Below, one piece after another: positions 1 through 64,000 of a DNA stretch of 64,000 nt (position 1 is the first letter of the stretch; each line of letters opens with the position of its first letter). The stretch is from ANME-2 cluster archaeon (lineage in GTDB: Archaea; Halobacteriota; Methanosarcinia; Methanosarcinales; Methanocomedenaceae). The position numbers and the translations under genes are program-made. The stretch spans positions 1-64,000 of the forward strand of contig JAAXOC010000100.1 in assembly GCA_014237145.1 (NCBI GenBank), in the 5' to 3' direction. A model generated the notes under the pieces. That model was not told the DNA's origin and did no database searches. It saw only the letters and a list, made by a program, of their open reading frames with translations.

Positions 1-149
1 ATATTTTACTTAGAATTTCAATTAAAATATTTATAAATAAATTTTTTAAAAATATACACCTTAACAATCTCATAAATCAAAAAATAACGAATATACTCTA
101 GAATGCCAGAGCCTCAAATGAATTGAAAAAAAAGAAAAGTGGCGGGTAA

Positions 150-710
150 TTAAAACCCACCAAGTCCGCCAAGTCCAATTGCTGCGATAGATGCAATTAT
201 TACAGCCATTAGCAATGCAATGATCACTCCAAAGATTACTAATGGTAATAGTACCGCAATAGCAGATTTTACAGTGGTCAGATTGTGAACATGTTTTCCG
301 CCTACGATATTAAGCCAGATACCATATAAACTGGCAATCCATCCGATTACGGGTATCCATGCGAAGACCTGGACTGCGCTTGAATATGATAATATCCTTA
401 CAGTACCTTCATATTCGCCTGTGCCACCAAATATCTTGAAGAATATGAACAATATTATTCCGCCGATGAACAGTCCGACAATGCCGCCAATCACAGCACC
501 GACCAGGATTGACACTGCCGAAATAGCATCGGCGCCACTTATAATAACAGCAATAATTCCTGAAAGCAATCCAACGATTGCGAAGTTAATAGCTGCAAAT
601 GTTAATGGTTCCTGATAGCCCCCTTCTCTCGGCATTTCCGAATAAAAACCTTCAGGGTCGGTAAGAACCTTCTTTAATGTATCTACATAATTATCCAATG
701 TATTATCCAT
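150..710 (-). CDS. Yip1-family multi-spanning membrane protein
   Basis: The 186-residue product has a short polar N terminus (about residues 1-35, with a GFYSEMPREGG-like entry segment typical of Yip1 domain proteins). About five hydrophobic helices follow, rich in Gly, Ile and Val, and the tail is Gly-rich (GLGGLGGF). The family is found in many archaea as small inner-membrane proteins of unknown function; the eukaryotic relatives act in vesicle traffic, which cannot be transferred here. The gene is alone, read leftward and divergent from ccmC. The intergenic region of about 230 bases holds a partial copy of a hairpin repeat. Family assignment is fairly sure; function is unknown. Confidence 0.75.
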   Translation of the reverse strand: MDNTLDNYVDTLKKVLTDPEGFYSEMPREGGYQEPLTFAAINFAIVGLLSGIIAVIISGADAISAVSILVGAVIGGIVGLFIGGIILFIFFKIFGGTGEYEGTVRILSYSSAVQVFAWIPVIGWIASLYGIWLNIVGGKHVHNLTTVKSAIAVLLPLVIFGVIIALLMAVIIASIAAIGLGGLGGF

Positions 711-788
711 CTTATATTTACCTCCGTTTGGTATAATAAGAGGTTTCCCCTCTTATAACAAGAATACAGTCTTTTACGGCTGTAACAA

Positions 789-840
789 GAAAATGCTCAT
801 ATCGTTCGCATTTACTTAAGTATACAAAGTTATACTCAAT
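789..840. repeat. Partial, diverged copy of a hairpin repeat
   Basis: The block starting GAAAATGCTC and ending TCGTTCGCATT resembles the first half of the two-hairpin element found at 42073-42136 and 44280-44342. The second hairpin (AGGAAAG...CTTTCCT) is not preserved; a looser AAGTATAC...GTTATACTT arrangement follows. It lies between the divergent Yip1 and ccmC genes, so it could be a decayed dispersed repeat or coincide with promoter sequence. Confidence 0.4.
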
Positions 841-943
841 ATACAATAAAAATTTATTTAGTGTCAAGGTATTTATACTTTGTGTACATTTATGTTGATT
901 TTTCATTTGGAATTGCTGCTCATTCCGAAATCATTTATTATAC

Positions 944-1765
944 ATGAAACATCTAATGACACTGCAAATATCGCTGAAGAAGGGCTTTAGCATGGTAAAA
1001 AATATGAAAAACACTGATCGCAAGAAATACCTCTATGCTGCCACTGTTATATTTATACTTGCAGCCATCCTTATTATTTTCTTATATGCACCTGTACCTA
1101 TAAACCCTGGCGAACGGGGTACATATACAGATACTGAAGGACAGGTTCTTTATGTATCCAATGATGCCCAATGGGCGAACTATGTATACAGTTTCTATAT
1201 CGCATATTTCCATATCGCAATAGCCCTTACCTCATACATGGCCTTTCTGCTGGTAATGATATTCAGCATCCTCTACCTGCGGGATGGGGAACAGAAATGG
1301 GACCTTAAAGCTGCAGCATCGGCTGAGGTTGGTGTCATCTTTGCAGGACTGACCCTCATCTCAGGTTCCATATGGGCCAAGGCGGCATGGGGACACTACT
1401 GGCCGCCCGGTGATATACGGCTCAATACCTCGCTGGTACTGTTCTTCATATATATTGCTTACCTCATGGTAAGGCAAGCTGTTGACATGCCAGAGAAAAG
1501 GGCTCGTCTTAGTGCGGTATTCGGCATTATAGGTTTTATCAGCGTCCCTATCAGTTTCATGAGCATCAGGATATGGTCTGCTACCAATCATCCGACTGTA
1601 CTGGGTCCGGGCGGCGGTGGAATTACAGGAAGTGCAATAATAATCCCTATGCTAATGAATATAGTCGCATTTTTCCTATTGTGTATTTCATTGATAATCT
1701 ACAAAACAGATAATGTGACTTTACAGGAAGAACTTATAGCAGCCAAACAAAAGAAAGGCGTTTGA
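944..1765 (+). CDS. ccmC: CcmC-type cytochrome c maturation / haem-handling membrane protein
   Basis: A membrane protein of about 257-273 residues with six predicted helices. Its centre carries the tryptophan-rich motif of the CcmC/CcsA haem-handling family (WAKAAWGHYWPPGDIRL), a variant of the usual WGTWWxWD signature. A later SIRIWSATNHP segment matches the position of the conserved His-containing loop of CcmC. CcmC presents haem to the chaperone CcmE on the outer face of the membrane. No ccmA, ccmB, ccmE or ccmF lies in the window, so the rest of the pathway must be elsewhere. The start may be the internal ATG at 992 rather than 944, since the helix begins some 12 residues after that Met. 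Confidence 0.8.
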   Translation: MKHLMTLQISLKKGFSMVKNMKNTDRKKYLYAATVIFILAAILIIFLYAPVPINPGERGTYTDTEGQVLYVSNDAQWANYVYSFYIAYFHIAIALTSYMAFLLVMIFSILYLRDGEQKWDLKAAASAEVGVIFAGLTLISGSIWAKAAWGHYWPPGDIRLNTSLVLFFIYIAYLMVRQAVDMPEKRARLSAVFGIIGFISVPISFMSIRIWSATNHPTVLGPGGGGITGSAIIIPMLMNIVAFFLLCISLIIYKTDNVTLQEELIAAKQKKGV

Positions 1766-1769
1766 TTCA

Positions 1770-1986
1770 CCCGGCACCAGGCTGTTGATCTTGTCGGACA
1801 TCCTCATCTCTATCCCCATCATCCGGTATAGCCAGAGCTTCAGGCCGAGGGAGGGGGATATCCTGGCCAGGCGCATAAGGATATTATTGTAGGTCACTCT
1901 TGCAGGGGATACTACATGCTTCCAGTACCACAGCGAATTGTATTTTCCATGTGACGGGAACCGTTCCAGTTTTCGCTGTGCTGTAA
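1770..1986 (-). pseudogene. Remnant of a hexapeptide-repeat acyltransferase (N-terminal part)
   Basis: Read leftward, an open frame of about 72 codons with no good start codon gives RKLERFPSHGKYNSLWYWKH followed by a VSPARVTYNNILMRLARI-type segment. From memory this resembles the N-terminal region of methanogen maltose/LPS O-acetyltransferase-like proteins. It then runs out before any hexapeptide repeat and enters the 3' end of ccmC. It begins right behind the aTrm56 stop codon. The homology is recalled, not searched, so the name is tentative; that it is a truncated coding remnant is more secure. Confidence 0.4.
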
Positions 1987-1988
1987 CC

Positions 1989-2519
1989 CTATACCTCCTT
2001 TACTATTTTTCCCCGCCCGGATGGGACGATCTTCAGTGTACCTCCCTGGAATGCCTGTGTCAAAGGGTCCGTGCCCCGAATCGCATGAAGCCTGTCAAGG
2101 AACACTGCCAGGGATGCGATCTCTGAATGGGGCTGGTTTCCAACTGCCACGTTCCAGTCAGCCACCTGGTAGATATCAGGAGGGACCTTTTCAGCACCTA
2201 CAACCACCATTACAGACTTTGTGCCTGATATCTCATCCAGTACACCGGGCAGGTTCTGGCCGTACATGGTCAGGTGCACCACCTTACCGCCTGAGTCCTG
2301 CCACTGTCGTACCTCCTGTTTCCACGAATCCACTGACCTGGCAAAGAAATCGCCGCCCCAACGCCCGGTCACTTCGTTTATGCTGTTAATAACACCACGG
2401 TCATCCGAAGCAAGCAGCATTCCCGACGCACCCAGAGCCCGGGCTGTCAGCCCGACATGTGTGGTGACCCGCTGGTCCCGCTCGGGCCGGTGGCCGAGCC
2501 TCAGCACTACAATATTCAT
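1989..2519 (-). CDS. tRNA (cytidine(56)-2'-O)-methyltransferase, aTrm56
   Basis: A SPOUT-class methyltransferase of 176 residues when started at the Met of MNIVVLRLGHRPERDQR, which matches the family's usual length and N terminus. The longer frame begins inside the upstream nuclease gene and is less likely. Family hallmarks are RLGHRPERDQRVTTHV at the start, the AEKVPPDIY region and the NQPHSE segment near residue 130. The enzyme methylates the 2'-hydroxyl of C56 in the T-loop of archaeal tRNAs using S-adenosylmethionine. It sits 19 bases behind the beta-CASP nuclease gene on the same strand, so the two are probably co-transcribed. Confidence 0.9.
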   Translation of the reverse strand: MNIVVLRLGHRPERDQRVTTHVGLTARALGASGMLLASDDRGVINSINEVTGRWGGDFFARSVDSWKQEVRQWQDSGGKVVHLTMYGQNLPGVLDEISGTKSVMVVVGAEKVPPDIYQVADWNVAVGNQPHSEIASLAVFLDRLHAIRGTDPLTQAFQGGTLKIVPSGRGKIVKEV

Positions 2520-2538
2520 GTTTTCAATAAAGGCCTGA

Positions 2539-3774
2539 TTAAATATAAATCTGGTCACCGTTGACAGGTGATACCGCATTCACTTCCAGGTTCTGGCTTA
2601 TCCATGATGCAAAACCCTGGGTATTGTCGCCGTGCATGCAAACCACAAGCTGGCAGCCGCCATTCACCTGCTGCGTGACCAGTTCCTTGAGGCTGCTGTC
2701 ACCACTGTGTGCTGAGAAATCATAGAGTTCGATCTGTGCGCTGATCCGGACGGACCTGCCCCTGTCCTCGTAGTATCCCCGTTTAAGTGCCATTCTTCCG
2801 TTGGTGCCTTCTACCTGGTACCCGGTCAGTAATATCTTTGACCTTGGGTCGTCATGGATGTGCTTCAGGTAGTACAATACAGGACCCCCGTTCAACATAC
2901 CTGCGGTGGTCACTATGACACAGGGTTCATCCATTAATCGTGACCGTTCCCTTGGATCCACTCTAAAAGCGTCCTTGAAAGCTTTATCAAGACGGCCCGG
3001 GTCCTTTAGGTATGAAGGATGTTTTTTGAGGAGCTTGTAGACATCCACTCCCATGCCGTCCACATAGGGCCGTATACCGTATTTTTCAAGTATCATGACC
3101 ACTTCCTGGGTGCGCCCGATAGCAAAGGCAGGTATTATTGCCCATCCTCCGCCTTCCACAGTCTGTTTTATTGAATCTATAAAATCCCGCTCAAGCTTCG
3201 ACCTTACTGTGTGTTCAGTACCGAAGTAGGTACTTTCCACTATTGCTATATCTGCAACTGGCAGGTTTTCGGCCGGACCAAGCAGGTTGGTGTCCCTGGT
3301 GTCTATATCACCTGTATACAGCAGGCTGCCGCTCTTGTTCTCAAGATATACGCTTGACGAACCCGGGATGTGTCCGGCGTCATACAGCATGCCTTCATAG
3401 CCTGAGGCATCAAATCCGGTGCCGTAATCTATTGAATAGGTATGCAGTTCAAAATCCCTGACATCTTCGATAATAAATGGTAGCACCTGGCCCTTTGCTC
3501 TTGCGATCTTCATGGTGTCCCTGGCCAGTAGTGATGACAGGTCTTTGGTTACTGGTGTCATGAATATGTTAGGTTTTATGTCCATTAGGTTGGGCACCAC
3601 ACCACAGTGGTCCAGGTGACCATGGGATACGATGACAGAATCCGGGCGCACACCACCGACCGGGTATAAGGGGGGTTCGGCAGGTTTCATGCCGTAGTCC
3701 AGCAGGACGTTATCGTCAAGTAGTATTGCAGAGCGGCCTACTTCACCGCAGCCGCCAAGGAATCGTAGGTTTAT
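2539..3774 (-). CDS. Beta-CASP metallo-beta-lactamase-fold ribonuclease, probable AUA start
   Basis: A metallo-beta-lactamase plus beta-CASP protein: HGHLDHCG metal motif, GHIPGSS, TGDID, then STYFG and AFAIGRTQE of the beta-CASP domain, and DFSAHSGD near the C terminus. Such archaeal proteins act as RNA 5'-exonucleases or 3'-end processing endonucleases. The first ATG (3690) would remove the conserved opening strand. In frame upstream, the sequence reads LRFLGGCGEVGRSAILLDD, a clear family N terminus, but there is no ATG, GTG or TTG before the stop at 3805-3807. An AGAGGCGAT Shine-Dalgarno-like motif sits six bases before an ATA codon at 3774, so translation probably starts at AUA. Confidence 0.8.
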   Translation of the reverse strand: MNLRFLGGCGEVGRSAILLDDNVLLDYGMKPAEPPLYPVGGVRPDSVIVSHGHLDHCGVVPNLMDIKPNIFMTPVTKDLSSLLARDTMKIARAKGQVLPFIIEDVRDFELHTYSIDYGTGFDASGYEGMLYDAGHIPGSSSVYLENKSGSLLYTGDIDTRDTNLLGPAENLPVADIAIVESTYFGTEHTVRSKLERDFIDSIKQTVEGGGWAIIPAFAIGRTQEVVMILEKYGIRPYVDGMGVDVYKLLKKHPSYLKDPGRLDKAFKDAFRVDPRERSRLMDEPCVIVTTAGMLNGGPVLYYLKHIHDDPRSKILLTGYQVEGTNGRMALKRGYYEDRGRSVRISAQIELYDFSAHSGDSSLKELVTQQVNGGCQLVVCMHGDNTQGFASWISQNLEVNAVSPVNGDQIYI

Positions 3775-3890
3775 GTGTATCGCCTCTGTGATGTATGGTT
3801 TTGATTATGTAATAGTTAATTTATGTATAGGAAATTATAAACGCATTTCGATATCGATACAGGTAATTTCCTGAGTTTCAATCAAATTTT

Positions 3891-3936
3891 TTGACAGGAT
3901 TTACAGGATATACAGGATTGGATCGTATCCTGTCAA
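3891..3936. repeat. Intergenic inverted repeat with internal ACAGGAT iterations
   Basis: TTGACAGGAT at 3891-3900 pairs perfectly with ATCCTGTCAA at 3927-3936. Between the arms, TTACAGGAT and ATACAGGAT repeat the same core in direct orientation. It lies in the gene-poor 3808-4054 stretch, where I see no coding frame. It could be a terminator-like hairpin or a decayed dispersed element. Confidence 0.6.
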
Positions 3937-4054
3937 TCTTGTTTAATTTTACACGCTCTCGGATAAATGATCATTAAACACGATTCAAAGCAACAAACCG
4001 TTTTATTTAAGCATACAAAAAAAACACCAGACAATTGATGTTTGCAGGAACTCA

Positions 4055-4819
4055 TCAAAATAGTAACCCAATATCCACAAAACCAAAAAGGTACAACAAA
4101 GCGATCAGTATTGGTTGATGGATCAGGTATATCAGTAATGATCTTCTCCCAAGCATGCAGAACAATCGTATCGGTAAAAACCCGGTGTGGTTTTTGATGT
4201 CAAATTTTCTCGTGTGATCAGGGTACAATGAATTGCCGGCAAATATGCCGATCAGGATTATGCCAAACCAAGGGAGGATCGGGAAATAGTCGAAAGTGTA
4301 GAATCCGTATGGCTTAAACCCAAGCCATAGCAACCAGGGGAAATTAAAAGCAAGGTCGCTTAAATACAGACCTGAAAATATGATGCCCGCACCTATCAGC
4401 AGGTTGTATGTGCGTAGTCCTAAAAATGGATATGCCAGTATGATCGAAAGGCCGATGAAATGAAGTATTCCGAATACAACAACGCCATCTTTCAAAAATA
4501 GCCACGTGATGAGGGTGATGATAAGACCCCATGAAAATATCCGGGCTCCTCTTTTTATGTATTTTTGATATATCTCCTGTTTCGAGATATTCTTTCCTGC
4601 TACTCTTGAGTGACTTAGGGTCAGGGATATTCCAACAACAAAAATGAACATAATGGCAGATGTACGCCCTACAAAGGACCATAGTCCTGAATGGAGATTA
4701 AAATTGTAGTTACCAAAGTAATTGAAGTCATATAGTGCATGAAAAATAATCATCAGGAGTATCGCAATTCCGCGAAGGAAGTCAATTTCCCAGAATCTTT
4801 TGTCTGCAAACTTATCCAT
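4055..4819 (-). CDS. DUF1624 / heparan-alpha-glucosaminide acetyltransferase-like membrane protein
   Basis: The product is about 254 residues with seven or more membrane helices. It opens with RFWEIDFLRGIAILLMIIFH, the signature of the DUF1624 (HGSNAT catalytic) family, and also has the conserved FDYFPILPWFG and GRRSLLIYLIHQP segments. Lysosomal members transfer acetyl groups across the membrane to sugars; prokaryotic members are assumed to modify sugars but are largely uncharacterised. A TGAGGTAAAT motif precedes both a GTG (4822) and an ATG (4819), and I chose the ATG. The gene is monocistronic, with repeat-bearing spacers on both sides. Confidence 0.85.
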   Translation of the reverse strand: MDKFADKRFWEIDFLRGIAILLMIIFHALYDFNYFGNYNFNLHSGLWSFVGRTSAIMFIFVVGISLTLSHSRVAGKNISKQEIYQKYIKRGARIFSWGLIITLITWLFLKDGVVVFGILHFIGLSIILAYPFLGLRTYNLLIGAGIIFSGLYLSDLAFNFPWLLWLGFKPYGFYTFDYFPILPWFGIILIGIFAGNSLYPDHTRKFDIKNHTGFLPIRLFCMLGRRSLLIYLIHQPILIALLYLFGFVDIGLLF

Positions 4820-4886
4820 CACATTTACCTCAATCTATGTTGCTTTAAGCCGAGACCGTCACATTACATGTTGGTATTATCAAACT

Positions 4887-4960
4887 AACCGCAGACGAAC
4901 GCAGATAAACGCGGATACGCTACCTGAAAATCTGTGTTCATCTGTGTTTATCTGTGGTTT
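4887..4960. repeat. Intergenic inverted repeat (ACAGAT family)
   Basis: AACCGCAGACGAACGCAGAT on the left is an imperfect inverted match to ATCTGTGTTTATCTGTGGTT on the right, with further GCAGATAAACGCGGAT and ATCTGTGTTCATCTGTG iterations inside. A related element lies at 32160-32221. It sits in the 4820-5192 gap upstream of DUF1624; apart from this element I see nothing coding in that gap. Confidence 0.7.
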
Positions 4961-5192
4961 AATTAAATTCACCAACACGAATTGTAACGGTCTCTTTAAG
5001 CCACACAAGATATATAGGTGGTACGAAACAAAAAAAATGATAATGGGTTGAATGTTCCATACACACAATTTCGATAGACCACGATTTTCCCAGAGAATGC
5101 GAGTGATCAGATTAAATTGTTACTAAAATATTGTAGAATGGAATTATATTGCGAAGGCAGTGGCACCAGAAGAATTAATGGAGGTGTAATCC

Positions 5193-5342
5193 ATGTGGAA
5201 AGACCCAATTGTCCAAGATGTCCGCAAAGCATGTGAAGAGCTTGCAAAACATGCAAATTATGACCTGCATATCTTCTTTGAAAACCTGCGAAATAATGAA
5301 AAGAAACGAAATTATAAAGTGATTTCGAGAATAAAGCAATAA
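5193..5342 (+). CDS. Small antitoxin-like protein (orphan)
   Basis: A 49-residue frame starting MWKDPIVQDVRKACEELAKH. A perfect GGAGGTG Shine-Dalgarno motif sits at 5180-5186, six bases before the ATG, which strongly supports translation. The WKDPIV..VRK..EE opening and the highly charged tail recall short proteins often encoded just upstream of PIN or RelE-type toxins, presumed antitoxins. No toxin gene follows; the next 228 bases have no convincing coding frame. It may be an orphan left by deletion of its partner. Too short for a firm family call. Confidence 0.6.
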   Translation: MWKDPIVQDVRKACEELAKHANYDLHIFFENLRNNEKKRNYKVISRIKQ

Positions 5343-5570
5343 TAGACATTTAAGGATATCATACATCAATAACAGTGTATTATCATTAAATATTCGCAAA
5401 ATGTTAACCAAATCCCACCCCACTTATGCTTGCAGTTCATCGCATTGCCCGATCTCCATCCTATGGATGCCTCAGACTTGTATGATGCAAATAATAAAAA
5501 TCAGTAAAAAACAACAGTTCACAATCCCAGACCAATTCCAGAAAAAATCGAACATCATAGAGGCAGTGAA

Positions 5571-5723
5571 ATGTTAATTGAAACGCAGGATAACGAACTT
5601 ATTATACATCCTCTTGTATCGGACCCCATAAAAGAAGGATTTGGCTTATTTGGAAAAGAAACACTGGACAGTCGTGAACTAAAAATGTTTGCACAAACAT
5701 CTCGTGTAATATCCAAAGTTTGA
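5571..5723 (+). CDS. Small protein of unknown function, copy 1
   Basis: A 50-residue frame (MLIETQDNELIIHPLVSDPI at the start) preceded by GAGGCAGTGAA. It is a near duplicate of the 54-residue frame at 7889-8053; the DNA match extends from about 5513 through the stop and into the MarR 3' tail that follows. I do not recognise the family. The conservation of reading frame and start context in both copies argues for a real protein. This copy ends at a TGA four codons earlier than its partner and has changes such as KEGFGLFG for KEVSALFE. Confidence 0.5.
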   Translation: MLIETQDNELIIHPLVSDPIKEGFGLFGKETLDSRELKMFAQTSRVISKV

Positions 5724-5764
5724 TACCGATTTTGATCGTGTTGAATATTTCACAAGGTCAGGAA

Positions 5765-5870
5765 TTTAATCCCTCAACCTCTCCCGCCCCACAAACACCT
5801 TTTCAATCACCCCATCAAGCCCCCTGGCCTTCTTTACATCACTTTTCCAAGCGGATTCCATTAACTTGTG
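5765..5870 (-). pseudogene. Duplicated 3' end of the MarR-like gene, copy 1
   Basis: Read leftward this encodes WKSDVKKARGLDGVIEKVF and ends RERLRD before a TAA. It corresponds to the last 35 or so codons of the intact regulator at 8084-8671, with substitutions. There is no upstream coding sequence for the rest of the protein. It is fused on its left to the copy 1 small ORF, exactly as the intact gene is preceded by copy 2 of that ORF, so 5513-5870 and 7829-8190 form one long direct repeat. Confidence 0.75.
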
Positions 5871-5922
5871 CATCCTTCAAAGCTAAAAATGGGTATAGAA
5901 AAATATTCGAACTGAACCTAAA

Positions 5923-6294
5923 TCAACAAGTAACAGCAATTCCTTGTGTGCTAGATGGAAGATTCATGGTATTTAATGTAAGTGCGTTCAAATTTGTATC
6001 AATTAATTTGTTTCTTTTATAATATTCCATCTTCATTCGTACATCTATGTTTTCTTTGCTAATTATTATAGTCGCATCAAAATTTTTAATGTTAAGGAGG
6101 TCAGCTTTTGAAATGTTGAATTTTTCAGATGCATCTAGAATTTCAATGCCTGTTAAATAATCTTCTTCATTAAAATCAAGAATAACACCTTCTAATTCAA
6201 CGGAAGACTTGTACTTTTTGTCTTCTCCATAAAAGAAAATACTATCATTTTGGAGATCGTAATCGTATTTGCTTAATTTTGACTTTCTTACCAT
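5923..6294 (-). CDS. DUF2283-family protein, probable antitoxin partner
   Basis: A 123-residue protein whose first 70 residues match the DUF2283 pattern: a YDYDLQNDSIFF strand, an acidic VELEGVILDFNEEDYLTGIE segment and ILDAS. DUF2283 proteins commonly pair with DUF4258 or RelE-like small toxins. The gene follows 6297-6608 by two bases on the same strand, as expected for a toxin-antitoxin operon. The C-terminal 50 residues are extra and of unknown role. AT content is visibly higher than in neighbouring housekeeping genes. Function as antitoxin is inferred from family and context. Confidence 0.65.
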   Translation of the reverse strand: MVRKSKLSKYDYDLQNDSIFFYGEDKKYKSSVELEGVILDFNEEDYLTGIEILDASEKFNISKADLLNIKNFDATIIISKENIDVRMKMEYYKRNKLIDTNLNALTLNTMNLPSSTQGIAVTC

Positions 6295-6296
6295 CT

Positions 6297-6608
6297 TTAA
6301 CGTCTCCTTTTCTTAGAGTACTCTTTATAGCATGTCACCAAATTAATAGTAAATGGTTTTGGAGTTATTACATTTAAAACAATTATTAGATCGTAATTTT
6401 TGTCTAACTCATAACATAATCTAAATTTTGTGTCATCTTGCTTTGAGATGCAAACTGGCTTTTCATTGATAATTGTTTCATCTATACTGTTTAATTTTAA
6501 CTGTATATTATCTTTACGTTGATCAACTCTTTTCTCAAAGTGGATCGTTTTATGTAGATTAGTTTTATCAATTTGTGATAGACAAACTAAAACATCATCT
6601 ATATCCAA
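6297..6608 (-). CDS. DUF4258-like small protein, probable toxin of a TA pair
   Basis: A 103-residue basic protein. The centre carries HFEKRVDQRK, resembling the H..KR...R signature of DUF4258, then INEKPVCISKQDD and a beta-rich DLIIVLNVITPKPF segment. It ends in a basic KEYSKKRRR tail. It is encoded two bases upstream of a DUF2283 gene, the usual partner of this family. Known or presumed members act as RNase-fold toxins; activity here is inferred. AT-rich composition and position between two copies of the MarR 3' end suggest acquisition. Confidence 0.55.
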   Translation of the reverse strand: MDIDDVLVCLSQIDKTNLHKTIHFEKRVDQRKDNIQLKLNSIDETIINEKPVCISKQDDTKFRLCYELDKNYDLIIVLNVITPKPFTINLVTCYKEYSKKRRR

Positions 6609-6710
6609 AATATAGCCACCTTGTTATTAATTGACTGAGTTCAATCTGTTTATAGTATTTAAGATTAATTAAAATATTATGCATAATGCACCTTTCATGA
6701 GGTGGGGAAT

Positions 6711-6835
6711 TTAACCCCTCAACCTCTCCCGCTCCCCGAACACCTTTTCAATCCCCCCATTAAGCCCCCGGGCCTTCTTTACATCACTTTTCCAACCGGA
6801 TTCCATTATCTTGCGAAGTTCCCGATGGTACGGAC
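6711..6835 (-). pseudogene. Duplicated 3' end of the MarR-like gene, copy 2
   Basis: Read leftward: YHRELRKIMESGWKSDVKK, then ARGLNGGIEKVFGERERLRG and a TAA, matching the last 41 codons of the regulator at 8084-8671. Similarity to the intact locus starts only five or so bases beyond the stop codon (GGAATTTAACCCC) and ends near GGTACGGA. Between 6836 and 7046 I see no recognisable gene or RNA. Confidence 0.75.
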
Positions 6836-7046
6836 GGCCATCATCTCTGGGCTCCAAGCTGTTACCATGGCTCTGTGGGTGCTGGCTGGGATGTGTTTGA
6901 GAAGTATGTCTCAGCACACAATACATATGAGCATAATAGGAGGTAAATACAGAAAAATCGCTATTTACAGGTCCGGAACATTTGTCAGGGGTATACTGGT
7001 GACGCGTCCTTGGATGGATATCTTAACATTGTGCTCCTCAGTCTGA

Positions 7047-7406
7047 TTAGCTCCCCCCACCAGTCCGCCACACACTTTGCATCACATCCCGCATCACAAC
7101 CAGCGAATCACGCCACTCCTCTGCCGTAAATAAAGCCATTGCTTGCATGACGCGCTCGTGAATCTTGTATCGATTCGGCTGTTTGAGGCGCACAATCAGA
7201 ATGCCGTGGTGGAGTTCCTCACGATGATGCGTAAACCCCTTGTCTGTTGTGATCAACAATCGCCCTTCTTGCTGAGCTATCTCCCAGAGAGCATCATCGG
7301 TCATACCCATCTGCGCTGTGCCGCGAATGTCTCGCACGTCGTGCCCCATTTCACGCAGCACCCGAACGGTCATCAATGGTATGTTTTCGTCCACGAAAAT
7401 CTTCAT
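7047..7406 (-). CDS. DUF5615 PIN-like toxin
   Basis: A 119-residue protein of the DUF5615/Mut7-C PIN-like group: MKIFVDENIP start with acidic metal ligands, HDVRDIRG, then DDALWEIAQQEGRLLITTDK containing further acidic residues. PIN-fold proteins are Mg-dependent ribonucleases. The ATG overlaps the end of the DUF433 gene by four bases, the typical coupled antitoxin-toxin arrangement. The pair lies between MarR 3' end copy 2 and the intact MarR-like gene. Confidence 0.8.
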   Translation of the reverse strand: MKIFVDENIPLMTVRVLREMGHDVRDIRGTAQMGMTDDALWEIAQQEGRLLITTDKGFTHHREELHHGILIVRLKQPNRYKIHERVMQAMALFTAEEWRDSLVVMRDVMQSVWRTGGGS

Positions 7407-7639
7407 ACTGCACTCGCCAACGCCTCAATGGGAGTAACTTGCTCTTCAGCCAGTGACGCTGCGTAGTCAAGACAAGTAAAAATATCCTTCCGTTCGAGTG
7501 AAGGATATTCTTCCAGGAGTTCCTCAATTGTGTCTCCATTGGCCAGCATGTGTATGATCTGGTGGACAGGAATACGGGTCCCTTTGATGCAAGCCTGCCC
7601 GTGGCAAATCTTTGGATTGATTGAAATACGGGGATACAT
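7403..7639 (-). CDS. DUF433 antitoxin
   Basis: A 78-residue protein started at MYPRISINPKICHGQACIKG. The ICHGQACIKGTRIPVHQI motif and the following YPSLERKDIFTCLDYAA helix are the DUF433 signature, a winged-helix antitoxin partner of DUF5615 toxins. A longer in-frame start at 7714 would add an unconserved extension. The gene is translationally coupled to the toxin (four-base overlap). It is likely autoregulatory, as in related TA operons, though no operator is evident. Confidence 0.8.
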   Translation of the reverse strand: MYPRISINPKICHGQACIKGTRIPVHQIIHMLANGDTIEELLEEYPSLERKDIFTCLDYAASLAEEQVTPIEALASAV

Positions 7640-7668
7640 AACATCACCTAATAAACTTTGACAACAAC

Positions 7669-7875
7669 ATGAAGATAATTGCAGATAACGGTTTTGGTGT
7701 ATACGAAGTTCCACCGAAGCTTATGGCTGAACTCCGATCATCGTTTACCTCTCTTCATTATTCTTCTGTAATCAACTTGCATCTGATGTCAATGGCGTGC
7801 CTTGAAGCATTAAAAGAAAAAGACAAAAAAACAGTTCACAATCCCAAGCCAATTGCAGAAAGAATCCAACATTAA
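7669..7875 (+). CDS. Uncertain short ORF upstream of the MLIETQ protein
   Basis: A 68-codon frame (MKIIADNGFGVYEVPPKLMA...) diverging from the DUF433 gene by 29 bases. No Shine-Dalgarno motif is visible and I do not recognise the product. Its last 16 codons lie in the direct repeat shared with 5513-5870, where the equivalent frame is not maintained. It may be a remnant of a longer gene or non-coding. Confidence 0.25.
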   Translation: MKIIADNGFGVYEVPPKLMAELRSSFTSLHYSSVINLHLMSMACLEALKEKDKKTVHNPKPIAERIQH

Positions 7876-7888
7876 AGAGGGCAGTGAA

Positions 7889-8053
7889 ATGTTAATTGAA
7901 ACACAAAATAACGAACTTATCATACATCCTTTTGTATCGGACCCCATAAAAGAAGTATCCGCCTTATTCGAAAAAGAAACACTGGACAGCCGTGAACTAA
8001 AAATGTTTGCAGAAACATCTCGTGTAATATCCAAAGTTCAACACCAATTTTAA
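7889..8053 (+). CDS. Small protein of unknown function, copy 2
   Basis: A 54-residue frame (MLIETQNNELIIHPFVSDPI..., ending KVQHQF) with AGAGGGCAGTGAA before the ATG. An upstream in-frame ATG at 7853 is less likely because the copy at 5571-5723 conserves only from this Met. It converges with the MarR-like gene, leaving 30 bases between the stops. Acidic N terminus, basic C terminus, no membrane segment. Function unknown; location inside a TA-rich patch is the only hint. Confidence 0.5.
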   Translation: MLIETQNNELIIHPFVSDPIKEVSALFEKETLDSRELKMFAETSRVISKVQHQF

Positions 8054-8083
8054 TCGTATTGAATATACCACAAACTCAGGAAT

Positions 8084-8671
8084 TTAACCCCTCAACCTCT
8101 CCCGCTCCCCGAACACCTTTTCAATCTCCCCATCAAGCCCCCCGGCCTTCTTCACATCCCCCTTCCCGCCGGTCTCAATGATCTTGCGCAGCTCCCGCCG
8201 GTACGGACCCAGCCGCCGCCCGATACGCACATAATCATCCTGCGAGATACTCTTCTTACCCTCAAGTTCCTCCCCTGATATCAATTCGATCCTGGCCTTT
8301 ATCATCTCAAGCTTTTCACCGAAATTTCCGGCATCCTTTCTGGACGCAGCCTTCTTTGTTTTCTTTCCTGCTGTCCGCTTCTTCCCGGTCTTTTTACCAT
8401 CCAGTACCGCAGAAAGTTCCTCGACCAGCGCCGCCGTATCCTCACCTTTTTGGGTCAGCTCCACTCGTTTCACACGGTTATCGCTGCCGTCCTGTTCGAA
8501 TATGACAATTCCCTGCTCTTCCAGCTTGCCCAAAATATTGGTAGTATGCGAAAAAGTAGACTCGATCTCCCTGGAAATAACAGATGCGTAGGTTCCACCC
8601 TCCCTACTTACAGCAAGCAGTACCCTTGCAGGCTTTTGCTGCAGGATCAGGTTGAAAGCATCGTTATCCAT
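8084..8671 (-). CDS. MarR-like winged-helix transcription regulator with basic linker
   Basis: A 195-residue protein. Residues 1-85 form a winged-helix domain (LLAVSREGGTYASVISREI, FSHTTNILGKLEEQGIVIF, KRVELTQKGE wing). A Lys-rich linker follows (about 91-112, GKKTGKKRTAGKKTKKAASR). The C-terminal half is helical and charged and ends ERERLRG. GGGAGGATAT sits directly before the ATG. Members regulate nearby genes or sense small ligands; the target is unknown. The last 35-41 codons are present twice more upstream (5765-5870 and 6711-6835), each beside a TA-like pair, so the 3' end has been a repeated breakpoint. Confidence 0.75.
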   Translation of the reverse strand: MDNDAFNLILQQKPARVLLAVSREGGTYASVISREIESTFSHTTNILGKLEEQGIVIFEQDGSDNRVKRVELTQKGEDTAALVEELSAVLDGKKTGKKRTAGKKTKKAASRKDAGNFGEKLEMIKARIELISGEELEGKKSISQDDYVRIGRRLGPYRRELRKIIETGGKGDVKKAGGLDGEIEKVFGERERLRG

Positions 8672-8719
8672 ATATCCTCCCTATTTGCGAGACTTTGTAT
8701 TATTTCCTGGAACGGTTTA

Positions 8720-8788
8720 TAACCACAGAGTCACAGAGAAAACAGAGAAAACAGAGAAAACAATAACGCTCTGTGTGCCTCTGTGGTT
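8720..8788. repeat. Intergenic inverted repeat with ACAGAGAAA iterations
   Basis: AACCACAGAGTCACAGAG on the left pairs with CTCTGTGTGCCTCTGTGGTT on the right. The centre has three tandem ACAGAGAAA units. It resembles the element at 4887-4960 in style but not in sequence detail. It lies between the divergently placed ends of the MarR-like gene promoter and proC. Confidence 0.6.
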
Positions 8789-8845
8789 TGTCATCTTTGC
8801 CTTGATCCATTTATTATACTTGATCAGAATAAATTAAAATGTCTC

Positions 8846-9655
8846 CTATTTGCCAAGTTCCCTGGACCTTTCGGATGCAGCTATCACCGCACTCATAACA
8901 GCACCCCTGACCTTCCTCTTCTCAAGCGCCTCAATACCCCTGATAGTAGTACCGCCAGGAGAGGTCACCATATCCTTCAATTCACCCGGATGCTGGCCAG
9001 ACTCCAGTACCATCTTTGCCGCACCCAGCACGGTCTGGGCCGCTAACGTCTGCGCCGTAATCCTGTCCAGTCCCTGGTGCACGCCGCCATCTGCCAGTGC
9101 CTCTATTATCATAAAAACAAATGCAGGTCCGCTGCCGGATAGCCCGGTAACAGCATCCATCAGGTGCTCATCCACAACAACAGTCCGGCCCACTGAACCC
9201 AGTATCTTCCGGGTGGTTTCCACGTCCGCTTCAGTAGCTGCATCTCCCGGACATATAGCCGAAGCAGCCTCGCCAACTGTGGCGCAGATGTTAGGCATGA
9301 CCCTTACAATCCGGGTCCCTCCAGGCAGTTCATCAGCCAGGCTGTCGATATTCACACCCGCTGCAATAGAGATGAACAGGTGCTCCTTTATGATTGATTC
9401 CTTGATACCCTGCAGCACATACCTGATTATCTGGGGCTTCACTGCAAGTACGACCACATCCGCCTTCTCCAGTGTATGCAGGTTATCGCAGGAAACAACA
9501 ATTCCCAGTTCCTCTGCCATCGTACTTAGTTTCTGCTCATCAATATCACTGGCACATACCCTTTCAGGTTTCACCAGGCCGGCATTTATCATGCCCCTGA
9601 TAAGTGCCTCCCCCATCTTACCTGTTCCAATAAATCCTATGGTCAAGTTTTTCAT
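8846..9655 (-). CDS. proC: Pyrroline-5-carboxylate reductase
   Basis: A full-length ProC of 269 residues. The Rossmann motif GFIGTGKMGEALIRG is at residue 7, VLAVKPQ follows near residue 72, and the C-terminal domain carries GLSGSGPAFVF and the DMVTSPGGTTI signature. It reduces pyrroline-5-carboxylate to proline with NAD(P)H. It starts 16 bases after the AOR gene on the same strand with GGAAGTGATTTAG before the ATG, so it is likely the third gene of the ferredoxin-AOR-proC operon. Placing proC there is unusual. An equally long antisense frame is only a codon-bias shadow. Confidence 0.95.
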   Translation of the reverse strand: MKNLTIGFIGTGKMGEALIRGMINAGLVKPERVCASDIDEQKLSTMAEELGIVVSCDNLHTLEKADVVVLAVKPQIIRYVLQGIKESIIKEHLFISIAAGVNIDSLADELPGGTRIVRVMPNICATVGEAASAICPGDAATEADVETTRKILGSVGRTVVVDEHLMDAVTGLSGSGPAFVFMIIEALADGGVHQGLDRITAQTLAAQTVLGAAKMVLESGQHPGELKDMVTSPGGTTIRGIEALEKRKVRGAVMSAVIAASERSRELGK

Positions 9656-9671
9656 CTAAATCACTTCCGGT

Positions 9672-11534
9672 TTACTCTGCCTTTCGCTTAGGCTTCATAT
9701 ACTCTATAGCATCCTCAAGACCGCTGGCTTTCAGCGTCTCATCCGTGGGTATGCCATCATTATCCCAGCCCCTGCGCTGGTAATATATATCCAGTATCTC
9801 CCTGAACTCATCCCTGTTCAACACCTTTCCCGCATGGGGACCCGTCTTGATCGGGTCATTGAACACCCGTTCAGGCGGCCTGTCATCATCCCTGGTCAGT
9901 CCCAGCCTGATATTGATAGCACGGGTCAGGTTGTATACATCATTACTTAGTTTCAATAGTTCTTCCAGTGTGAACTCAATACCTACAGCCGCACTAAAGA
10001 ACTCGGCATAGGTATTCTCATCAAATCCCAGTTCTATCCAGGGCAGCCTGCACACACCCAGCATATCGAACAGGGGACGTACGGTCTGGTGATATATGAC
10101 CAGATCTGCCTTTTCGTTAAGGTCCCAGTTGCATCCCATCTCCAGTTCTTTTGCAACAGGCCAGGCTCTTGCATGGTGTGCCCCAATATCTGAAGTGGCA
10201 TATCCCAGCGCCATGGTTATGGCAACCCTGGCATCGTATGCAGACTGGTCCAGTCCCTTCACATGGTTTACAATGGGTGCCAGTTGAGGCCAGCGTTCTA
10301 TCACGCCATATGCACCCTCTGCCAGTGTATCACCAACACCTTCCCTGAAGGCTATCTTGCGTATCATTTCCATGACACTTTCGTCATCGCCCCAGTTCAG
10401 TGCCATGCCGTCCAGGTCTTCCAGTGTGACCAGGTCTTTCTCATAGGCCTCTATCATGACACTGATGAGGCTGCCTGCTGTAATGGTATCTATACCGTAT
10501 TCGTCACACAGGTAGTTGGCCCTGAGTATGGCACTAAAATCACTAACACCTACATTGGAGCCGAACATGGCAGCAGTCTCGTATTCGGGGCCCTCGATGA
10601 CCGTGCCCGCATACTTTCCGTCCTTGACCAGGTTCACATTACCACAGGCCATGGGACAGCCAAAACAGGCAGTATCACCAATCTTGTATTCCAGTTCCAT
10701 GACGTCGCCGTTTATCTTATCAGCTTCCTCGAAATGGGTATCCTTGAAGTTGTGTGTGGGTATGATGCCTGCCGTATTGGCATAATCGATGACACTCATC
10801 AGGCCCTGGCGCTGCCAGAACTCGAACAGGTTGTGCCTGGAAAGTTTCTTGAATGATTTGTCACTGATTCCGGTAAGGCGTTTCAGGTCTGCAACAGGCA
10901 GGTCCCTGGTGCCCCTTATGGCAATGGCTTTCAGGTTCTTTGAACCCAGAATGGCACCCATGCCGGTACGTCCGGCATTGCGTCCCCAGTCAGCAGTAAT
11001 ACACGCCATTTTGACCATTTTCTCACCGGCAGGACCGATCGATGCCACCTTCACGGTCTCATCACCGATATCCTCACGCAACTGGTGTTCGGTCTCTATG
11101 CTGCCCATACCTGCATAGTTTTCAGCACTCTTTAACTGGATATCATCATCATCTATCCAGAGGTAGGATAACTCGGGTGCCTTACCCTTGATAACCATTG
11201 CATCGAATCCTGCCTGGCGCAGTTCCACTCCGAACATGCCGCCTATATTACTGTCCCCGTATATGCCTGTGGTCGGGCTGATGGAACAAATGGATGTTTT
11301 TCCGGCTGATGGCAGGTATAATCCTGACAGAGGGCCGGGAGCTATTACGATGATATTTTCGGGGCTTAAGGGGTCAGTATCCTCTTTCAAGTGCTCCCAT
11401 ACCAGCCTGGCACCCCAACCTCTTCCACCTATGTATTTTAAGGCAAACTCCTCATCTACTTCTTCTACATAGGTTTTGCACTCGTTCAGGTCAACATGCA
11501 GGACCTTCATGAAATATCCGCCATTAATGCTCAC
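9672..11534 (-). CDS. aor: Tungsten-dependent aldehyde:ferredoxin oxidoreductase family enzyme
   Basis: A 620-residue AOR-family protein, the usual length. The start (GTG, overlapping the ferredoxin stop as GTGA and preceded by GAGGTGATTCCAG) gives NGGYFMKVLHVDL, which aligns with the conserved GGYxGKxLxVDL opening. Domain 1 has GGRGWGARLVWE and PGPLSGLYLPSAGKTS; NAGRTGMGAILGSKNLKAIA marks pterin binding. The cluster ligands are CFGCPMACG (about residue 288) and a late Cys in LGVCRLPW. It oxidises aldehydes to acids, passing electrons to ferredoxin, with a bis-pterin tungsten cofactor. The substrate cannot be read from sequence. It is coupled to a four-cluster ferredoxin protein, its likely electron partner. 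Confidence 0.92.
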   Translation of the reverse strand: MSINGGYFMKVLHVDLNECKTYVEEVDEEFALKYIGGRGWGARLVWEHLKEDTDPLSPENIIVIAPGPLSGLYLPSAGKTSICSISPTTGIYGDSNIGGMFGVELRQAGFDAMVIKGKAPELSYLWIDDDDIQLKSAENYAGMGSIETEHQLREDIGDETVKVASIGPAGEKMVKMACITADWGRNAGRTGMGAILGSKNLKAIAIRGTRDLPVADLKRLTGISDKSFKKLSRHNLFEFWQRQGLMSVIDYANTAGIIPTHNFKDTHFEEADKINGDVMELEYKIGDTACFGCPMACGNVNLVKDGKYAGTVIEGPEYETAAMFGSNVGVSDFSAILRANYLCDEYGIDTITAGSLISVMIEAYEKDLVTLEDLDGMALNWGDDESVMEMIRKIAFREGVGDTLAEGAYGVIERWPQLAPIVNHVKGLDQSAYDARVAITMALGYATSDIGAHHARAWPVAKELEMGCNWDLNEKADLVIYHQTVRPLFDMLGVCRLPWIELGFDENTYAEFFSAAVGIEFTLEELLKLSNDVYNLTRAINIRLGLTRDDDRPPERVFNDPIKTGPHAGKVLNRDEFREILDIYYQRRGWDNDGIPTDETLKASGLEDAIEYMKPKRKAE

Positions 11535-12079
11535 CTGGAATCACCTCTTGTACCGCCGGTCTCTATCTCGGCGTATCTCAGTTTTTTCTTCTCACCATGC
11601 TCAAAATATTCTACTTCCTGCATATTGGCATACTGTAATGCTGATGCTAAGCGGTGTGCCTGACCCAGGGTATGCTCGGGGACATACAGGATGGCTTTTT
11701 TGGGACATGCTGCTACGCACTTTGGGTTGCCGCCGCACATGTCGCATTTGAATGGTGTGTCGATATCTTCATGCACGAATATGGCACCGATATGACATGC
11801 GCTCACACAGGCATGGCAGGAGATACACCTATCCTCCAGTATGGTTACCACACCATCTGTGACCACAATGGCATCGGTGGGACATGCATCCCTGCATTTC
11901 GGCTTCTTGCACTGCTCACATACTATGGGCATCTTGATAACAGGATGCGGATAAAGTGAAATGACTCTTATGTTAGCCTTTTTTGGATTGTTAACACCGG
12001 CATGGGATATGGCACATACAAGTTCACACACCCTGCAGCCGGAACATCTTTCCGGTATCACTGTCAGCTTTTTGCGCAA
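11531..12079 (-). CDS. Polyferredoxin-like electron-transfer subunit with four [4Fe-4S] motifs
   Basis: A 182-residue HycB/DmsB-like iron-sulfur protein. Motifs in order are CSGCRVCELVC, CEQCKKPKCRDAC, CISCHACVSAC and CDMCGGNPKCVAAC, enough for four cubane clusters. Such subunits relay electrons between an oxidoreductase and ferredoxin or a membrane chain. It overlaps the AOR start by four bases and is the first gene of the operon. An AT-rich stretch with TATATAAAATTTTAG lies just upstream as a probable promoter. Confidence 0.9.
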   Translation of the reverse strand: MRKKLTVIPERCSGCRVCELVCAISHAGVNNPKKANIRVISLYPHPVIKMPIVCEQCKKPKCRDACPTDAIVVTDGVVTILEDRCISCHACVSACHIGAIFVHEDIDTPFKCDMCGGNPKCVAACPKKAILYVPEHTLGQAHRLASALQYANMQEVEYFEHGEKKKLRYAEIETGGTRGDSR

Positions 12080-12168
12080 TTTATTTCACCTATATAAAAT
12101 TTTAGTTATATTATATTATAACTATTACTTATTAGTTCTCTGGATACCTACTTTCACAAACTATATAC

Positions 12169-12182
12169 TTAGGAAAGCCTAA
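12169..12182. promoter_or_regulatory. Probable DtxR/IdeR-type operator upstream of dtxR
   Basis: TTAGGAAAGCCTAA is a palindrome (TTAGG, four-base spacer, CCTAA) that matches the core of the DtxR/IdeR box. It directly abuts a CTATATACTT TATA-like element and lies 21 bases before the dtxR ATG. Binding there would block transcription of dtxR-feoB and possibly affect the divergent ferredoxin-AOR operon. Known logic: iron-loaded DtxR represses uptake genes. Confidence 0.65.
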
Positions 12183-12203
12183 ACATGTCGCAGTGTATTT
12201 ACA

Positions 12204-12878
12204 ATGACAAACGAACGAATTGAAGAATATCTTGAAACCATACTTTACCTTACCAATAAAAACAAGGGTCCTGCAAAGACTAACCAGATAGCTGAAGAAT
12301 TAAAACTCTCACCCCCAAGTGTTACTGAGATGATCCGGAAACTTTCCGGATCCGGTTATATTAAATACACACCTTACCACGGCGTAACCCTAACCTCAAA
12401 AGGATGCACTGAAGCAATGAGGATCAAACGCCGCCATCAACTGCTTGAAACCTTCCTTGTTGACGTACTGGATCTGGACCCTAAGTTTGCCCATACAGAA
12501 GCCTGTGAAATGGAACATTCCATCTCAGAGACAACACTTGAAAAGATGTGCGCCTACATGGGGCATCCGGAAATATGCCCTGACGGGAATCCCATCGGCC
12601 ATGGTGAATGCTGTCCTACCAAAGCGCCCAACGCATCATATCGTGATTATATTCCGCTGTCAGAATTAAAAGAAGGTGAGCAAGGCACCATTAAGATCAT
12701 ATCCTTAACCAGGGAGATAAAAGACAGGCTGTCGTCCATAGGCCTCATACCTGACCAGGAGATACAGGTGAAACGAAAACTGGGGGAGGGCACCCTCTCT
12801 ATCACAGCCATGGGCACCGAAGTTGCTGTGGGGAAAAATATAGCCAGCAAGATAATGGTCCAGAGCCATGGGGCGTGA
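12204..12878 (+). CDS. DtxR-family metal-dependent repressor with FeoA-like C-terminal domain
   Basis: A 224-residue regulator. Residues 1-65 are the winged helix (ERIEEYLETILYLTNKNKGP, LSPPSVTEMIRKLSGSGYI). The dimer/metal domain follows, with RRHQLLETFLVDVLDL, a CEMEHSIS metal motif and HPEICPDGNPIG. Residues about 150-222 form an SH3/FeoA domain (LKEGEQGTIKIISLTREI, GLIPDQEIQVKRKLGEG). It should sense ferrous iron or manganese and control the feoB gene, which begins seven bases downstream. A matching TTAGG-N4-CCTAA operator lies in its own promoter, predicting autoregulation. Confidence 0.9.
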   Translation: MTNERIEEYLETILYLTNKNKGPAKTNQIAEELKLSPPSVTEMIRKLSGSGYIKYTPYHGVTLTSKGCTEAMRIKRRHQLLETFLVDVLDLDPKFAHTEACEMEHSISETTLEKMCAYMGHPEICPDGNPIGHGECCPTKAPNASYRDYIPLSELKEGEQGTIKIISLTREIKDRLSSIGLIPDQEIQVKRKLGEGTLSITAMGTEVAVGKNIASKIMVQSHGA

Positions 12879-12885
12879 ATAATAA

Positions 12886-14880
12886 TTGAGCTCCTGTTGT
12901 AATACCGATACCGATACAAACATTAATTCCGATGCTACCACCCCCATTACCATTGCACTGGTAGGCAACCCGAACGTGGGCAAGAGTGCTTTCTTCTCCA
13001 GGCTTACCGGTGTAGGTGTGGAAGTATCCAACTATCCGGGCACAACCGTAGAGATCATTAAAGGCACCTTGAAACATGAAGGTGAGTCCATCAATGTTGT
13101 AGATCTGCCAGGTATCTATTCATTATCAGCATCCACTGAAGATGAAAAGGCAGCCATGAATTACCTGATCAGGGAACGCCCTGATGTGGTAATAAATATT
13201 ATTGATGCCACCAGGCTTGCCAGGAACCTTAACCTGACACTGCAGCTGCTTGAGATCGACATACCCATGGTAGTAGCATTAAACCAAGTAGATGCGGCTG
13301 AGCAGATGGGTATCAAGATCGATGTGGAGGCATTGGAGGCAGAACTGGGAGTGCCCGTGATCCCCACCATTGCTATTCGCGGCAAGGGTATTGATACTGC
13401 CCTGCACAGGGCAATTGAGGTGATACGTCCCCTGCCTGTTGAATTACCACACTTCGGGCGCAAACGGTGCAGACGCTGCCAGGTGAAATACGACGACCAT
13501 GTAGAGCAGGCTATTGAAACAATTAGGGAGCAAATTCCTGACATCAGCCGTGGCATCTGTATCAGGGCTCTCGAAGGTGACCGCGACTTCATTAAAGGAT
13601 TCTGCGAATATCCGGAACAAGTGATGGAAGCCGCCACTATACCGCCCGGGATCGAGGAAACCCACGGCCAGCCCATCAAGGATACCATCATAAAGGACCG
13701 CTATGGCGAAGCCGGTGCCATTGAGCAGACTGCCCAGGAAAAGCATCAGGTGCCAAGGCAATTCATTGACCGGATAGATGAAATACTGACATCCAGCCGC
13801 TGGGGGCTGCCGATATTTGCCGTGCTGATGCTAACAATGTTCTATGTAGTATTCAAGGTGGGCGGGTATCTGGAGACACTTATCATCGATATTTTCCAAA
13901 CGTACCTGATAACTCCGGTATCTTTGGCATTGAGCGGGGTACACCCGCTGGTTGTAAGCGCTATAATCTTCGGACTGCTGGGCATGGAAGCGGGGCTTGC
14001 TATTGTAATACCCTTTATAGGCACGTTCTACATCTTCCTGTCGGTGATGGAGGATACGGGATACCTGCCAAGGGCAGCATTCCTGCTGGACCGGTACATG
14101 CACAGGTTGGGACTGCACGGCCGCGCTATCATCCCCATGCTGCTGGGATACGGGTGCAATGTCCCTGCCATTATTGCGGCCCGCACCCTTAACACCCACA
14201 GGGAGCGCATCATCACTATAACCATGGTCGCACTGACGCCCTGTTCTGCGCGGACGGTAATAATCATGGGGCTTGTGGGTGTCTTTGTTGGATTCTGGGC
14301 TGCTATGTCCATCTATTTCATCGAACTGGTGATCATACTGCTGACTGGGTGGATGCTGGGTAAAGGGCTGCCTGGGAAGCAAATGGGCTTTATCATGGAA
14401 ATGCCGCCACTGCGGTACCCTGATATGCAGGTGATAGTGAAAAAGACTTGGTTCAGGATGAACGGGTTCGTTTATGTGGCATTCCCTATACTGATAGTGG
14501 GCAGCAGCATTCTGGGCGTGGTTGATGAGCTGGGCATGCTGGCAGTATTCGAGGACATGTTAAGTTCTGTATTCGTATGATTCCTGGGGCTGCCGGCATT
14601 TGCTGCGACGGCATTCATATTTGGCATCCTGCGTAAGGAGATGGCACTTGAGATACTGGCTGTACTGGCTGGTAAGGCTGTGTTCATTGATGTGATGACA
14701 CCCCTGCAGATATACGTATTCGCACTGGTGGCAACTATCTATGTTCCCTGCGCTGCTACCATAGCAGTGATAGGTAAGGAACTTGGATGGCGCAATATGG
14801 TGCTTATCTCCGGATTCACTATTGTACTGTCTATTGCGGTAGGTGGTGCTGCCAATTTCCTTGGGCTGGCGCTGCTGTAA
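12886..14880 (+). pseudogene. feoB: Ferrous iron transporter FeoB, interrupted by an in-frame TGA
   Basis: The frame opens at a TTG after GGGGCGTGAATAA and encodes the G domain (GNPNVGKS at residue 26, GTTVEI, DLPGIYSLSAST, NQVDA), the CRRCQVKYDDH linker and the membrane domain with GYGCNVPAI. It stops at TGA 14578-14580 after residue 564. The same frame continues without shift for 100 more codons with the family's C-terminal core (FLGLP, IFGILRKEMALEILAVLAG). Full length would be about 665. A single TGG-to-TGA change would explain it, since Trp is plausible just before LGLP. Alternatives are read-through or a sequencing error. FeoB imports Fe(II); DtxR upstream is the likely regulator. Confidence 0.85.
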
Positions 14881-15297
14881 AAAAAATAGTGGGATAAAAG
14901 CCAGAGCCTGGCCGCGATGCCTTTGAAAACTGCCTCGTTTTTTTTTAATATCCTGCGGCGGCAGGTATGATAGTAAGGGTTGTATCTGCTGCGATGTCCC
15001 TGCCATATTATTAAAGTGAAGGGGTGCCGGCCCGAGTCATCAGGTCACGGAAAATTTAGGTGGTGGATAAAATATTTATCACCATTGCCATGAATTACTG
15101 CAAGGTATCCTAAGCACCTCATATGATGTCCAGGAAAAAACCGAATTGACTCAATTCTAGGAGGATAAAAGGAAAAGGAGGATCGGAGGCTTTTGATGAT
15201 AGTTCAAAATTGATCGAATACTTTCACCATGCTTAGCTAACCACTATTACCAATATAGCCGTTATACAGGGATAGCAATACAGCAGGTGGAAATAGA
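14881..15297. other. Gene-free stretch downstream of feoB
   Basis: No convincing reading frame or structured RNA is visible. The left end holds a nine-T run used as a probable terminator. The right end has purine-rich AGGAGGATAAAAGG and AGGAGGATCGGAGG blocks at about 15160-15190 that look like Shine-Dalgarno sites but lead only to a frame of five codons. Possibly a decayed gene start. Confidence 0.4.
14938..14946 (+). terminator. Poly-T transcription terminator after feoB
   Basis: A run of nine T residues lies about 57 bases after the feoB stop. Archaeal RNA polymerase terminates at such U-rich tracts without needing a hairpin. It would end the dtxR-feoB transcript. Confidence 0.55.
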
Positions 15298-16206
15298 TTG
15301 CAGAAAACTTATGACATTACTCTTAAATTTTTATCGAGTAAGTTCCCGGAACATTTCGTGAGCCTCATCTTCGATGAGTTTGAAGGTGATGTTATGCCTC
15401 TGGATAAGGAATTGCCGTTTAGTGGACATGATTCTGACTATGTTGTCAAAATTGAGGACAAACGTGCTGATTGTGAAGATGACAAATTCATTTTGCATAT
15501 TGAATTCCAGAGTACACGTGATTCGAATATGCCGCTGCGTATGATGTCGTACTATGCCAGAATTGTTGATAAATACGGGTTACCGGTTTATCCGGTGGTG
15601 ATATACCTGAATTCAGACAATTTCGGACCCAATACTCCTGATACGTATGTGAATTCAATATATAATGAAGAGATTATGAGATTTAAGTACAGGGTGTTGA
15701 AAGTCTGGGAAATGGATCCGAAGATGATCATCGATAAGGATTTATACGGTTTGTTCCCAATACTTCCATTAACAAATCATGGAAATACAAATGATAATAA
15801 ATGTTTGGAAGCATGCTTTGACCTGATACAGAACGCCGATATAAAAGATGGGGCTTTAAAAGCGGATATGTCTGTATGCACCGGCGTACTGGCAGGATTG
15901 AGATACCCGAAGGAATTAATTAAAAGCTTGATGAAGGTGGAGATAATGCAAGAATCAGTAATATATCAGGATATTCTCAATGAAGGAATTGAGAAAGGAA
16001 AGAAAGAAGGAATTGAGGAAGGAAAGAAAGAAGGAATGGAAGAAAGCATCATTTCTGTATTATCAGCCAGGTTTGGAAACATTTCCACTAATATGGTTGA
16101 TATGATCCATCATATCAAGAACAAGTCCAGGCTGAATGAACTTTTAAAATTAGCAGCTACGAGCAGGACCATTACCGAATTTGAACAGAAGATACGAACT
16201 GCGTAG
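15298..16206 (+). CDS. Rpn/YhgA-like PD-(D/E)XK nuclease family protein
   Basis: A 302-residue protein of the Rpn family (recombination-promoting nuclease, formerly putative transposase). The N-terminal nuclease core has the LPFSGHDSDYVVKIED Asp region and FILHIEFQS, matching the E-x-Q part of the PD-(D/E)XK site. The MSYYARI and VYPVVIYL segments are typical. The C terminus has the usual KG-repeat linker (EGIEKGKKEGIEEGKKEGME) from a 27-base direct repeat, then a helical end. The start is TTG with CAGGTGGAAATAGA upstream. Rpn proteins are mobile and act as DNA nucleases in recombination or phage defence. Solitary gene. Confidence 0.8.
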   Translation: MQKTYDITLKFLSSKFPEHFVSLIFDEFEGDVMPLDKELPFSGHDSDYVVKIEDKRADCEDDKFILHIEFQSTRDSNMPLRMMSYYARIVDKYGLPVYPVVIYLNSDNFGPNTPDTYVNSIYNEEIMRFKYRVLKVWEMDPKMIIDKDLYGLFPILPLTNHGNTNDNKCLEACFDLIQNADIKDGALKADMSVCTGVLAGLRYPKELIKSLMKVEIMQESVIYQDILNEGIEKGKKEGIEEGKKEGMEESIISVLSARFGNISTNMVDMIHHIKNKSRLNELLKLAATSRTITEFEQKIRTA

Positions 16207-16385
16207 TTTTTTCGCAGCTCCTTATCTTATTTTTAATGTGGCAATACGAGAGTATAATCAAGGACATTATATTCATTACATATCATATGACTACTTTGCG
16301 CTCATTGCGTACTTTGCTGTAATGAATGTTTGAATAGCATTATGTTAAATTTCTCCCGCTGCTTGAGATACAGTTCAGTATATTA

Positions 16386-17342
16386 CTATTTACCAGAAGA
16401 CCCAAGCAGGGTCAGCGAGCGGATCCATTCACCTTTTGGTTCCCTGCTTGTACCCACAACCAGCCGCATGTGGCCATTCACCTCTTCCACCATGCCCCTG
16501 GCCTCTATGGTCTCGCCTGCCAGTGCCTGCCCGGCATAGGTATGGGTGTAAGATAACACATACCCGATCTCTGGATGGTCCACTTTATAGACTGAGGGGC
16601 TGTCAAAAGCCAGTTCCGAATCCGTTACCACTGCCTCTATGGTCTCATGACCCAGGTCAGTGCCCCTGCCCAGTGGTTTACTGACCTGGTCCCAGTCCCT
16701 GACAAAGAGCAGGTCGAAATATGTATCTCCAACCATTCCCCTGTTACCTTTTCTCATCTCATGGAGTTTGAACTCCCCGAAATCGATCTCAGGAATTCGC
16801 TTATTGTAGATACGCTCCCACATTCCCTCGTCCAGGTGCTCGATGCTGCTGTGGGGATCGTCCTTTGCCCGGGCTATTATATCCCTGGCCCTGAACCACT
16901 GTGGACCGTATACCACAAGATCAATGTCAGAACCACTTATCTGTAATCCGGGCAGAAATGACCCTGTTACTCCTATACTGTCCATGGGAATCCCGGCCTT
17001 AAGCAGGGTATTGGTTATCTCTTCAGTCCTTGGGTCCAGGCGCCATATCTCTGCCAGCCGGTCTGTGGGGCTCAATACACGTTCGACCTGGTCCCAGGGT
17101 ATGATATGGACGTCCTGCACCCACTCTGGCTTGTGGATGTCCATGTAATCATATGCCTCGTCAAAATCGTATTTCCGGTAATTCCGGTTGCCGTCTGTAC
17201 GCTCGCCTTTTGGGTCCGGTACATAGCGAAGCACGCCCCTGACACCATCGGGATGGTGGTAATCGGCTGATGAGAATATCCACCCGTCCCTGGTGACAAT
17301 AAAATCCCTTAGACGTATTCTCGGATGATCTGAATAATTCAT
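16386..17342 (-). CDS. Nucleotidyltransferase-domain protein (COG2413-like)
   Basis: A 318-residue protein. The centre carries the polymerase-beta nucleotidyltransferase core: GVTGSFLPGLQISGSDIDLV (GS motif plus D-x-D), with a third acidic residue likely in EIDFGEFKLHE. The flanking N-terminal 120 residues (RLRDFIVTRDGWIFSSADYH) and the C-terminal beta-rich part are specific to archaeal COG2413 proteins. The substrate is unknown; tRNA or small-molecule nucleotidylation are both possible. It converges with the Rpn gene, with 179 bases between the stops containing no gene. Confidence 0.75.
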   Translation of the reverse strand: MNYSDHPRIRLRDFIVTRDGWIFSSADYHHPDGVRGVLRYVPDPKGERTDGNRNYRKYDFDEAYDYMDIHKPEWVQDVHIIPWDQVERVLSPTDRLAEIWRLDPRTEEITNTLLKAGIPMDSIGVTGSFLPGLQISGSDIDLVVYGPQWFRARDIIARAKDDPHSSIEHLDEGMWERIYNKRIPEIDFGEFKLHEMRKGNRGMVGDTYFDLLFVRDWDQVSKPLGRGTDLGHETIEAVVTDSELAFDSPSVYKVDHPEIGYVLSYTHTYAGQALAGETIEARGMVEEVNGHMRLVVGTSREPKGEWIRSLTLLGSSGK

Positions 17343-17439
17343 GCGATTTAATTGTAGATTTTAGCTTCCTTAAATATTATTATATCCGAGTTTCGCATTA
17401 AATATAAATTTCAATTGTGTAAATGAAATGTTTCCAATT

Positions 17440-19266
17440 TTACTTATACCACAGCACCATTCGAAGTTCCCTCATGAATCCGAGTCCACTACCCTGGTTG
17501 AGGTGGATGAGTTTATTTACGGTCACTGCTTCTCCTGTGGGATAGCCGTTGATCATCTCTTCAAATTCCGGACAATCGTCACATAACGTGCCGTCCGGAT
17601 TGATCAGGTACAGATTATAATTTACATATGCCGGCATGTTGAAGCGCATGTAATCGTTGAGCTGTGTGATATTGATACCACCACAATTAGAATCGCTGTA
17701 AAGAGTATTTTTGCCATCGATTGGGAGTACATGAATTAGGATTGTGTTGGTCTCTGCCGCTGCTGCAGGGTCCGTTCCACCAGTAGTTCCATAAAATATG
17801 TAATAATCTCCTGATGTATTTGCTGTTAATTTTACATTTTGATTGCCGTTGAATGGATCTGATAACGATAATTTATTACGATCGTAGTTAGGACCGTTAT
17901 ATCTCTCTAAATTAATATTGAATTTATTAGTGTTCTGGGGGAATGAATTTAAACTCCCACCTAAAATAAATGTGAGGAGTGTTGAATCCCCTTCATAAAT
18001 CACATACTTATCGCTAACAATCAAACCATCATCAGAAAAAATTATTCTATGTCTATTAGATGTATTCTCATCTAAGTCTATTGCTTGTATATAATATGAT
18101 GCTGCCTTATTGGTAAGATCAGGAGGCCAAATATATGAAAATCGCCCTTCTCCTGCAATTAAATTGTCGAATAAATAATATTCATTGTTGGTGATGTTTG
18201 AAACTTTTATTTCAATTGTGTCAGCATCTTCAACTGTTATGTTGCCTTCAGCTTTAGAAGGATATTTCAATATTGTATTTATTTTATTCCACCCCGAGCT
18301 TAAGGGATTAGTATTATTCCAAGTAAGTTTACCAGTGACACTTGCACTACTGTTGGACAACTCCACATCAATCGTTTCATTCTCATTTATTGAAAAAAAG
18401 TAAAATGATAAAATATCATTTTGATCAAAATTATATGTAGTGCTTATAGTTTTTTTAAGCCAAAAACTTGAGCCACTATTTACAGATATCGAATGACTTT
18501 CATTAATATTACTAACATTAGTACTATTCAATCCTAAATTGCCTGATGAGGTCCACAAACTGAAATTTTCACAATCATCAACAATTATCCCATATGTCGT
18601 GTTACTCACAGGAGATTTTATAACAGTTGGTTTATAATTCAAAATCTCTATACTCAAACCGGGAACTCCCGAACCCTTTGAATCGTATACAACCCCACTT
18701 ACATTCTTATCACCAGCAGCAGATATTCCACTTATATCAGTATCCAAAAAATAATGGCCAACCTTAATTGTAACATAATTTGACCACGTTGATTCATCGT
18801 CGTCAATTGCTCTTACATTATATTCACCAACAGAAGAAAAATTCGTTACCATCGTTCCATTTATGGTTCCTATATTCGTTTCAGTTTTTAATCCCAGAAC
18901 TGACCTTTCAAGTGAAAGATTCTGGTATAGTATCTCAGTATAGCCCAATGTATATACTGTAAATGTGACATTCTCCCCTGGTTCCACAAATGTCTTATCT
19001 GCCACCAGGGTATAATTCCTGTAAATAAGACCGAGACCAGCCCAATATCCGGGAACAATATCTACAACTGGTGTTACTTCTATCAGGTCAAGATTATCCC
19101 TGCCTATGTTCATCAACTGCACCTTAGAATGTTCACCTGTTTTCTGCGCCACGTCAGGCAGGCTGTTGGAAAAGAACAGGACTGTACTGATAATGAGGGC
19201 AGCACCCAATATCGCCTCTAGCGTATAGGTCAAAGCGTGCTCGTTCTCGGAAAGTTTCGGTGACAT
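17440..19266 (-). CDS. Large exported protein with pilin-like N-terminal anchor
   Basis: 608 residues and the last gene of the pilus operon. A short charged N terminus (SPKLSENEHALTYTLEAIL) leads into one hydrophobic helix (to about residue 33), like the other pilin-like proteins here, and the rest is extracellular. The ectodomain is Asn/Ser/Thr rich with many N-glycosylation sequons and Ig-like beta strands (FVEPGENVTFTVYTLGYTEI, VSGVVYDSKGSGVPGLSIEI). Two Cys pairs sit near the C terminus (NCGG, CDDC). It starts four bases after the preceding stop. A surface adhesin or pilus-tip component is an inference. Confidence 0.65.
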   Translation of the reverse strand: MSPKLSENEHALTYTLEAILGAALIISTVLFFSNSLPDVAQKTGEHSKVQLMNIGRDNLDLIEVTPVVDIVPGYWAGLGLIYRNYTLVADKTFVEPGENVTFTVYTLGYTEILYQNLSLERSVLGLKTETNIGTINGTMVTNFSSVGEYNVRAIDDDESTWSNYVTIKVGHYFLDTDISGISAAGDKNVSGVVYDSKGSGVPGLSIEILNYKPTVIKSPVSNTTYGIIVDDCENFSLWTSSGNLGLNSTNVSNINESHSISVNSGSSFWLKKTISTTYNFDQNDILSFYFFSINENETIDVELSNSSASVTGKLTWNNTNPLSSGWNKINTILKYPSKAEGNITVEDADTIEIKVSNITNNEYYLFDNLIAGEGRFSYIWPPDLTNKAASYYIQAIDLDENTSNRHRIIFSDDGLIVSDKYVIYEGDSTLLTFILGGSLNSFPQNTNKFNINLERYNGPNYDRNKLSLSDPFNGNQNVKLTANTSGDYYIFYGTTGGTDPAAAAETNTILIHVLPIDGKNTLYSDSNCGGINITQLNDYMRFNMPAYVNYNLYLINPDGTLCDDCPEFEEMINGYPTGEAVTVNKLIHLNQGSGLGFMRELRMVLWYK

Positions 19267-19269
19267 TAT

Positions 19270-19644
19270 TCACACCTCTGGCAATTCTTCTTCAATTCTA
19301 ATATCTTTATCCACAAACACAATAGTGGTCTTTGAGCCATTGTCATTGTGTATGAAATCTATACTATAACCATGCAAAATGGCAAGGTCTTTCATTTCAT
19401 TTTCAAACACTGTGAGATTAATTGGTTTTGAGTAATTCAAATATTCCGATTTATCGTAGATATTAATATATCGTTCCCTGACATCCTGGTAGTAATAAGT
19501 TGAGTCCATATTCTCACGATTGATAGACTTCTCGCCGGTAACAAGCGTTGAATACTCATACGATGTTATCAACACGATAGCAAGCGCTACAGTTACACAT
19601 GCTATCAATATCAACTGCCCTGTTTCATCATCAAATTTCCGCAT
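19270..19644 (-). CDS. Pilin-like membrane-anchored protein (124 aa)
   Basis: The N terminus RKFDDETGQLILIACVTVAL places acidic residues right before a helix of about 20 residues, like archaeal type IV pilin-like proteins of the haloarchaeal/methanogen DUF7261 type. An acidic, Tyr-rich soluble domain follows and ends EELPEV. It is encoded one base after 19646-20326 and four bases before 17440-19266, inside a tightly packed operon. It probably serves as a minor pilin or assembly factor; no peptidase cleavage motif is certain. Confidence 0.6.
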   Translation of the reverse strand: MRKFDDETGQLILIACVTVALAIVLITSYEYSTLVTGEKSINRENMDSTYYYQDVRERYINIYDKSEYLNYSKPINLTVFENEMKDLAILHGYSIDFIHNDNGSKTTIVFVDKDIRIEEELPEV

Positions 19645-19645
19645 G

Positions 19646-20326
19646 CTACCACACCCACATGTTAATTCTGTAATGAATCACTTTATTATTATTATTATCA
19701 TTAGATTTCAGATACTCACCCGTAATAGGATCCTTTATGTAAACATACCTGTCCACTGCTGATACAGTATTGAGGCGGGCCCCATTCACATTACTGAGAT
19801 TTGTTTCAAGAGGTGTCGAACTAAATTGTAGTTGTCCGACCGGATGTATTTGCATATAGAAATCGTACCCTGTGAGACCCAGCGCCCTGGTGGCGTTCTC
19901 ACGCTCGGCCATTGGCGTGCTAGAGTTAGGGAATTCCCACCATTTAACATTAATCTCACTGGAATTATAGCCAGGTCCCATTAAAGCCTTCACTTTTGCC
20001 ACATCAAGTACTTTATGTGCCGTATCCTGATTGCCAACACTATAGACCAAACCTATATTCGTTACGTTTGAGTAGTTTCCAGATTTCCATTCATCTTCCC
20101 ACTCCGGCCCCCCGGCATTCTTCGACTCCCCTATATTCTGCACTAAATTATCCGTAGCCCTTGTGGCAGTCATATACTGTTTGATACGCCAGTCCCTATC
20201 TTCATAGGATATATTTGGCATGATCATAAGTGCGCCTATCATAGCCGAAATAACAAGTACTACTGCAAACATTAGATCGATGGTGACCGATGCATTGTCA
20301 TTCCTGGTTATTCTATCCAAAGCCAT
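19646..20326 (-). CDS. Pilin-like membrane-anchored protein (226 aa)
   Basis: It begins ALDRITRNDNASVTIDLMFA and continues into a hydrophobic helix to about residue 38, the pattern of archaeal class III-signal minor pilins (DUF7288-like by context). The ectodomain has several N-glycosylation sequons and a conserved-looking DFYMQIHPVG segment. Its start overlaps the upstream gene by 19 bases. The role is inferred from the operon: a component of the pilus or secretion apparatus driven by the adjacent ATPase. Confidence 0.6.
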   Translation of the reverse strand: MALDRITRNDNASVTIDLMFAVVLVISAMIGALMIMPNISYEDRDWRIKQYMTATRATDNLVQNIGESKNAGGPEWEDEWKSGNYSNVTNIGLVYSVGNQDTAHKVLDVAKVKALMGPGYNSSEINVKWWEFPNSSTPMAERENATRALGLTGYDFYMQIHPVGQLQFSSTPLETNLSNVNGARLNTVSAVDRYVYIKDPITGEYLKSNDNNNNKVIHYRINMWVW

Positions 20327-20787
20327 GCCCCTGAATTGTTCTTTATCATTTTGATGTTCATCTCACCTGATCCGCTGTACACGAGTCCCTTAGCGTTCAC
20401 ATGAGTGTCAATAGAATTGAGCATAGTGATGACCTCATAATTTCCCCCTTCAATGTTCACCGATGCCACACCCTCGGATGTCGCATTCTTTAGCATGATA
20501 CTGTAACCTTTCCCTCCCAATGTAAGAGGTATGTCACGTTCCATGTAAATAGTGATATTGTTAGCTGTTGGGTGTGCACTTGTGATGTACATATTTGTTA
20601 TATCACGGCCAATTTCACTTCCAAGGTCAGAAAATTCAGTATACATTGCCTGTTGGGATGAATGTTCAGCGCGCACGTAAAACGCACCTGTGAAGGATGC
20701 CATCAATACCATAACCAAAAATAGATTAAGAATATAACCCAGTTCGATATTAACAGCATTATCATCGTCAATGAATTTTCGAACCAT
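20308..20787 (-). CDS. Pilin-like membrane-anchored protein (159 aa)
   Basis: The N terminus VRKFIDDDNAVNIELGYILN followed by LFLVMVLMASFTGAF gives a single membrane anchor with acidic residues before it, as in DUF7266-type minor pilins of methanogens and haloarchaea. The rest is beta-rich (IYMERDIPLTLGGKGYSIML) and closes with GAWLWIE. Eight bases separate it from 20796-21656. Presumed pilus accessory subunit. Confidence 0.6.
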   Translation of the reverse strand: MVRKFIDDDNAVNIELGYILNLFLVMVLMASFTGAFYVRAEHSSQQAMYTEFSDLGSEIGRDITNMYITSAHPTANNITIYMERDIPLTLGGKGYSIMLKNATSEGVASVNIEGGNYEVITMLNSIDTHVNAKGLVYSGSGEMNIKMIKNNSGAWLWIE

Positions 20788-20795
20788 TGTCGCAC

Positions 20796-21656
20796 CTACT
20801 CTATCTCCTGGTCAATACCCGAATCATACACAGAAAGAAAAATATCCAGCGCGTTTTTGTTACCATTCGTACCATATACCTGTACTTCAAGAGGCATTGT
20901 TCCGCTGATATTGTAACCTGTTGTGTCCCCTTTATTTCCTGGTGTGAGTCCCGCTCCTGAAAGTTCTTCATCAAAGAACTCACTCCATGCACTGGGATAA
21001 TCGCTGAATATCAAAATATTTGATTGATTTGAGTTTTGATCACCTGTGGATTCTATTGTCTGGTTGTAATACCTCAACCTGGTCTCCACTATTGCTTTAC
21101 TTTCACCTGCAGTTGAGGAAATTGACCCTCTTAAATTGATGGCATGTATCGAGATGATCGTGCGATCCGTCCCACTATTAAATATGTTTATCAGCGGGTC
21201 TGAGAACATTATCGGGGTTCCGGATCCATACATTCGTATAATTGCTCCATTCTCATATACAATAAACTCATCACCTGACTTATATTCTATCTTCCCTGTT
21301 GAAATATTTGTCGTATATTCCCCCCCATTTGCAGTATGTGTAAGATTCGTGCTGCTTGGAAATTCGGAGAGTGTACCATCCATTAATTCAAAATGTGTTT
21401 CCCGCGAAGGCGCAGTCCCTGAAATATCAGTAATATTGGAAGGGTCTTGCACCCATATTGGTCCACGCACTACCTCCTCGATGTCGTTCTGGAGTGATAA
21501 GAACGAGTTCATAGCCACATCCATCTTCGCAGTATGCTTGGCAGAATCGATCATTGGTACTCCAACCACCATGATCAATCCAATAACGACCATCATTGTA
21601 GATAAGATCAGCATCATGCCCAGGACTTCAGATGCGGCTTTTGTTGAGTTTATCAT
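20796..21656 (-). CDS. Pilin-like membrane-anchored protein (286 aa)
   Basis: It opens INSTKAASEVLGMMLILSTM and continues as one hydrophobic helix to about residue 33 (DUF7289-like). The AASEVLG motif resembles archaeal pilin cleavage contexts. The ectodomain is long, Ser/Thr/Asn rich, with an FELMDGTLSEFP-type segment seen in similar proteins. Its ATG overlaps the stop of the platform gene (ATGA), so translation is coupled. Likely part of the same surface structure. Confidence 0.6.
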   Translation of the reverse strand: MINSTKAASEVLGMMLILSTMMVVIGLIMVVGVPMIDSAKHTAKMDVAMNSFLSLQNDIEEVVRGPIWVQDPSNITDISGTAPSRETHFELMDGTLSEFPSSTNLTHTANGGEYTTNISTGKIEYKSGDEFIVYENGAIIRMYGSGTPIMFSDPLINIFNSGTDRTIISIHAINLRGSISSTAGESKAIVETRLRYYNQTIESTGDQNSNQSNILIFSDYPSAWSEFFDEELSGAGLTPGNKGDTTGYNISGTMPLEVQVYGTNGNKNALDIFLSVYDSGIDQEIE

Positions 21657-23587
21657 CCTATCACCAATATTTTAAATGAAGCAAATGCAATCAACATCAT
21701 GATGAGCGAATGTTTAAAACCTAACCGTGGGTCACCTTCACCAAGGACACCAGCCATCATGCCTGAGAAGAAGCCTTGTATCAGTACTGTGTGGTAAAAA
21801 TAAACTTCATAGAACGCAAGGTCAAAGTTCCTGACAAATCCCCCTCCTACTTGTCCTGCTGCTGCCATCTGGGGGAGAAAAGATGTTGCAAGTGTATGCA
21901 CAATATACAGGTATACGAGGAATGTGACGTAAATGATGATCACATAGATCAGCATGTTCGTGAATTTATCCTTTTTGAGCTGTAGATTGATATTCGTGTC
22001 TATCGATGCAATATCCAGAACCTCACGAATATCACCGCTTGACTCACTTGCTTTTGTGATGAGTGCCGTCAAACGTGAGAGCATATTTATTTTTAATTTA
22101 TTGGCAAACCGTGTGAAAGCTTCTTTTGTGCTTGCACCCCATGAGATGTCAGTATACATTCTCTCAATGTGAAAACGAAGCGCTCCACTTTCACTTCTGA
22201 GCAGGATTCGCAGTGATTCAGAAAGGGAGACACCGGTTTCATTAATGATTGAAAGGTTTTTCAGGAAATGTGGTATTGCCCTCTCGATCTTTCGCATCTT
22301 ATATGCACGGATCTCATAAAACACGATATAAGGTATAAGTGCTATGATAACTGCAAGTAAAATGTAATCGGTAAGATAAGCAAATGCCTGGGCATACCCA
22401 CTTGAAAGTGTATCCTGATTTGAGAGTGTAGGGATTGCAAGTGCTACGATTGCCGCAGGAATGCTAATGTAAAAGCTGAGTGCCGGTTCTTTATGGAAGG
22501 CATTCAGCGGATGTTTTATAATATTTAAATAATATAACCGTTTTTTAGCTTTCTCATATTCGTCGAAAAGTTCCTGTTCATTTCCTGCTGGTATTTCAGC
22601 TACTCTTAATCCCACAAACTTTTTCACTTTTTTAAGGCTCAAACTCCCGATGATCTGTTCATCCTTTGGAAGCATGAGGTCAATTAAGAATATGAACGCG
22701 ATCGAACTGAATGGTATGATGACGTATGTCATACTCAGTAATAACCCTGTCATTGAGCCTTTCATGGCTCCGAGTGTTACGGCTACGATGAGTATAAAAA
22801 GAGGGGCTGCGACAAAACCTGTTACATAACTTTCTGCGATCATGCCCAGCATATCGAGAAAAAGCGAATGTTCTGATTTTGTCTTCCTCCGGTAACTATC
22901 TATCTGGATTTCCAGGAATTCAGGTATATCACCGCCGTTATCGATAAGAGTTATAAGATTTCCTATGAACTGGCTAAAACTCGGAGATGGCGTACTCATC
23001 TGGAGATTCTTAAGCGCTGTCATGAAGTCTGCACCCAGGAGTTCTGTATCACGTAATACTATGGCGAACTCATGTGAGATCTCTCCGTAGACGTTTGATA
23101 ATTCAGCGATCGAACGGATGATCTCGATAATATTTGTTTCTCCTTTACTCAATGCATACATGTATGTAATGGTACTCGGAAGTTGAGTTTCAATTTTTAC
23201 CTTCCTGATATTGGCTTTAGCAGAAGGATAGATCATGAATACAGAGTAAATAAGACCCATAAGGACCACAGAGGAAACCACTCCGGTTAAGACGATCAGG
23301 ATATAATCCTTATAGGGCGTGAAAAAACGTAAGAATTCTGCTGCACCGGGATTGTAGAGCATCAGTGGCGGCAAGTCGACCAGCGTAGTTATTATAATCC
23401 CAATTATTGTGCCTATGATCAAGGTTGCGATTGCAGCAATGATCGATATCGCAATTGCTTCAGAGATATATTCTTCATATGGCTTGAAGATATGAGCACT
23501 TCTGAGCTGGCCCCTTGTTTTGAGGTACCTATCATGGTGGGATACAAAATTTCCGAACTTGTCGAATGCAAACTGGTTAAAGTTCAT
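21653..23587 (-). CDS. Fused TadB-TadC type pilus/secretion platform protein (ArlJ/FlaJ-like)
   Basis: 644 residues containing two type II secretion F (GSPII_F) domains in tandem. The first half has MYALSKGETNIIEIIRSIAE and STPSPSFSQFIGNLITLIDN; the second has FLKNLSIINETGVSLSESLR, ISWGASTKEAFTRFANKL and ITKASESSGDIREVLDIA. About eight to ten membrane helices in blocks frame the two cytoplasmic domains. It is the membrane platform on which the ATPase acts. In the second motor of this window (59306-61553) the same two halves are separate genes. The start overlaps the ATPase stop by one base (TAATG). Confidence 0.9.
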   Translation of the reverse strand: MNFNQFAFDKFGNFVSHHDRYLKTRGQLRSAHIFKPYEEYISEAIAISIIAAIATLIIGTIIGIIITTLVDLPPLMLYNPGAAEFLRFFTPYKDYILIVLTGVVSSVVLMGLIYSVFMIYPSAKANIRKVKIETQLPSTITYMYALSKGETNIIEIIRSIAELSNVYGEISHEFAIVLRDTELLGADFMTALKNLQMSTPSPSFSQFIGNLITLIDNGGDIPEFLEIQIDSYRRKTKSEHSLFLDMLGMIAESYVTGFVAAPLFILIVAVTLGAMKGSMTGLLLSMTYVIIPFSSIAFIFLIDLMLPKDEQIIGSLSLKKVKKFVGLRVAEIPAGNEQELFDEYEKAKKRLYYLNIIKHPLNAFHKEPALSFYISIPAAIVALAIPTLSNQDTLSSGYAQAFAYLTDYILLAVIIALIPYIVFYEIRAYKMRKIERAIPHFLKNLSIINETGVSLSESLRILLRSESGALRFHIERMYTDISWGASTKEAFTRFANKLKINMLSRLTALITKASESSGDIREVLDIASIDTNINLQLKKDKFTNMLIYVIIIYVTFLVYLYIVHTLATSFLPQMAAAGQVGGGFVRNFDLAFYEVYFYHTVLIQGFFSGMMAGVLGEGDPRLGFKHSLIMMLIAFASFKILVIG

Positions 23588-26061
23588 TAGCTGAACTCCT
23601 CACTTTGAATTTTCTGTATGAGTTTTTCCTGATTGGTGCTGAACTCTTCACTTTGAATTCTCTGTACGAGTTTTTCCTGATTGGTGCTGAACTCCTCACT
23701 TTGAATTCTCTGTACGAGTTTTTCCTGATTGTTGCTGAACTCCTCACTTTGAATTCTCTGTACAAGTTTTTCCTGATTGGTGCTGAACTCATCACTTTGA
23801 ATTCTCTGTATGAGTTTTTCCTGATTGGTGCTGAACTCTTTGATTATATTAACAACTGAATCATAATCTGTGATATTCTGGTCGACCATATACTGAAGTA
23901 CCAGTTCCCGGTGGTATAAAGTCAATTCCAGATGTTTTTTAGTCCATCCCCGCCGGTCTCTTATGTCCTCTAAAACCTGGGAGTCCCTTATTGTGCTAAA
24001 ATCATCGTTGATCGGATTCCATCTGGATAATTCAAGTGTGTTAAGACTTCTTGTTTCCTGGTCAAGGTCAATGATCTCTATTAAATTCACTGAGCGCCTG
24101 ATTCTTTTTCCCTTAATGTAGATAGCACTCTGCACAATAAGGATATCAAGTGCCGTGATCATGACCCTTGGCACGTTGATGGGTTCGTTCTCCAGCCTGT
24201 TGATGGCTGCCTGCACACTGCCTGCATGCATTGTTGAATATGTGGTATGTCCGGTACTCATTGCCTGGAAAAGAGTGAGGGCCTCTTTACCCCGGACTTC
24301 CCCGACAAGAAGGTATTCCGGACGCTGCCTTAACCCCTGGCGAAGCAGGTCGTACATGTCAACGGAGCCTTTACCTCCGTCCGTGAACGGTTCTCGTGTT
24401 AAGCCTGCTATCCAGTTTTCATGGTAAAGCTGCAGTTCCCGTGTATCTTCCAGGCTGACTACTTTTGCCTTTTGAGGGATAAAAAGGGAGATCGCATTAA
24501 GTGAGGTGGTCTTCCCTGATGCTGTGCCGCCTGCCAGGATAAGGCTCTTATTGTTCTCGACGGCAAGCCACAAATATGCCATTATCTCCACATTGTATGT
24601 CCCGAAATTAATGAGGTCCACAGGAGTGAGGGGTACTTCCTTGAACCTCCTGATCGTAAAGGAACTCCCGCGGGTTGTAATCTCTCTTCCCAGGGTCTCT
24701 TGAAGGCGGGACCCATCAGAAAGCGTGGCATCCAGAGACGGTTTGGCTATTGAGATATTCTTACCGCTTCGCTGTGCCATTAGAAAAACGAAGGAGTTCA
24801 GTTCTTCTTCTTCGTAGATGAGATTGGTTTTGATGTTCTCATATCTTCTATGGTAAAGATACACTGGTATATCCGGCCCACTGCAGGATATATCCTCGAG
24901 TTCCGGATCTTTCATTAACGGATCGATACGACCGAATCCAATGTTGTTCCTTGTTAAATAATATACAATCTTGTGAAAAGTTTTGAAATCAACGTCCTGG
25001 ATATATTTATCAATCAGTTCCCTGACTTTACTTGTCAGGACCTCTGTCCTGTCAGCTCCATTGATCAGGTCCTTATATGACAGCAGGTCACGGGACCTTT
25101 CATAGATATCCCTGAGAAGTTTGGCCTCGAAGGTTGACATTTCAGGCTCGGCAATAAAATAAATATAATCATCATCGGTTTCGTTGTGCTGGATAGAAAC
25201 AAAAGAGAAGGGGTCATTTACCCAATAACGTTCAATTTCTGTGTAGCCCGGAATACCTTCAAAGTATATGTTGAGTCTGTCATCTGCTGTTTTTACTATT
25301 AATTCATCTGTTCTGTCGTCATCGATTTTCAGGCAAACCCTTGTTTTTTCGTCATCAAGTCTTAGCGAAAGACTGTTTTTCACATCTGAATATATGTTAA
25401 ACTTATCATTTACTGTCTTTACAGTAAATTCATCAGTTGTAACACCATCGATTTCCAGGCTTACACTGGTTTTTTCTTCGTTAAGTGTAAGGATAAGCCA
25501 ATGATCTTCACCAAATATTTCAATGATATTACCTTCATTGATGTTATCAATTCCAGTGGTTACACCTTCGTTGATGTTATCGATTTCAGTTGTTTCAGCC
25601 GAATCCGGATCATCATGATTTTGTTCATCAAATGTTCCAGTGGTTGTATCTTCACCGATCTTTTCAATTTTAGCTGTTTCCACCCAATCCAGGTCATATT
25701 TCTGTTCCAGGATTTTTTTAAATCTTTCTTCATCTTTTCCCGGAATTTCGTGCCAGCTGAACAATAACCCATCAGATACTTCAATGGTCATATCGTCATC
25801 GGTTTTTTCAATTCCGGCAATTTCTAACCAGTCAAAACTATAATTCTTATTTAGAAAATCTCTAAGTTTTTCGTCATCATTCCCGGGAATTTCATCCCAG
25901 GTGAACAAAAACATTTCCAGATCTACAATTTCCCCTTGAACCTCTCTGTCATATGGCTCAATTTCAGTGACTTCTTTATCTTCCGGCAAAGTGTCATTTT
26001 TCCTCAACGCTAATTGAGGGAATTTGATTTTTTCGAACTCGGTTTTTATATTTTCTAACAT
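23587..26061 (-). CDS. Type II/IV secretion ATPase (TadA/ArlI-like) with N- and C-terminal repeats
   Basis: 824 residues from the ATG at 26061, chosen because GGGAGGGACCATA precedes it. The ATPase core has GGTASGKTT (about residue 508), the Asp box SLEDTRELQL, and VGEVRGKEA with the His box TGHTTYSTMHA. Such hexameric ATPases power pilin polymerisation. The N-terminal 300 residues are acidic and duplicated: TWDEIPGNDDEKL recurs as SWHEIPGKDEERF, and the VSLEIDGVTTDEFTVKTVND segment recurs as VCLKIDDDRTDELIVKTADD. The C terminus carries five 16-residue repeats of the type EFSTNQEKLVQRIQSE. Neither tail is normal for the family. It is first after the pilin in the operon. Confidence 0.9.
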   Translation of the reverse strand: MLENIKTEFEKIKFPQLALRKNDTLPEDKEVTEIEPYDREVQGEIVDLEMFLFTWDEIPGNDDEKLRDFLNKNYSFDWLEIAGIEKTDDDMTIEVSDGLLFSWHEIPGKDEERFKKILEQKYDLDWVETAKIEKIGEDTTTGTFDEQNHDDPDSAETTEIDNINEGVTTGIDNINEGNIIEIFGEDHWLILTLNEEKTSVSLEIDGVTTDEFTVKTVNDKFNIYSDVKNSLSLRLDDEKTRVCLKIDDDRTDELIVKTADDRLNIYFEGIPGYTEIERYWVNDPFSFVSIQHNETDDDYIYFIAEPEMSTFEAKLLRDIYERSRDLLSYKDLINGADRTEVLTSKVRELIDKYIQDVDFKTFHKIVYYLTRNNIGFGRIDPLMKDPELEDISCSGPDIPVYLYHRRYENIKTNLIYEEEELNSFVFLMAQRSGKNISIAKPSLDATLSDGSRLQETLGREITTRGSSFTIRRFKEVPLTPVDLINFGTYNVEIMAYLWLAVENNKSLILAGGTASGKTTSLNAISLFIPQKAKVVSLEDTRELQLYHENWIAGLTREPFTDGGKGSVDMYDLLRQGLRQRPEYLLVGEVRGKEALTLFQAMSTGHTTYSTMHAGSVQAAINRLENEPINVPRVMITALDILIVQSAIYIKGKRIRRSVNLIEIIDLDQETRSLNTLELSRWNPINDDFSTIRDSQVLEDIRDRRGWTKKHLELTLYHRELVLQYMVDQNITDYDSVVNIIKEFSTNQEKLIQRIQSDEFSTNQEKLVQRIQSEEFSNNQEKLVQRIQSEEFSTNQEKLVQRIQSEEFSTNQEKLIQKIQSEEFS
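23591..23839. repeat. 48-bp tandem repeat array inside the ATPase gene
   Basis: Five full 48-base units start at 23591, 23639, 23687, 23735 and 23783, with a partial sixth at 23831. Each begins CTGAACTC and ends near GATTGGTG. They encode the 16-residue C-terminal repeats of the secretion ATPase. Units are highly similar, with changes mostly silent or conservative (Val/Ile, Arg/Lys), suggesting recent expansion under coding constraint. Confidence 0.9.
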
Positions 26062-26137
26062 TATGGTCCCTCCCTGTTCCTGGCAGAATGTATGATTATA
26101 AAAAAAAATGCCCCAAAAAAGGGGCATAAATTAAGGT

Positions 26138-26557
26138 TTATTTAACAACCACTTGTACGTTTGCAATTAACTGGCCTGTAGGTTCGTCCATGACCATTAT
26201 CTCTATGATGTCACCTGCAGTAGTTGAAGTTGTATAATTGTAAGCAATTCTTCCTCCAGGTGTTAACGTACCTGACCCATTAAGAGGGTCATTAACCGTA
26301 TTAAGTGAGTTGCTATTGTCTGCATCTGTTATAGTTATCAGACATTCTCTCAATAATAATGCATCTCCACCTTCATGTTTGATCAAAACATCTGATGTAT
26401 TAGCTGAGAATTTCAGCTTTGCCTGCGGTGCTTCATCAGGTTCTCCTACTCCAAACATGAACACGGCTATGATCGTTGCTACTATCACTGTTATTGCCAC
26501 CATCAGGATAACCCCAAGAACTGGCGATACTGCTTCTTCGTTCTTTATATGTCTCAT
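26138..26557 (-). CDS. Archaeal type IV pilin
   Basis: 139 residues. The N terminus MRHIKNEEAVSPVLGVILMV and the following VAITVIVATIIAVFMFGV are the archaeal pilin signature (DUF1628-type, EAVSPVLGVILMVAITV) with a class III signal cut before the hydrophobic helix. The remainder is a small beta-rich domain typical of major pilins. Strong multiple Shine-Dalgarno-like sites and its own leader suggest high expression. It heads a nine-kilobase leftward operon with the ATPase, platform and minor pilin-like genes, and is the probable main filament subunit. Confidence 0.85.
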   Translation of the reverse strand: MRHIKNEEAVSPVLGVILMVAITVIVATIIAVFMFGVGEPDEAPQAKLKFSANTSDVLIKHEGGDALLLRECLITITDADNSNSLNTVNDPLNGSGTLTPGGRIAYNYTTSTTAGDIIEIMVMDEPTGQLIANVQVVVK

Positions 26558-26658
26558 TTTTTTTAACTCCTGTTTTTAAACTCCTATTTTTTATCTCCAA
26601 TTTTAAACCACTGAACAAAAGAATAATAACTTAGTTTTATTATTTCCTTTGTCCAGTG
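26558..26658 (-). promoter_or_regulatory. Pilin mRNA leader: hairpin plus repeated Shine-Dalgarno-like motifs
   Basis: In mRNA sense the leader contains an imperfect inverted repeat of about 21 bases (26609-26658: CACTGGACAAAGGAAATAAT against CACTGAACAAAAGAATAAT in complement). Three purine boxes follow (GGAGATAAAAAA, AGGAGTTTAAAAAC, AGGAGTTAAAAAAA) spaced about 14 bases apart, the last one adjacent to the pilin ATG. This could stabilise or tune translation of the pilin message. Confidence 0.5.
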
Positions 26659-26687
26659 ATTTTAATCACAATTAATTAATACATTTA

Positions 26688-26699
26688 ATTATATATAAA
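26688..26699 (-). promoter_or_regulatory. TATA box of the pilus operon
   Basis: TTTATATATAAT in the leftward sense lies about 130 bases before the pilin start codon, which implies a leader of about 100 bases that includes the hairpin. Confidence 0.5.
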
Positions 26700-27105
26700 T
26701 CCTTTGTATAAATATGGTGCACTCATCATAGTAGTTCAATAAGTTGAATACCAGTTTCCTGGCTAAAAAATAAGGAACAGATTGAGTAGCAGTAGAGGTG
26801 ATTGTTTCCTTCTTTACAGCCTGTCCGGAAACAAGATGTGTATACAAACTAAGCATAATTTATCCAGTTAAAGAAAAATACTGTTAATAATTTTAAAAAA
26901 TATTCCAGTTTGAATAATTAATACTAGATGTAATATCAACTCGTTTTGGCACAAGTTGTTCAAAAGAGTTTTTCCACATTAATAGCAGAATAATTGGATT
27001 TTATGTGCAAATATTCATTCGAGTCTACGATAAAGACTTGTAGGCAGGTATAAATATGCTGAAGTGATTTAAAATTGAATATGGTTTTACCTGGGATTTA
27101 CAAGC
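26700..27105. promoter_or_regulatory. Divergent control region between pilus operon and KaiC-like genes
   Basis: About 400 bases without a coding frame. A TATA box for the rightward genes is visible at 27049-27057 (TATAAATAT), 49 bases before the ATG at 27106. I see no clear palindromic operator. Upstream, 26700-27040 is AT-rich and featureless to me. Confidence 0.45.
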
Positions 27106-27972
27106 ATGGCACTTAATAAGATACCTTCAGGTATAAAAACGCTGGATACCAACATCAATGACGGTTTTCCGGCAGGTTCAGTAATACTGCTCCTTGAAGA
27201 TGTGGGCGCCGGTGCACGTGAATTCGTCTACACCTCTATAGTTAACAACCTCAACCTGAAAGCTGATCCCTCCTATTTTGAAATGATAAATAGGAAGCAT
27301 GAGAAACAAAGCCATGAAGGTGAGATCAATACAACACTTGCACTTCCTGATGAGATATACTACATCTCTTTATCGAGATCAAAAGAAGACATATTAAATG
27401 AGAATGCCTATGCTTTCCACGAAGACTTTTTCAACACCTTAAAAGAAGGAGTGAACTTCAAAGAGCTTTCTGATATCTACTTCCGTCAAAGTATTATCAA
27501 AAATCTATGGCTCACAGATAAGAACAAAAACCTGGATTTCGATAGTAATTCTAATAAGAACATCCTTGAAGAGATTTCAGATCTATTTGAGGAGTTTGCC
27601 GCAAACAATATCGTGATACTTGATTCACTGACTGAACTTATGTTATATGAAGGAGATTATTTAAGCAAGAATGATGTTATTATGTTCTTAAAAAGCCTGG
27701 TACGAATTTCAAAAGAATGGAATGGTTTAATATATTTATTACTAAATACCAGAATCCTCGAAACCAATATACAGGAAATTATTAGTGATACCGTTGATGG
27801 CGTGCTCACTTTTGAATGGGATAAAAAATCAGTGAAATTGCAACGCAACCTTTGCATCACAAAATTCAGGGGGCTGTTGCCCCAGCTCGAACAGAACAAT
27901 ATTGAAAAATTCGAAACAAAAATAACTTCCAATGATGGATTCGAAGTCTCAAATATCAGGAAAATTATCTGA
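27106..27972 (+). CDS. KaiC/ArlH-like ATPase homologue with degenerate Walker A
   Basis: 288 residues of the RecA/KaiC/RAD55 type: the SGIKTLDTNINDGFPAGSVI opening is the family's entry strand, but the P-loop reads LEDVGAGAREF instead of GxxGxGKT, so ATP hydrolysis is unlikely. A Walker B-like NIVILDSLTELML is kept. A 60-residue insert around KHEKQSHEGEINTT is unusual. It overlaps the next gene, a canonical KaiC-like ATPase, by 41 bases, suggesting a coupled pair in which this one is regulatory. Its divergent placement from the pilus operon recalls ArlH beside ArlI/ArlJ. Confidence 0.7.
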   Translation: MALNKIPSGIKTLDTNINDGFPAGSVILLLEDVGAGAREFVYTSIVNNLNLKADPSYFEMINRKHEKQSHEGEINTTLALPDEIYYISLSRSKEDILNENAYAFHEDFFNTLKEGVNFKELSDIYFRQSIIKNLWLTDKNKNLDFDSNSNKNILEEISDLFEEFAANNIVILDSLTELMLYEGDYLSKNDVIMFLKSLVRISKEWNGLIYLLLNTRILETNIQEIISDTVDGVLTFEWDKKSVKLQRNLCITKFRGLLPQLEQNNIEKFETKITSNDGFEVSNIRKII

Positions 27973-28693
27973 GACCTGTCCAAACGGACGTGTCTCTTCG
28001 GGTATATCCGGACTTGATAAAATGCTCAATGGTGGTTTTCCACAGGGGCATATTGTCGTTGCCATGGGTGATCCCGGTACTGGAAAGACCACACTGGCAC
28101 TCCAGTATATCCACGATGGCCTGGATAAAGGAGAGTCCTGTATTTATATTAGTATCGAAGAGGAAAAGGAATCTTTAATTTCAACTGCTGCCTCCTATGG
28201 GTGGGATCTGCAGGAATACATCGAAAACAATAAACTGGAATTTTTAAAACTTGATCTGTCAGACATTAAAACCCTGGCCAGAAGGATCAGGGTCGAATTA
28301 CCGGAACTTATAGAATCATCTGGAGCAAGTCGTATTGCAATTGACTCGATCTCTCTTTTCAACATTATGTTCGATAACTCTATTGAAAGCCGCATAAGGT
28401 TAGTTGATTTAAATAAGACAGTCAAAAAGTCAGGAGTCACAGCTTTATATACCTCTGAGATAGGTATGAAAAATTCTTTTCATTCAAGAGACGGAATTAT
28501 CGAATACTCTGCCGACGGCATATTATTTTTACAACAAAGTGAAATTGGATCGGATATACGATTAGTAATTCGGATCATAAAAATGAGGAGAACCTTGCAC
28601 GATCGGCTGTACCGGCCTTACGACATTACCGAAAATGCTATTACAGTGTATCCTACGGAAATGGTATTTCAGGATGAGGGGCCTGGTGTATAG
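27932..28693 (+). CDS. KaiC-like RecA-superfamily ATPase
   Basis: 253 residues with GISGLDKMLNGGFPQGHIVV, an intact Walker A (GDPGTGKTT, about residue 47) and an IAIDSISLFNIMF Walker B. CIYISIEEEKE is the catalytic Glu region. Single-domain KaiC-like proteins in archaea act as signalling ATPases, including ArlH, which sits on the archaellum motor ATPase. The start overlaps the degenerate homologue upstream. Location next to a pilus operon suggests a role in pilus control, but this is inference. Either of the tandem ATGs (27932, 27935) may be used. Confidence 0.85.
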   Translation: MMDSKSQISGKLSETCPNGRVSSGISGLDKMLNGGFPQGHIVVAMGDPGTGKTTLALQYIHDGLDKGESCIYISIEEEKESLISTAASYGWDLQEYIENNKLEFLKLDLSDIKTLARRIRVELPELIESSGASRIAIDSISLFNIMFDNSIESRIRLVDLNKTVKKSGVTALYTSEIGMKNSFHSRDGIIEYSADGILFLQQSEIGSDIRLVIRIIKMRRTLHDRLYRPYDITENAITVYPTEMVFQDEGPGV

Positions 28694-28882
28694 ATTGTCT
28701 AACTTACTATTGTCATATCATTTTTACTCTGACTGAATATGGAACAGATACTGCTTCAGGCAAGAAGGAAGACAAGGTGCCCCACATTGCGTTTCGCCCC
28801 TTAAGATCCAGCGCCTGTTCATGTCGTTTTAGATAGGATAAGTTTATTAAATTCAAAACATAATAACATTAAAGGATACAAT

Positions 28883-30031
28883 ATGACTTCCACTGCTAAA
28901 TTTTATGATTCGATTGACATCCAGCTCAAATTTCTTGAACAACTCAGGCATATCCCGGAGGAAGAGATTGGCGGACTGATAAAAGTCCTGAGAGATTTTA
29001 TTTTCCAGGCCGATACAAAACAAAAGGTCATATACGGCATCGGTGAGGGCAGGAGTGCACTGGCCCTATATGATTTTCTCCACCAGTTATTGAAATATGA
29101 ACCGCTTTTCCCTGCCACCCTTGACGATCCCATCCGCCGCTACTTTGACCCTGACAGGTCCAACATGATATTGTCTGCATCGGGCTCAGGTGGCACTGAA
29201 AGTGTTATCAACTATCTTGAAGATGCCCACCGCCTGGGTGCAAGTGAGATACTTATCACTGCTAAAAGCAACTCGCCTGCCTATACAAAAATAAAATCAC
29301 ACAATGGTTTTGTCTTCCTGATCGAAGATATAAAACTTGAAAAGCCCAGCGAACTGGCAGTCATGGGTTCTGAGTTCGAACTGAAACTGTGTACTCTTTT
29401 AAACAGCGTACTGCCTGCCCTGGACAGCGGCGATGTCAGTTTATATTACCAGCAGATGGACCATTATCTTAAAAATGCCAGGCTGCTTCGGAATTTAGAA
29501 AATGAATACCTGCGGTCGTGGATAGATAAGCTGCTGAACCGCAGGGGGCATTTCATAGTGGACGGCGTAGGACGGTCCGGATTCGTGGCAAAAGCTTTAG
29601 GGATGCGTATGACACACCTGGGCCAGCATGTCTACATCAAAGGCGATGCCACCACTCCCAGTTTTGTCAGGGGCGACGTATATATTCCCATCAGCGGAAG
29701 CGGCAATACCAGGGAGATCCTGGAAGGGATGTTGAAGGCCCGCAGCAAGGGAGTGGACGTGTTCCCTATTACTGTAAATAAAAGCTCCAGAATGGTTGAA
29801 CTCCTGGAAGAATGGGGATATGAGGATAATATCATTTTCATACCTGTGGAAGAAGGAGACATGGGCATCTTCCACGACAAGACGCCCAGTAAGATCAGAA
29901 CTACAAAGTTGAACCAGATGCGTCCATCTATTTCTGAGATCAACTCATATATTTTCACCAATGCCATTATTGCCTCGGCCATTGATTTTTTAGGCGTTGA
30001 TGAAAAATACATGAAACGAATACACTGGTAG
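28883..30031 (+). CDS. Double SIS-domain sugar-phosphate isomerase-like protein
   Basis: 382 residues with two SIS domains. The first holds YGIGEGRSALALYDFL and ILSASGSGGTESVINYL; the second holds VDGVGRSGFVAKALGMRMTH and IPISGSGNTREILEGML, the form seen in 6-phospho-3-hexuloisomerase. The tandem arrangement is longer than the single-domain isomerase (about 180 residues). It may bind or isomerise phosphosugars in the ribulose monophosphate pathway used by archaea to make pentoses, but catalysis is unproven. AAAGGATACAAT precedes the ATG. It may lead a transcript with the next genes (nine-base gap). Confidence 0.75.
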   Translation: MTSTAKFYDSIDIQLKFLEQLRHIPEEEIGGLIKVLRDFIFQADTKQKVIYGIGEGRSALALYDFLHQLLKYEPLFPATLDDPIRRYFDPDRSNMILSASGSGGTESVINYLEDAHRLGASEILITAKSNSPAYTKIKSHNGFVFLIEDIKLEKPSELAVMGSEFELKLCTLLNSVLPALDSGDVSLYYQQMDHYLKNARLLRNLENEYLRSWIDKLLNRRGHFIVDGVGRSGFVAKALGMRMTHLGQHVYIKGDATTPSFVRGDVYIPISGSGNTREILEGMLKARSKGVDVFPITVNKSSRMVELLEEWGYEDNIIFIPVEEGDMGIFHDKTPSKIRTTKLNQMRPSISEINSYIFTNAIIASAIDFLGVDEKYMKRIHW

Positions 30032-30040
30032 GGATAAAGG

Positions 30041-30751
30041 ATGGGATTTAAACACACGTTTAAAAAACTAATAGGCCAAAGTGTGGCAGATGATTCCGGT
30101 GCTGCCCGGGAAGATAATAAGCAGGTAGTAACTGCCATGGAAGATAAAAAGCTAGTAGTAGCTGACATGGAAGATAAAAAGCCAGTAGTAGCTGCTGGGA
30201 ATGTACATACCGCCCCGGATTCTGCAGTTGAACAGAAAAATGTAGTATCGAAGGCATCACCCGATAGCTCAGGTAAGGATAAAGATCAAACAAAGCAAAT
30301 CAGGCAGGTGGGCAGCAAATGGGAACACAAGCATAACGACCTGGACTGGCACTCGATGTCCATACCCCACCCGGTCCCACCAAAGGTGCAGGCCGAAAAA
30401 GAAGTGCCAGGTGAACCTGCCGCACCGCTAAGAGCCCATCAACCCCGACCACCCGACCAGGGGCAGGATGGAAATAAACCCATATCAAAACAGGACATAC
30501 TCTGTAAGTTCGTGGTGCAGCGCGGGCAGAGGATCGGTGAGACCATATCTATTGATGGCGGGCATCTTGTGTTCAAGCACGGGGCTGAGAATCTGTACAT
30601 TCCTATGTCCTCCATATCCGGATTCACTGATGAGGACGTGGAGATAGGTGATTTCAACAGGGATGAAGCCTTGAAGCTTGGTGAAGAATGGCACCAGCGA
30701 ACCACGGACACATTGAAATTCGATGGGAATGGGATGCTCATAAATGACTGA
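30041..30751 (+). CDS. Hypothetical protein with repetitive linker and conserved C-terminal beta domain
   Basis: 236 residues. Residues about 20-60 contain imperfect 10-residue repeats (AMEDKKLVVADMEDKKPVVA), then a Pro-rich disordered stretch to about 145. The last 85 residues look folded and beta-rich (KFVVQRGQRIGETISIDGGH, YIPMSSISGFTDEDVEIGDF), possibly a small barrel like those annotated DUF5749 in methanogens; I am not certain of that name. It ends eight bases inside pth2, so the two are translationally coupled. Function unknown. Confidence 0.6.
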   Translation: MGFKHTFKKLIGQSVADDSGAAREDNKQVVTAMEDKKLVVADMEDKKPVVAAGNVHTAPDSAVEQKNVVSKASPDSSGKDKDQTKQIRQVGSKWEHKHNDLDWHSMSIPHPVPPKVQAEKEVPGEPAAPLRAHQPRPPDQGQDGNKPISKQDILCKFVVQRGQRIGETISIDGGHLVFKHGAENLYIPMSSISGFTDEDVEIGDFNRDEALKLGEEWHQRTTDTLKFDGNGMLIND

Positions 30752-31091
30752 ATACAAGCAGTGTATCGTAACCCGTGATGACCTTAAACTCTCAAAGGGC
30801 AAACTGGCTGTACAGGTAGCACATGCAGCCGTAACAGCCTCTGATTTTGCTGATAAGAAGGAACGTGATGCCTGGATGAAGGACGGGCAAAAGAAGGTCG
30901 TACTTAAGACCGGCACCCTGCAGGACTTATTTCTGTTAAAGGAGTCAGCGCGCAGGGAAGGACTGTCCACTGCTCTTATCACTGATGCCGGGCTTACGCA
31001 GATACCTCCCGGGACCGTCACTGTACTGGGTATCGGGCCGGCAGCGGTTGAGAAACTGGATAAAGTGGTGGGTAAGTTGAAACTGGTGTAG
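30744..31091 (+). CDS. pth2: Peptidyl-tRNA hydrolase, archaeal/eukaryotic type 2
   Basis: 115 residues, full length. Conserved family segments are KLSKGKLAVQVAHA (including the catalytic Lys/Gln/His region), RDAWMKDGQKKVVLK, LITDAGLTQIPPGTVT and LGIGPA. It releases peptides from peptidyl-tRNA dropped by ribosomes. The start codon overlaps the preceding gene by eight bases, so expression is coupled to that unknown protein. Confidence 0.95.
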   Translation: MTEYKQCIVTRDDLKLSKGKLAVQVAHAAVTASDFADKKERDAWMKDGQKKVVLKTGTLQDLFLLKESARREGLSTALITDAGLTQIPPGTVTVLGIGPAAVEKLDKVVGKLKLV

Positions 31092-31170
31092 TGCCTTTAT
31101 CGACATTTAGATATTTGATCAATTTCAACTATTATTTGAAAATTCAAGGGAAGCAGCAGGAGGTTATTGT

Positions 31171-31839
31171 ATGGCAGTGATACAGGACAAAGATAAGGAG
31201 AATATTAAGAAAAAGCTGGATAAAGAGCTTGAGGGTAACGTAAAATTAATAATGTTCACCCAGGAGAACGAATGCCAGTTCTGTGCCGATACCAGGGGCA
31301 TGGTGGAAGAGTTGGCAGGCATGTCACCAAAGATCGAAGCCGAAATCCATGATTTTGTCAAGGATGAAAAACTGGCAAAGTCCTACGGGGTTAAGAAGAT
31401 CCCTGCCATTGTGATGCTGGGGGAGAAGGACTACGGTATCAGGTTTTACGGCATCCCGTCGGGTTACGAATTCAAATCGTTCCAGGAAGACCTGGTCGAT
31501 GTGTCCAGGGGCAGGACAGACCTGTCAGATGAGGTGGTGAAAAAACTTGCAAATGTTAAGAAGCCAGTGCATATACAGGTGCTTGTGACCTCTACCTGCC
31601 CTTACTGCTCAATGGCTGTTCGAACAGCCCATAAACTTGCCATTGAGAATGAGCACATAAAAGCAGATATGGTGGAAATGGTAGAGTTTCCCCACCTGGC
31701 CCAGAAGTATATGGCCATGAGCGTGCCCAAGATAGTTATCAATGAAATAGTGGATTTCGTGGGTGCCCAGCCACCTGAGCATTTTGTGGAAGAAATTATG
31801 AGGGCACTGCGTGCAAGCGACAATCCGATGTATTCATAA
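31171..31839 (+). CDS. Protein disulfide oxidoreductase (two glutaredoxin-like domains)
   Basis: 222 residues with two thioredoxin folds. Active-site motifs are CQFC (about residue 34) in the first domain and CPYC (about residue 146) in the second, and cis-Pro motifs KKIPAIV and MSVPKIVI are visible. This is the archaeal PDO, which forms, reduces or isomerises disulfides in cytoplasmic proteins and can accept electrons from thioredoxin reductase. CAGGAGGTTATTGT precedes the ATG, a strong ribosome binding site. It is 79 bases after pth2, probably with its own promoter. Confidence 0.92.
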   Translation: MAVIQDKDKENIKKKLDKELEGNVKLIMFTQENECQFCADTRGMVEELAGMSPKIEAEIHDFVKDEKLAKSYGVKKIPAIVMLGEKDYGIRFYGIPSGYEFKSFQEDLVDVSRGRTDLSDEVVKKLANVKKPVHIQVLVTSTCPYCSMAVRTAHKLAIENEHIKADMVEMVEFPHLAQKYMAMSVPKIVINEIVDFVGAQPPEHFVEEIMRALRASDNPMYS

Positions 31840-32050
31840 ATATGTGTCTATCGCAATCATTACCGGGATTCCTGCACCCACTGTTTGATCTGCCTGGCAC
31901 CAGGGTGAAATTGGGGTGACATCAGGGATGTTTTTAGTAATATGGTTGAGTAATTGGGGTGGAATAAATGGAAACTATACAATGCTCCTGTAGAGTACGA
32001 TAAGCCAATTGTAGAGCATAGTCAGCCATAATACTGCGATTTAGAGACTT

Positions 32051-32138
32051 TTTATTATTTAGCATGAAAGTACCCTTGGGTTCTTTCATCTTTTTGTGCA
32101 TGTTATTCGAAGAATTTTATGTAGGTTTTCTTGTTACA
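32051..32138. repeat. Dispersed repeat copy 1 (inverted relative to 46454-46544)
   Basis: The block from TTATTTAGCATGAAAGTACC to TTTCTTGTTAC is a reverse-complement match over about 85 bases to the block at 46454-46544, with a few substitutions and small indels. Its core GAAAGTACCC/GGGTTCTTTC forms a near-perfect 10-base hairpin. It lies in the 31840-32321 gap, which has no coding frame; the gap also holds the next repeat and the metK promoter. Confidence 0.85.
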
Positions 32139-32159
32139 CTTAATTATCAGTTCTCTCAA

Positions 32160-32221
32160 CCGTGGATGAACACAGATAAACACTGATACTGCATGCAAAA
32201 TCTGTGTTCATCTGCGGTTCG
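32160..32221. repeat. Intergenic inverted repeat (ACAGAT family)
   Basis: CGTGGATGAACACAGAT pairs with ATCTGTGTTCATCTGCGG around a centre that includes GCATGC. It is related to 4887-4960 by the shared ATCTGTGTTCATCTG arm. It lies 100 bases before the metK start. Confidence 0.7.
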
Positions 32222-32321
32222 TTATAGTTAAAAAGACCAGAAAATATTTAAAAGACTTGCGATTTATTCAGATATTGTTATAAATACTAAAGGAAATTCA
32301 GTTACAAAAATAGGTGAAATA

Positions 32322-33497
32322 ATGATCTCAAATATGGAATACAGTTTATTGACCTCAGAGTCAGTTACGGAAGGGCATCCGGACAAAGTATGTGACCAGA
32401 TATCAGACGGCGTGCTGGATGAGATCGTGAGACAGGACCCTACAGCTAGGGTGGCATGTGAGGCATTTATCAGTGTTGGTTTTGTGATAGTGGGCGGCGA
32501 GATCACAACCTCGGCTCATGTTGACGTACCGTCAATAGCCCGCGGTATCCTGAAGGAAATCGGTTATACCAGCGAGATATATGGTTTTAATTATAAGACA
32601 TGCGGAGTGCTGAATGCCATTGGCAAGCAGTCACCTGATATTGCACAGGGTGTGGATGTGGGTGGTGCCGGTGACCAGGGTATGATGATAGGGTATGCCT
32701 GCAGGGAGACAGAGGAACTGATGCCCCTGCCCATCATGCAGTGCCACCGGATGTGCCAAAAGCTGGCCGAGCACAGGAAGAACAAGACACTTTCCTACCT
32801 TGGCCCGGACGGCAAGTCCCAGGCTACAGTAGAGTATAAGATGGGTGTACCCCAGCGGGTGGACTCGGTTATTGTCAGCTCCCAGCATACCGAGGAGATA
32901 CTTGACAGCACGGGTGAGCGCATCACCCAGGATGCAATTGACGAGATCATTGATAAGGTGATCAAGGATGTCATTGACCCTGAACTGCTGGATAAGGATA
33001 CTAAATATTATGTGAACCCGACTGGCAAGTTCGTGGTAGGCGGACCCCAGAGCGATACCGGCATGACAGGTAGGAAGATCGTAGTGGATACTTACGGCGG
33101 ACTGGTGCCCCACGGCGGCGGAGCTTTCTCAGGCAAGGATTCTACTAAGGTGGACCGCAGTGCTGCCTATGCTGCCAGGTATGTTGCCAAGAATGTGGTC
33201 GCATCCAGTGTGGCAGATCGGTGTGCAGTATCTCTTGCCTATGCCATTGGTGTGCCTGAGCCTACTGCTGTTATGGTCAATACTTTTGGGACAGGTAAGA
33301 TGAAGGATAGAGATATTGTGGGGCTGGTGCGCAAGCATTTCGACCTGACCCCTAAGAGCATTATCGAAACCCTTGACCTGAGGCGTCCAATCTTCAGGAA
33401 GACTGCGGCCTACGGGCATTTCGGCAGGAACGACCCGGACTTTACCTGGGAGCGGACCGATGTGGCCGAGGATATTGCAAAGTCGGCCGGGATTTAG
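32322..33497 (+). CDS. metK: S-adenosylmethionine synthetase, bacterial-type MetK
   Basis: 391 residues of the bacterial/eukaryotic MAT family, not the divergent archaeal one. Signatures are [31 protein letters not shown], and DTYGG...[10 protein letters not shown] with [16 protein letters not shown]. It makes S-adenosylmethionine from methionine and ATP. A TATA box (TTATAAATA, 32278-32286) and AGGTGAAATA before the ATG mark promoter and start. Most archaea use the archaeal-type enzyme, so this gene was probably gained from bacteria; whether the archaeal version also exists elsewhere in the genome is unknown. Confidence 0.95.
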
Positions 33498-33527
33498 GTT
33501 TTAAGTTATTGGTTTTGGGATTTTAGT

Positions 33528-33684
33528 AAATACGACCCGATATCAAACGATTTAAAAATTATCGAGGATTATAGCGAAAAACTGTATAGGGTGGGGGTTG
33601 GAGATTATAGGATTTTATATTTAAGTTGACTTAAGTGGCTATCTAATTGGTATTGACAAGAGATCAAGGGTATACTTACATTAA
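33528..33684 (+). pseudogene. Decayed RelE/ParE-family toxin gene
   Basis: An in-frame stretch KYDPISNDLKIIEDYSEKLY then RVGVGDYRILYLS ends in TGA at 33627-33629. After a frame change, IDKRSRVYLH and TAA follow (33652-33684), matching the closing strand of RelE proteins. No start codon is present. It is a frameshifted, N-terminally truncated remnant just behind metK, marking the left side of an accessory patch. Confidence 0.6.
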
Positions 33685-33772
33685 TGTCAGATTGACACCG
33701 ACACAGCAAGTCCTTGTTCAATATCATCATCTGTTCTTTTGCTGAACCCATGATAAAAATAATTGATGAATT

Positions 33773-34030
33773 CTACGCCAGTTCTCCATAAGTAGTCTGT
33801 AAATGTTGTTTTTCAAAGAGTTCTTTGAGGAGTTCTTTTCCATGAGGTTGTGGTATTTTTGTACCTTCTTTTTGAGCTACTTTAAGCCAGAGTTCCATTG
33901 CAATTTTAACTTCTTCTAATGATTCTTCTTCGGTATTCCCGAAAGCAGAACATCCTGGTAATTCAGGGACGGTGGCTATATAACCCTCATCTTCCTCGCT
34001 ATAAAAAATCTCTATTGCGTACTTATACAT
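33773..34030 (-). CDS. HicB-type antitoxin
   Basis: 85 residues from the Met of MYKYAIEIFYSEEDEGYIAT; an in-frame ATG three codons earlier (34039) is also possible. The HicB core is clear: YIATVPELPGCSAFGNTEEE, then an EVKIAMELWLKVAQKEG helix. It overlaps the upstream HicA-like gene. HicB neutralises the HicA mRNA-binding RNase and usually represses the operon. Here toxin precedes antitoxin, whereas in the two other HicAB pairs of this window the antitoxin comes first. Confidence 0.85.
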   Translation of the reverse strand: MYKYAIEIFYSEEDEGYIATVPELPGCSAFGNTEEESLEEVKIAMELWLKVAQKEGTKIPQPHGKELLKELFEKQHLQTTYGELA

Positions 34031-34283
34031 CGCTGCCATCTTCTTCAGTAAGATTATATTTATCTATAATCTTGATTAATTGTCTGACCTGATAAGGCTT
34101 TGCTTTACCGGATACATTCTGGAAATTCAGCATTTCATTTATGTCCTTTCGTAAATAAATTCTATGGCTTCCTTTTCCACCTTTGAATTGAAAACCGAAA
34201 GCTTCGGCAATCCTGCATAGTTTCTCAAATCGAATATTTTTAGGATTATTTTTTAAATCCTCAAGCAACTTTTGTTTATGCAT
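34023..34283 (-). CDS. HicA-type toxin
   Basis: 86 residues. The double-stranded RNA-binding-like HicA core is seen in KLCRIAEAFGFQFKGGKGSH (with the catalytic GSHRIY His) and the C-terminal KAKPYQVRQLIKIIDKYNL. The N terminus is slightly extended. The stop lies within the HicB start region, so the pair is coupled. AT-rich, with an ATATTTGAACTATAAAATA promoter-like stretch just upstream. Confidence 0.85.
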   Translation of the reverse strand: MHKQKLLEDLKNNPKNIRFEKLCRIAEAFGFQFKGGKGSHRIYLRKDINEMLNFQNVSGKAKPYQVRQLIKIIDKYNLTEEDGSDV

Positions 34284-34397
34284 CTAGACGAATGGAATAT
34301 ATTTGAACTATAAAATAACTTCCTATATTTTTATCTAACGCAGCCATTTCTATTTAGCTGTAATTATCTCAATAACGTGAAACGGGCTTTCAAAGCA

Positions 34398-34512
34398 CTA
34401 CGCACCCACCAGTTCACCCATCACCGCCTCCATCAATATCCCGCCGCTGGTCAGTGATTGCTTGAGTTTCGCTTCAATCTCGTCGCAGAGTACTATGGAG
34501 CTGGTCTACCCT
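34398..34512 (-). pseudogene. 3' end of an hsdS-like gene, copy 1
   Basis: Read leftward: VLCDEIEAKLKQSLTSGGIL then MEAVMGELVGA and TAG. This resembles the conserved C terminus of type I restriction specificity (HsdS) subunits. A stop codon interrupts the frame just upstream, and no hsdR, hsdM or full hsdS is present. A second, shorter copy of the end lies at 34996-35040. Assignment from memory of the family's C-terminal motif. Confidence 0.45.
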
Positions 34513-34556
34513 GACGACGGTGCCGGACTGAAATAATGATTTGTCTGAGGTTTAAT

Positions 34557-34758
34557 TCAATCTAATAATTCTTCTGGCTTCGCGCCATACATTTTCGTTT
34601 TTATATTCTTTATGTTTTTTTTATTTCTGGTAACGAAAATCTCACATCCAGCAGTTTCTACAATCGCAAAAGCTATCGAATCATATGGGTCCAATTCATA
34701 TTCCATCTGGTATTCCAGACATTAAAAAAATATTAGTGTCAATGTATATTTTAGTCAT
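34557..34758 (-). pseudogene. PIN-domain (VapC-like) toxin gene with internal deletion
   Basis: The ATG overlaps the antitoxin stop and encodes MTKIYIDTNIFL, the PIN N terminus with its first Asp, but the frame stops eight codons later. A shifted frame resumes with LDPYDSIAFAIVETAGCEIF, VTRNKKN and ends EELLD, the PIN C terminus. The middle of the domain is missing. The toxin is thus dead while its antitoxin is intact. Confidence 0.7.
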
Positions 34759-34924
34759 ATTGGCTTTCACGAACCTTCTTCAAAAAATCTACGCTACTTG
34801 TGCATTCAGGAATAATTCCTTTGAATTTTCCAACCATTTGCTCAGCTACATGCACACCTGCTTCTGGTTTTAGTTTCTTCAGGAATTCCATAAGATTATA
34901 TGCTTCCTGTGTGTCAATAACCAT
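34751..34924 (-). CDS. Small antitoxin-like protein, partner of the broken PIN toxin
   Basis: 57 residues beginning MVIDTQEAYNLMEFLKKLKP. Mostly helical and charged, without a recognisable DNA-binding motif. Its stop overlaps the start of the PIN remnant by eight bases, the classic VapBC arrangement, which is the basis for the call. Retained open frame beside a degraded toxin suggests recent toxin loss or continuing function as a scavenging antitoxin. Confidence 0.55.
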   Translation of the reverse strand: MVIDTQEAYNLMEFLKKLKPEAGVHVAEQMVGKFKGIIPECTSSVDFLKKVRESQYD

Positions 34925-34995
34925 TTTCAATCACTAAATAGATTATTTCATTTACATTAGATAAAGCAGTCTATTGAGAAAATAACTTTTGAATA

Positions 34996-35040
34996 CTATT
35001 TTTGCGCTACCAACTCACCCACCACCGCCTCCATCCATCA
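34996..35040 (-). pseudogene. 3' end of an hsdS-like gene, copy 2
   Basis: Read leftward: MEAVVGELVAQK then TAG, matching MEAVMGELVGA of copy 1 at 34398-34512. Only about 15 codons remain. The two copies flank the PIN/antitoxin pair. It lies just behind the DUF5788 gene stop. Confidence 0.4.
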
Positions 35041-35048
35041 TATCAAAT

Positions 35049-35519
35049 TTATTCCTTCATGTGCTTCACATACTTCACCCAGCGCCTGGCATCTTCCAGC
35101 TTGTCCCTGAGTGCAATCTCATCAAAATCAGCCATCTTAATCTTACCCTCCTCCAGATCCCGCAGATCCATAATAGCCCTTACCAATCCGGCCGCCTCAT
35201 CATAGAGCTGTTCAGCCTGGTCCCTGGTAAGTTTTGCCTTCTCAAGGCGCTCCTCATCAAACTTTTCCTTCTGGTCCAGGTGGAGGATCAAACCACTCAC
35301 ACACTTTTTTTCCTTCTCTGTCAATCTTCTTTTTTTGGTTAATTTCCATACCAGATTACGCAGCTTTATTTCACGACCATCAACAGTAATTTCTTCCGGC
35401 ACAACCTCCCCCACCCATGTCAGATACCTGTGAAGTCCATGCAGCATATGGTCACGCTCTTTCTGGGGTATGAGCTCCTCAATGTCAAACTCTGTTAAAT
35501 CATCATCCAGTTCATTCAT
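35049..35519 (-). CDS. DUF5788-family conserved methanogen protein
   Basis: 156 residues, acidic and helical: DDDLTEFDIEELIPQKERDH, LTWVGEVVPEEITVDGREIK and a coiled-coil-like EEGKIKMADFDEIALRDKLE near the end. I believe this matches DUF5788, found in Methanosarcinales; function unknown. GGGAGGCTTTTAGCA precedes the ATG. It is a single gene upstream of the hsdS remnant and probably marks the right border of the accessory patch. Confidence 0.6.
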   Translation of the reverse strand: MNELDDDLTEFDIEELIPQKERDHMLHGLHRYLTWVGEVVPEEITVDGREIKLRNLVWKLTKKRRLTEKEKKCVSGLILHLDQKEKFDEERLEKAKLTRDQAEQLYDEAAGLVRAIMDLRDLEEGKIKMADFDEIALRDKLEDARRWVKYVKHMKE

Positions 35520-35702
35520 TGCTAAAAGCCTCCCTGGAACAGTCCATCAACTCCCCTATACTGCGCACCCGTTTGGAAATATATTCTCCCTGCCCATGAT
35601 GGGATACTGATCCTGCATATCCTGTGCTCCCACCACGTATGTACTATATCGTATTCCATATACGTTCAATAAACTGCCAAATAAGATAACTATTTTGGGA
35701 TC

Positions 35703-36344
35703 TCACAAGTACGTCTGTGCAAGACGCATTGACATACTTATCTGGCCGGCAACATCATTATCAGTCACATCCCCATGCCCGGGATACATAACCTTAACAT
35801 CCAGCCCCAAAAGAAGCTTCAGCGATTCCACAAGCTGCTCCTGGCTGCCGCCGGTCAGGTCAGTGCGCCCGAAACTGCCGCCAGGGAATACAGTATCCCC
35901 TGTGAACAGTATCTTTGATCTGGCATGGTACAGGCTGATGCTACCTGGTGTGTGGCCGGGAGTATGGATCACTTCCAGGCTGCTGCCGTCCCCCAGTTCT
36001 ATCAATTCTCCGCCACACAGCAGGCGGTCCGGTGTAAAACCTGCCCCATGAGCCCCGAACATTGCAGACACGTTCGACACATCATCATCCAGTAGATAAA
36101 TATCATCCTCATGCAGTGCCACACTTGCCCCAGTCCTCTTCCTTACTTCCTCCACTGCACCCCAGTGGTCATAATGCCCGTGGGTAAGTATGATGTTCTC
36201 AACCTCGTCAGGCTCCATTATTTCCGTAATCCTGTCCAGGATATATGATGCATTCATTCCCACATCGACCAGTACAGGTTTTTTTGTAACGACCAAAAAG
36301 GCATTGGCATCATAAGGTGAACTGTTGATCTGGTATACTTTCAT
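35703..36344 (-). CDS. Metallo-beta-lactamase fold hydrolase (glyoxalase II-like)
   Basis: 213 residues from the Met of MKVYQINSSPYDANAF; another ATG lies four codons earlier. Metal ligands are THGHYDHWG (HxHxDH), HTPGHTPGS and FTGDTVFPGG, with a final YPGHGD. These small hydrolases cleave thioesters such as S-lactoylglutathione analogues or lactones; the substrate is unknown. Its start lies inside the 3' end of polB by about 35 bases, so the two are co-transcribed. Confidence 0.85.
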   Translation of the reverse strand: MKVYQINSSPYDANAFLVVTKKPVLVDVGMNASYILDRITEIMEPDEVENIILTHGHYDHWGAVEEVRKRTGASVALHEDDIYLLDDDVSNVSAMFGAHGAGFTPDRLLCGGELIELGDGSSLEVIHTPGHTPGSISLYHARSKILFTGDTVFPGGSFGRTDLTGGSQEQLVESLKLLLGLDVKVMYPGHGDVTDNDVAGQISMSMRLAQTYL

Positions 36345-39096
36345 ATTGTGCTCCATTTTTTTTTAAAAAATCAAATAACCGGGCCTGGTTTTTCTTTACC
36401 TTAGTCTTACTTTTTTTTGCCTGGTTGCCAGTATGCCCCGTTTCCAGGCCGCCCCCGAAATCCGCAAGTCCTTTTTGCTTCTCATCATAATCCAGGACAG
36501 ATGCATCCACACCCAGTTCCCTCAGGATACGTTCCACAGGCGGAAGTATCTGTTTTTTGATATAATAATCAACATCAAGGGCAATATTATTCTCCTTCAC
36601 AAATTCAGGGTCCTCTGCCCTTTCAACAAACAGGCCGTTGCCAGCTGTTATCACAAAAGGTATCCTGTCCCCAACCGATGGCACAAAACCTGAGCGCCCC
36701 CTCATTTTCTCCACAACAGTCACATGGGGCTGTTTGTTGCGGTAACTTTCAGTCTTTTTAGTATATTTCCTTGTCAGCACCAGGTCATTTATAGCCGAAG
36801 GCTCGGATGCAATATCAATATTCCTCACACTATTGATGACCTGCCTGACATATGTAACAGCCTCTTCGACCCTGCCTTCCTTTAACACCAGTTCCAGTAC
36901 ATGGTTCAGGGTCTTGCTTGTAAGCTCACACCAGTCGCGCCTGACTGTTTCCATACCCTTCACCTTGATACTGTCAGACCATCCATCGACGCCCGGTTCA
37001 AATACCCAGACCGCATATCGCTTCTTTGCAATGAAAATGGAACGCCTGGAAAAACTCTCGAACTCCAGCTCCATCGGGTCAGGCAGTGTAGCAGATACGA
37101 TACCTGAGATCTTGCGCCCCACTGCACCTGCATCATCCAGTGATATACCTTCAGGTGACAACTTTACGAACACACTGTCAGTATCCCCGTACACCACTGA
37201 CAGGTCGACCTTCCGTGCCGTATCCCTGTCCAGTCCTTTCTCTGCCAGTTCCGTATCCCGATACGCCTGGTGGTTAATAATGTATATACTGCCGATCTGC
37301 CCTTCCACAACTTGCTTGGTGTTCAGGATGTTCTCCCTGCCAAAACTGGTCACTGAATTGGCCAGCGTGAGACTGTACAGTTTTGCCCTCGTGTAACCTG
37401 AATAACCGTAATAACTGTTCAGCAATATCTTCAGGGCATGTTGTGTGGCATCCAGTACCCGGGCTTCATCGCCTGAAGCATCTTTCATCCTCAGCTTGGT
37501 CTCGATGCGCTGGTTCAGCAACTCCTCAAGTATAGCGGGCACAATGCCGCGCTGAACATCTGATGATACATACTTGCCGCCCGAAGGGGTTACCACCACA
37601 TCGCCATCAGGCACATCACCCACGATCTCAGTGGTATAGCACAGGTTGTGCGCCATCATGATGGTGGGATAGAGCGACTTATAGTCCAGTATGACCACAT
37701 CCTCCATCAGGCCCTTTTTTGGATCCAGCACCTCGCCGCCTTTGAGTTCTTCACTTTTCACCCGGCGCTGGTGGGCCAGGTCGCTATCTGGCCTGGGCGC
37801 CATGACCCTGTTGTGGGAACGGTACTCCCTGAGCAGGATGTTCTCTACCATATTTGTCTGCCCGCCGTCCAGTATGTCCTGGATCAGGGTGCCACTGACC
37901 CTGGATAATGCCATGAACCTGTCCAGCAGGCTTAACTGCTGCAAAAGGTCCATTGCCAGTTCAGCATCCCGCCTGGCATAATCTATAAATTTCCTGAACT
38001 TCTCACCTGTATCGTTCCAGTATTCTTCCATATCTGCCGGACTGACATCCAGCTTCTCCTTATCCAGCAGTTCCCTGGCAGTATTCTTCAGCGTATATTG
38101 TTTCAGGCTGAAATCCCGCCTGAGGATGGGTAGTACGTCCACAGCAACACGACCAGCCATATAGATTTTTGTCACATATCCGATCTTGCGGTAGAACACT
38201 GACCTGCCGTCACGGCCCATTGCCGATTTTATCTTGATCTTGCGCCCAGCCTCCAGGGTCTTTACTCTGTCTACGATATATGGAATATCGAACCCGTTGG
38301 AATTGTATCCAACAAACATGTCAGGGTCATATTCCCTGACAATCTTAAAGAAGCGCTCAAGCATTTCCACTTCATCAGGGAAGCTTTCAGTGTCACTGTC
38401 CAGCCCCTCCGCTTTTTTTGACAACAGAACAGTAGTACTGCTGCCATTGAATTCTGGCTCGAATGTGCAGCTTATCATGATGATAGGGGCTTTTTCAGGC
38501 ACAGGCATGCCGCCGTCGATTGGCAGGCATTCGATATCGAATGCCATGTATCTCAACTGGGAATTTGGGATAATATCCACAGGTATAACAGTATCTGCCA
38601 CGATCTTAACCTGTGATTCCACCTCGAACAGGTTGATACCATTGAACTTATCCTCTTCCAGCGGTTCCGAATCGGTCTCGACCCAGGACATGCCGCCAAT
38701 ACCCGAATCGATCATGAACCGGTTCCTGAACAGTATATCGGTTTCATATATCCCAGAGACGCCCCTGATATCCAGGATGTCATCCCTTATGGCAGGTACG
38801 CCTTTTGGATCCTTGAGGATGAGTTTCAGCATGGTGGTAGGTTTTTCAAAATATCCTACGGGTTCGTAGCGTTCTGTTAGCTGTACGTCGGTTACGTGTT
38901 CTGTGAACGTTGCTTTGATATTTTCTGCCAGTTCGCTTGCCTTTCCAGGGTTATCAGGTTTTAAAAAGAAATACGGTTTAAAGCCTGGTACAAAACAGCA
39001 AATACTCTGCCCGGCTTCGTTCTTACCGTACAGGCGTATGACCGGGTTGCCCAGATCATCATAGGTATAGTCTGCATCCAGGATCTGGAATTTCAT
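36310..39096 (-). CDS. polB: DNA polymerase family B, replicative/repair
   Basis: 928 residues. The 3'-5' exonuclease is marked by MAFDIECLPIDGG (about residue 185) and the VGYNSNGFDIPYI Exo II region. Polymerase motifs are DYKSLYPTIM (motif A), KILLNSYYGYSG (motif B) and YGDTDSVF (motif C, about residue 638). The C terminus is basic and ends ARLFDFLKK, followed by 13 more residues; QARLFDFL resembles a PCNA-interacting PIP box. It replicates or repairs DNA together with PCNA. No intein is present. Confidence 0.96.
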   Translation of the reverse strand: MKFQILDADYTYDDLGNPVIRLYGKNEAGQSICCFVPGFKPYFFLKPDNPGKASELAENIKATFTEHVTDVQLTERYEPVGYFEKPTTMLKLILKDPKGVPAIRDDILDIRGVSGIYETDILFRNRFMIDSGIGGMSWVETDSEPLEEDKFNGINLFEVESQVKIVADTVIPVDIIPNSQLRYMAFDIECLPIDGGMPVPEKAPIIMISCTFEPEFNGSSTTVLLSKKAEGLDSDTESFPDEVEMLERFFKIVREYDPDMFVGYNSNGFDIPYIVDRVKTLEAGRKIKIKSAMGRDGRSVFYRKIGYVTKIYMAGRVAVDVLPILRRDFSLKQYTLKNTARELLDKEKLDVSPADMEEYWNDTGEKFRKFIDYARRDAELAMDLLQQLSLLDRFMALSRVSGTLIQDILDGGQTNMVENILLREYRSHNRVMAPRPDSDLAHQRRVKSEELKGGEVLDPKKGLMEDVVILDYKSLYPTIMMAHNLCYTTEIVGDVPDGDVVVTPSGGKYVSSDVQRGIVPAILEELLNQRIETKLRMKDASGDEARVLDATQHALKILLNSYYGYSGYTRAKLYSLTLANSVTSFGRENILNTKQVVEGQIGSIYIINHQAYRDTELAEKGLDRDTARKVDLSVVYGDTDSVFVKLSPEGISLDDAGAVGRKISGIVSATLPDPMELEFESFSRRSIFIAKKRYAVWVFEPGVDGWSDSIKVKGMETVRRDWCELTSKTLNHVLELVLKEGRVEEAVTYVRQVINSVRNIDIASEPSAINDLVLTRKYTKKTESYRNKQPHVTVVEKMRGRSGFVPSVGDRIPFVITAGNGLFVERAEDPEFVKENNIALDVDYYIKKQILPPVERILRELGVDASVLDYDEKQKGLADFGGGLETGHTGNQAKKSKTKVKKNQARLFDFLKKNGAQYESIPDQQFTL

Positions 39097-39367
39097 CTGG
39101 TCATATAGTTAATTTGGAATTGACTTAAGAGTTTCCAAAACAGGATGAATATTGGCGGTATAGAGGCTGTCCCACATCCAATTTCCACATTGCTCAATCC
39201 CCTTGTCAAAAAGTCTCTTAATCCCAGATCCTGTTTAATATTTCCAAAACCATCCCACCGTTTCCTTTCGTTTACAGATATAAAGATTAACTTGATCCAC
39301 CTTTCATGCTGGCATCGAAGTGTTTACTATCATTCGGTACTATTAGAATGCGAGGAATGAAAGTAGA

Positions 39368-40090
39368 ATGGTACATGAGATTATTCAGGCACAGTGTCCC
39401 AATTGTTCACCACATGAACCTGTGCCCCACGATATACTGAAAGAAAAACCAGACATATTGATAAAATGCACACTGTGTGATGCAATCCATCCTTATTACT
39501 CTGAAAAAAAGAAGAAAACAAATATCAGGGTTGTTATCAGTGCAGGCGATAACTCCACCAAAAGCACAATTGTCCAGGATAATGATGAGATCATATCCGT
39601 GGATGATGAGTTCATAGTGGAAAGCGGACCCGAAGGCGATGCCAGTTTTGTGCTTGTCACATCAATCGAATCAGGCGACAAACGGGTAAATAGTGCCAGG
39701 GCCGATGAGATCGATACAATATGGACCAGATATACGGATACAGTCACGACCAAGATATCCATCACACGAGGCTGGCAGACAGAATCCATTGAAATGGAAG
39801 TGCCTGGTGAACGGGAGTTCACAGTCGGGGAAATGTTGTCGTCAGGGTCTAACAGTTTCGTAATAAAAAAGATAAAGGTGCGTGATGGGAAATTCCTTAA
39901 AAGGAACGGGGAGTGCATCATGGCAAAATACATCAAACGTATCTTTGCCGACTCCTCGGAACGGATGGAATGGTTAAGGGATTACAAAAAGACCGGGAAA
40001 AAAAGACCGGGAAAATCATACTCAGGCGGACCTGTGATCAAACCACGGGGGCCTTCAACATGGACCTTGAAAAGGAAAGAAGGCAACTAA
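39368..40090 (+). CDS. HVO_0476-family zinc-binding protein
   Basis: 240 residues. An N-terminal zinc ribbon uses CPNC (residue 10) and CTLC (residue 34), followed by a charged linker and beta strands ([20 protein letters not shown]). The basic C terminus has the conserved [11 protein letters not shown] and AKYIKRIFA segments. The family is restricted to Euryarchaeota and often adjoins pcm, as here; function is unknown, possibly nucleic-acid binding. Its 3' end overlaps the pcm start by 31 bases. Confidence 0.75.
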
Positions 40091-40698
40091 TAAATGGATT
40101 AAGATCAAGATATCCGGAAATCCGGGACAGGGTTCTTGATGCAATGGTACGTGTGCCCAGGCATAGTTTCATGAATGAAAGTGAGCAGAGGTTCGCATAT
40201 GCAGACAATCCGCTTTCGATCGGGGAGGGACAGACCATATCCGCACCACATATGGTGGCCATAATGTGTAACCTGCTGGAGCTTGAGCCCGGGCAGAAAG
40301 TGCTGGAAGTGGGGGGAGGTTGCGGATATCATGCTGCTGTCATGGCCGAACTGGTCCGCCCTGGCGGACATGTATATACAATTGAACGTATCCCATCACT
40401 CGCCGCGTTTGCAGGAAAAAACCTAGCCAAAACGGGATATGAAGATGTAACTGTCATAATCGAGGACGGCAGCCAGGGATTGCCTGCACTTGCTCCTTTT
40501 GACAGGATATCTGTTGCGTGTTCTGCGCCTGAAGTGCCTGAGGTCCTGGTCGAACAACTGGCAGCAGGTGGAAAAATGGTGATACCTGTGGGCCGTTACA
40601 TGCAGGAACTTTACCTGATCACGAAGTCGAACGGCGTAAAAAAGGAAGCAAAGGGTGGGGTCGTGTTTGTACCCCTGGTTGGAAAATACGGATTCTGA
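40060..40698 (+). CDS. pcm: Protein-L-isoaspartate O-methyltransferase
   Basis: 212 residues from the Met of [20 protein letters not shown]; a longer frame from 39913 runs through the upstream gene and is rejected. Family marks are [34 protein letters not shown] (substrate site) and the SAM loop [18 protein letters not shown]. It methylates damaged isoaspartyl residues to start their repair. The SAM loop has Cys where Ser/Thr is more common. Coupled to the HVO_0476-type gene. Confidence 0.93.
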
Positions 40699-40799
40699 TT
40701 CCAATAAGAAATTTGTTACTACGGACCAATCATATCCTTTACAACCATATCCTTTACAGTCACATCCTTTAATGTAGCCGCCCCCCAATATACCTGAAC

Positions 40800-42008
40800 A
40801 TGCCTTCGCTATGTGTATCCTGTAAGGGGAAGGGGCTGTGCGGCCGTCCTGCCTGCCCCATACTTGAGAGGTTCAAGTCACTTGGCACAACTGCCAAACT
40901 TTCTGATAACATTTTCGGTGCATCTCCGCCCTCGGTCTTTGTGGGACGGTACGGGTATCCACAGGTATCTGCAGGACCACTGATACCGCCTGAGGTCACG
41001 GGCAGTGATGCTGCTATCTATGACAGTCCGGGCTCATGGAACAACTTGGGTATCAGGGATATTGTGGGACTCAGGTCCAGCCTGGTCAGGTCAAATATGA
41101 AGTTCAATATCAAGGATGCTTCAAATCCTGATACCATGCTACAAAAGACCCAGGAACTGGCATTATCTGAAAAACCTGTAGATACAGAGGTATGGTTCAG
41201 CAAGGTGCCCCGCGTGGGACTGCGTTTCGATGGTGTACTCTCGCCCATGGGCCCGGCCGGAGAGGTTACAAAGCTGGATATTGCACAGAACCCGGTAGTC
41301 CCCAGGCAGGTGGATAAAGCAGTAAGTGATACCGATGCCAGGGCTGTTGATGAAATAGAGGAACTCTATAACGCAGATATCACTGTGGATCACATTAACA
41401 GGTTACTTTCTATCGGACTGCTGGGAAAACAGCGCAAGATCGTGCCCACCCGCTGGTCCATCACCGCCACAGATGATATGGTCGGGAAGATGTTGATCGA
41501 TGAGATCCGATATTTCCCTGAGGTGAATGATATCCTGCTGTACAGCGGAGGATTGCACGGTAACCACTTCGAGATACTGGTATTTCCAGGTGCCTTTGCG
41601 TACGAATTAATAGAGATATGGATGCCAAAGGCTGTATGGTCAACCGGGGCAACTTCGGTAGAATCGGATTGGGAGGACTATAGTGGCAAGAAAGGATACT
41701 CGAACCTGGGCGGCGGGTATTATGCAGCTCGCCTGCCTGTGCTGGAGCACCTGACCCGGATGCGCCGCAGTGCCAATGTGTTCGCGATCAGGGAAATTAC
41801 GCCCGATTACTGGGCACCCCTGGGGGTATGGGTGGTCAGGGAAGCTGCCCGGGAAGCAGTGTCATCGGTCCCGGTGAGATTTGATTCAGTTAACGATGCA
41901 CTGGATGATATGTCTTTGCGGATTAATACCGTTAGCGAGATGTGGCGACCCGAATCAAAACTGCTGGACAGGAAGATGAACCAGAAGAGGCTAATGGATT
42001 TTCTTTAG
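40800..42008 (+). CDS. nreA: NreA-type DNA repair protein with PCNA-interaction motif
   Basis: 402 residues of the archaeal Nre family. The N-terminal zinc motif is CVSCKGKGLCGRPACPI. The conserved VFVGRYGYPQVSAGPL, LGIRDIVGLRSSLVRSNMKF and GGGYYAARLPVLEHL segments are present. The last eight residues QKRLMDFL form a PIP box, which in haloarchaeal and methanogen Nre proteins binds PCNA. NreA is implicated in repair of mitomycin C-type DNA damage. No Shine-Dalgarno motif is seen, suggesting a leaderless message; short CATATCCTTTACA repeats lie just upstream. Confidence 0.9.
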   Translation: MPSLCVSCKGKGLCGRPACPILERFKSLGTTAKLSDNIFGASPPSVFVGRYGYPQVSAGPLIPPEVTGSDAAIYDSPGSWNNLGIRDIVGLRSSLVRSNMKFNIKDASNPDTMLQKTQELALSEKPVDTEVWFSKVPRVGLRFDGVLSPMGPAGEVTKLDIAQNPVVPRQVDKAVSDTDARAVDEIEELYNADITVDHINRLLSIGLLGKQRKIVPTRWSITATDDMVGKMLIDEIRYFPEVNDILLYSGGLHGNHFEILVFPGAFAYELIEIWMPKAVWSTGATSVESDWEDYSGKKGYSNLGGGYYAARLPVLEHLTRMRRSANVFAIREITPDYWAPLGVWVVREAAREAVSSVPVRFDSVNDALDDMSLRINTVSEMWRPESKLLDRKMNQKRLMDFL

Positions 42009-42072
42009 GATTGTGTAAATGAAGACATAATTGAAGACACAAATGAAAATACAAACGAAGATAGAAAGTCAA

Positions 42073-42136
42073 GAAAATGCTCACTTCGTTCGCATTTTCT
42101 AAGCCTACAGGAAAGTATATACTTTCCTATTACGTT
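42073..42136. repeat. Two-hairpin dispersed repeat, copy 1
   Basis: GAAAATGC...GCATTTTC forms an 8-base stem, followed after AAGCCTAC by AGGAAAG-TATATA-CTTTCCT, a perfect 7-base stem. The 64-base block recurs almost unchanged at 44280-44342, 2.2 kb away in the same orientation, and in part at 789-840. Both full copies follow a rightward gene and precede another. Confidence 0.85.
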
Positions 42137-42175
42137 GAATAATATTAAATCATAGTATCCTCATAGGTTCTTTCT

Positions 42176-42874
42176 ATGCCTGAAATTGAACAGTCCCAGG
42201 TGAGCGGTCTTGAAGAAGTACATTTCCAGACTGTGCGCTCGAAAAAAATGGCCATATTCAATACAAGCAGTACTGAATTGAAACATCTGTTCATTTCCTG
42301 GGTGGCAATATCCTATGCATTCGCCATTATGCTCGCATGGTCGGACCTGGGTGGTAGGAGGCCCACGAGCTCTGAGATATTCGGGCCGTTTATCACTGAC
42401 CTGTTCATAATCTCCCTGATCACAGTGGGTATATCCTTTATATTCCATGAAATGGGGCACAAGTTCGTTGCCCAGCAGTACGGTGCATGGGCCGAGTTCA
42501 GGATGAGTTTCGGGATGCTGCTGCTGGCCATTTACATGGCATGGCAGATCGGTATACTGTTTGCAGCACCCGGGGCCGTGCAGATATTCGGACCTCATAT
42601 TACCAAAAAACAATACGGTAAGATCGCTGCCTCCGGTCCTGTGATGAACCTGTTTTTGGCTTTTGCTTTCATGCCGCTGTTAAATGGTACCGGGTTTTTA
42701 AACGATATAGGTCGCCTGGGTGTGATCATCAACCTGTTGCTGGCAGGATTCAATATGCTGCCGATCAGCGTACTGGACGGGCGCAAGGTGCTGGCATGGA
42801 GTCCGATTGTATACATCGGGTTGTTCATGACAATAATTGTTGTAGGTATGTTCTTTGTTGCCATATTGATATAA
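42176..42874 (+). CDS. Site-2 protease-like M50 family membrane metallopeptidase
   Basis: 232 residues with about six helices. HEMGHKFVAQQYG carries the HExxH-like zinc site (HEMGH), and NMLPISVLDGRKVLAW is the second M50 motif (the usual NxxPxxxLDG, here NMLPISVLDG). Such proteases cut membrane proteins within the bilayer, often releasing anti-sigma-like or transcription factors; the substrate here is unknown. The N-terminal 50 residues are polar. Single gene between repeats. Confidence 0.85.
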   Translation: MPEIEQSQVSGLEEVHFQTVRSKKMAIFNTSSTELKHLFISWVAISYAFAIMLAWSDLGGRRPTSSEIFGPFITDLFIISLITVGISFIFHEMGHKFVAQQYGAWAEFRMSFGMLLLAIYMAWQIGILFAAPGAVQIFGPHITKKQYGKIAASGPVMNLFLAFAFMPLLNGTGFLNDIGRLGVIINLLLAGFNMLPISVLDGRKVLAWSPIVYIGLFMTIIVVGMFFVAILI

Positions 42875-43030
42875 GAATGGAAAAGACGTCACTCCTGCAA
42901 TAATTAACAAATAATCACTTATATTTTCAATTTGCTGTTCGATTCCAGTAAGACTTTTATAGTTTAAACAATCTGGAAGATTCCTGAAAAAATTCGAATT
43001 ACCATTCACATTGCCTGTGAGGAATCATAA

Positions 43031-44167
43031 TTGAACACAGAACTGATTGAACCATTCGATCTGAAGATCGGATATCTTACTCCAAAAAACCCTATTGCTC
43101 TTGCCCCTATGGCAGGTATTACCAACAGCAATTTTGCACAACAGTTCACTGACCATGCAGGACTGGTGGTACTGGGTGGTTATAACCTGGATGATAGTAC
43201 AAACGATGCTGCAAAAAGAATTGCCCAGCGCGGGCGCAGTGAGTTCGTAACAGATTCACCAATGGAATTCCTGACATCTGAGCTGGAAACAATTACTGGT
43301 AACTCTGATGATTGTGCTGTCCTTGTTAATGTCAGGGCGGCAGATATCGATGCATATGTTGAGGCTGCCCGTATCGCTAAAAAATACGGAGCAGGTATTG
43401 AAATAAATGCACACTGCCGCCAGCCCGAGATCATGGAACTGGGCGCAGGTCAATCCCTGCTTGAGCATCCTGATACCTTGCGCGAGATCATTGAGGCGGT
43501 CAAGGGTACAGGAGTTGTAGTGTCTGTCAAGATCAGGGCCAATGTGGTTGACGACTTGATGACTGCCTATATGATTGAAAAGGCGGGTGCCCATATCATC
43601 CATATCGATGCCGTGGGCAGACATGGGGCTGACGTCAATCTCATAAAAAGGATACGCAACATTACATCCCTGTTTATTATTGGTAACAATTCGATCGTTG
43701 ATTATTCTGGAGCCAAGTCCATGTTCTCCAGGGGTGCTGATATGGTCTCTGCTGCCAGGGCAGTATTAAAAGAACCCAACACCCTGCGGTTCCTTGTGGA
43801 CCAGATCACCTCATACCAGATAACTACAGGCTGGTATAATTCGCCAAAGCACATATGCGGCGGTGGGGACCTGCGGGCACTGGCTTTTTGCTGCCTGCCA
43901 GTAAAACCCTGTGCAGTTCACAATGCCCTTAACCAGATCGGTATGTCAGCCGAGGAGTTTACAAAGCTGAAACTGCAAATCGTGGAAGGCACACTCCTGG
44001 AATATGGGGATAGTACCTGTTTCGGCAGCATGGCATGGTGCTGCAAGATCACCAAACCATGTTTCTTAAGGGACGGCGTGCTGGAAGTGGTGGGTCTTTC
44101 TGATATTGACTTTATGCGTCTTAAAAAGCAGATGTCTGAAGAAATACTGGCACACCGAAAGCGATAA
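43031..44167 (+). CDS. Methanogenesis marker protein 9
   Basis: 378 residues. The N-terminal two thirds form a TIM barrel similar to tRNA-dihydrouridine synthase/dihydroorotate dehydrogenase (IALAPMAGITNSNFAQQF, VLVNVRAADIDAYVEAARIA, ARIAKKYGAGIEIN). The C-terminal third has the Cys-rich signature CGGGDLRALAFCCLPVKPC and later SMAWCCKITKPCF, diagnostic of the marker 9 family restricted to methanogens and relatives. It may carry an iron-sulfur cluster and flavin; function is unknown. The start is TTG after GTGAGGAATCATAA. It is the main lineage marker in the window. Confidence 0.88.
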   Translation: MNTELIEPFDLKIGYLTPKNPIALAPMAGITNSNFAQQFTDHAGLVVLGGYNLDDSTNDAAKRIAQRGRSEFVTDSPMEFLTSELETITGNSDDCAVLVNVRAADIDAYVEAARIAKKYGAGIEINAHCRQPEIMELGAGQSLLEHPDTLREIIEAVKGTGVVVSVKIRANVVDDLMTAYMIEKAGAHIIHIDAVGRHGADVNLIKRIRNITSLFIIGNNSIVDYSGAKSMFSRGADMVSAARAVLKEPNTLRFLVDQITSYQITTGWYNSPKHICGGGDLRALAFCCLPVKPCAVHNALNQIGMSAEEFTKLKLQIVEGTLLEYGDSTCFGSMAWCCKITKPCFLRDGVLEVVGLSDIDFMRLKKQMSEEILAHRKR

Positions 44168-44279
44168 ATAGTAATTTTTAATCTGGAAACATACTGATCA
44201 CAATCAACTATGAAGGTGAAAAGCAGTTGTACTTTTAGCCGTACTTTTTCAAAACTTTGATGATTCAATACAATATAAA

Positions 44280-44342
44280 GAAAATGCTCACTTCGTTCGC
44301 ATTTTCTAAGCCTACAGGAAAGTATATAATTTCCTATACGTT
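44280..44342. repeat. Two-hairpin dispersed repeat, copy 2
   Basis: Same element as 42073-42136 with one change in the second loop (GTATATAATTTCC) and loss of one base near the end. First stem GAAAATGC/GCATTTTC is identical. It lies between the marker 9 gene and the histidine kinase. Confidence 0.85.
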
Positions 44343-44425
44343 ATAGAAATTGAGCAATTCACACATTATTGGATCTATCTAAATTATGGTGGTATAGTAT
44401 TAAAAAAGAAGAAAAATTCTCACTA

Positions 44426-46162
44426 ATGGAAAAACATGAAAAAAAAGTAATTTTCGCAATCGTAGTTATTAGTATCCTTTTTTTACTTTTAATTGTCTTT
44501 ACGGGAATAAAAACCCACAATGATGTAGATAAAGTTGTAAAGCAGGAATTCAGTAAACAACAATTGCTCCTTGCCAAGCAGTTTTCAACTGGTGTAGTGG
44601 AATTCCTGAATGAAAAAGTTGAATTGACAGAATCAATAGCCAAAAACCATGCAAATGATTCTCCGGAGGGATTCCAGGCATTATTTATAGATATCTACGA
44701 AGGTAGCACAGGTTATCATGCCCTGGAGTACATCAATGCCAGTGGTGTGGTTGTTGCAGGTTATCCAGAAGAGAATGTTCCTATTGGATATAACCTGTAT
44801 GAAAATAACAGGGAATATCCTATTGAACATGCCAGGGACACCAGGGATACATATTGTACGAATCCGGTTGGTCTTTTTGAAGGGGGTCTTGGTTCGTTTA
44901 TCTGGGTCCCGATCTTTGATGGAGAGGAGCATAAAGGAACCATACTTGGGATAATACGAATCTCCACTCTTGCAGAAAAATATCTCGAACCTTACGATTC
45001 TTCCGGTTATGTATATCTTGTTGACAGGAACACACAGGTATTGTATGATGGGTCCGGGCAATATAATGCAGGAGATAATTATTTTGATATACTTAATGAA
45101 TCAAATCCGGAATGGATGCACATCATGGAAGAACAGTTGAACGGGGCAGAAGGAACTGCAGAATTGACTCTAAATGGAAAAAACAATACATCAGAAAACA
45201 AGATGATAGCATTCTCCCCTATAGAGTGGCGGCGGCGGTTATGGTCAGTGGCGATTGTAAGCCCTTCAGAGGAATTTGAAAAAATTGTAAACCCGGCATT
45301 AGTGAAGCATACAGTCCTCGTATTATTCTCTGCCAGCATCACCTTACTTGGTGGATTCTCCCTTATCCTGCTGCTTACAAGCTGGAACAGATCCCTGAAA
45401 GTTGAAGTTCACAATAAAACCTATGAACTCAAGCAGTCCAATGAATTCCTGGAAAAGGCAAACCAGAAGCTAGAGGAACTGGATGGACTGAAATCCGACT
45501 TTGTTTCCATGGTTTCGCATGAACTCAAAATGCCCCTTGCTGCCATAAAGACTTCAACCGAACTGTTGAAAGATGCTGACGGGAGCGAATTGATCGATAA
45601 AGATGAATTGATCGAAAGGATAATGCGAAATGTTGACCGCCAGACACGTATGGTCAATGACCTACTGGATCTTTCCCAGATCGAATCAGGTATGATGAAC
45701 TTCAAGAAAGAAGAGGTAGATCTACACGAAGTTATCAGTACATCTATCGAGACTGTTGAGAAAACCGCCTATGACCTGGGAATAGGTATTTACACATCCG
45801 TTCCCGAACACATGCCCGGCATTACTGGAAATAAGGATGCCCTTGTATCCGTATTTGTAAACCTGTTGAATAATTCCCTTAAATTCACTCCCTGGGGGGG
45901 CAGGATCGATATTGACATCGTGGAACTTGACCAGTATATACAGGCCACTGTAAAAGATAATGGAATTGGATTGGGAACTGATGATATTGAAAAAATATTT
46001 GAAAAATTCTATCGCGTGGGTAATGATATATACAATGATACCAACGGGACAGGCCTGGGTATTGCCATCGCAAAAGGGATTGTTGAAGGGCATGGAGGTT
46101 CGATCCAGGTAGAAAGCAAGGAAGGCAAAGGTATAACATTTACCTTCACAGTAAAAAAGTAG
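44426..46162 (+). CDS. Membrane sensor histidine kinase with extracellular sensor domain
   Basis: 578 residues from the ATG before EKHEKKVIFA; an in-frame TTG at 44369 would add 19. One helix (about 7-27) and a second (about 297-320) enclose an extracellular Cache-like sensor with VVVAGYPEENVPIGYN and GTILGIIRIS. A coiled coil precedes the phospho-acceptor in FVSMVSHELKMPL (His at about 365). The N box is NLLNNSLKF and the G boxes are DNGIGLG and GTGLGIAIAKGIVEGHGG. It autophosphorylates in response to an unknown ligand. No receiver-domain partner is adjacent; a small zinc-ribbon gene follows four bases later. Confidence 0.9.
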   Translation: MEKHEKKVIFAIVVISILFLLLIVFTGIKTHNDVDKVVKQEFSKQQLLLAKQFSTGVVEFLNEKVELTESIAKNHANDSPEGFQALFIDIYEGSTGYHALEYINASGVVVAGYPEENVPIGYNLYENNREYPIEHARDTRDTYCTNPVGLFEGGLGSFIWVPIFDGEEHKGTILGIIRISTLAEKYLEPYDSSGYVYLVDRNTQVLYDGSGQYNAGDNYFDILNESNPEWMHIMEEQLNGAEGTAELTLNGKNNTSENKMIAFSPIEWRRRLWSVAIVSPSEEFEKIVNPALVKHTVLVLFSASITLLGGFSLILLLTSWNRSLKVEVHNKTYELKQSNEFLEKANQKLEELDGLKSDFVSMVSHELKMPLAAIKTSTELLKDADGSELIDKDELIERIMRNVDRQTRMVNDLLDLSQIESGMMNFKKEEVDLHEVISTSIETVEKTAYDLGIGIYTSVPEHMPGITGNKDALVSVFVNLLNNSLKFTPWGGRIDIDIVELDQYIQATVKDNGIGLGTDDIEKIFEKFYRVGNDIYNDTNGTGLGIAIAKGIVEGHGGSIQVESKEGKGITFTFTVKK

Positions 46163-46166
46163 CATT

Positions 46167-46376
46167 ATGATCGTACAGGAAGATGCTGAGGATTTCAATG
46201 AACTTGACAGGAAGATCGAGGAGGAAGCCCGGAAGAGGACTAATTCTGTCCTTGTCTGCCCCCAGTGCAATTCGACAAACGTCACGTATTACATGGGTCT
46301 TAAGACCGGTGTCCAGTACCAGTGCAAGGAATGCGACTATGTGGGTGCATTCATAATTGAAAGGGACAAAGAATAG
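46167..46376 (+). CDS. Small zinc-ribbon protein
   Basis: 69 residues. A charged N-terminal helix (EDFNELDRKIEEEARKRTNS) is followed by a zinc ribbon CPQC-N-CKEC with hydrophobic spacing like the C-terminal ribbons of transcription factor S. It begins four bases after the histidine kinase stop, so the two are almost certainly co-expressed. It might be a nucleic-acid-binding partner of the kinase, but no phospho-acceptor domain is present. Confidence 0.7.
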   Translation: MIVQEDAEDFNELDRKIEEEARKRTNSVLVCPQCNSTNVTYYMGLKTGVQYQCKECDYVGAFIIERDKE

Positions 46377-46453
46377 AACTTACAATTAAATTCTCTGTTC
46401 GGTCGGATTAACTTGACTAGATAATCTTATAGATCATATACTACGAGAAAGGT

Positions 46454-46544
46454 ATAACAAGTCATAGAAAACGTACATGAAATTCTTCGAATGACATGCT
46501 CAAAAAATGAAAGAACCCAAGGGTACTTTCATGCTAAATAAATA
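46454..46544. repeat. Dispersed repeat copy 2 (inverted relative to 32051-32138)
   Basis: The block from ATAACAAG through AAATTCTTCGAATGACATGC and GAAAGAACCCAAGGGTACTTTC to GCTAAATAAATA is the reverse complement of 32051-32138. The hairpin core has compensating context (GAAAGAACCC/GGGTACTTTC). It lies 55 bases before a small membrane-protein gene. Confidence 0.85.
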
Positions 46545-46598
46545 CAAAAGTTTTTTTACCTAAAAGCCTTCAATGAAAGGATGAGGAGATAAAACAAA

Positions 46599-46910
46599 AT
46601 GAATGCAGAAATCGAAAAATGGGCTTCACAACAGGACTTACTTGCACTGCTATACTCACTGATCCTGGCAATAATATCCACTGCTATTATCTGGATACTT
46701 GATAAGTTCATGTTCAAGCACACGGATTTCAGTCCGCTGACCGAGTTCCAGTTCTATGGTGTTCTTTTTATTGTGGTTTTTGGCTTAATTGCGGGTCTTA
46801 TGTTTTATAGGGAAAAGAAAGAGACTGCAGAAGAAGTAAGTGAGTTCAGGACCAAGATGGACAAAAAAAAGCTGAAAAAAGCCAAAAAGGCAAAGGTCAG
46901 GTCCCGATAA
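46599..46910 (+). CDS. Small two-helix membrane protein of unknown function
   Basis: 103 residues with two hydrophobic helices (about 18-36 and 49-68) and a strongly basic C-terminal tail (KMDKKKLKKAKKAKVRSR). GATGAGGAGATAAAACAAA precedes the ATG. The tail resembles other archaeal small membrane proteins with polybasic ends that may contact ribosomes or nucleic acid; this is speculative. It converges on the RPA gene with five bases between stops. Confidence 0.55.
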   Translation: MNAEIEKWASQQDLLALLYSLILAIISTAIIWILDKFMFKHTDFSPLTEFQFYGVLFIVVFGLIAGLMFYREKKETAEEVSEFRTKMDKKKLKKAKKAKVRSR

Positions 46911-46915
46911 ATCTT

Positions 46916-48043
46916 TTATTTTTCAAGTATTGTAATTGTACTTCTCTCGCCCACACTCAATTCCACTTCGTCATTCCATCCTGACTTAGCATAGCAGTCG
47001 GTCACCTGCAATTTAGTCCCGATGTCTATATCATGTATGATCTCGGTCTGCTTATCCCAAAGTGCAGTCTTTATCCTGCCAGAGTCATCTGATAAGTGGA
47101 TGTTCACTACCCTGCCACTTGAGCCGTCCTTGCGCTTAAATTCCCTCAGTTCATCAAGCCCTGTAACATATCCTATAATGCTGTATGACTCATTGATCTC
47201 GATATCACCAATGAGGGTGATCTTCTCACTGAACTCCACCTGCTTACTGGTCTTTTTTATTGAACTGTTATTCCCCAGGTTGATCTCCACCTGGTTGTTG
47301 AAGGAATTCTCTTTCGAATAACCCCCGGTTATTTCTATGGTGTCACCCAGGTTCAACTGATCGGTATGTTCCACATTTTCATCCCATAACGTGAGGCGGA
47401 TCTTACCTGTGGAGTCGCCCAGTGTCAGGTTCCTGACCTTGCCAGTAGAATTATCCTTTCGCTGGAATGTCCTGGTATCTGCCATGTCCAGTATCTTTCC
47501 TACCAGGTGTATATCGCTCATACCTGATTTTATCTCCTCGATACGGTAGGGTTCTGTCCTTACCCTGATCTCTTCACTCATGGCCACTTTATCCACACTG
47601 CCGCCCCTGCCAACACTGACCTCAAGACCATTACGCCCCTCCTTGACAAAACCGGAAACCTGGACTGAATCCCCAAATACGATCTCTCCTACCTGTACCA
47701 GGTCTGCAACACTTTCCCATAGCACGACCCTGATAGAACCAGTTTCATCCGCAACTGTCAGGTTGGCAACACTGCCTGTGGAACCGTCCTCACGATTGAA
47801 TTCCCTGGCATCTGAACATACCGTGATCTTGCCCACTATTGTAACATTAGAATTATCAATTGTTACCTGTCCTATCTTTACCTTATCATCGTACTCGCCC
47901 ATATCGTAGATCACAAGGGTTGCAAGAGTTTTATCATCCGGAAGTCCGCCAAGGAGTTGTTTTTTTTCTTCCATCCGGGCAAGGAAATCTTCCATGCTCA
48001 TGCGGTCTTTTACTTTCTCATATATTTCTGTTATTTCATCCAT
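46916..48043 (-). CDS. Replication protein A-like ssDNA-binding protein with three OB folds
   Basis: 375 residues from the Met of MDEITEIYEKVKDRMSMEDF; the longer frame to 48379 is unconserved and opposes the FKBP gene. Three similar OB folds are recognisable by their repeated cores: VANLTVADETGSIRVVLWES, VRNLTLGDSTGKIRLTLWDE and VVNIHLSDDSGRIKTALWDK. The N terminus has the methanogen RPA opening. It coats single-stranded DNA in replication and repair. No zinc finger is present, unlike some RPA41-type subunits. Confidence 0.9.
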   Translation of the reverse strand: MDEITEIYEKVKDRMSMEDFLARMEEKKQLLGGLPDDKTLATLVIYDMGEYDDKVKIGQVTIDNSNVTIVGKITVCSDAREFNREDGSTGSVANLTVADETGSIRVVLWESVADLVQVGEIVFGDSVQVSGFVKEGRNGLEVSVGRGGSVDKVAMSEEIRVRTEPYRIEEIKSGMSDIHLVGKILDMADTRTFQRKDNSTGKVRNLTLGDSTGKIRLTLWDENVEHTDQLNLGDTIEITGGYSKENSFNNQVEINLGNNSSIKKTSKQVEFSEKITLIGDIEINESYSIIGYVTGLDELREFKRKDGSSGRVVNIHLSDDSGRIKTALWDKQTEIIHDIDIGTKLQVTDCYAKSGWNDEVELSVGERSTITILEK

Positions 48044-48191
48044 AGCTATCCCCGTTGAAAGATTGATTGGAATGAATTGATTTAAGACTTTTCTATCGGT
48101 CATACATGTCGTCAATTGTTGTAAACTTTTATGATACGGCATGGAAATGTTTTTTACCAATCCCGTTATCTTAGACCCCGGTGTAATTATC

Positions 48192-48962
48192 ATGACGATC
48201 AATGAAGGAGATTTTATTAAAATATCATACACAGGTAAACTTGAGGACGGTACTATCTTCGATACTACAAATGAAGAGGTGGCAAAGGTCCATAATGTAT
48301 ATAATCCCAATGGCAGGTATGGTGGTGATGTGATCATTATTGGTGTGAACCAGATGATCGTAGGTCTTGAGGAAGACATAAAAGAGCATGAAGTAGGCTA
48401 TAAAGGGACTGTCACAATTCCACCTGAAAAAGCTTTTGGTGTACACCTTTCCAAGCTGATAAGGGATTTACCTCTCAGACGTCTTGAACAAAAACCACAG
48501 GTAGGGATGATGGTTCAATTCGAAGGTAAACAGGCTAAAGTACTCAAGGTCATGGGACGCCATGCCAGATTGGATTTCAACAGCCCTATGGCAGGCCAAA
48601 TGATAACATATGATTATAAGATCGAAGCCATGCTTGAGGAACTGAAGGAAAAAGCAGTTGGTCTTAGTGCACTTTATATGGCCCAGGAAATGGACATCGA
48701 GATCGATGGTACTGTTGCCAGGGTCAATGTGCCCCTGGAATTTAATTATTCACAGCATTGGTTGAATACTAAAGCACAACTGGCACTGGACATGTTGAAA
48801 TATACTGAACTAACAGAAGTGTTATATGTTGAAACTTATACAGAAGAACTGTTAAAGCCTGATTCTGAAGAACAGGAGCAATCAGAAGCTGAAGAGTCTG
48901 ATGAATCCGAATCAGATGAACCGGAAGACTCAGAAGAATTAGAAGGACCTGGAGAGGAGTAA
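48192..48962 (+). CDS. FKBP-type peptidyl-prolyl cis-trans isomerase, long archaeal form
   Basis: 256 residues from the Met of MTINEGDFIKISYTGKLEDG; an earlier in-frame ATG at 48141 is less likely. FKBP core: GTIFDTTNEEVA, VGLEEDIKEHEVGYKG, PPEKAFGVH with an IF-type insert as in SlyD, then a C-terminal archaeal domain and a very acidic tail (residues about 225-256, Glu/Ser/Asp). It speeds proline isomerisation and acts as a folding chaperone. It is divergent from RPA, sharing the 148-base spacer. Confidence 0.92.
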   Translation: MTINEGDFIKISYTGKLEDGTIFDTTNEEVAKVHNVYNPNGRYGGDVIIIGVNQMIVGLEEDIKEHEVGYKGTVTIPPEKAFGVHLSKLIRDLPLRRLEQKPQVGMMVQFEGKQAKVLKVMGRHARLDFNSPMAGQMITYDYKIEAMLEELKEKAVGLSALYMAQEMDIEIDGTVARVNVPLEFNYSQHWLNTKAQLALDMLKYTELTEVLYVETYTEELLKPDSEEQEQSEAEESDESESDEPEDSEELEGPGEE

Positions 48963-49006
48963 TCCCTCTCCTTCAATTATATTTTGATCCAACCTGAAAC
49001 CACGTT

Positions 49007-49091
49007 GCTGAGGTAGCCAAGCGGACCACGGCGCCGGTCTTGAAAACCGGTGGTGCACTGCGCCACGGGAGTTCGAATCTCTCCCTCAGCG
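49007..49091 (+). tRNA. tRNA-Ser (anticodon UGA)
   Basis: An 85-base class II tRNA. Acceptor stem GCTGAGG/CCTCAGC with discriminator G; anticodon arm CCGGT-CTTGAAA-ACCGG gives UGA; a long variable arm (GGTGCACTGCGCC) marks serine; the T-arm contains GTTCGAATC. No intron and no encoded CCA. A T-rich tract (TCTTTCTTTTTTA) follows at once as terminator. Two degenerate copies with the same 3' flank lie at 53103-53186 and 54103-54187. Confidence 0.95.
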
Positions 49092-49156
49092 TCTTTCTTT
49101 TTTAGGAGTATTGTTCTGGTTATTTGTCTTTATATATAAAGAAACCCAATAAAAAA

Positions 49157-49390
49157 TCATATTTTTTTCAAATATTCATCATATTCTGCAGTACTTACTT
49201 CAATTTCTCTTAGAATTTCTTTGATTAATGGTTTCGCCAAATCACTTCTACTATGATGAGGAATTGTTGTGGTTCTCCCATCCGGATGTCTATAAAATAC
49301 ATGAATTCCCTTTTGACGAACTCTTTCAAAACCTAACTTATACAATAACTTCTCCATTTTCCTGGCATCAATAACTTGAAGTTTGGTCAA
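49157..49390 (-). CDS. HicA-type toxin (cargo module 1)
   Basis: About 77 residues starting at a TTG that overlaps the HicB stop (TTGA). Sequence after the start is TKLQVIDARKMEKLLYKLGF, then QKGIHVFYRHPDGRTTTIPH with HicA-like catalytic His region and a closing KPLIKEILREIE helix. HicA is a small mRNA-cleaving toxin. The tail EVSTAEYDEYLKKI is the usual hicA end. It is the first gene to the right of tRNA-Ser. Confidence 0.85.
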   Translation of the reverse strand: MTKLQVIDARKMEKLLYKLGFERVRQKGIHVFYRHPDGRTTTIPHHSRSDLAKPLIKEILREIEVSTAEYDEYLKKI

Positions 49391-49608
49391 CAAGTCACCT
49401 CTACCTGCTGGATTCCCACAAATTCCGGCAGTTCTTGTTTTGCATCTGGTTCCATTTCTTCCAAGCACAATTCAAGTACTTCCTTTAAATTATTTTGCAA
49501 CTCATCAAGAGTCTCCGCTTGTGTATGTGCACCAGGAATTCCAGGAACTATAGCCACATACAAGCCTGATTCTATATCTTTTTCAATATATGCAGTTATT
49601 CTTGGCAT
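49387..49608 (-). CDS. HicB-type antitoxin (cargo module 1)
   Basis: 73 residues: MPRITAYIEKDIESGLYVAI then VPGIPGAHTQAETLDELQNN, the short HicB form with the conserved PG.HTQA.T..E pattern and a following helix (LKEVLELCLEEM). No DNA-binding tail is present, so repression of its own operon is uncertain. Antitoxin precedes toxin by a four-base overlap. Confidence 0.85.
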   Translation of the reverse strand: MPRITAYIEKDIESGLYVAIVPGIPGAHTQAETLDELQNNLKEVLELCLEEMEPDAKQELPEFVGIQQVEVTC

Positions 49609-49763
49609 CTAAATACCTCGATAATTTTCATTGATTTACTAATTACTAATTTGTCTTATCTTTATTTAAATAGAGATGATAGAATGGTTTATTTCAATAT
49701 AATAGCCATCCTGCAGTCAAAGACCCCGGACGACGCTATTATGGTTTGTGCAAGAACAAAACA

Positions 49764-51050
49764 CTAATCAAGAAGCCACTTACACAGGGAAACATATCTA
49801 ACATTCTTCCCGGAAATAATTTCAACCGCCTCATAATCCCATGTAATGATCAGCAGATTATCGCATCGAAGTTCCTCTGAACCTTGCAGGAGAGCTTTTA
49901 CTTCACGCTCTTTTGTTACAAAATCATCAAGTGTGTAACATACCTGTATAAGTTCAGAGACCTTTTTCCCCTCCTTAATGATAAAATCAATTTCCCTGCC
50001 AGATGTAGACTTATAGTAAAACAGATCTCCTTTGCTTCTTCTTTTTAGTTCAATAAAAACAATGTTTTCAATAAGCCTCCCATAGTCGCGTATACCTTGC
50101 AGGGACAGTAGTCCATTATCGACAAGATACATCTTTGATATACTTGATTCTATATTTTTGTAAGAATAAGAGAACCTCTTGAGTGGAAAAACAATAAATG
50201 AATCTTCAAAATAACCGAAATATGTATACAGCGTATTCTTGCTTACCTTATGGCCTTGCGATTTAAGGAAATTATAAAACTTATGGATTGAAAATTCCTT
50301 TGAATTGAATATAGCATTAAGGAAGAGTTTCAGCATCTTTATGTTTTTCACATCATACCTTTCCACAATGTCCCTGAATATTGTCACATCTACTATCTCA
50401 CTCAATATCCGGTCCCACTCTTCCCTGTAACGCACTGTTTCAGGAAACCCGCCGTATCTGACATAATCTTTTAGTTTTTGGATAATTTCCCCCATTTGTG
50501 CTGATGAAAGATATTCTTCATACTCAAGTTTGCCTGCTTTCAGGACTTCGGCGAAAGAGAAGGGATATACATTGTATGTCAGGCTTCTTCCCCTCATGCT
50601 TGTGGCAATTTCTTTACTCATAAGCTTGGATGATGAACCAGTGACAAACACATTGACATTTTCCATATCAACAAGTGTCCTTACAAATCGTTCCCAATCA
50701 GGAATCACCTGTATCTCATCAAGAAATACCCAGGTTTTCTTATTCCTATCAGGACAAAACTCAAAAAACACTTCGAGGAGTGTGTTCAGGTCCTGTGACA
50801 CTGCACCCACCAGTCTTGAATCTTCAAAGTTCACATACAATATACTGTTTTTGTCCTCTTTGCGTGCTAACAGCTCTTTGATTCCCAGATACATGAGATA
50901 TGTCTTACCTGACCTTCTGGGACCTGAAAGAACAACAGCTCTGTCCAGTGGGATGTCAAGAGGGTAGTGTATATCCCTCTGTACAATGTCACGATATCGC
51001 CTTTTCTGGAAATCTTTAATTATGTTTCCCCAGAGTGTCTTTGAGATCAT
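49764..51050 (-). CDS. AAA+ ATPase with DUF4143 domain (cargo module 1)
   Basis: 428 residues. The N-terminal ATPase has AVVLSGPRRSGKTYLMYLGI (Walker A, about residue 42) and TWVFLDEIQ (Walker B). The sensor region has VFVTGSSSKLMSKEIATSMR. The C-terminal DUF4143 domain includes YLVDNGLL and the nuclease-like GREIDFIIKEGK. This family is common in mobile and defence-rich regions of archaea and bacteria; function is not established. It stands alone between HicAB and a truncated elp3 3' copy. Confidence 0.85.
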   Translation of the reverse strand: MISKTLWGNIIKDFQKRRYRDIVQRDIHYPLDIPLDRAVVLSGPRRSGKTYLMYLGIKELLARKEDKNSILYVNFEDSRLVGAVSQDLNTLLEVFFEFCPDRNKKTWVFLDEIQVIPDWERFVRTLVDMENVNVFVTGSSSKLMSKEIATSMRGRSLTYNVYPFSFAEVLKAGKLEYEEYLSSAQMGEIIQKLKDYVRYGGFPETVRYREEWDRILSEIVDVTIFRDIVERYDVKNIKMLKLFLNAIFNSKEFSIHKFYNFLKSQGHKVSKNTLYTYFGYFEDSFIVFPLKRFSYSYKNIESSISKMYLVDNGLLSLQGIRDYGRLIENIVFIELKRRSKGDLFYYKSTSGREIDFIIKEGKKVSELIQVCYTLDDFVTKEREVKALLQGSEELRCDNLLIITWDYEAVEIISGKNVRYVSLCKWLLD

Positions 51051-51199
51051 AGTATTATGTAAGTTGAAATAATTAATAAATATTTCCCTTTATAGAATAC
51101 TATTTTATCTGGCCACCAGCAGATCATATCAATATCTGCACTGAACTGCCGCCGCTATCGGCGCAGCCTACTCTCAGTAGTGCCAAAATGAGGATTTCT

Positions 51200-51342
51200 G
51201 TTGCTTCAGCCAGCAGTTCTTCCCCGTATCCCTTGTGCTGCCATTCCCTTGCCTGCGGTTTTAGCCCCACACCCACCAGCGGCCCGTAGACATGAAGTTT
51301 CCGCACCAGGGCCGCACCCTCAAGCTCGGGCCTGTGCGGGGC
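51200..51342 (-). pseudogene. Truncated copy A of the elp3 3' end
   Basis: Read leftward it encodes RPELEGAALVRKLHVYGPLV then GVGLKPQAREWQHKGYGEEL and LAEAT, after which similarity stops. It matches the GNAT domain near the elp3 C terminus (55408-57009). It lacks both the last 40 codons and the CAACC junction present in copies B and C, and no tRNA follows. The rest of 51051-51416 has no gene. Confidence 0.75.
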
Positions 51343-51416
51343 TTTTGCTGATAATTAGAATATTAAATGCGAAAAGACCGTATAACTTAAATACTTTACA
51401 CAAGATTATTATAATC

Positions 51417-52781
51417 GTGGGTAAAGTGATACCATTCGTAAACAGAAAAAGAGAACTATCCTCTTTAAATAAATTTTTTAATTCTGACCGGGCTGAATTA
51501 ATAGTTATCTACGGAAGAAGACGTATCGGGAAAACAGAACTTATAAAAGAAGCCATAAAGGGACAAAAAGCAGCGTACTTTTTTGTTGAACAGGCACTGG
51601 AAAAGGATAACCTGGACTCGTTCAAAGAAATCATATCAAAAACAATTGATAATCCGTTAATAGCAAAAGCTGACTTCACATGGGAAGAACTATTCCAGCA
51701 GATAGCAAAAGAGGAAAAATTGATCATTATTTTAGATGAATTCCCGAACCTCATAACAGAAAATAAAACCCTGTTATCAAAATTCCAGAAGATATGGGAT
51801 GAAATCCTGAAAAACACCACCATCAAACTCATATTATGCGGCTCATCAATATCAATGATGGAAAGTTACCTGCTGGACCACAAAAGCCCGCTGTATGGAA
51901 GAAGAACAGGACAGTTGTTTATAATGCCGCTTAAAGCCGGATATATACTTGATTTTGGCGTTGATTCAATTGAAGATGCGATAAGGGTATTTGGTATTAC
52001 TGACGGCATACCCGAATATATCAAAGATGTATGCTACCGGCTCAATAGTGGTGAGAGATTAGAAGAAGTTTTCCAGCAGGATAAAGTCCTGTTTGCAGAA
52101 GCGGAGGTGCTGATAAAAAGTGAGTTGAGGGACCCGACAAGATATTTCAAGATACTGAAAGCTATTGCTTTTGGCAATACTAAATTCGGCGAGATTGCAA
52201 ATTATACTGAGTTTCCTGCACCTACTGTTTCGAAATATCTGAGCAACCTGATAAACCTGCATATTGTAAATGAGTCCTATCCGGTCCTGGTTGACAAGGA
52301 GAGAACAAGGAACCGGAGATATCATCTTTCTGATAATTATTTTGACTTTTATTTCAGGTTCATTTACCCGAATAAATCTGAGATTATTTCTACAGACAGG
52401 ATTTCTGGTTTTGAAGCTGACTATAATCGATACCTAGGCAGGATATTTGAAAAGGTGTCTGAAGAGTTCCTTAAGTTAAATACCGATATGCTGCCTTTTA
52501 GGTTTAACAGGAAGGGACGGTGGTGGTTCAGGGATAAGGAGATAGATATTGTAGCACTGAACGACAATACGAGAGAGATTCTTTTTGTGGAATGTAAATG
52601 GAGCAGTTTGAACCAGAATGATGTAAAACATATCCTTGAGTTGTTGAAGCAAAAATCAGGACATTTAAGGTGGAATAATGATAATCGAATTGAGCATTTT
52701 GGCATAATCGCAAAGAAACTACAGGATAAGGAGAAGTTTAGAGCACAAGGTTTTGTGGCGTTCGATCTGGATGATTTTTAA
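51417..52781 (+). CDS. Archaeal ATPase (COG1672, with DUF234-type nuclease tail; cargo module 2)
   Basis: 454 residues. ATPase domain: [20 protein letters not shown], Walker [13 protein letters not shown], Walker [12 protein letters not shown], and [11 protein letters not shown]. The C-terminal region has winged-helix-like [20 protein letters not shown] and [19 protein letters not shown] with the E-x-K of a PD-(D/E)XK nuclease fold. Function of this family is unknown; it is enriched in archaeal accessory regions. A TATA box (TTAAATA, about 51388) lies 23 bases before a GTG at 51417, suggesting a leaderless message; a GTG at 51426 is the alternative start. Confidence 0.85.
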
Positions 52782-52811
52782 GTTTAAGAAAAGAGATGGA
52801 ACTGCCCACCC

Positions 52812-53092
52812 ATATGAACCTGGACATATAAGGTCCATCCCGCTCAAAGCCCAGTTTCCGGTAGTAAGGCCTAACACCTATCCCGCTGATAACGGCAAGC
52901 TTACTAAAACCTGCCTATCCGGCCCTTTTTATAGCTTCTGCCAGCAGTTCTTCCCCGAATCCCCTGTGCTGCCATTCCCTTGCCTGCGGTTTTAGCCCCA
53001 CACCCACCAGCGGCCCGTAGACATGAAGTTCCCGCACCAGGGCCGCACCCTCAAGCTCAGGCCTGTGCGGGGCACTGGAATACCTCAACCCG
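52812..53092 (-). pseudogene. Copy B of the elp3 3' end
   Basis: About 280 bases matching the last 93 codons of elp3. The left edge is at TATGAACCTGG, two codons before the elp3 stop; the right edge is the CAACC junction beyond GCCTGTGCGGGGCAC. Frameshifts break it as a protein. It is joined by CGGAACCACA to a degenerate tRNA-Ser. Confidence 0.85.
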
Positions 53093-53102
53093 GAACCACA
53101 TT

Positions 53103-53186
53103 GCTGAGGTAGCTAGGCGGACCACGACGTCTGTCTTGAAAAACGGTGGTGCACTGCGCCACGGAGTTCGAATCTCTCCCTCAGCG
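53103..53186 (+). tRNA. Degenerate tRNA-Ser copy B (pseudogene)
   Basis: 84 bases with intact acceptor (GCTGAGG/CCTCAGC) and T-arm (GTTCGAATC), the same CTTGAAA loop and T-rich 3' flank as the functional tRNA-Ser. The anticodon stem (TCTGT against AACGG) is mispaired at two positions, the D-arm has changes and one base is deleted before the T-arm. It is unlikely to be a working tRNA. Confidence 0.8.
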
Positions 53187-53268
53187 TCTTTCTTTTTTAC
53201 ATTCCAGAATTTCTTCTGCAATTATGTGCATTTTGAACCTTTTTTAGTGACAAACGAACTATTTTATT

Positions 53269-53487
53269 TTAGTTATTCAACCATTCTTCTCTGGATATTT
53301 TTGCCTGTCTTAATATTCTTGATAATAAATCCACACTAATTTCAGCCTTATGAGGATTTGGAATTGTTAAAACCAGATCATTTTTTACCATAAACGGGTG
53401 TTTCCCACCAGAGTAAGGACCTTCAAAACCCAGCTTATTAAGGCGTTTGACTAAAACATTCCAACTCACTGGAGTAAGTTTAGGCAA
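53269..53487 (-). CDS. HicA-type toxin (cargo module 3)
   Basis: 72 residues: MPKLTPVSWNVLVKRLNKLG, then the HicA catalytic region GGKHPFMVKNDLVLTIPNPH and the closing ISVDLLSRILRQAKISREEW. A typical compact HicA, distinct in sequence from module 1. Its start overlaps the upstream hicB by eight bases. It lies directly behind degenerate tRNA-Ser copy B. Confidence 0.9.
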   Translation of the reverse strand: MPKLTPVSWNVLVKRLNKLGFEGPYSGGKHPFMVKNDLVLTIPNPHKAEISVDLLSRILRQAKISREEWLNN

Positions 53488-53731
53488 CTACCAGTTCTCC
53501 CGTGGTTTCGATATTGAAATTTCCAATGGGAGGAATCGGCAATCTCTTCCTTAATCTAATTATTATCCATTCATCGATCACTTCTTCAAGATTTTTCCTG
53601 CATTCTTCTAGAGTCTTTCCACTAGTCCATACACCTTGAAGTTCTGGCACTTCGCCATAATATGGTTCTTCGTCATCTATTATTTCATATTTGGCATGTT
53701 CAAGTGCAGCCTTAATATATTGGATTAACAT
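53480..53731 (-). CDS. HicB-type antitoxin (cargo module 3)
   Basis: 83 residues with YYGEVPELQGVWTSGKTLEE followed by the CRKNLEEVIDEWIIIRLRKR helix, and a LPIPPIGNFNIETTG tail: the common one-domain HicB form. No DNA-binding domain is evident. It precedes hicA on the same strand with overlap, forming a standard antitoxin-first operon. Confidence 0.9.
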   Translation of the reverse strand: MLIQYIKAALEHAKYEIIDDEEPYYGEVPELQGVWTSGKTLEECRKNLEEVIDEWIIIRLRKRLPIPPIGNFNIETTGELVVA

Positions 53732-53806
53732 GTCGAATACCTCTTCTTCTTTTATTATGATCTATTATATTATATTTTTGGCGCCCGGTTTGAGACTTTT
53801 TGTTAT

Positions 53807-54090
53807 TTACAATATGAACCTGGACATATAAGGTCCGTCCCGTTCAAAGCTCAGTTTCCGGTAATACGGCCTTACACCTATCCCGTTGATAACTGCAAGC
53901 TTAATATAACCTGCCTGCTGTGCCCTTTCTGTAGCTTCCGCCAGCAGTTCTTCCCCGAATCCCCTGTGCTGCCATTCCCTTACCTGCGGTTTTAGCCCCA
54001 CACCCACCAGCGGCCCGTAGACATGGAGTTCCCGAACCAGCGCCGCACCCTCAAACTCGGGCCTGTGCGGGGCACCGGGACACCTTAATC
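53807..54090 (-). pseudogene. Copy C of the elp3 3' end (frame still open)
   Basis: Encodes RPEFEGAALVRELHVYGPLV, then GYGEELLAEATERAQQAGYI-like sequence (GFGEE here) and ends GPYMSRFIL before TAA. It spans the last 93 or so codons of elp3, including most of its acetyltransferase domain, and the frame remains open into the adjoining tRNA-like copy. It differs from elp3 at roughly one base in eight by eye. The right edge (CCTTAATCCGGAACCACC) matches the copy B junction. Confidence 0.85.
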
Positions 54091-54102
54091 CGGAACCACC
54101 TT

Positions 54103-54187
54103 GCTGAGGTAGCCAACCGGACCATGGCACCGGTCTTGAAATGTGGTGGTGCACTTTGCCACGGGAGTTCGAATCTCTCCCTCAGCG
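54103..54187 (+). tRNA. Degenerate tRNA-Ser copy C (pseudogene)
   Basis: 85 bases with intact acceptor stem, T-arm and CTTGAAA loop. The anticodon stem (CCGGT against TGTGG) is broken at two pairs and the variable arm is altered (GCACTTTGCC). Similarity to the functional gene continues about 45 bases beyond the 3' end (TCTTTCTTTTTTACGACTATTGTTCTGG). Probably non-functional. Confidence 0.8.
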
Positions 54188-54349
54188 TCTTTCTTTTTTA
54201 CGACTATTGTTCTGGTTATTTGTCTTTCTCTATTATGCTTCAAGGCATGTTTGTGATGCTCCCCACACTAAAGGTGCGAGGCATCGGTCGGGTGCATGGT
54301 GACTATCTAACGGAAGATTTAAATAAAGGGGTCATACAAATAGAGAAAT

Positions 54350-55390
54350 ATGGGTCGAAAACCATACCGAGTTGAAATAAATTATCCAAAAAATCGGAAA
54401 CCTCAATATTACCTTGTTAAAGATGTAAAGGTAAAAGGTAAAAAAAGAAAAATAAGGAAATATTTAGGAATAATACCTCCTACGGCAGAGGACATTGAGA
54501 AGTATCGTAAGGAATACGCTTATGAGATTGAATTAAAAGCAGCATTGAAAAAAGCAGAATTAAGTTGTACATTTTATTCATCAGATTATTTATCTATAGA
54601 ACAAATGAAAACAATTGAAGAAATTCGATATATATATAAAACATTTACGAGTTTACTCACCACCAATGAAATAGAAGCTTATGAACGAAATTTTGATGTT
54701 CATTATATTCAAGGTACAACTTCAATAGAAGGAAATACACTATCTTTAAAAGAAGCTTCTGATTTACTCATACATGGCATTGCCCCCAAAGAAAAAACTT
54801 TGAGGGAAATAAACGAAGTGCAAAATTTCAGAAATGTAAAAGAATACCGTGATAAATACCGAGGAAAAGTAACTTTAGACTTTATAAAAATGCTGCATTC
54901 TTTGATTATGAATAACATAGATTTTGAGTCTGCAGGAGTTTTTAGAAGGACTGATATTATTGGTATATTAGGTTGCGAACATCGAGTAACTCCATCAATT
55001 TTAATTGAAGATGAACTCCAACAAATCATAGATAAATATTATTCAAGACTTGATGAAGGAAGATACCCATTCGAAGAATCTGTTTTGTTTCATTATGAAT
55101 TTGAAATGACACATCCTTTTGCGGATGGCAATGGAAGAGTTGGAAGAGAAATTATTAATTATATGCTTACAAAAGCTGAATACCCAAAGTTACTCTTCTC
55201 AGGTAAGGATAGAGATATTTATATCAAATCTCTTCAACTAGCCAATCAAGGTAGATATATGGATATGGTCAAGATATTTATGAATTTGGTAGCATCACAA
55301 CGATATGAAATAATGAAAGATAATTTAGAAAAGGTTGTCAATCCACCACAAAAAACAGGTCAAATCAGGCTAACAGATTTTGAATCGTGA
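54350..55390 (+). CDS. Fic-domain protein, probable AMP-transferase (cargo module 4)
   Basis: 346 residues. The Fic active site HPFADGNGRVGRE is complete (about residue 255), including the catalytic His. An upstream TTSIEGNTLS matches the (S/T)xxxE(G/N) inhibitory motif (about residue 124), so activity should be self-inhibited. The N-terminal 60 residues are basic (KVKGKKRKIRKYLGI). Fic enzymes usually transfer AMP to Tyr, Ser or Thr of target proteins. A TATA box (TTTAAATA, 54318-54325) 25 bases before the ATG indicates a leaderless message. Very AT-rich compared with elp3, consistent with transfer. Confidence 0.92.
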   Translation: MGRKPYRVEINYPKNRKPQYYLVKDVKVKGKKRKIRKYLGIIPPTAEDIEKYRKEYAYEIELKAALKKAELSCTFYSSDYLSIEQMKTIEEIRYIYKTFTSLLTTNEIEAYERNFDVHYIQGTTSIEGNTLSLKEASDLLIHGIAPKEKTLREINEVQNFRNVKEYRDKYRGKVTLDFIKMLHSLIMNNIDFESAGVFRRTDIIGILGCEHRVTPSILIEDELQQIIDKYYSRLDEGRYPFEESVLFHYEFEMTHPFADGNGRVGREIINYMLTKAEYPKLLFSGKDRDIYIKSLQLANQGRYMDMVKIFMNLVASQRYEIMKDNLEKVVNPPQKTGQIRLTDFES

Positions 55391-55407
55391 TGATTGAAAA
55401 TTCCCCC

Positions 55408-57009
55408 CTATATGAACCTGGACATATAGGGTCCGTCCCGCTCAAAGCCCAGTTTCCGGTAGTAGGGTCTCACACCTATCCCGCTAATAACAGCAAGCTT
55501 ACTAAAACCTGCCTGCCCGGCCCTTTTTGTAGCTTCTGCCAGTAATTCTTCCCCGTATCCCCTATGCTGAAATTCCCTTGCCTGCGGTTTTACCCCCACA
55601 CCCACCAGCGGCCCGTAAACATGGAGTTCCCGCACCAGGGCCGCACCCTCAAGCTCAGGCCTGTGCGGGGCACCAGGATACCTCAACCTTATAAACCCTA
55701 CCAGTACATCATGTTCAGTATCCTCAAATGAGATGAAATGCTCATCACCGCCGCATGAACGATATGAGCGGGATATCATCTCCACATGTCCGGGCTTGAT
55801 ACCCTTAAGACCCTTATGACCTGCCTCACGGCACCGGATACAATGGCATTTCCCTCCCTGTTGTGCAAGTCTTTCCCCTGCCAGTTGTCTTAAGTTGCTT
55901 TTTGTCACGCCTGCCTGGATCTGGTATGCAGGTATATCACGCTGCACCCGCTGCAGCCTGACCCAGGGAGGCAGCAGGGCTTTAATATTTGCGACCAGTT
56001 CAACCGCCTCCTCAACTTCCTGGGCACGGTAGCCACCCGCATCCCACAGTTCATGCAATCCGGTCCCCGGCGTGACCAGCGTGGGATAAATCTTCAGGTA
56101 ATCTGGCATGAACTTCTCATCCTCAAACAATCTCCCAAACATCCGAAGGTCCATATCCGAAGATGAACCCGGGAGGCCCGGCATCATATGAAAACCAACC
56201 TTGAAACCAGAATCCCTCAGCACCCTGTTTGCCAGTTCAGTTTCATAGACCCCGTGCCCCCGGTTGATCCTGCCCAGGATAAAATCATAGGTACTCTGCA
56301 CGCCGATCTCAACCTTGGTTCCTCCCAGGTGCAGCATCTGGTCCACTTCATCCCTGGTTGCCCAGTCCGGGCGCGTCTCAAAGGTAATACCAACATTACG
56401 TACTACAGCCCTTTCATTTTCGGCCTGCACGTCTTCAATATATTTGAACTTACCAGCATCGGGCCGTACCGTGAAATCATTCATAGCCTCAATGCAACGC
56501 CTGACAAACCATTCCTGGTAACATAGGCTCCTGGAAGTGAAACTCCCGCCCATTACAATAAGTTCAGCTTTATCCACAGGATGACCTATCTGTGTAAGCT
56601 GTTCCAGGCGCCCTGCAACCTGTAAGTAGGGGTCAAAGTCATACCGTATGCCCCTTTTTGCAGCAGGTTCCTGCCCCATATAGCTCTGGGGCGATATATA
56701 TTCTGAATCAGGGCCACCAGGACATGGCAGGCAGACGCCGTGTGGGCAAGGTGCAGGTGAAGTCATCACTGCTATTACAGCCACACCCGATATGGTCCTC
56801 ACAGGTTTGAGCTGCAGTATTTCAATGACCTTACCATATTCTACAGGAAGGGCCCTGGCAAGGATTTCGGCATTGCTCGGCAACCCATTAAACTTATATT
56901 TTGCACTCACAGTCTTTTTGTGTCTGTTCAAATCCAGTTCAGAATCGATATTTCCCAGTATAATCTGAAGAATAAGTTCCCTACATGCTAAATGTAGATT
57001 ACCAGGCAT
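55408..57009 (-). CDS. elp3: Elp3 family tRNA U34 carboxymethyl synthase (radical SAM + acetyltransferase)
   Basis: 533 residues. The radical SAM cluster motif is in CPHGVCLPCPGGP (about residue 87), followed by SPQSYMGQEPA and VEIGVQSTYDFILGRINRGH. A zinc-like CHCIRCREAG region lies near 385. The GNAT domain ends with [20 protein letters not shown]. Archaeal Elp3 uses acetyl-CoA and SAM to make the cm5U modification at tRNA wobble uridines. The 3' end of this gene is repeated three times upstream of cargo genes (51200, 52812, 53807), and its stop lies 18 bases from the Fic gene stop, so the array ends exactly here. Confidence 0.95.
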   Translation of the reverse strand: MPGNLHLACRELILQIILGNIDSELDLNRHKKTVSAKYKFNGLPSNAEILARALPVEYGKVIEILQLKPVRTISGVAVIAVMTSPAPCPHGVCLPCPGGPDSEYISPQSYMGQEPAAKRGIRYDFDPYLQVAGRLEQLTQIGHPVDKAELIVMGGSFTSRSLCYQEWFVRRCIEAMNDFTVRPDAGKFKYIEDVQAENERAVVRNVGITFETRPDWATRDEVDQMLHLGGTKVEIGVQSTYDFILGRINRGHGVYETELANRVLRDSGFKVGFHMMPGLPGSSSDMDLRMFGRLFEDEKFMPDYLKIYPTLVTPGTGLHELWDAGGYRAQEVEEAVELVANIKALLPPWVRLQRVQRDIPAYQIQAGVTKSNLRQLAGERLAQQGGKCHCIRCREAGHKGLKGIKPGHVEMISRSYRSCGGDEHFISFEDTEHDVLVGFIRLRYPGAPHRPELEGAALVRELHVYGPLVGVGVKPQAREFQHRGYGEELLAEATKRAGQAGFSKLAVISGIGVRPYYRKLGFERDGPYMSRFI

Positions 57010-57150
57010 AAGAATATATTATTATGATTGTCGTTACTTATAAGTACTTAATAACTCTAAATATAATATGAAAAATTATAACTTATTATATGTAATATAT
57101 GTAAAAAGGATTGGAAATATCAAAAATTATTTCGGCGGGATGAGTGGAAT

Positions 57151-59316
57151 ATGAATGACAAAGAAAAGGGTGAAAATGAAACCAGTGTTGATGAAAAATT
57201 GAAGCCCTTTAAGGACACACAGATTATGAGTGATAATCAATCAGTAATCAATGATGCCGCGGATATTGATAAGAAAAATGACAGCCAAGAGCCAGAATCC
57301 TTAGAATCGGATGAGAGCGAACAAACAAATTCTGTTGATGGAACATCCAAGATAAATGAAAAGGATGAAACAACAGAAACACCTGTTGGTAAGTCGCATG
57401 ATTCTGAAGAAGTACCAGATGAAACGTCAGGTGAAGAAAAAACTGATGACGAAGAAGTTGATAAGGGGCCCAAAATAAGGGATTTAACAGAAAAAATTGG
57501 TGAATCAGAGAAATTGTTGACAGACCTGATCATACCCGGTGGCGATAAACTGGACATTGAGACGCTGAGAACCCGTCTTGGCGACAGCCGTGTCCTTGAA
57601 CACAGGAGGGTAATGCTGCCCGAATCTGTTGAATCGGTCTGGGAAAAGACCCTGATGGAAATCACCCAGGTAGAGGAAGAAGTGGTTGCCAAACCTGAGG
57701 TAGAAGAAGAAATTATTGAAAAACCAAAATTTATCCAGCGTATTATCAATCATTTCAAGCCAGAAAGAATCGTCCTTGAAGATTATGATCCTGAAAAACA
57801 CGGTGCTCTGGTCGAACTCACATTAGATGATGATTATTCTCTCGAGGAAGTTGAACTTTATCCTGTAAATGAACCTTATTCATATGTCAGAATTTCATAT
57901 AATCCAGGTACTCATACTTATCTTTATGAGGTACTTGAACCTGAAATGGAGCCGGGAGAAAAAGAACTGTTTGCAGAAATAAAAACAAGGCTCACGGAAA
58001 CACTTGATGTTAGCTTAAATGAGCTTGAAGAAAACGGTGCAAAAAAATACCTGAAGGATAAAGTATATGATATTTTATGGGATTACCAGATAAAAATCGA
58101 CACGGTGTCCTTTACAAAGATTTTATATCATATCTACAGAGAATTCATGGGATATGGAAATATAGATCCCATGATGCATGATCCATACCTTGAGGATGTT
58201 TCCTGTGATGGGCCTTATACACCATTGTACGTGTACCACAGGAAGTACGAATCAATAGAAACAAACACTACTTTTGATGATGAGAACAACCTTGATGCCT
58301 TTGTTGTGCGCATCGCGCAGATTTGCGGAAGGCACATCTCCATAGCAGATCCACTACTCGATGCTACAATGCCAGACGGTTCAAGGATACAACTGACCCT
58401 TGGAAGAGAAGTAACAACCAGGGGAAGTTCCTTTACTATAAGGAAATTCAAGGAAAGCCCGCTGACCCCGCCAGACCTCATCGACTACCATACCTACTCA
58501 ACTTCAACAATAGCATACCTTTGGCTGGCTGCTGAAAATAACAAGAACATAATTTTTGCAGGAGGTACCGCATCCGGGAAGACCTCTTCCATGAATGCAA
58601 TATCGTTGTTTATCCCACCCGAGACTAAGATCGTATCAATTGAAGATACCAGGGAGTTGAACCTTCCCCATCCCAACTGGATAGCAGGTGTGACCAGACA
58701 GACTTTTACCGGGGGTGAAACCGGGTCCATCGATATGTATGACCTGTTAAGGGCAGCCTTGAGGCAGAGGCCTGAATACATGCTTGTAGGCGAGGTAAGA
58801 GGTGCCGAGGCCTATGTCCTGTTCCAGGCTATGAGTACCGGTCATACCACATTTTCAACCTTACATGCGGATTCCGTACAGTCTGTTGTTCACCGGCTTG
58901 AAAATCCGCCCATAAATGTTCCCAGGATAATGCTGCAGGCCCTTGACATGATAATTATACAGGTCCAGGTCAGGATTGGTGAACAAAGAGTGCGAAGGGC
59001 CAAATCCATAACTGAGATTGTGGGTGTCGATCCCAGGACAGGTGAATTATTAACAAATGAGGTGTTTACATGGTTGGCCTCAAAGGACGAATTTACTTAT
59101 TCAGGTAGGTCTTATGTACTGGAATCGGTGATGCATAGCCGTGGGTGGGATGATGCCCGCATCAAGGAAGAACTAAAGAAAAGGCAGGAAATCCTGGAAT
59201 GGGCGCGTATGAAGAACGTGAAGCATTATGAGGATGTTGCCAAGATAGTCGTAACTTATTATCGTGAACCTGAGACCCTGATGGAAATCGTGAGGAAGGA
59301 ATTATATGGTAGTTAG
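57151..59316 (+). CDS. Type II/IV secretion ATPase, second motor (TadA/ArlI-like)
   Basis: 721 residues. A long acidic, Ser/Thr-rich N terminus (about 1-150, many Asp and Glu) precedes the conserved domain. Core motifs are GGTASGKTS (about residue 471), SIEDTRELNLPH, and VGEVRGAEA with TGHTTFSTLHA. It is paralogous to the ATPase at 23587-26061 over the last 480 residues, but lacks the C-terminal repeats. It energises the TadB/TadC platform genes that follow (11-base overlap). No pilin is adjacent, so its substrate filament must be encoded elsewhere, or it may use the pilin of the first operon. Confidence 0.92.
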   Translation: MNDKEKGENETSVDEKLKPFKDTQIMSDNQSVINDAADIDKKNDSQEPESLESDESEQTNSVDGTSKINEKDETTETPVGKSHDSEEVPDETSGEEKTDDEEVDKGPKIRDLTEKIGESEKLLTDLIIPGGDKLDIETLRTRLGDSRVLEHRRVMLPESVESVWEKTLMEITQVEEEVVAKPEVEEEIIEKPKFIQRIINHFKPERIVLEDYDPEKHGALVELTLDDDYSLEEVELYPVNEPYSYVRISYNPGTHTYLYEVLEPEMEPGEKELFAEIKTRLTETLDVSLNELEENGAKKYLKDKVYDILWDYQIKIDTVSFTKILYHIYREFMGYGNIDPMMHDPYLEDVSCDGPYTPLYVYHRKYESIETNTTFDDENNLDAFVVRIAQICGRHISIADPLLDATMPDGSRIQLTLGREVTTRGSSFTIRKFKESPLTPPDLIDYHTYSTSTIAYLWLAAENNKNIIFAGGTASGKTSSMNAISLFIPPETKIVSIEDTRELNLPHPNWIAGVTRQTFTGGETGSIDMYDLLRAALRQRPEYMLVGEVRGAEAYVLFQAMSTGHTTFSTLHADSVQSVVHRLENPPINVPRIMLQALDMIIIQVQVRIGEQRVRRAKSITEIVGVDPRTGELLTNEVFTWLASKDEFTYSGRSYVLESVMHSRGWDDARIKEELKKRQEILEWARMKNVKHYEDVAKIVVTYYREPETLMEIVRKELYGS

Positions 59317-60232
59317 GTATCTTTCCTCGTATTCATACCGTTTATTCGGCAGCTATTTTAGTAAGAGACGTGCCCAGTATTTTGACCTCAGGCAGGAATT
59401 GCTAAAGACCAGATTCAATATCAGTTTTGATATGTATCTTTCCCTTGCGGTTTTATGTTCACTGTTAATGATGGTGGTAGGATTCTTATTTGCAATTTTA
59501 GTTGTATCTGCCTTCAGTACTCCTGATATTTTTGTGACCCGTTCGTTTTTCACTGATATTTTTGAAAGTTTCCAGGAATATAAAAACCTGGCATTTAATA
59601 TTATTTCCGTTGTCGTTATCACGGGTATTTTCACTGTAGGTACATTTATTGCATTCCTGAACTATCCAAAGATGATTAACAGCAACAGGAAACGTAGTAT
59701 TGATACGATACTTCCTTATGCTGTGCATTACATGTCTGCAATGTCAGGCGCAGGCGTCATTCCTGTGGATATATTTTCAAGTCTTGCCAAGAACAAGATA
59801 TATGGGGAAGCTGCAGTAGAGGCTTCATATGTGGTAAGGGATATCAAAGTACTGGGCAATGATCTTGTCCAGGCCATGAAGAATGTGGCATCTACTACAC
59901 CATCATATCGGCTGCAGGAATTCTTACAGGGCGCAGTAACCATCGTATCTTCCGGTGGTGACCTGGAATCATTTTTAAAGCTTAAGGCAGACCAGTTTGT
60001 TATAGAAAGCAAGCGGGAACAAAAGGAGTTCCTTGAAACGCTCGGATTAATAGCTGAGACCTATGTGACCGCATTTGTGGCAGGACCCTTGTTCCTGCTC
60101 GTCATGATGTCTGTCATGACTATCATGGGCGGTATGAACCTGATGATCATGTACCTGTTGATATACCTGGTAATCCCTGTGGGAAGCATTGTGTTTGTGG
60201 TGCTTGTCAGTAGTATGACCCCGGAGGTGTGA
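59306..60232 (+). CDS. Platform protein, TadB-like half (GSPII_F domain)
   Basis: 308 residues with a pair of N-terminal helices, a cytoplasmic GSPII_F domain (YAVHYMSAMSGAGVIPVDIF, ASTTPSYRLQEFLQGAVTIV) and two C-terminal helices. It corresponds to the first half of the fused 644-residue protein at 21653-23587. The start overlaps the ATPase end; GTGAGGAAGGA lies upstream. Four bases separate it from the next gene. Confidence 0.9.
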   Translation: MVVRYLSSYSYRLFGSYFSKRRAQYFDLRQELLKTRFNISFDMYLSLAVLCSLLMMVVGFLFAILVVSAFSTPDIFVTRSFFTDIFESFQEYKNLAFNIISVVVITGIFTVGTFIAFLNYPKMINSNRKRSIDTILPYAVHYMSAMSGAGVIPVDIFSSLAKNKIYGEAAVEASYVVRDIKVLGNDLVQAMKNVASTTPSYRLQEFLQGAVTIVSSGGDLESFLKLKADQFVIESKREQKEFLETLGLIAETYVTAFVAGPLFLLVMMSVMTIMGGMNLMIMYLLIYLVIPVGSIVFVVLVSSMTPEV

Positions 60233-60236
60233 TATT

Positions 60237-61553
60237 TTGGAGAACAGAGGACCCATTGACGAAAAGGAGGAACAACTCCCGGAGGATACTATTACAATTG
60301 ACGAAAAAGGGGAAACACCTCCAGGGGATACTATTGCAATTGACGAAAAAGAGGAGACACCTCCAGAGGATACTATTGCAATTGACGAAAAAGAGGAGAC
60401 ACCTCCAGAGGATACTATTACAATTGACGAAAAAGGGGAAACACCTTTTGGGGACACTGTTCCAATTGATGAAAAAGAGGAGACACCTCCTGAGGATACT
60501 ATTGCAATTGACGGAAAAGAGGAAACATCTCCTGAGGATACTATTGCAATTGACGAAAAAGAGGAAACACCTTTTGGGGACACTGTTCCAATTGATGAAA
60601 ATAAAAAAATATTTACAGAAGATGACCTCCTACTTGAAAAAGATAAAGTACATCTCCAGATGGAAGCGGCAAGAAAATGGATCGATCTCCGCCATTTCAT
60701 AAAATCACCCCAACAGGAAATTAAAAAAGAACCAGCTTACGCATTATTGATCAGTATACCTATTGCCCTGATCTTCCTGATACTTGGAGGTCTGAAGACA
60801 GGCTTTACACCTGCATTTGATGACGTATTGCTTTTCACGGTTCTCATGGCCATAGTCCCTCCCGGATTTCTTCATTATTTAAAAAGACGTAGAGTAAAAA
60901 GGATTGAACAGTATTTCCCAAATTTCCTAAGGGACGTTGCCGAGATGAACCGCTCAGGTATGACACTGACAAAATCGGTTGGCATGGTGTCTAAAGGTGA
61001 ATATGGAGATCTCACTATTGAGATTGCCAAGATCAATGCTATGCTTTCATGGGGTATATCATTCGAAGATGCCCTTGACAGATTTGCAGACCGGGTTGCT
61101 ACGCCGCTTATATATCGTTCAGTCGCATTGATCAACCAAGCCAGCCGGGCCGGCGGTAACGTACCAGATGTGCTGGAAGTAGCTGCCAAGGATGCCTATG
61201 TCCTTAAAATGATGGAAAAGGATCGTGCAAGTAACATGATCATCTACGTGATAATCAGTTACATGTCATTTGGGGTATTCCTGTTTGTAATTGGGATTCT
61301 TTCGTATTCCTTTATTCCGGTGATGGCAGAAGCCAGTATAACAGCCAATGCAGCTGGCGGTGGAGCAGAAGAGTTTATTGGTGTTTTCAATCCAGAGATG
61401 TTCAGGCGCCTGTTCTTCCATGCATCATTGATACAGGGTTTTTCATCCGGACTTGTGGCAGGACAGATGGGTGAAGGCGAGGTTATAGCCGGGTTGAAAC
61501 ATTCTGTGATCCTTACACTGATTGCCTGGTTCACCTTTACATTCTTCATCTAA
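60237..61553 (+). CDS. Platform protein, TadC-like half with N-terminal repeat extension
   Basis: 438 residues starting at a TTG seven bases after a perfect GGAGGTG. Residues 7-118 are eight tandem 14-residue repeats of the type IDEKEETPPEDTIA; after a short acidic linker the normal domain begins near 150 (KPAYALLISIPIAL-like helix, then NFLRDVAEMNRSGMTLTKSV and LINQASRAGGNVPDVLEVAA). It corresponds to the second half of the fused protein at 21653-23587. The acidic cytoplasmic repeat arm is not a family feature and may recruit partners or act as a spacer. Confidence 0.9.
   Translation: MENRGPIDEKEEQLPEDTITIDEKGETPPGDTIAIDEKEETPPEDTIAIDEKEETPPEDTITIDEKGETPFGDTVPIDEKEETPPEDTIAIDGKEETSPEDTIAIDEKEETPFGDTVPIDENKKIFTEDDLLLEKDKVHLQMEAARKWIDLRHFIKSPQQEIKKEPAYALLISIPIALIFLILGGLKTGFTPAFDDVLLFTVLMAIVPPGFLHYLKRRRVKRIEQYFPNFLRDVAEMNRSGMTLTKSVGMVSKGEYGDLTIEIAKINAMLSWGISFEDALDRFADRVATPLIYRSVALINQASRAGGNVPDVLEVAAKDAYVLKMMEKDRASNMIIYVIISYMSFGVFLFVIGILSYSFIPVMAEASITANAAGGGAEEFIGVFNPEMFRRLFFHASLIQGFSSGLVAGQMGEGEVIAGLKHSVILTLIAWFTFTFFI
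60255..60590. repeat. 42-bp tandem repeat array inside the TadC-like gene
   Basis: Eight 42-base units, each starting ATTGACGAAAA-like and containing ACACCTCCAGAGGATACTAT or a variant (CCTTTTGGGGACACTGTTCC). Units alternate between ETPPEDTIA and ETPFGDTVP forms, which suggests that larger two- or three-unit blocks were duplicated. Frame is kept throughout. Confidence 0.9.
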
Positions 61554-61614
61554 TAGTAGATATTTATCTATCTTGGGAACACTCTTTGAAGGCATTCACT
61601 ATTGAGAGATAATC

Positions 61615-62943
61615 ATGGTATTGGATAAACTTGGAAGCTCATTGCAGGATACCCTTAAAAAATTAGCCGGAGCAGGCAGGATCGATGAAAAAGTGGTCAA
61701 CGCTGCCGTTAAAGAGATACAGCGTGCCCTGCTCCAGGCTGATGTAAATGTCAAACTGGTGATGGAACTATCTACACGGATCAAGGAACGTTCTTTAAAA
61801 GAAGACGTTCCCACTGGGTTGAGCGGTAAGGAACATGTGATCAATATCGTATATCATGAACTCATTAACATCATGGGTAAGGGGACCGATGTTAAACTTG
61901 CCGGACAAAAGATAATGATGGTGGGCCTGCAGGGAAGCGGTAAGACCACTACCACAGCAAAGCTTGCCAGGTTCTTCCAGCGAAAGGGCCTGAAACCTGC
62001 TGTGATCTGTGCTGATACATTCCGGCCCGGAGCTTATGAACAGTTGAGTACTCTTTGCAGCCGTTTGAATGTTACATTCTATGGCGAGAAAAACAATAAG
62101 GATGCTGTGGAGATCGTACGCCACGGACTGGAATCTGTTGAAAAGTACGATGTGTTGATAATCGATACTGCCGGTCGTCATGCTCTTGAAACTGACCTGA
62201 TCAAGGAAATGGAAGATATCTTTGCCATGGCCAAACCTGACCAGAAACTGCTTGTCATCGATGCTGCTATTGGCCAGCAGGCAAGTGAACAGGCCAAGGT
62301 GTTCAACCAGTCCATTGGTATCACTGGTGTGGTTATTACTAAACTGGACGGTACGGCCAAAGGCGGCGGCGCGCTGTCTGCCGTGTCAGAGACCGCATCT
62401 TCGATCGCGTTCATCGGTACAGGGGAGAGACCAGAGGATTTTGAGAAATTTGAGGCTGACAGGTTCATATCCAGGCTGCTTGGAATGGGGGATATCAAAA
62501 CCCTTATCGAGCGGGCCCAGGAAGTGATCGATGAGGATGAGTTCGATATAGATAGTATGATGCGGGGCAAATTCACGCTCAAGGATATGTATAAACAACT
62601 TGGGGCAATGAATAAGATGGGGCCGATAAAGCAGATCATGCAGATGCTTCCCAATATGCCCATGCTTCCAAAGGGAACTGACCTTTCTGATGAACAGTTC
62701 CAGACGACCCAGAGTACCCTTGAAAAATTTAAGATCATTATGGATAGTATGACAGAGAAGGAGCTGGAAGAGCCAAAGATAATAGGCAGCAGCCGTATCA
62801 AGAGGGTTGCCATTGGTTCCGGGACTTCACAGGAGGATGTCAGGCTTCTTATTAAGCAGCACAAAATGATGCAGCAGGCATTCAAGGGACTGCGGGGCGG
62901 CAAGTTCAATATCCAGAAAATGATGAAAAAAATGGGCGGATGA
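61615..62943 (+). CDS. srp54: Signal recognition particle protein SRP54
   Basis: 442 residues, full length. NG domain: [18 protein letters not shown] (about residue 103), [36 protein letters not shown]. The Met-rich M domain ([40 protein letters not shown]) binds 7S RNA and signal sequences. It delivers ribosomes making membrane and exported proteins to the SecYEG channel. Its position after the pilus motor may be chance. A stretch of 236 bases without a gene follows. Confidence 0.96.
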
Positions 62944-63179
62944 AACTTAATTTGTATTGCTTTTTTTCCAGTATGTCCGAATACCTTTACTGCTGATTGG
63001 CAAACATGAGTTGCCATGTACAGCCAGAGATGCAATAAATGGAGTAATTGAAATTTAGAGGTAGCATTAGCAACTGCCTGTCATCATTACAATCCACATG
63101 CTATTATCCAAAACAACTTTGTAGTGCAAAGTATTATATATTGCAAACACCTTTATGATAATATGCCGAGGTGATTACA

Positions 63180-63788
63180 ATGACACAAAATATCAATCTA
63201 AAGGAAATAGAAAAAAAGGCATATTGTGATTCCCAGCAGGATGGCTTGATGGAAGTCATGATGGGGCTGATCCTCATGACATTCGGAGGGTTCTTCCATT
63301 CCCCAATCTTTGCGTTCTATATATTGCTAATAGTATTTGCCGGAAGGATTGTGGAGTTTATCCGTAGGCGGTACACCCATCCCAGAATCGGTTTTGTCAA
63401 ATTCCATAAGGATGATTCAAAGGATGCCCTGACAGGTGTATTTCTCTTTGAGGTCACAGTTATCGTGATCATGTTCACTCTGATCTCTCTTTTTGGCAAT
63501 GTAAAGGATTATTCCCAGTGGGTAGACTGGGCGCCATTGTTCTTCGGGATGATTTTGGTCGGACCCTTTGCTCATGCACAATCCAGATCAGGGAATGTCC
63601 GTTATACCGGATATGCGATACTTTCGGTGATTCTGGGTCTATTCTTTTCCCTGACAGAATTTGCTTCCGGGAGTACAGGGTTGATACTCTATCTGGTACT
63701 TATGGGGGGATTTCTTTTCATTAGCGGGCTTTTCATCTTCACCAGGTTCCTGCGCAGGTATCCGCTTGCCACTACAGGAGGCGCTTGA
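63180..63788 (+). CDS. Conserved membrane protein of unknown function
   Basis: 202 residues from the ATG at 63180; a GTG nine bases earlier is part of the GAGGTGATT ribosome site. A TATA-like ATTATATATTG lies at about 63132. Five to six helices; N terminus NINLKEIEKKAYCDSQQDGL, with a QQDGLMEVMMG segment seen in related archaeal and bacterial membrane proteins paired with winged-helix regulators. Its TGA overlaps the ATG of the following regulator (TGATG), so the two form a coupled pair; the protein could be a sensor or target of that regulator. Confidence 0.65.
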   Translation: MTQNINLKEIEKKAYCDSQQDGLMEVMMGLILMTFGGFFHSPIFAFYILLIVFAGRIVEFIRRRYTHPRIGFVKFHKDDSKDALTGVFLFEVTVIVIMFTLISLFGNVKDYSQWVDWAPLFFGMILVGPFAHAQSRSGNVRYTGYAILSVILGLFFSLTEFASGSTGLILYLVLMGGFLFISGLFIFTRFLRRYPLATTGGA

Positions 63789-64000
63789 TGCCAGTAAGTG
63801 ATTCCGGTAGCAGTGAAGAGCTCCAGCAAATCGCGGGAATCGACCGCTTGATCCACGAACCTGCAAGGCTTATGATCATGGCATACCTCTACGTTGTCGA
63901 AAGCGCAGATTTCCTTTTCCTGATGCGCCAGACCGGGCTTACTCCCGGCAATCTCTCCTCACATACGAGCAAGCTTGAGGCTGCAGGGTATGTCGAGATT
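63788..64000 (+). CDS. Winged-helix transcription regulator (partial, runs off the window)
   Basis: The first 71 codons are present. After a short Ser/Glu-rich start, IDRLIHEPARLMIMAYLYVV, FLFLMRQTGLTPGNLSSHTS and KLEAAGYVEI give a clear winged-helix DNA-binding domain of the small MarR/ArsR-like type (HTH_27) that pairs with membrane proteins in many archaea. The 3' end is outside the window. Confidence 0.75.
   Translation, partial: MPVSDSGSSEELQQIAGIDRLIHEPARLMIMAYLYVVESADFLFLMRQTGLTPGNLSSHTSKLEAAGYVEI

Follow-up and report, generated by a model that had tools for sequence, protein, structure and literature searches.

One of the feoB genes of an archaeon that appears to be of the ANME-2 type was found to be interrupted by an in-frame TGA, and this copy is probably a nonsense allele under the standard genetic code. 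What is seen is an ordinary broken copy of recent origin, or else an error of assembly, and not a new way of reading the code.

Overall structure of the interrupted feoB gene

The TGA occupies positions 14578-14580 of the window (the whole 64,000-nucleotide stretch of DNA that was analysed) and is codon 565 of a 664-codon feoB gene at 12886-14880, which starts with TTG at 12886 and carries 564 codons ahead of the stop. Behind the TGA, 99 sense codons are followed by TAA at 14878-14880; the preliminary description had spoken of 100 codons of normal C terminus, the exact count being 99 sense codons plus the stop. The read-through protein matched the TIGR00437 feoB profile with a score of 503 bits over positions 1-594 of 594, and Pfam revealed FeoB_N, the cytosolic helical domain, two Gate stretches and FeoB_C. 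The FeoB domain set, consisting of the G domain, the helical domain and two Gates around the FeoB_C core in one frame, was complete only when the TGA was read through, and the 564-codon ORF by itself retained one Gate. All domains of FeoB (TIGR00437; PF02421, PF17910, PF07670, PF07664) were thus present in order upon read-through; unlike FeoB, the present gene has a stop inside the second Gate domain.

The hexamer coding measure was 0.58 ahead of the stop and 0.76 behind it, with values of at most 0.01 for the wrong frames behind it, and the nearest start codon behind the TGA was 21 codons further on. Because the coding signal is present on both sides and the nearest start lies this far downstream, the two parts are not simply two adjacent genes. 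The ORF, the TIGR00437 match and the coding measure all agree with the original observation of an in-frame TGA in FeoB with the frame intact on both sides. The coordinates of the features are given in Table 1; the numbers 560, 561, 565 and 597 are residue numbers, and alignment columns run one higher past residue 192.

Table 1. Features of the interrupted feoB locus and of the repeat region in the window
Feature	Position	Strand	Basis or remark
DtxR-type metal-dependent repressor with C-terminal FeoA domain, directly upstream of feoB	12204..12878	+	Pfam PF01325, PF02742, PF04023 over cut-off
feoB pre-stop part, 564 codons (G domain, cytosolic helical domain, first Gate, FeoB_C core)	12886..14580	+	ORF and Pfam
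Short cluster of changes not shared by the genus relatives compared: R560S, P561S, a synonymous one at codon 563 and the stop at 565	14563..14580	+	alignment
In-frame TGA, codon 565; glycine codon in most relatives	14578..14580	+	relatives aligned
feoB post-stop part, 99 codons and TAA; most of second Gate including invariant Cys622	14581..14880	+	PF07670 profile 38-103 of 104
Possible re-initiation ORF, 79 aa, from an internal ATG lacking a visible ribosome-binding site at proper spacing	14641..14880	+	sequence
tRNA-Ser	49006-49093; weaker one 54102-54189
Elp3-like tail copies	near 51195-51342, 52812-53111, 53812-54111		90-95% alike
Broken tRNA-like copy	near 53087-53190

The original codon was probably a glycine codon

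The site alignment comprised 30 FeoB loci including the interrupted copy, so that 29 relatives were counted. Glycine occupied the position of codon 565 in 23 of the 29, and the remaining six carried Val, Asp, Glu, Glu, Lys and Ala, where Lys and Ala come from gapped, distant alignments. Trp was present in 0/29 aligned relatives; these relatives rule it out as the original residue, in disagreement with the preliminary description, in which Trp was thought to fit the position. The proposed route from TGG to TGA by one transition likewise did not hold, as the same-genus copies covering the site all read GGA (3/3); same-genus genome G005 was unusable here, since its contig breaks off within the gene near residue 624. 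Because the relatives have Gly (GGA) and never Trp, the changed base would be the first codon position, 14578, and not the third. The comparison therefore points to a first-position transversion in a glycine codon as the likely event, rather than a third-position transition from TGG to TGA.

The part behind the stop has hardly diverged

Compared with the nearest relative, the 564 codons ahead of the stop showed 65 synonymous and 34 nonsynonymous differences, and the 99 codons behind it showed 10 synonymous and 3 nonsynonymous differences. Only one private change of the present genome was located behind the stop. The relaxed constraint expected of a pseudogene was thus not seen in these 99 codons, which as a pseudogene would fit only a recent event. 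To judge from these counts, the post-stop tail is still under constraint or was so until very recently. An undecayed tail fits a young null allele, an error and read-through alike, and does not by itself discriminate among them.

There were eight private amino-acid changes, with one shared alignment gap left out, and three of them fell within six codons, namely R560S, P561S and the stop; P561 hardly varied across the 27 sequences aligned. Besides the stop itself, three private base changes fell within 15 nt of it (p 0.008 in a permutation test stratified by codon position), but this test was chosen after the stop had been seen, and a general scan for the densest 30 nt gave p 0.11. Against the nearest relative alone, denser mismatch stretches occurred elsewhere in the locus. 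A local multi-base event, a short chimeric stretch or chance would each explain the cluster.

Predicted effect of the stop on FeoB

The stop cuts the second Gate domain near profile position 37 of 104. With this cut the protein would lose P621 and C622, both invariant in 27 aligned sequences, together with the modelled helices 572-582, 586-595, 606-619, 623-633 and 635-663 (predicted structure, mean pLDDT 78). The membrane part rests on prediction, because among the structure matches listed the solved ones cover only cytosolic FeoB. In Pseudomonas aeruginosa FeoB, a change of Cys675 significantly lowers Fe(II)-stimulated GTPase activity (PMC4847171), and Cys622 is presumably the counterpart of this residue. 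The truncated product would most likely be unable to transport Fe(II).

Interrupted feoB genes are rare among relatives

A close feoB copy (E at most 1e-60) was found in 10 of the 17 family genomes, the interrupted one included, and the other nine copies all spanned the site without a stop (9/9). The pattern named beforehand as contrary to an interruption, that is, relatives ending FeoB at the same place, was seen in none of these (0/9). Family genomes G008 and G010 (92 and 99% complete) had no close copy of the present feoB, so that the family can dispense with this gene. In a wider draw of 392 phylum genomes, FeoB matches at E at most 1e-100 numbered 145 in 141 genomes, and four of the 145 were flagged for stops: the present copy and three others (TAA, TAA and TGA). 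One of these had its stop at query residue 14, ahead of the G domain, and the main alignment of the other two (from residue 14 or 16 to 659) was stop-free, so that the present copy was the only truly interrupted FeoB (1/145). A higher base rate of broken FeoBs was considered and rejected, because the three other stops precede the aligned protein or sit at its very start.

The same genome contains two further feoB loci, both stop-free. One encodes 594 aa. The other is naturally split (L034 and L037, G000 C36:7091-8838) and consists of one ORF for the G domain (194 aa) and one for the membrane domain (420 aa), and this two-ORF layout was also present in many relatives.

UGA functions as a normal stop in the source genome

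Codon usage was sampled in 608 kb of the source genome, the window included, which yielded 366 long ORFs. TGA, which genome-wide reassignment would make rare or absent as a terminator, was the commonest one (TGA 151, TAA 133, TAG 82). The release factor aRF1 was complete and of full length (584 bits), with the NIKS and YxCxxxF motifs in its sequence. Besides this gene, a 174-codon frame (L128, G000 C83:4489-5001) matched the C-terminal half of aRF1 only, and two other, weaker aRF1 matches were present in the genome.

The genome gave 42 tRNA-family matches. No UCA anticodon was found among the tRNAs typed by ARAGORN, with or without introns, in a set that lacks Trp, Tyr and Cys tRNAs and is therefore incomplete. 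One weak tRNA match (L107, G000 C32:36241-36311; 35.4 bits) was left untyped by ARAGORN, and its loop read by eye was TCC; a normal tRNA-Gly(TCC) was also present in the genome. No genome match reached the family cut-off for tRNA-Sec, and SepSecS was not found, the single PF05889 match in the genome being SepCysS (582 bits). An Rfam gathering scan of the window returned two tRNAs only and no SECIS-like element, and the RNA around the stop folded no better than shuffles (z +1.25). The doubt expressed in the preliminary description about UGA as selenocysteine was thus borne out by the tRNA-Sec, SepSecS and RNA-structure searches. Nothing points to recoding, which is not supported.

We also compared the site with a known code in which UGA is read as glycine. 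In its available part, a survey of genetic codes gives this reading only for two bacterial clades, Gracilibacteria and Absconditabacteria (PMC8629427). The present case resembles that code in having UGA where relatives have Gly; in contrast, it concerns a single site in an archaeon in which TGA is in general use as a terminator.

The 608 kb sample contained 78 in-frame stops with coding-like flanks, that of FeoB included (31 TGA, 28 TAG and 19 TAA); 17 were translated, and ten of these, besides FeoB, were scanned with Pfam. Six of the ten represented neighbouring genes or tails (AA_kinase/FMN_dh, SAM synthetase, Archease/RtcB, MscS channel, beta-lactamase fold and Nitro_FeMo-Co), one was without a family, and three broke a domain, in a transposase (TGA), a KaiC-like ATPase (TAG) and an Elp3-tail fragment (TAG). 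The mixed type of the domain-breaking stops is as expected of ordinary pseudogenes. In particular, the DDE transposase piece (L112:1244-1699) has its TGA inside the domain and is pseudogene-like, as is the KaiC-like ATPase piece (L093:12188-12769, minus strand), which has its TAG inside the domain and is without the N-terminal part. The Elp3-tail copy (52741-53088, minus strand) carries its TAG at 52917 inside the acetyltransferase match.

Repeat region elsewhere in the window

At 48991-54233, an Elp3-like C-terminal acetyltransferase tail and a tRNA-Ser(UGA) recur as repeat units (Table 1). Among these repeats are HicA/HicB-like short gene pairs, two AAA-type ATPases and a Fic-like gene, all named by eye. 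The region looks like the product of repeated integration at a tRNA-Ser.

Discussion

The stop was absent from close relatives and TGA is a normal stop in the genome, as expected for a null allele. Glycine codon 565 of one feoB would have become UGA through a first-position transversion, translation would be terminated there by aRF1, and the resulting 564-residue protein would be without most of the second Gate, the invariant Pro-Cys and the last membrane helices. The change would be recent, or an error, given how little the post-stop part has diverged, and the loss would probably be tolerated because the genome keeps two other stop-free feoB loci. The interrupted gene resembles an ordinary nonsense pseudogene or null allele in that one substitution under the standard code, paralogues and intact relatives are present; unlike a typical one, it shows no decay yet and has a few private changes clustered around the stop, and this cluster is predicted neither by a single point mutation nor by relaxed selection. 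A literature search on ANME-2 and FeoB gave no title on such an interruption.

It is possible, although we consider it rather unlikely, that the gene of the cell is intact and that the base in the contig is wrong or stems from a minority variant, or that strains living together were assembled into a short chimera at this point. The assembly is a draft (2.97 Mb in 118 contigs) and the relatives are metagenome-assembled; this is the sole broken FeoB among 145, its post-stop part is undecayed, the private changes cluster around the stop, and one event per about 420 kb of coding sequence would need only a low substitution-error rate. However, the assembly has no second copy of the site, the mismatches to the nearest relative are spread along the stretch, and no coding indel was seen in 3955 aligned bases, where the 4 gap columns all lie past 14877. 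We rejected gene conversion with a paralogue or duplicate contig as donor, as a search of the genome's own DNA with 14480-14700 gave no hit besides the query site and a 20-base chance match. A FeoB that remains functional when shortened or made in two pieces, as the 564-residue part alone or with a tail made from the ATG at 14641, appears very unlikely. A FeoB naturally encoded by two genes does occur in the family, in ORFs of about 194 and 420 aa that are also seen on contig C36 of the source genome, and the tail keeps a Gate match, but the natural split falls between the G domain and the membrane domain rather than inside the second Gate, and no relative is split at the present point. Additionally, the ATG at 14641 abuts GGAG without spacing and lies within a conserved RKEM stretch, and the tail ORF by itself is below the Gate cut-off (18.1 vs 29.6 bits).

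Read-through or recoding of the UGA at codon 565 as Gly, Trp or selenocysteine, giving full-length FeoB, is highly improbable. The tail is constrained and the frame is kept, and the recovered tRNA set is incomplete, with no Trp, Tyr or Cys tRNA typed among the 42 matches; against this stand the use of TGA as the commonest normal stop and the complete aRF1, the lack of a UCA anticodon and of a tRNA-Sec over the cut-off, the identity of the PF05889 match as SepCysS, and the ordinary folding of the RNA at the stop with no Rfam element nearby. Moreover, the stops that break a domain in the sample include both TGA and TAG, and no family relative has UGA at the site. It would be scarcely credible that site-specific UGA read-through yields a short GTPase form and a little full-length FeoB, by which an ANME-2 archaeon would throttle its iron uptake at the level of translation. 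The initial list of a fresh null allele, a read-through site or a sequencing error contained the right answers.

With a nonsense allele under the standard code as the preferred reading, this feoB copy should be annotated as interrupted, not as two genes and not as recoded. A stop that looks Trp-like by eye can stem from another codon, and relatives reveal this at once. The finding has little importance beyond annotation; if real, the allele would show a transporter gene shortly after its loss in a lineage with several feoB loci.
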